Of a stretch of 14,322 bases of DNA, positions 1 to 14,322 are shown in pieces. The notes beneath the pieces are model-generated. The model saw nothing but the letters and a program-made list of their open reading frames with translations, did no database searches and was not told the DNA's origin. Numbering within the stretch: the stretch's first letter is position 1; every line of letters starts with the position of its first letter. The DNA is from an alpha proteobacterium 3107 (GTDB lineage Bacteria; Pseudomonadota; Alphaproteobacteria; Rhodobacterales; Rhodobacteraceae), in assembly GCA_001483205.1 (NCBI GenBank), contig JPPB01000206.1, positions 1 to 14,322 on the forward strand, read 5' to 3'. The translations under genes were made by a program, and so were the position numbers.

Positions 1-20
1 CTCTCGCATGATGGTGCATC

Positions 21-63
21 GGTTGCCGGACAGTTCCGCCCGGCGGAACGCGCCCCGGCAACC
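21..63. repeat. Nested inverted repeat (long imperfect hairpin)
   Basis: Two perfect inverted repeats lie one inside the other. The outer arms are GGTTGCCGG (21-29) and CCGGCAACC (55-63). The inner arms are GTTCCGCC (33-40) and GGCGGAAC (42-49) around a single C. The arms are separated by ACA on one side and GCGCC on the other, so the RNA or single-stranded DNA would fold into a long stem with one asymmetric internal loop. No T-run follows on either strand. A plus-strand frame entering from the left stops at 9-11 and another at 73-75, so the hairpin could sit just past the 3' end of an off-window gene and act as a factor-assisted terminator. It could also be an operator or a small interspersed palindrome. 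The structure is certain; its role is not. Confidence 0.6.
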
Positions 64-192
64 GTCGCGCCATAACAACACCCGTGCGCGCCGGGGCCGC
101 GCCCGCCCTGCCCCGGCTTTTCCCCGCGCGCGGCCCGTGGCATGGTTGGCAACGCAGCAGGGGCATTCGGGCGACCGGCAGGGCAGACAGGC

Positions 193-705
193 ATGTGCAA
201 GTGGATCGGAATCGGCATTCTGGTGCTGGCGGCGTGGACCGGCGGCGCGGTGGCGCAGGAACAGGAACAGGAGCGCGGCCCCGTCACCAACCTGCCGCTG
301 CCCCGCTTCGTCTCGGTCAAGGCGGCAGAGGCAAATGTGCGCCGGGGGCCGGGCCTCACCCACCGGATCGACTGGGTGTTCAGGCGCCGCCACATGCCGG
401 TGCGGATCACGGCGGAATACGGCCATTGGCGGCGGGTGAGCGACCGCGACGGCGCTGGCGGCTGGGTGCATTATTCGCTGTTGTCCGGGGTGCGCACGGT
501 GATCGTCGAGGAAGACCTGCTGGCGCTGCGCGATGACCCCGATACCGGAACCCGGATCAACGCGCGGCTGGAGCTGGGGGTGATTGCCCGGCTTGGCGAC
601 TGCGTGGCCGGGTGGTGCGAGCTGTCGGCGGACGGGCACAAGGGTTGGGCACACAAGAGCGCCCTGTGGGGGGTGGAAGCAGAGCCGGAAAGCGCCGCCG
701 ACTGA
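193..705 (+). CDS. Secreted bacterial SH3-domain protein (SH3_4 / COG3807-like)
   Basis: A 170-residue exported protein of unknown specific role, probably acting in the periplasm or at the cell envelope. The N-terminus is a classic signal peptide: MCKW, a hydrophobic stretch to about residue 17, then GGAVAQ with likely cleavage after AVA. A Glu/Gln tract made by a CAGGAA tandem repeat follows. The mature part reads as two SH3-like repeats. The first, about residues 37-95, contains NVRRGPG, then WRRV and GWVH; the second, about residues 100-160, contains LRDDPD, then WCEL and GWAHKSALWGV. This matches the two-repeat SH3_4 family common in alphaproteobacteria. The ATG at 193 is chosen because it places the signal peptide at the N-terminus; in-frame codons upstream give only a non-signal leader. 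AGGG lies about 12 bases upstream. The gene converges on efp with a 30-base gap. Such domains are usually thought to bind peptidoglycan or peptides, which is inference here. Confidence 0.85.
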   Translation: MCKWIGIGILVLAAWTGGAVAQEQEQERGPVTNLPLPRFVSVKAAEANVRRGPGLTHRIDWVFRRRHMPVRITAEYGHWRRVSDRDGAGGWVHYSLLSGVRTVIVEEDLLALRDDPDTGTRINARLELGVIARLGDCVAGWCELSADGHKGWAHKSALWGVEAEPESAAD

Positions 706-735
706 CCCCCGCCGGGCCGATCTTACGCGCCCCCT

Positions 736-1299
736 TTACGCGCGTTCGGCATATTCCATCGTCTCGGTGTTGACGACAATCTCCTCGTCCGGGCCGACAA
801 ACGGCGGCACCATCACCCGCACCCCGTTCTCCAGCACCGCCGGTTTGAAGCTGCTGGCCGCGGTCTGGCCCTTGACCACCGGCTCGGTCTCGACCACCTT
901 GCAGGTGACTTTCTGCGGCAGAGCGGCGTTGAGCGCCTCATCCTCATAGAACTCCACCACGATGGTCATGCCGTCCTGAAGAAAGGGGCGGCGCTCTCCC
1001 AACAACTCCGCCGGCAGGCGAATCTGCTCATAGGTGCCGGTATCCATGAACACCAGCACCCCGCCATCCTCATAAAGAAACTGCTGGTCTTTCTGTTCCA
1101 GCCGCACCCGCTCCACCTTATCGGCAGAACGAAACCGCTCATTCAACTTTGATCCGTTGCGCAAATTACGCAGCTCCACCTGAGCGAAAGCGCCGCCTTT
1201 TCCGGGCTTTACGTGGTCAACCTTCACCGCAGCCCACAACCCGCCATTGTGCTCCAGCACATTTCCGGGGCGGATTTCATTTCCGTTGATTTTCGGCAT
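736..1299 (-). CDS. efp: Elongation factor P
   Basis: A 187-residue translation factor that binds ribosomes stalled at consecutive prolines, between the P and E sites, and stimulates peptide-bond formation. Length and sequence are those of full-length EF-P: an N-terminal KOW-like domain ([12 protein letters not shown]...), a central OB domain ([15 protein letters not shown]) and a C-terminal OB domain (about 130-187). The modified loop reads KPGKGGAF, with a lysine at position 34, the residue that is beta-lysylated in bacteria using EpmA/EpmB; the Arg-type (rhamnosylated) variant is therefore excluded. No modification enzyme is in this window. The start at 1299 is chosen over in-frame Met codons upstream because MPKINGN is the family N-terminus, and an AGGGA lies upstream. 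A plausible promoter lies at 1343-1371. The gene is divergent from the DUF6280-like gene and convergent with the SH3 gene. Confidence 0.97.
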
Positions 1300-1342
1300 T
1301 TCACCAAATCCCTGACAAAATCTTGATGACTTTCGGGCACAA

Positions 1343-1371
1343 CCTATATATGGGTGGCAGAACCCATGCAA
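1343..1371 (-). promoter_or_regulatory. Candidate efp promoter with inverted repeat in the spacer
   Basis: Read on the minus strand, TTGCAT (1371-1366) is followed after 17 bases by TATAGG (1348-1343); an overlapping TATATA gives a 15-base spacer. The predicted transcript start would leave an untranslated leader of about 37 bases before the efp ATG. The spacer holds a short inverted repeat, TGGGT (1351-1355) and ACCCA (1362-1366), touching the -35 element, which could be an operator half-site pair. These are only partial matches to the sigma-70 consensus, found by eye. Confidence 0.4.
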
Positions 1372-1396
1372 TATGACGAGACAGGCTTACGGGAAT

Positions 1397-1409
1397 TGCG
1401 CTGAGCGCA
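1397..1409. repeat. 13-base palindrome in the efp / DUF6280 divergent region
   Basis: TGCGCT (1397-1402), a central G, and AGCGCA (1404-1409) form a perfect palindrome between two divergent genes. It sits just upstream of the efp -35 candidate and about 100 bases before the start of the DUF6280-like gene, so it could be an operator for one or both. Nearby, GCAGGATA occurs twice (1427-1434 and 1444-1451), 17 bases apart. No regulator is identified. Confidence 0.4.
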
Positions 1410-1506
1410 TAGCAGCCATTCGTTAAGCAGGATACCGAATCAGGCAGGATAATCATACTGGACACAACGCCTGAAAACACAAGAGTAAGACTCAAAGGAC
1501 GACGAG

Positions 1507-1899
1507 ATGTTGGATTTCGTTGATGGTGCCGCCTTTAACCATGAACAGGGAAACCGCGCGAAGAAGCTCTTTGCCGCGGTGGTTTTGGCCGCGTTGGATG
1601 ATGCCATTGCGGACGACCGGAAATATGGCAACGGGTCGGAACAGATTGCCCGCTGGGCGCGGTCCCGCGACGGGCGCGAAGTGCTGACCTGCGCCGGGAT
1701 CGACCCCAATGAGCGCGTGGTCAAGGGCCTGATGGCGTTTGTGTCCAGAGGGGTGCGCACCTCGGTCGCGCTGTCGCGGGAAGAAAGCGAGCGCCGCCAG
1801 CAGGCTGCTCTGGCGGCAGCGGAAGCGGCGCAGGCAGCAGAAGCAGCGGCGGCAGCGGCAGAGGCTGCTGAGGCGACAACAGAGGCCAAGGCCGCCTGA
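1507..1899 (+). CDS. Small DUF6280-like protein with alanine-rich tail
   Basis: A 130-residue cytoplasmic protein of unknown function with no signal peptide or membrane segment. The first about 95 residues (MLDFVDGAAFNHEQGN..., then RWARSRDGREV, CAGIDPNERVV and VALSREESERR) resemble a short family that I recall as DUF6280, seen in Rhodobacteraceae. The assignment rests on memory of the family and is moderate. From about residue 96 the protein turns into a tail of Ala, Glu and Gln ending TTEAKAA, predicted to be one long helix; this tail looks longer than usual for the family. The ATG at 1507 has AAAGGA about 8 bases upstream, a good ribosome binding site. The gene is divergent from efp and hpnC follows in the same direction after a 134-base GC-rich gap. 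A GATAAT at 1448-1453 is a possible -10 element, but its best -35 partner (TTAAGC, 1423-1428) is 19 bases away. Confidence 0.75.
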   Translation: MLDFVDGAAFNHEQGNRAKKLFAAVVLAALDDAIADDRKYGNGSEQIARWARSRDGREVLTCAGIDPNERVVKGLMAFVSRGVRTSVALSREESERRQQAALAAAEAAQAAEAAAAAAEAAEATTEAKAA

Positions 1900-2033
1900 T
1901 CCGTTCATCGCTTGGGTGGTTCCGGCTGTTTTCGGCCTGAATCGGGCGGTGCCGTGCCGGGGCCGGGCCGGGGGCCGGACATGGGGCCGGTGCGAAACAG
2001 GCCGGGGCGCGCGCTTTGCGGAAAAGGCGGTCG

Positions 2034-2915
2034 ATGACCATGACGGCAGAGGTGGAAACCCCATCCGGCAAATCCGCCGCTGACGAGAATTTCCCGGTCG
2101 GCTCGGTGCTTCTGCCCCCCCGTCTGCGCCCGCATATCAGGCTGTTTTATGCGTTCGCCCGCGCAATCGACGACATTGCCGACACGCCCGACCTGACCCC
2201 GGCTGAAAAGATCAGGCGCTTGGACGGGTTTGCCGATGCCATCCGGGGGGGCGGGTCGCCCGCCCCGTCCTTCCGCAAGGCCCATGCACTGCGCCACAGC
2301 CTGACAGAGACCGGGGTGAGCGACCGCCATTGCCTCGACCTTGTGCGCGCCTTCCGTCAGGATGCCGAAAAACTGCGCTATGACGATTGGGATGACCTGA
2401 TGGGCTATTGCGACCTGTCGGCCGCCCCGGTCGGGCGCTATCTGATCGACCTGCACGGCGAATCAGCGGCGGCCTATCCGTCATCGGATGCCCTGTGCAA
2501 TGCGCTTCAGGTGCTGAACCATCTTCAGGACTGCCGCGAGGATTATGAGACGCTGAACCGCGTTTACCTGCCGCAGGACTGGATGGCGGCGGCGGGGGGC
2601 GATGTCGGGGCTTTGGGGCAGGCCCGCGCGGATGCCGCGCTCCGGCAGGTGCTGGACCGGTGCCTTGATGCCACGGAACAGTTGCTGGCGCGCGCCGAGC
2701 CGTTGCCCCGGCGGGTGCGCGGCCTGCGCTTTGCGATGGAGGCCGCGGTGATTATCGCCATCGCGCGGAAACTGCTGGGTGCGCTGCGCAGGCGGGATCC
2801 GCTGGCCGAGCGGGTGGTGCTGTCCCGGTGGCAATTCGCGGCCTGTGTGCTGGTCGGGGTTGGCAGTGTTCTGAGGGGCCGAGCCGTTGGCCTGTTCCGC
2901 GCCGCGCCGGAGTGA
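2034..2915 (+). CDS. hpnC: Hydroxysqualene synthase HpnC (squalene/phytoene synthase family)
   Basis: A 293-residue prenyl-transferring enzyme of the trans-isoprenyl diphosphate synthase head-to-head class. In the bacterial HpnCDE route, HpnD condenses two FPP to presqualene diphosphate, HpnC converts this to hydroxysqualene, and HpnE reduces it to squalene for hopanoids. Visible features are ENFPVGS near the N-terminus, the first aspartate motif DDIAD (46-50), FRQDAEKLRYDDWDDLMGYC (about 107-126), SAAPVGRYLIDLHGE, and the second aspartate motif NHLQDCREDY (D166 and D170). The N-terminal ENFPVGS and the LQVLNHLQD region favour HpnC over HpnD or phytoene synthase. ATG 2034 is preferred over an upstream TTG (2016) because AAGG lies six bases before it; ATG 2040 is an alternative. 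No hpnD, hpnE or shc is nearby, so the gene is separated from its usual partners here. It converges on ispH across a repeat-filled gap. Confidence 0.88.
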   Translation: MTMTAEVETPSGKSAADENFPVGSVLLPPRLRPHIRLFYAFARAIDDIADTPDLTPAEKIRRLDGFADAIRGGGSPAPSFRKAHALRHSLTETGVSDRHCLDLVRAFRQDAEKLRYDDWDDLMGYCDLSAAPVGRYLIDLHGESAAAYPSSDALCNALQVLNHLQDCREDYETLNRVYLPQDWMAAAGGDVGALGQARADAALRQVLDRCLDATEQLLARAEPLPRRVRGLRFAMEAAVIIAIARKLLGALRRRDPLAERVVLSRWQFAACVLVGVGSVLRGRAVGLFRAAPE

Positions 2916-2922
2916 TGCGCCG

Positions 2923-2988
2923 TTATGCAAGCGCTTTCATCCCATTATGCAAGCGCTTTCACCCCATTATGCAAGCGCTTTCATCCCA
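2923..2988. repeat. Three tandem 22-base repeats carrying LacI/GalR-type operator cores
   Basis: Three head-to-tail 22-base copies occupy 2923-2944, 2945-2966 and 2967-2988. Copies 1 and 3 are identical and copy 2 differs by one base (T to C). Each contains TGCAAGCGCTTTCA (2926-2939, 2948-2961, 2970-2983), centred on the palindrome AAGCGCTT. This fits the general LacI/GalR-family operator pattern TGNAANCGNTTNCA at every fixed position. A 22-base period is about two helical turns, placing the three sites on one face of DNA. The array starts seven bases after the hpnC stop and ends ten bases before the ispH stop, so it almost fills the convergent gap. Twenty-two is not a multiple of three, so the array is not a peptide repeat. 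The regulator and regulated gene are unknown. Confidence 0.7.
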
Positions 2989-2998
2989 TGCCTTGCAC

Positions 2999-3955
2999 TC
3001 AGGCCCTGCCGCCATCTGCCCCTGCCAGTTCCCTCGGCAGCCGGAACGTCACGTTCTCCTCGATCCCCTTATAAGCGGAAACGGTGACCTCGAACATCTC
3101 TTCCAAACGCTCAATCAACCCCTGCACAAGGTATTCCGGGGCCGACGCGCCCGCCGTGACCCCCACGGTCTTCGCCCCATCCAGCCAGGCCGGATCAAGG
3201 CTCCCGGCATCGGGAATAAGATAGCTGTCGGTGCCGGACATCTCACCAATCTCGCGCAGGCGGTTGGAGTTAGAGCTATAATCCGCGCCGATCACCAGAA
3301 TCACGTCAGAGGTTTCCGCCAGCAGCCGCACCGCGGTCTGACGGTTCTGGGTCGCATAGCAGATGTCCTTCACATCGGGGCCCTGAATACCGGGAAACCG
3401 CACCTTGAGGGCGGCGATAATTTCGCGGGTGTCATCGACGCTGAGCGTCGTCTGCGTCACATAGGACAGCCGCTCCGGGTCGGCAGGCTGCAATGCCGCC
3501 ACATCCGCCAGGTCAGAGACCAGATGCACGCCGCCGGGCACCTGGCCCATAGTGCCCTCGACCTCCGGGTGTCCGGGATGCCCGATCAGGATGATTTCAT
3601 AGCCCTGCCGCGCGTATCGCTTGGTCTCGTTATGCACCTTGCTGACCAGCGGACAGGTGGCGTCAATCACCCGCAGGTCACCGTCCCCGGCATCATCCCA
3701 CACTTTGCGCGACACCCCATGGGCGCTGAACACCGCAATCGCCCCGGTCGGGATGTCGCTGACTTCCTCGACGAACCGCGCGCCCTTGGCGACCAGACTT
3801 TCAACAACATGCTTGTTGTGAACGATTTCATGGCGGACATAGACCGGCGCGCCGTAAATCTCCAGCGCCCGCTCCACGATGTCGATTGCCCTGACAACAC
3901 CGGCGCAAAATCCCCTCGGTTGGGCAAGGATCACCTGCAATGGTCGTTTGTTCAA
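2999..3955 (-). CDS. ispH: 4-hydroxy-3-methylbut-2-enyl diphosphate reductase
   Basis: A 318-residue iron-sulfur enzyme, last step of the MEP pathway, reducing HMBPP to IPP and DMAPP in the cytoplasm. The three conserved cluster cysteines are present: C17 (PRGFCAG), C101 (DATCPL) and C199 ([10 protein letters not shown]). Substrate histidines are H46 ([10 protein letters not shown]), H79 (FSAHGVS) and H129, and the catalytic glutamate is E131 ([11 protein letters not shown]). Length is normal. The start is TTG at 3955: no ATG is nearby in frame before the conserved Cys motif, and GGGAG lies seven bases upstream. GVVRAI replaces the common GVDRAI after the first Cys, a known natural variation not affecting ligands. 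The 192 bases between it and the phosphatase gene hold only a weak GC-rich stem (GCCCC at 4100-4104, GGGGC at 4108-4112) and no clear gene, so it may be co-transcribed with the pnt genes or have its own promoter. Confidence 0.96.
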
Positions 3956-4147
3956 CTGATTTCTCCCGTTGTTGGCGCGGTTGTTGCGCCGGAACCGTCC
4001 CGCCGGTCATTCCGCTGCGCACGGACAGGGGTTCGGGCCTTCGCAGCCCCCGGTGCATCCGTATCACACGCGCCCGCCCATGGGAAGCGGTGAATGGGCG
4101 CCCCGCCGGGGCTGCACGAGGCTGTCCGGGGGCCGACTCAAGCGCGT

Positions 4148-4609
4148 TCAGCCCTTCCGGGTCGGCGGACCGAACCGCTGAATCAACTGTTTGCCGATCT
4201 GATCCCGCGCCAGCCGATAGGCAACCAGCTTTTCCTCGCGCCGACTGCCAAGCCCGGTCGGGTCGATGATCGGCCAGTATTCCACATCAAGGTGATACCA
4301 GCGGGTCAGGTCAAGGGCGCGGTGCTGGCTGGCCGGGGACAGGGCGATAACCAGATCAAACCCCGAAAGATCATCACCCCATTCCTCCATCTCGTGAAAG
4401 GACCGGGTGCGGTGGCGGGAAAGCTCAACCCCCAGTTCCTGACAGACGGCAATGGAAAAACCGTCTATTTCCATGTCGTTCTTCACCCCGGCCGACTGCA
4501 CATAGCACTCCTGACCGTAGTATTTCTTCATCAGACCCTCGGCCATGGGCGATCTGACGGCGTTGTGGTCGCAACAGAACAGGACCGATTGTGGAAGACC
4601 GCCCGCCAC
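4148..4609 (-). CDS. Low-molecular-weight protein tyrosine phosphatase family protein
   Basis: A 153-residue cytoplasmic protein with the fold signature of LMW phosphatases and arsenate reductases. Near the N-terminus VLFCCDHNAVRSPMAEG holds a CX5R loop, with C13 as the likely nucleophile, R19 as the phosphate-binding arginine, then S20-P21. The general-acid Asp-Pro pair appears as D116-P117 (PIIDPTGL). The loop differs from the classical CxGNxCRSP, so true tyrosine phosphatase activity should not be assumed; ArsC-type reductase is another possibility, though the usual cysteine pair is not evident. The start is GTG at 4609, four bases after the UPF0262 stop, with a G-rich stretch about nine bases upstream; this suggests translational coupling. 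UPF0262 followed by this phosphatase is a pairing I recall in many alphaproteobacteria, there usually between hisD and infA; here the neighbours are pntB and ispH. Confidence 0.85.
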   Translation of the reverse strand: MAGGLPQSVLFCCDHNAVRSPMAEGLMKKYYGQECYVQSAGVKNDMEIDGFSIAVCQELGVELSRHRTRSFHEMEEWGDDLSGFDLVIALSPASQHRALDLTRWYHLDVEYWPIIDPTGLGSRREEKLVAYRLARDQIGKQLIQRFGPPTRKG

Positions 4610-4613
4610 CGCC

Positions 4614-5093
4614 TCAGCCCCCGAAATGCAGCACGCAGATCAGTGTGAACAGGCGGCGGGCGGTGTCGGTGTCGATCTCGGCCTTGCCCTCCAGCCGTTC
4701 CTGCAACACCCGCGCGCCTTCGTTGTGGATGCCGCGCCGGGCCATGTCGATTGCCTCGATCCGGCTGGGCGGCAGCTTTTTCACCGCATCGAAATAGCTT
4801 TCGCAAATCTGGAAATAGTCCTTGACCACCTGCCGGAACGGGCCGAGCGAGAGGTGAAACTCCGCCGCCTTCACGTCGTTCTCTGTGGCGATGTCAAAGA
4901 CAATGCGGCGGTTGCGGATCGCCAGCCCCAGGCGGAACGGGCCGGGGGGCGCGTCCCGGTCATCGCGCTGTGGCAGGGCAAAACTGTTGTCCTCCAGCAG
5001 ATCAAAGATCGCCACCCGGCGTTCCTGCTCAATCTCCGGCGTCGGCACCGGCAGGCCGCTGTCGTCGATATTGATATGGCAGATACGGGTCAT
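4614..5093 (-). CDS. UPF0262 family protein
   Basis: A 159-residue cytoplasmic protein of the alphaproteobacterial UPF0262 family, function unknown. Recognised from MTRICHINIDD, PTPEIEQERRVAIFDLLEDN (about 17-36), the central PFRLGLAIRNRRIVFDI, FHLSLGPFRQVVKDYF and IEAIDMARRGIHNEGA, then the C-terminal DTARRLFTLICVLHFGG. It has no signal peptide or membrane segment. ATG 5093 is chosen because the family begins with this MTRI-like sequence. A GTG at 5117 overlaps the pntB stop as GTGA and would add eight residues (MTGAPGHT); coupling through it is possible, since neither start has a strong Shine-Dalgarno. It follows pntB closely and precedes the phosphatase gene by four bases, so these are probably one transcript. 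Confidence 0.92.
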   Translation of the reverse strand: MTRICHINIDDSGLPVPTPEIEQERRVAIFDLLEDNSFALPQRDDRDAPPGPFRLGLAIRNRRIVFDIATENDVKAAEFHLSLGPFRQVVKDYFQICESYFDAVKKLPPSRIEAIDMARRGIHNEGARVLQERLEGKAEIDTDTARRLFTLICVLHFGG

Positions 5094-5113
5094 GGTGTGG
5101 CCGGGTGCCCCCG

Positions 5114-6553
5114 TCACTCAATCAGCGCCAGCAGCCGGTTGAGGCTCTCGCGCGCATCACCATAATACATCTGGGTGTTTTCCTTGTAGAACAGCGGGTT
5201 TTCGATGCCTGAATATCCCGCCCCCTGCCCGCGTTTGGACACGAAAACCCGCGCCGCCTTCCAGCATTCGAGCACCGGCATTCCGGCAATCGGGCTGTTG
5301 GGGTCTTCCTGCGCCGCCGGGTTCACGATGTCATTCGAGCCGATGACAATCGCCACATCGGTATCGGGAAAATCCCCGTTGATCTCGTCCATTTCCAGCA
5401 CGATGTCATAGGGCACCCGTGCCTCGGCCAGCAGAACATTCATGTGGCCCGGCAAGCGCCCGGCGACCGGATGAATGGCAAAGCGCACCCGCTTGCCCTT
5501 TGCCCTGAGCTTGCGCGTCAGTTCTGAAACCGCCTGTTGCGCCTGCGCCACCGCCATGCCGTATCCCGGCACGATGATGATGCTGTCGGCGTCTTCCAGC
5601 GCGGCGGCAACGCCCTCGGCCTCAATGGCGGTCTGTTCGCCCTCAATCTTTGCGCCCGGCCCGGTGGCCCCGCCGAACCCGCCCAGAATGACGCTGACAA
5701 AATGCCGGTTCATCGCCCGGCACATGATATAGGACAGGATCGCGCCCGAAGACCCCACCAGCGCCCCGGTCACAATCAGCAGATCATTGCCAAGGGTAAA
5801 GCCGATGGCCGCCGCCGCCCACCCGGAATAAGAGTTCAGCATACTGACCACCACCGGCATGTCGGCCCCGCCGATCCCCATGATCAGATGCCAGCCGATA
5901 AAGAAGGCCAGCGCCGCCATCAGCACCAGGGTCCAGATGCCGGAACCATCGAAATACAAGCCCCCCAGCACCACCGACGCCACCAGCGCCGCCGCATTCA
6001 GCACATGGCCGCCGGGCAGTTTTCGCGGCTTGCCGTCGATCCGGCCCGCCAGCTTGCCAAAGGCGACGACGGAGCCGGTAAAGGTGACGGCCCCGATGAA
6101 AATGCCCAGAAACACCTCGCCCTGAAGAAAGGCGATCTCTGCCGGGGTTTTCTGCGCCACCTTAGCGGCAAAGCCGGAAAAGCCCTCTGTCGGTCCGCCC
6201 GCCGCCCGGACAGCAGCAACCCGCAGGCGCTCAATCTCGGCATTGAAGCCGATAAAGACCGCAGCAAGGCCGACAAAACTGTGCAGCGCCGCCACCAGTT
6301 GCGGCATTTCCGTCATCTCTACCCGGCGGGCGACCTCATAGCCCGCGTAAGAGCCGATGGCGACCATCGGAACCAGCAGCCAGTATCTGCCGACCCCCGG
6401 CCCGAAGGCGGTGAACAGCACCGCCATCGCCATGCCCGCGATTCCATACCAGACCGCGCGCTTGGCGCTTTCCTGGCCCGACAACCCGCCAAGCGAGAGG
6501 ATGAAGAGCACACTGGCCGCAATCGACGCGGCGGAAACCAGTCCAATTCCCAT
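5114..6553 (-). CDS. pntB: NAD(P) transhydrogenase subunit beta
   Basis: A 479-residue inner-membrane subunit of proton-translocating transhydrogenase, which uses the proton gradient to drive hydride transfer from NADH to NADP+. The N-terminal about 265 residues are a string of hydrophobic helices (domain II), beginning [20 protein letters not shown], with a loop around residues 125-160. The C-terminal about 190 residues are soluble domain [15 protein letters not shown] at 328-339 is the NADP(H)-binding glycine-rich motif, followed by [44 protein letters not shown] and [20 protein letters not shown]. All are typical of PntB and the length is normal. ATG 6553 has GGGGGA about ten bases upstream. 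It lies 21 bases downstream of pntA, in the same operon. Confidence 0.97.
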
Positions 6554-6574
6554 ATCGAGTTTTCCCCCCGCGGC

Positions 6575-8158
6575 TTATGATTTGCGGAACATTGCGAGCA
6601 TCCGGCGGGTCACCAGAAACCCGCCGACGATGTTGATCGTCGCGATCAGGATCGAGAGCGCGGCCAGTGCAACCACCAGCGGGCTACCCGAACCGATCTG
6701 CAACAGCGCCCCCAGAATGATGATGCCGGAGATTGCGTTGGTCACCGCCATCAGCGGCGTGTGCAGGCTGTGCGAGACATTCCATATCACCTGAAAGCCG
6801 ACGAAACAGGCAAGCGCAAAGACGATGAAATGCTGCATAAAGCTGGCGGGTGCGACCAGCCCCAGCAGAAACATCACCGCGCCACCCGCCACCAAAAGCG
6901 ACGCCTGACGCAGGGTTGCGGCCCTGAACGCCGCCGCTTCCCGTGCCTTTTGCTCTTCCGGGGTCGGTTCGCGCCTGTCTTCCTTGCCCGACCATGCTGC
7001 AATCGCCTGAACCTTGGGCGGCGGCGGGGGAAAGGTGATCTCTCCCCCGAAGGCCACGGTCGCGCCACGGATCACGTCATCCTCCATGTCATGGTTGATC
7101 CGCCCGTCCTTGTCAGGGGTCAGATCAGCGATCATGTGGCGAATGTTGGTGGCATAGAGGGTCGAGGACTGCGCCGCCATCAGGCCCGGAAAATTGGTAT
7201 AGCCGATGATCGTCACCCCGTTATCGGTGATGATCTTTTCATCCGCGACCGTCAGCTTGCAGTTGCCCCCCCGCTCTGCGGCAAGATCAACGATGACCGA
7301 GCCGGGCTTCATCGACCGGACCATATCTTCGGTCCACAATTCCGGCGCTTCGCGGTTGGGGATCAGCGCGGTGGTGATGACCACATCGGTTTTCGGGGCC
7401 AATTCGCGGAACTTCGCCAGTTGAGCGGCGCGAAATTCGGGGCTGGAGGGCGCGGCATAACCGCCGGTGGCGGCCCCGTCCTGCTCTGTGTCCTCGAAAT
7501 CCAGCCGCACGAATGTCGCCCCCATGGATTCGACCTGTTCGGCCACTTCCGGGCGCACGTCAAAGGCATGGGTGATCGCCCCCAGAGAGACCGACGCGCC
7601 GATAGATGCCAGCCCGGCAACGCCCGCGCCGACGACCAGAACCCTGGCCGGGGGGATTTTTCCGGCGGCGGTCACCTGCCCGGTGAAGAAGCGGCCGAAA
7701 TTGTTTCCGGCCTCGATCACCGCCCGATACCCGGCGATATTGGCCATTGAGCTCAGCGCGTCCATCTTTTGCGCCCGGCTGATGCGCGGCACCATGTCCA
7801 TAGCGATGACGGTTGCGCCTCTGGATTTTGCCAGCTCGAGGCCAGCCTCATTCCCGGCGGGATTGAAAAAGCAGATCAGCGTCTGCCCTCTGCTCAGCCG
7901 CTTTAACTCTGTTTCGGTCGGGAGTCGCACCTTGGTCACGATGTCGGCGGCCCGGAACAGGGCGGCCCCGGTCTTGACGATCCCGACGCCCGCCTGCTCA
8001 TAGGCACTGTCGGGAAAGCCCGCGCCCGCGCCCGCGCCGGTCTCGATCAGGCACTCATGCCCCAGCTTTTGCAGGTGCAGGGCCGATTCCGGGGTCATCG
8101 CCACCCTGCCCTCCCCGGTCAGAACTTCCTTCGGCGCGCCGATTTTCACGTCCGTCAT
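6575..8158 (-). CDS. pntA: NAD(P) transhydrogenase subunit alpha
   Basis: A 527-residue partner of PntB. Residues 1 to about 385 are the soluble NAD(H)-binding domain I related to alanine dehydrogenase: [23 protein letters not shown] at the N-terminus, the Rossmann motif GAGVAGL at 177-183 followed by HAFDVRPE, and a conserved [10 protein letters not shown] region. After a Pro- and charge-rich linker (FPPPPPK...), residues 417-527 form about four transmembrane helices, so this is the E. coli-like layout with alpha domain I fused to the first membrane helices. ATG 8158 fits the family N-terminus; an in-frame extension to 8239 would add a low-complexity leader unlike the family. The purine stretch AAGGG directly abuts the ATG, too close for ideal Shine-Dalgarno spacing. 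First gene of the pntA-pntB-UPF0262-phosphatase set and divergent from cobS. Confidence 0.97.
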
Positions 8159-8291
8159 CCCTTGTGTTGTCGTCGTCTGGTCAGGGCCGCCGTCCCGGTC
8201 CGGGCGGGGCATTTGCAGGCACGGCACCCGCATATGCACAAGCGCGCGCCGGGGCGTTCATATAGCGCCGGAACGGTTTGCGCAACGACAT

Positions 8292-8320
8292 GACACATCC
8301 CGGCATCACACTATTGTCAA
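8292..8320 (-). promoter_or_regulatory. Possible pntA promoter (-35 only convincing)
   Basis: On the minus strand a perfect TTGACA -35 lies at 8320-8315. Seventeen bases later the hexamer is TGTGTC (8297-8292), a poor -10. Transcription from here would give a leader of over 100 bases before pntA. TTGCGCA occurs beside the -35 (8323-8329) and again at 8278-8284, the latter as the palindrome TTGCGCAA, 45 bases apart; these may be regulator sites flanking the promoter. Confidence 0.3.
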
Positions 8321-8362
8321 TGTTGCGCACCGCCCTGCCCGGCCCGCCTGCGCACATGGCGC

Positions 8363-8391
8363 TTGTCCCTTGCGCCCCGCCCAAGAATATT
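8363..8391 (+). promoter_or_regulatory. Possible cobS promoter
   Basis: TTGTCC (8363-8368) and AATATT (8386-8391) are separated by 17 bases on the plus strand, each matching four of six sigma-70 positions. The predicted leader is about 37 bases. No cobalamin riboswitch is recognisable between here and the cobS start; the gap is too short for one. Confidence 0.35.
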
Positions 8392-8434
8392 GCACCACCA
8401 CGGGGCAACAGGCGTATCGCAAGCGGAAAAGATC

Positions 8435-9421
8435 ATGGCGGACGGCACTATGGATATGACACTCAGACCGACCGAGGAAATCTCGGTTCGGGATACGTTC
8501 GGAATCGACACCAACATGGTGGTCAAGGGCTTTGCCGAGCGCACCGACCGCGTGCCGGAACTGGATACCACCTACAAGTTTGACCCCGACACGACGCTGG
8601 CGATTCTTGCCGGTTTCGCCCATAACCGCCGGCTGATGATCCAGGGCTATCACGGCACCGGCAAATCGACGCATATCGAGCAGGTCGCCGCAAGGCTGAA
8701 CTGGGCCGTGGTCCGGGTGAACCTCGACAGCCATATCAGCCGGATCGACCTGATCGGCAAGGACGCGATCAAGCTGCGCGACGGCAAGCAGGTGACAGAG
8801 TTTCACGAAGGCATCCTGCCCTGGGCGCTGCGTAACGCGGTGGCAATCGTGTTTGATGAATATGACGCGGGCCGCCCGGATGTGATGTTCGTCATCCAGC
8901 GGGTGTTGGAACATGACGGCAAGCTGACGCTTCTGGATCAGAACGAGATCATCACGCCGCACCCGTCATTTCGCCTGTTCTCGACCGCCAACACCGTCGG
9001 CCTTGGCGATACCACCGGCCTCTATCACGGGGTGCAGCAGATAAACCAGGCGCAGATGGACCGTTGGTCCTTAGTCGCGACGCTGAACTACCTTAGCCAC
9101 GACGCCGAAACCAATATCGTGCTGGCCAAGAACCCGCTGTTCAACAATGAAAAGGGCCGCCTGACCATCAGCCGCATGGTGACGGTTGCCGATCTGACCC
9201 GCACCGCGTTTATGAACGGCGACATCAGCACGGTGATGAGTCCCCGCACGGTGATCAACTGGGCCGAGAACACCCATATCTTTCGCTCTGTCGGCTATGC
9301 CTTTCGCCTGAGCTTTCTCAACAAGTGCGATGAGCTGGAGCGCCGGACGGTGGCGGAGTTTTATCAGCGCTGCTTTGACGAAGACCTGCCGGAAAGTGCC
9401 GTGGGCGCGGCGGCGGAATAG
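8435..9421 (+). CDS. cobS: Cobaltochelatase subunit CobS (AAA+ ATPase)
   Basis: A 328-residue MoxR-like AAA+ ATPase. With CobT it forms the chaperone complex that drives ATP-dependent cobalt insertion into hydrogenobyrinic acid a,c-diamide by CobN, in the aerobic cobalamin pathway in the cytoplasm. The Walker A motif GYHGTGKST is at 71-79 and Walker B VAIVFDE at 136-142. Other hallmarks are [36 protein letters not shown] and [18 protein letters not shown] (sensor region). Length is standard. ATG 8435 has GGAAAAG just upstream; ATG at 8450 and 8456 are alternatives. cobT follows after 38 bases. A DnaJ-like gene that I recall next to cobS in some relatives is not present here. Confidence 0.97.
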
Positions 9422-9437
9422 GGCAAACCGTATGTGA

Positions 9438-9461
9438 CGACCCATCGACCCATCGACCCAT
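9438..9461. repeat. 8-base tandem repeat (three copies) overlapping the cobT start
   Basis: CGACCCAT is repeated three times without interruption (9438-9445, 9446-9453, 9454-9461). The last copy supplies the AT of the cobT initiation codon at 9460. It fills most of the 38-base cobS-cobT gap where a Shine-Dalgarno would be expected, and none is visible there. Confidence 0.75.
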
Positions 9462-11313
9462 GATGACCAAATCCCCCGACAACCCCGCTGATCCGTTCAA
9501 GAAGGCGCTGGCAGAGGCGACAAAAACCCTTGCCGACGATCCGGACCTCGGCGTGGTCTTTTCGGTCGATCAGCCGGGGATGACGGCGGACGGGATGCGC
9601 CTGCCGCAGGTCACCCGGCGCATGACCCGCGATGAAATTCTGCTGGCCCGTGGCACTGCGGATGCGCTGGCCATGCGGCGGCGGCATCACGACGCGGCGA
9701 CCCATGACAGGTATATGCCGCCGGGCGGGATTGCCCGTGACCTCTATGAGGCGCTGGAGCAGGCCCGTTGCGAGGCCACGGGCGCGCGCGACATGCCCGG
9801 TGCGCTGTCGAATATCAGCGTGAAGCTCGAGCATGACGCCATCCGGCGCGGGTTTGACCGGATGACCGACCGCAACCAGGCCCCGCTTGCCGACGCCGCC
9901 GGATACCTTCTGCGTCAGGTGGCGACCGGCTGTGACCTGCCGCCTGCCGCCGCCAATGTCGCCGGGCTGTGGCGCGACTTTATCGAGGCCCGCGCCGGTG
10001 GGGTGATGGGGGAAGTTTCCGGGGTGCTGGAGGATCAGGCCGCCTTTGCCCGTTTCGCCCGGCGGGTGATCGAAAGTCTGGGCTATGGGGATCAGTTGGG
10101 CGACGACCCGGACCAGGAAGACGAAGAGGCGGGCGACGAGGCGACCGAGGAAGAAGAGGACAGCCCCGACAGCACCGGCGAGGACGACAGCGGCGAGGAT
10201 GCCGAAGCAACGCCCGAGCAACAGCAGGACGAACAGCAGGACACAGGCCAGGCCAGGGTTTCGCCCGATGAGATGGCGGCAGAACCGGAAGAGGCCGCCG
10301 AACTGCCCGAGGGCGATGCGCCGCTTGACCTGCCCCCGCCCGCGCCTGCCTCAGAGGCCGACCCGAACTATGCCGTTTACACCGCCCGGTTCGACGAGGA
10401 AATCAGGGCCGAGGATCTGGCTGAACTGGCCGAACTTGAGCGCCTGCGCGCCTATCTTGACCAACAGCTTGAGCCGCTGAAAGGCGCGGTCAGCCGGTTG
10501 GCGAACAAGTTGCAGCGCCGCCTTCAGGCCCGGCAGAACCGAAGCTGGGAATTTGATCTGGAGGAAGGCACCCTTGATGCCGGGCGGCTTGCCCGTGTGG
10601 TGGCAAACCCGACGACGCCGCTCAGCTTTAAGATGGAGCGTGATACCGATTTCAGGGATACGGTGGTGACGTTGCTGCTGGACAATTCCGGCTCTATGCG
10701 CGGGCGGCCGATCTCGATTGCCGCGGTCTGCGCCGATGTGCTGGCCCGGACGCTGGAGCGCTGTCAGGTGAAGGTGGAGATTCTGGGCTTTACCACCCGG
10801 GCCTGGAAGGGCGGGCAATCCCGCGAGACGTGGCTTGGCGAAGGCCGCGCGCAGCAACCGGGGCGGCTGAATGACCTGCGCCATATCATCTATAAGTCCG
10901 CTGATGCACCGTGGCGGCGGGTGCGCCCCAATCTGGGCCTGATGATGAAAGAAGGGCTGCTGAAGGAAAATATCGACGGCGAGGCGCTGGAATGGGCGCA
11001 GCGCCGGATGATCGCCCGGCCAGAGGCGCGCAAGATACTGATGGTGATTTCCGACGGCGCGCCGGTGGATGATTCGACCCTCTCGGTCAATCCCGCGAAC
11101 TATCTGGAAAAGCACCTGCGGGATGTGATTGCGATGGTCGGGATGCGGGGACAGGTCGAGTTGCTGGCCATCGGAATCGGCCATGACGTGACCCGCTATT
11201 ATGATCGGGCGGTGACGATTACGGATGCGGAACAGCTTGCGGGGGCGATGACGGAACAACTGGCCGCGCTTTTTGACAGCGACCCGAAAGCGCGCGCCCG
11301 TGTGATTGCGTGA
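9460..11313 (+). CDS. cobT: Cobaltochelatase subunit CobT (VWA domain)
   Basis: A 617-residue partner of CobS in the CobNST cobaltochelatase. The N-terminal about 205 residues form the CobT-specific domain ([36 protein letters not shown], then an Arg- and Ala-rich helical part). Residues about 210-265 are a strongly acidic linker, runs of Asp and Glu then Gln, as usual in CobT. The C-terminal part carries a von Willebrand A domain: [13 protein letters not shown] gives the metal-binding DxSxS (D408, S410, S412), and [15 protein letters not shown] is the later TDG-like strand. The family-typical RARVIA ends the protein. Start is ATG 9460, with ATG 9463 directly after it; no Shine-Dalgarno is visible, so translation may depend on coupling to cobS. 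cobN is not in this window. Confidence 0.96.
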
Positions 11314-11335
11314 TGGCTGAATTTTGGCTTTATGC

Positions 11336-11383
11336 CCCGGCCCTGATGCTGTCAAAGACCTCTGCATATTGACTGGGGCCGGG
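11336..11383. terminator. Weak inverted repeat in the cobT / membrane-protein convergent gap
   Basis: CCCGGCCC (11336-11343) and GGGCCGGG (11376-11383) are complementary, separated by 32 bases, within the 88-base gap between two convergent genes. Position suits a bidirectional terminator, but the loop is long and there is no T-run beyond either arm, so it is only a candidate. Confidence 0.2.
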
Positions 11384-11401
11384 CCGCCGCCTGCCACCGC
11401 C

Positions 11402-13498
11402 TCAGCGCCGCCCCTCACGCAACCACCCCCAGAGCAGCATCGCGGTCAGCAGCACCAGAAACGCCCACACCGGAAGCGCGGGGCGGATGGTCACATCCCC
11501 GGTCACATAGGCCCCGCGCGGGGTCAGGCCGATCCAGCCCCGCCCCGCCGCCGGACGCCCCGCACGCACATCGCGCAGCGCAGGCAACCCGTCCTCCAGC
11601 CGCAGCACGCCACCGTTTGACGGCACCACCACCGGGGCGAGCGCCGCCGCATCAGCAATCGTATCGACAAACTCGCGCGGCGACGACGCCCCCAAGGCCA
11701 CCACCGCCTCCAGCGTGCCGTCACTCAGGCGATACAGGCCGGTCTCTCCGCCCTCATGGGTGGCCTCAAACCGACCGGGCGAGACCTCGGTCAGCGCAAG
11801 GGTCCGGGTTGAGCCGTCCGGCGCGGTCACCGTCACATCGGCGGCGGTTTCGGCCAGGGTCCGGCGGATGATGGTCATGTGCCCGCCCTCTGCCTCTGCC
11901 CGCAGCGATTCTTCCTCCAGGTCCGGCTCTTTCATCATCCAGTGTGCTAAACGCCGCAGAAGCTCCGCCTGCGGGCCGCCGCCCTCGAACCCGCGCGACC
12001 ACAACCAACTGTGATCCGAGCCGAGCAGGGCAACGCGCCCCTCTTCCACCCGGTCCAGAACCAGCAGCGGCCCGGCATCCGCCCCGGTCATCACAATCTG
12101 GCCGCGCCCGCCGGGGGCCAGTTCGACCTGCCGCATCCAGCGGCCCCAGCCCGGACCGGTGCCGCCCTCCGGCGCACCATCGTCAGGCGGCGCATGATCC
12201 CGCAAATCCGCCGTGACCGGATGACGCGCGCCCAGGTCGGATATTTCGGGCACAAAGCCCTTTTCGATCAGCCGCGCGGTAGGGCCGGAAGGAATCACCT
12301 CTGCCAGGTCAGAGTGATACAGGCTGTCGGCAGAGGCAAAATCAGGCCCGGCGGCGAACAGCACCGCCCCGCCCCGCTTTACATAATCCCGCACATTGCT
12401 CAGATACGACCCCGGCAGAATGCCGCGCCGCTTGTAGCGATCAAAGATAATCAGATCAAATTCCTCGATCTTTTCCAGGAACAACTCGCGGGTGGGAAAG
12501 ACAATCAGGGACAGCTCATTGACCGGCACCCCGTCATGCTTTTCGGGCGGGCGCAGGATGGTGAAATGGACCAGATCAACAGAGCTGTCGGATTTCAGCA
12601 GATTGCGCCAGGTGCGCCCGCCGGGATGGGGTTCCCCCGACACCAGCAGAACCCGCAGCCTGTCGCGCACACCGTTGATGCGCACCACGGCGCTGTTGTT
12701 GCGGGCGGTCAGTTCGCCCGGCACGGCGGGGGTCGAGAATTGCAGCGTGTTCATCCCGCCATGGGGCAGGGCCAACCGCAGGCTCATGGGCTGCCCGAGC
12801 GGAACCTGAAACGCCAGCGGCGCGCCCCCGTCCACCGAAACATCAAGCGGGGCAACACCGCCGCCCGGCGCAGGCACCGCCCCCAGATCATCAATCCGCA
12901 CCGTCAGGGTGACCGGCTCATCGAGTATGGCGAAGGGCGGCGCGCTCAGGATGCTCAGCCGTCGGTCCCGGTCATCGGCGCGCCCGGTCAGCAGCACATG
13001 CACCGGGGCGGCGGGCGGCGACGGCGGGCGGTCCGCATCATGCACCCGCCCGTCCGTCACCAGCACGACACCGGCAAGGCGATTGGCGGGAATGCCTGCA
13101 AGCGCCTCTGCCATCTCGCCCAGCAAAAGCGTTCCGCGATCATCCGTGCTGTCGCCCAGAGTGACCTCGCGCAACTCTGTATCCTGACGCCCGGCGACGG
13201 CGCGGCGCATATGGGCCACTGCCCCGGCGATTTGCGCCGGGCGATCCCCGGTTTCCTGGCTTGCCGTCCGGTCAACCAGCAACAAAACGATGTCGTTCAG
13301 GCGTGTGCGGTCCTCTTGCTGCAAGGACGGGTTGGCCAGGATCACCAGAACCGCGCCCGCCGCCAGCCCGCGCAGGGCCCAGCCGCTCAGCCCCCGCCAC
13401 AGGGCCAGCATCAGAACCGGCGCGATCCCTGCCGCCAACAGGACAATCAGCGGCCAGGGCAGCAGCGGGTCAAACAAAATCCGGCTGATCATCGTCAT
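11402..13498 (-). CDS. Large membrane protein with VWA-like and degenerate glutamine-amidotransferase-like domains
   Basis: A 698-residue envelope protein of unknown function. Two N-terminal transmembrane helices lie at about 15-34 and 42-57. A VWA-like domain follows, with DIVLLLVDRTAS giving a DxTxS-type metal site (D76, T78, S80) and VVLVTDG near 144-150. Next are an Ig-like region (SAPPFAILDEPVTLTVRIDD) and, from about residue 281 to 430, a class I amidotransferase-like fold (RVLLVSGEPHPGG, FDLIIFDRYKRRG, VKRGGAVLFAAGPDF near 381). One C-terminal helix (PVWAFLVLLTAMLLWGW) precedes a basic tail. I see no cysteine in the whole protein, so the amidotransferase-like domain cannot have the usual Cys nucleophile. 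ATG 13498 overlaps the stop of the DUF4159 gene as ATGA. Such proteins commonly end MoxR-DUF58-BatA-type clusters; the ATPase would be outside the window. Confidence 0.8.
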   Translation of the reverse strand: MTMISRILFDPLLPWPLIVLLAAGIAPVLMLALWRGLSGWALRGLAAGAVLVILANPSLQQEDRTRLNDIVLLLVDRTASQETGDRPAQIAGAVAHMRRAVAGRQDTELREVTLGDSTDDRGTLLLGEMAEALAGIPANRLAGVVLVTDGRVHDADRPPSPPAAPVHVLLTGRADDRDRRLSILSAPPFAILDEPVTLTVRIDDLGAVPAPGGGVAPLDVSVDGGAPLAFQVPLGQPMSLRLALPHGGMNTLQFSTPAVPGELTARNNSAVVRINGVRDRLRVLLVSGEPHPGGRTWRNLLKSDSSVDLVHFTILRPPEKHDGVPVNELSLIVFPTRELFLEKIEEFDLIIFDRYKRRGILPGSYLSNVRDYVKRGGAVLFAAGPDFASADSLYHSDLAEVIPSGPTARLIEKGFVPEISDLGARHPVTADLRDHAPPDDGAPEGGTGPGWGRWMRQVELAPGGRGQIVMTGADAGPLLVLDRVEEGRVALLGSDHSWLWSRGFEGGGPQAELLRRLAHWMMKEPDLEEESLRAEAEGGHMTIIRRTLAETAADVTVTAPDGSTRTLALTEVSPGRFEATHEGGETGLYRLSDGTLEAVVALGASSPREFVDTIADAAALAPVVVPSNGGVLRLEDGLPALRDVRAGRPAAGRGWIGLTPRGAYVTGDVTIRPALPVWAFLVLLTAMLLWGWLREGRR

Positions 13499-14322
13499 TG
13501 GCCCAACCTGTCGAGCAACGCAGGCACATGGACCTGATCGGACTTATAGTTGCCGGTCAGGACGTGCATGACCAGATTGATACCAAAGCGATAGGCGATT
13601 TCGCGCTGCCTTTCGCCCGCATAGCCGCGCCCCACCGGGAACATCGGGTTGTCATAGCGGTCGGTCGCCCAGGCCCCGGCCCAGTCATTGCCGCCGATGA
13701 TCACCGGCGTCACTCCGTCATTGAGGTTGCGAAAGGGCATCCCCTCGATCCGTTCGGCGTCCGGCGGCGCGGCCTCGACCCAGACCTGCCGCCCGGCATG
13801 ACGACCGGGAAAATCCTGAAGCAGATAAAAGGCGCGGGTCAGGACATGATCGGCGGGCACACGTTCCAGCGGCGGAATGTCCAGCCCCCGGACAAGACGC
13901 CGCAGGTGCTGTGCCTCGGCGCTTTGCCCAGTGCCGAACCCGGCATCGCGGGTGTCAAACAGGATCATGCCGCCATCCCGCAGATACCGGTTGAGCCGCG
14001 CATTGGCGGCGTCAGAGGGCACCGGCTGCGCAACGCTCACCGGCCAGTAGAGCAGCGGAAAGAACGAAAGATCGTCGCGCTCCGGGTTCACGCCGACAGG
14101 CTCTGCCGGTTCCACCGCCGTGCGGTTGCTCAGAATGCCGGTCAGGCCGCGCAGGCCCGCCCGCGCCACCCGGTCCACACCCGCATCCCCGGTGATGACA
14201 TGGGCAAGCACCACATCGCGGGTCAGCGCCAGCGCGCCATCGTCGCCGTTGCCGCCCGGCGTTTGGGCACGCCCGTCCCCCGCCGCGCCCGCCATCAGCG
14301 CCACGGCCAGCAGGGTTGCGCC
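13495..14322 (-). CDS. DUF4159 domain-containing protein, 3' part (5' end outside the window)
   Basis: The last 275 residues of a larger protein; the frame stays open to the window edge, so the true start lies to the right. The visible N-terminal part (GATLLAVALMAGAAG) is hydrophobic and looks like the end of a membrane helix, as expected when an N-terminal BatA-type membrane domain precedes DUF4159. The DUF4159 region is clear: FFPLLYWPVSV, LNRYLRDGGMILFDTRDAG, LRRLVRGLDIPPLERVPADH, AFYLLQDFPGRHAG, VTPVIIGGNDWAGAWA and the C-terminal RFGINLVMHVLTGNYKSDQVH. Full-length relatives are several hundred residues longer. No cysteine is seen in this part either, consistent with a periplasmic domain. 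Function is unknown. It is coupled by an ATGA overlap to the 698-residue membrane protein. Confidence 0.88.
   Translation of the reverse strand, partial: GATLLAVALMAGAAGDGRAQTPGGNGDDGALALTRDVVLAHVITGDAGVDRVARAGLRGLTGILSNRTAVEPAEPVGVNPERDDLSFFPLLYWPVSVAQPVPSDAANARLNRYLRDGGMILFDTRDAGFGTGQSAEAQHLRRLVRGLDIPPLERVPADHVLTRAFYLLQDFPGRHAGRQVWVEAAPPDAERIEGMPFRNLNDGVTPVIIGGNDWAGAWATDRYDNPMFPVGRGYAGERQREIAYRFGINLVMHVLTGNYKSDQVHVPALLDRLGQ

Follow-up and report, generated by a model that had tools for sequence, protein, structure and literature searches.

Tandem LacI-type operator-like sites between convergent hpnC and ispH genes in a genome with wide spread of the same motif

We analyzed a stretch of DNA of 14,322 nucleotides (hereafter, the window), which is contig C206 of a 2.17-Mb assembly consisting of 337 contigs and 93% complete. 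The window contains the convergent genes hpnC and ispH, which were identified using protein family profiles; the start codon of hpnC (2034) was our choice. hpnC ends with a TGA stop codon at 2913–2915, 7 bases before a tandem array of 22-bp repeats, and the stop codon of ispH at 2999–3001 begins 10 bases past the array. The array thus fills most of the 83-bp gap (2916–2998) between the two genes. The positions of these features are summarized in Table 1.

Table 1 Features in and around the hpnC-ispH gap of the window.
Feature	Position	Strand	Remark
hpnC, squalene synthase HpnC	2034–2915	+	TIGR03464, 281 bits (cut-off 250.45)
22-bp repeat copy 1	2923–2944		operator-like palindrome TGCAAGCGCTTTCA at 2926–2939
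22-bp repeat copy 2	2945–2966		operator-like palindrome at 2948–2961
22-bp repeat copy 3	2967–2988		operator-like palindrome at 2970–2983
ispH, 4-hydroxy-3-methylbut-2-enyl diphosphate reductase	2999–3955	-	TIGR00216, 314 bits (cut-off 187.85)

Tandem Repeats Finder placed the array at 2923–2989 with a period of 22, 3.0 copies, 95% matches, and a score of 127, the highest among its 23 rows for the window. A single base sets copy 2 apart from copies 1 and 3, and the array is a near-exact triplication of one operator-like site and an 8-bp spacer. The pattern TGNAANCGNTTNCA matched the window three times (2926, 2948, and 2970), compared with a mean of 0.01 in 200 shuffles, none of which reached three matches. 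Neither a sigma-70-like promoter nor an intrinsic-terminator-like site (G+C-rich stem followed by a T run; 0.4 expected in shuffles) was detected in the region 2700–3300. The array is therefore located between two stop codons, outside the promoter region of any regulated gene. The base-by-base coordinates, both protein families, and the promoter scan bore out the initial annotation in two respects, namely three nearly identical 22-bp tandem copies and their location between the stop codons of convergent genes with no visible promoter.

An initial search of the genome was performed using a single 14-mer with one mismatch allowed. Perfect sites, defined by TGHAAGCGCTTDCA, occurred 59 times in the genome, and the reversed-pattern control did not occur. 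Markov models of order 2–5, trained on the DNA of this genome masked around the sites, predicted 0.06–0.23 matches on both strands; because the motif is nearly palindromic, this was halved to approximately 0.03–0.12 sites, or about 0.1 genome-wide. The looser pattern TGNAANCGNTTNCA yielded 72 sites against approximately 1.7 expected, 13 of which differ from TGHAAGCGCTTDCA in the core. The variant TGCAAGCGCTTTCA found in the window is in the minority (6 of the 59 perfect sites). Among 393 other genomes of the family, which include no second genome of the same genus, 282 contained no perfect site and 111 contained one to eight, the largest counts being 8, 6, and 4. This genome is thus a clear outlier in site number. 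The initial annotation had considered a random scattering of the motif over the genome; the 59 sites are indeed widely scattered, but their distribution is patterned rather than random, as described below.

The genome contains five genes for proteins with a LacI-type helix-turn-helix. The search for the motif and for flanking LacI regulators, proposed at the outset, led to one of these on contig C53, which adjoins two perfect sites (L058:5048 and 5070, a spacing of 22 bp; hereafter, the hps twin) and is transcribed away from them. Its product is an uninterrupted protein of 368 amino acids that has kept the ligand-binding domain. The divergent gene encodes 438 amino acids, with (R)-DHPS dehydrogenase of the HpsN type as the best match among solved proteins (8wwe_A, 734 bits), and is followed by genes for an SDR protein and a zinc-dependent dehydrogenase-like protein. 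A galactarate/altronate dehydratase family protein, SuyB-like by gene order, is encoded farther along the locus. Homologues of hpsN, hpsO, and hpsP, for dihydroxypropanesulfonate breakdown, were arranged in the same order in all three relatives fetched. The LacI gene hpsR (SPO0590) precedes hpsKLMNOP in Ruegeria pomeroyi (PMC4334477), and the corresponding cluster of Cupriavidus is hpsRNOUPsuyAB (PMC11382572). Because its hpsN-hpsO-hpsP neighbours are as in these bacteria, we call the C53 LacI gene hpsR-like, and its product, hereafter HpsR, is the likely cognate regulator of the motif, as judged from sequence.

The importer genes seem to be missing from this locus. A short frame, MLIVTLIIAYVPTISTVLLPDIYK, lies between the operator-like sites and hpsN (L058:5128–5202) and resembles the end of the gene that precedes hpsN in two relatives; the counterpart in L255 is MLIVVLLIAYIPAISTTLLPDIYK, and that in L254 is less close. 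As the gene before hpsN in the relatives is hpsM by gene order, the short frame is likely the last 24 codons of hpsM, suggesting that hpsKLM have been lost apart from this remnant.

We compared the surroundings of orthologous LacI genes. Orthologues of the HpsR protein (50–72% identity) were found in ten relatives among the 61 genomes searched. A perfect site was present beside the gene in nine of the ten, with a second site (0–2 mismatches in the 12 fixed bases) at a distance of 20–23 bp. One of these nine relatives (L136) has three sites in a row, spaced 21 and 20 bp. The remaining orthologue (L133) has no site in the fetched stretch, and a site occurs approximately 2.1 kb away in its genome. 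The recognition helix VSTATVSR was found in HpsR and in nine of the ten orthologues (L137 was not read by the pattern), and the remaining four LacI proteins encoded here have different helices. The helix is also present in two more distant LacI proteins (L139 and L140) with no perfect site beside the gene, indicating that VSTATVSR alone is not specific to this operator. The assignment of the motif to LacI/GalR-type operators, as the initial annotation had it, is thus supported at the sequence level, and the motif is tied to one group of LacI orthologues.

The spacings also agree with this assignment. The sites in the window are separated by 22 and 22 bp, within the range beside the orthologues. 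In a survey of LacI-family sites (PMC4052901), tandem spacings peak at 13, 22, and 32 bp, and three adjacent sites precede 116 operons. The sequence therefore supports the idea that a period of two helix turns is an arrangement suited to cooperative binding. In the same survey, less than 1% of LacI sites lie in coding regions and more than 75% are located 140 to 30 bp upstream of the start codon (PMC4052901).

These results bear on two further proposals, that the array controls an antisense promoter or that it is the remnant of a lost sugar operon. The three-site array beside the LacI gene of L136 is the one observation in their favor. The region 2700–3300 contains no promoter-like site, a gap of 83 bp leaves no room for a gene remnant, and the operon that the regulator probably controls lies on a different contig and is one for sulfonate breakdown. 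Both proposals are very improbable, and the sugar-operon claim is left unsupported.

The 59 perfect sites were sorted into classes by hand: 33 lie in a dispersed repeat, 17 in coding sequences, and nine elsewhere, with coding and intergenic status assigned by our own codon-usage gene caller, which was trained and checked on the window only. A recount by script gave 34 repeat, 17 coding, and eight intergenic sites, because the script assigned the hps twin (two sites) to the repeat and a partial copy (L085) to the intergenic class; with both reassigned, the split is again 33, 17, and 9. The dispersed repeat is modular, with two palindromes 21 bp apart, and is present in 28 copies. These were collected by similarity search with one copy as the query, and 40 of 248 first-look candidates were scored, so that some partial copies may have been overlooked and the alignment may favor good copies.

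The dispersed copies resemble known repeats in several respects. REP-type repeats are biased to the three-prime ends of genes. A hand count of gene ends next to the dispersed copies gave 29 three-prime and 11 five-prime ends (p = 0.006), and the 12 copies with both neighbours visible comprise six convergent, six tandem, and no divergent arrangements. Eleven of the 28 copies lie at contig ends. The sites could accordingly be inert, REP-like or MITE-like intergenic palindromes that were multiplied by transposition or template switching, in which case binding would be irrelevant and the triplication in the window would be slippage. The near-identity of the three window copies, spacers included, is what slippage gives. 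A BLAST search with the 75-base core of the dispersed repeat (E 1e-4), however, found nothing similar in the window, indicating that the motif is embedded in more than one sequence context. Over 45 bases, the hps twin is 87% similar to this core. Mobilization by a RAYT protein was also considered. The assembly, 93% complete, contained no match to the Y1 transposase family PF01797, and the same search was positive in 5 of 14 control genomes, which argues against this route and, in turn, against an inert REP-like element.

To examine constraint within the dispersed copies, 25 of the 28 were aligned. Site 1 departed from the consensus at only 1 of 300 positions across its 12 fixed bases, compared with 40 of 891 in the flanking conserved core (Fisher p = 0.00015, a rough value, as related copies are not independent, were found by similarity, and represent 40 scored of 248 candidates). 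That site 1 departs less than the core around it argues against inert repeats. Departures were more frequent in the spacer (18 of 175) and in the outer modules (more than 20%). The difference was less sharp with both sites taken together (9 of 600 versus 40 of 891; p = 0.0016, rough for the same reasons). In 18 of the 25 aligned copies, the second site is TGTAAGCCCTTACA, in which the central CG is lost, and it should therefore be weaker as an operator. Both of these observations count against the operator reading.

Adjacent palindromes can also pair as RNA, which counts against the operator reading. Predicted folding of the window array gave z-scores of -2.5 (plus strand) and -1.7 (minus strand), and the hps twin sites gave -5.3. 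The alignment makes an RNA hairpin less likely as the conserved feature: the change of CGC to CCC in site 2 (18 of 25 copies) has no matching change in site 1, and any two copies of a palindrome fold. No Rfam family matched the features at the gathering threshold in the window and five loci of this genome with repeat copies; the only match in these sequences was a SAM_alpha riboswitch outside the repeat (L063:3371–3449, minus strand).

The coding sites are the main puzzle, as repeat copying leaves all 17 unexplained. KALT/KALS/KALA and ESAY/ESAF contexts account for most of them, so that they occupy more than one reading frame, and by eye they have nothing beyond the 14-mer in common (loci L001, L005, L006, L007, L064, L086, L087, L089, L091, L092, L093, L096, L097, L189, and L190), which is a further point against inert repeats. 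The one coding site compared with relatives, in an aminotransferase gene (L097), falls in a stretch that is variable among 29 other loci; one relative reads ESAF at this position with other codons. Considering all of these results, we regard inert repeats as the main rival explanation, possible but doubtful.

Sites of this number in both coding and intergenic DNA may also suggest an architectural function, with HpsR or a protein of the same specificity acting at approximately 60 sites as a nucleoid-organizing or occlusion factor in the manner of Noc or MatP. The 59 sites far exceed chance expectation, and 17 of them are coding in more than one frame, as this proposal would have it. Over half of the sites belong to the repeat family, however, and HpsR still has a ligand-binding domain and is encoded next to the hps operon. 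Isolated sites are also not particular to this genome: in the family genome G119, which has eight sites, two of those fetched stand alone. We therefore consider an architectural role quite unlikely. A many-copy uptake-type motif was also judged unlikely, because in the sequences of this genome masked around the sites the short core AAGCGCTT was not enriched (4 versus 7.9 expected) and AGCGCT was depleted (52 versus 159.3 expected).

The nine other intergenic sites are the three in the window, the hps twin, a pair on contig C314, and two singles. The C314 pair (L090) consists of sites 21 bp apart located 15 bases after a stop codon, and this array and that of the window have GGGATGAAAGCGCTTRCATAATGG in common. 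At L095:1879–1913, upstream of a small frame on C123, we observed TGTAATCGCTTACA with similar half-sites around it at approximately 22 bp by eye, which may be another operator cluster. The window contains a second short tandem repeat at 9438–9461, between cobS and cobT, in which the 8-base unit CGACCCAT is repeated exactly three times and runs up to the start codon of cobT. The sequence GACCTCTGCATA, at 11357–11368 of the window and in many other loci of the genome, terminates another dispersed element, possibly a MITE or IS remnant, whose ends resemble AAGACCTCTGCATAATGG and CCATTATGCAGAGGTCTT.

Another palindrome, CTTATCCGCGGATAAG, is more numerous than the operator motif, with 128 exact copies in the genome and 206 with up to one mismatch (for example, L063:1751, L197:537, and L243:1501). 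It lies in part near the operator repeat, and all 27 occurrences in 15 loci of this genome were intergenic, some being counted twice in overlapping loci. Thus, two palindromes resembling protein-binding sites are spread in the same genome. Outside this genome, CTTATCCGCGGATAAG was found in 3 of 148 family genomes. Two of these three carry four copies, almost identically spaced, within and near a gene of the ParA type; the gene beside it, checked in one of the two, encodes a DnaA N-terminal domain, and the locus looks like a DnaA-like plasmid replicon. Such replicons are known in Rhodobacterales (PMC9025767). Together with the hps locus, the DnaA-like plasmids of relatives suggest that the family is that of the Roseobacter group. 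CTTATCCGCGGATAAG may therefore be the centromere of a DnaA-like replicon. The greater number of this palindrome favors inert repeats, since it indicates that palindromes may spread in this genome for reasons unrelated to HpsR.

We next compared the gap with other hpnC loci, which were obtained from 27 of the 61 genomes (this one included, most being distant) and from 31 named records. The pattern TGNAANCGNTTNCA was absent from the 60 hpnC loci other than that of the window, one of which is a second, paralogous locus of this genome. ispH was within the flanks of seven of the 60, on the same strand as hpnC and approximately 2.3–2.4 kb downstream. These seven are MAG records labelled Binatia or Deltaproteobacteria (L158–L162, L164, and L169), in which hpnC is 67–71% and ispH 79–83% identical to those of the window; the likeness across these labels hints at gene transfer or mislabelling.

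The arrangement of the gap may suggest that the array evolved as a dedicated roadblock against collision of hpnC and ispH transcription, replacing an intrinsic terminator. The array fills most of the gap, which has no terminator-like site around it, and the neighbours of the 12 dispersed copies with both visible are convergent or tandem and never divergent. In E. coli, LacI is reported to act in vivo as a block to RNA polymerase, an effect that depends on its affinity and concentration (PMC4132739). The site is not specific to this gap, however, as 59 are present in the genome; it is hard to see why hopanoid and isoprenoid genes would depend on a repressor of sulfonate catabolism, and the convergent hpnC-ispH pair was absent from the 60 other hpnC loci scanned. 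A dedicated roadblock is accordingly unlikely. More generally, the presence of the site at many other loci, and a regulator whose operon points to a sulfonate, make any dedicated role of the array for hpnC or ispH unlikely, and the special arrangement for these genes suggested earlier is unsupported.

We therefore favor, with a probability of roughly 0.5, the reading that the array consists of three HpsR-type LacI operators in tandem and is a local product of a genome-specific operator spread. Weighing against this reading are the 17 coding sites, the weakened second site of the dispersed copies, the orthologue L133 with no site beside it, the more numerous palindrome CTTATCCGCGGATAAG, and the minority status of the variant in the window. 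As the 59 sites fall into repeat, coding, and other classes, the array would be one outcome of this spread. Judged from the sequence, HpsR most likely binds the array, which would serve as a sink and have at most a weak roadblock effect. In this model, HpsR dimers would occupy all three sites in a cooperative manner, on the same face of the helix. Occupancy would not be expected to switch hpnC or ispH on or off, because no promoter was seen in the gap. In trans, the array would be one of approximately 60 sinks that lower the concentration of free repressor, and the idea of a decoy or titration array, one of several put forward in the initial annotation, gains ground. A cis effect is conceivable because of the blocking reported for LacI in E. 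coli, and would be at most a weak, inducer-sensitive roadblock to read-through from hpnC and ispH. Plausibly, a palindrome bearing the operator was copied and then multiplied locally by slippage. The array is best read as ordinary in its form as an operator array and remarkable as a piece of a genome-wide operator spread.

Operator amplification may even have turned HpsR into a genome-wide factor, either one that structures the nucleoid or a titrated switch that responds to the dose set by the repeats; we consider this speculative and rather improbable. The operator type of a single local repressor recurs in the dispersed repeat, the tandem array, and the coding sites, in 1 of 394 genomes of the family. 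If the repressor binds them, this genome would be a natural experiment in operator amplification, in which titration, roadblocking between convergent genes, and the possible change of a local regulator into a global DNA-binding protein could be studied directly. The spread of CTTATCCGCGGATAAG suggests that protein-bound palindromes may be a favored seed for such repeats. To our knowledge, descriptions of bacterial repeats seldom name a specific regulator, and in the open-access literature we found no report in which the operators of HpsR, or those of another local regulator, had spread as repeats.

We also compared the sites with known systems. Similar to REP, BIME, and MITE repeats, the dispersed copies are palindromic, modular, and biased to the three-prime ends of genes; here, however, the palindrome matches the operator of a local regulator, no RAYT gene accompanies it, and the window array, a tandem triplication, contains none of the repeat's modules. 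The sites of Noc and MatP are likewise short palindromes in tens of copies in coding and intergenic DNA, whereas the likely binder here is a catabolic repressor and 33 of the 59 sites are borne by a repeat. The LacI gene by hpsN, hpsO, and hpsP in the same order is shared with Ruegeria of the Roseobacter group (PMC4334477); this genome differs in its 59 sites, compared with zero to eight elsewhere in the family, and in the missing hpsKLM. Finally, the even palindrome, the central CG, the spacing of approximately 22 bp, and the grouping in twos and threes are those of tandem LacI operators in the survey (PMC4052901), in which most sites lie upstream of start codons, whereas the present array lies between two stop codons and 17 of the 59 sites in its genome are coding.
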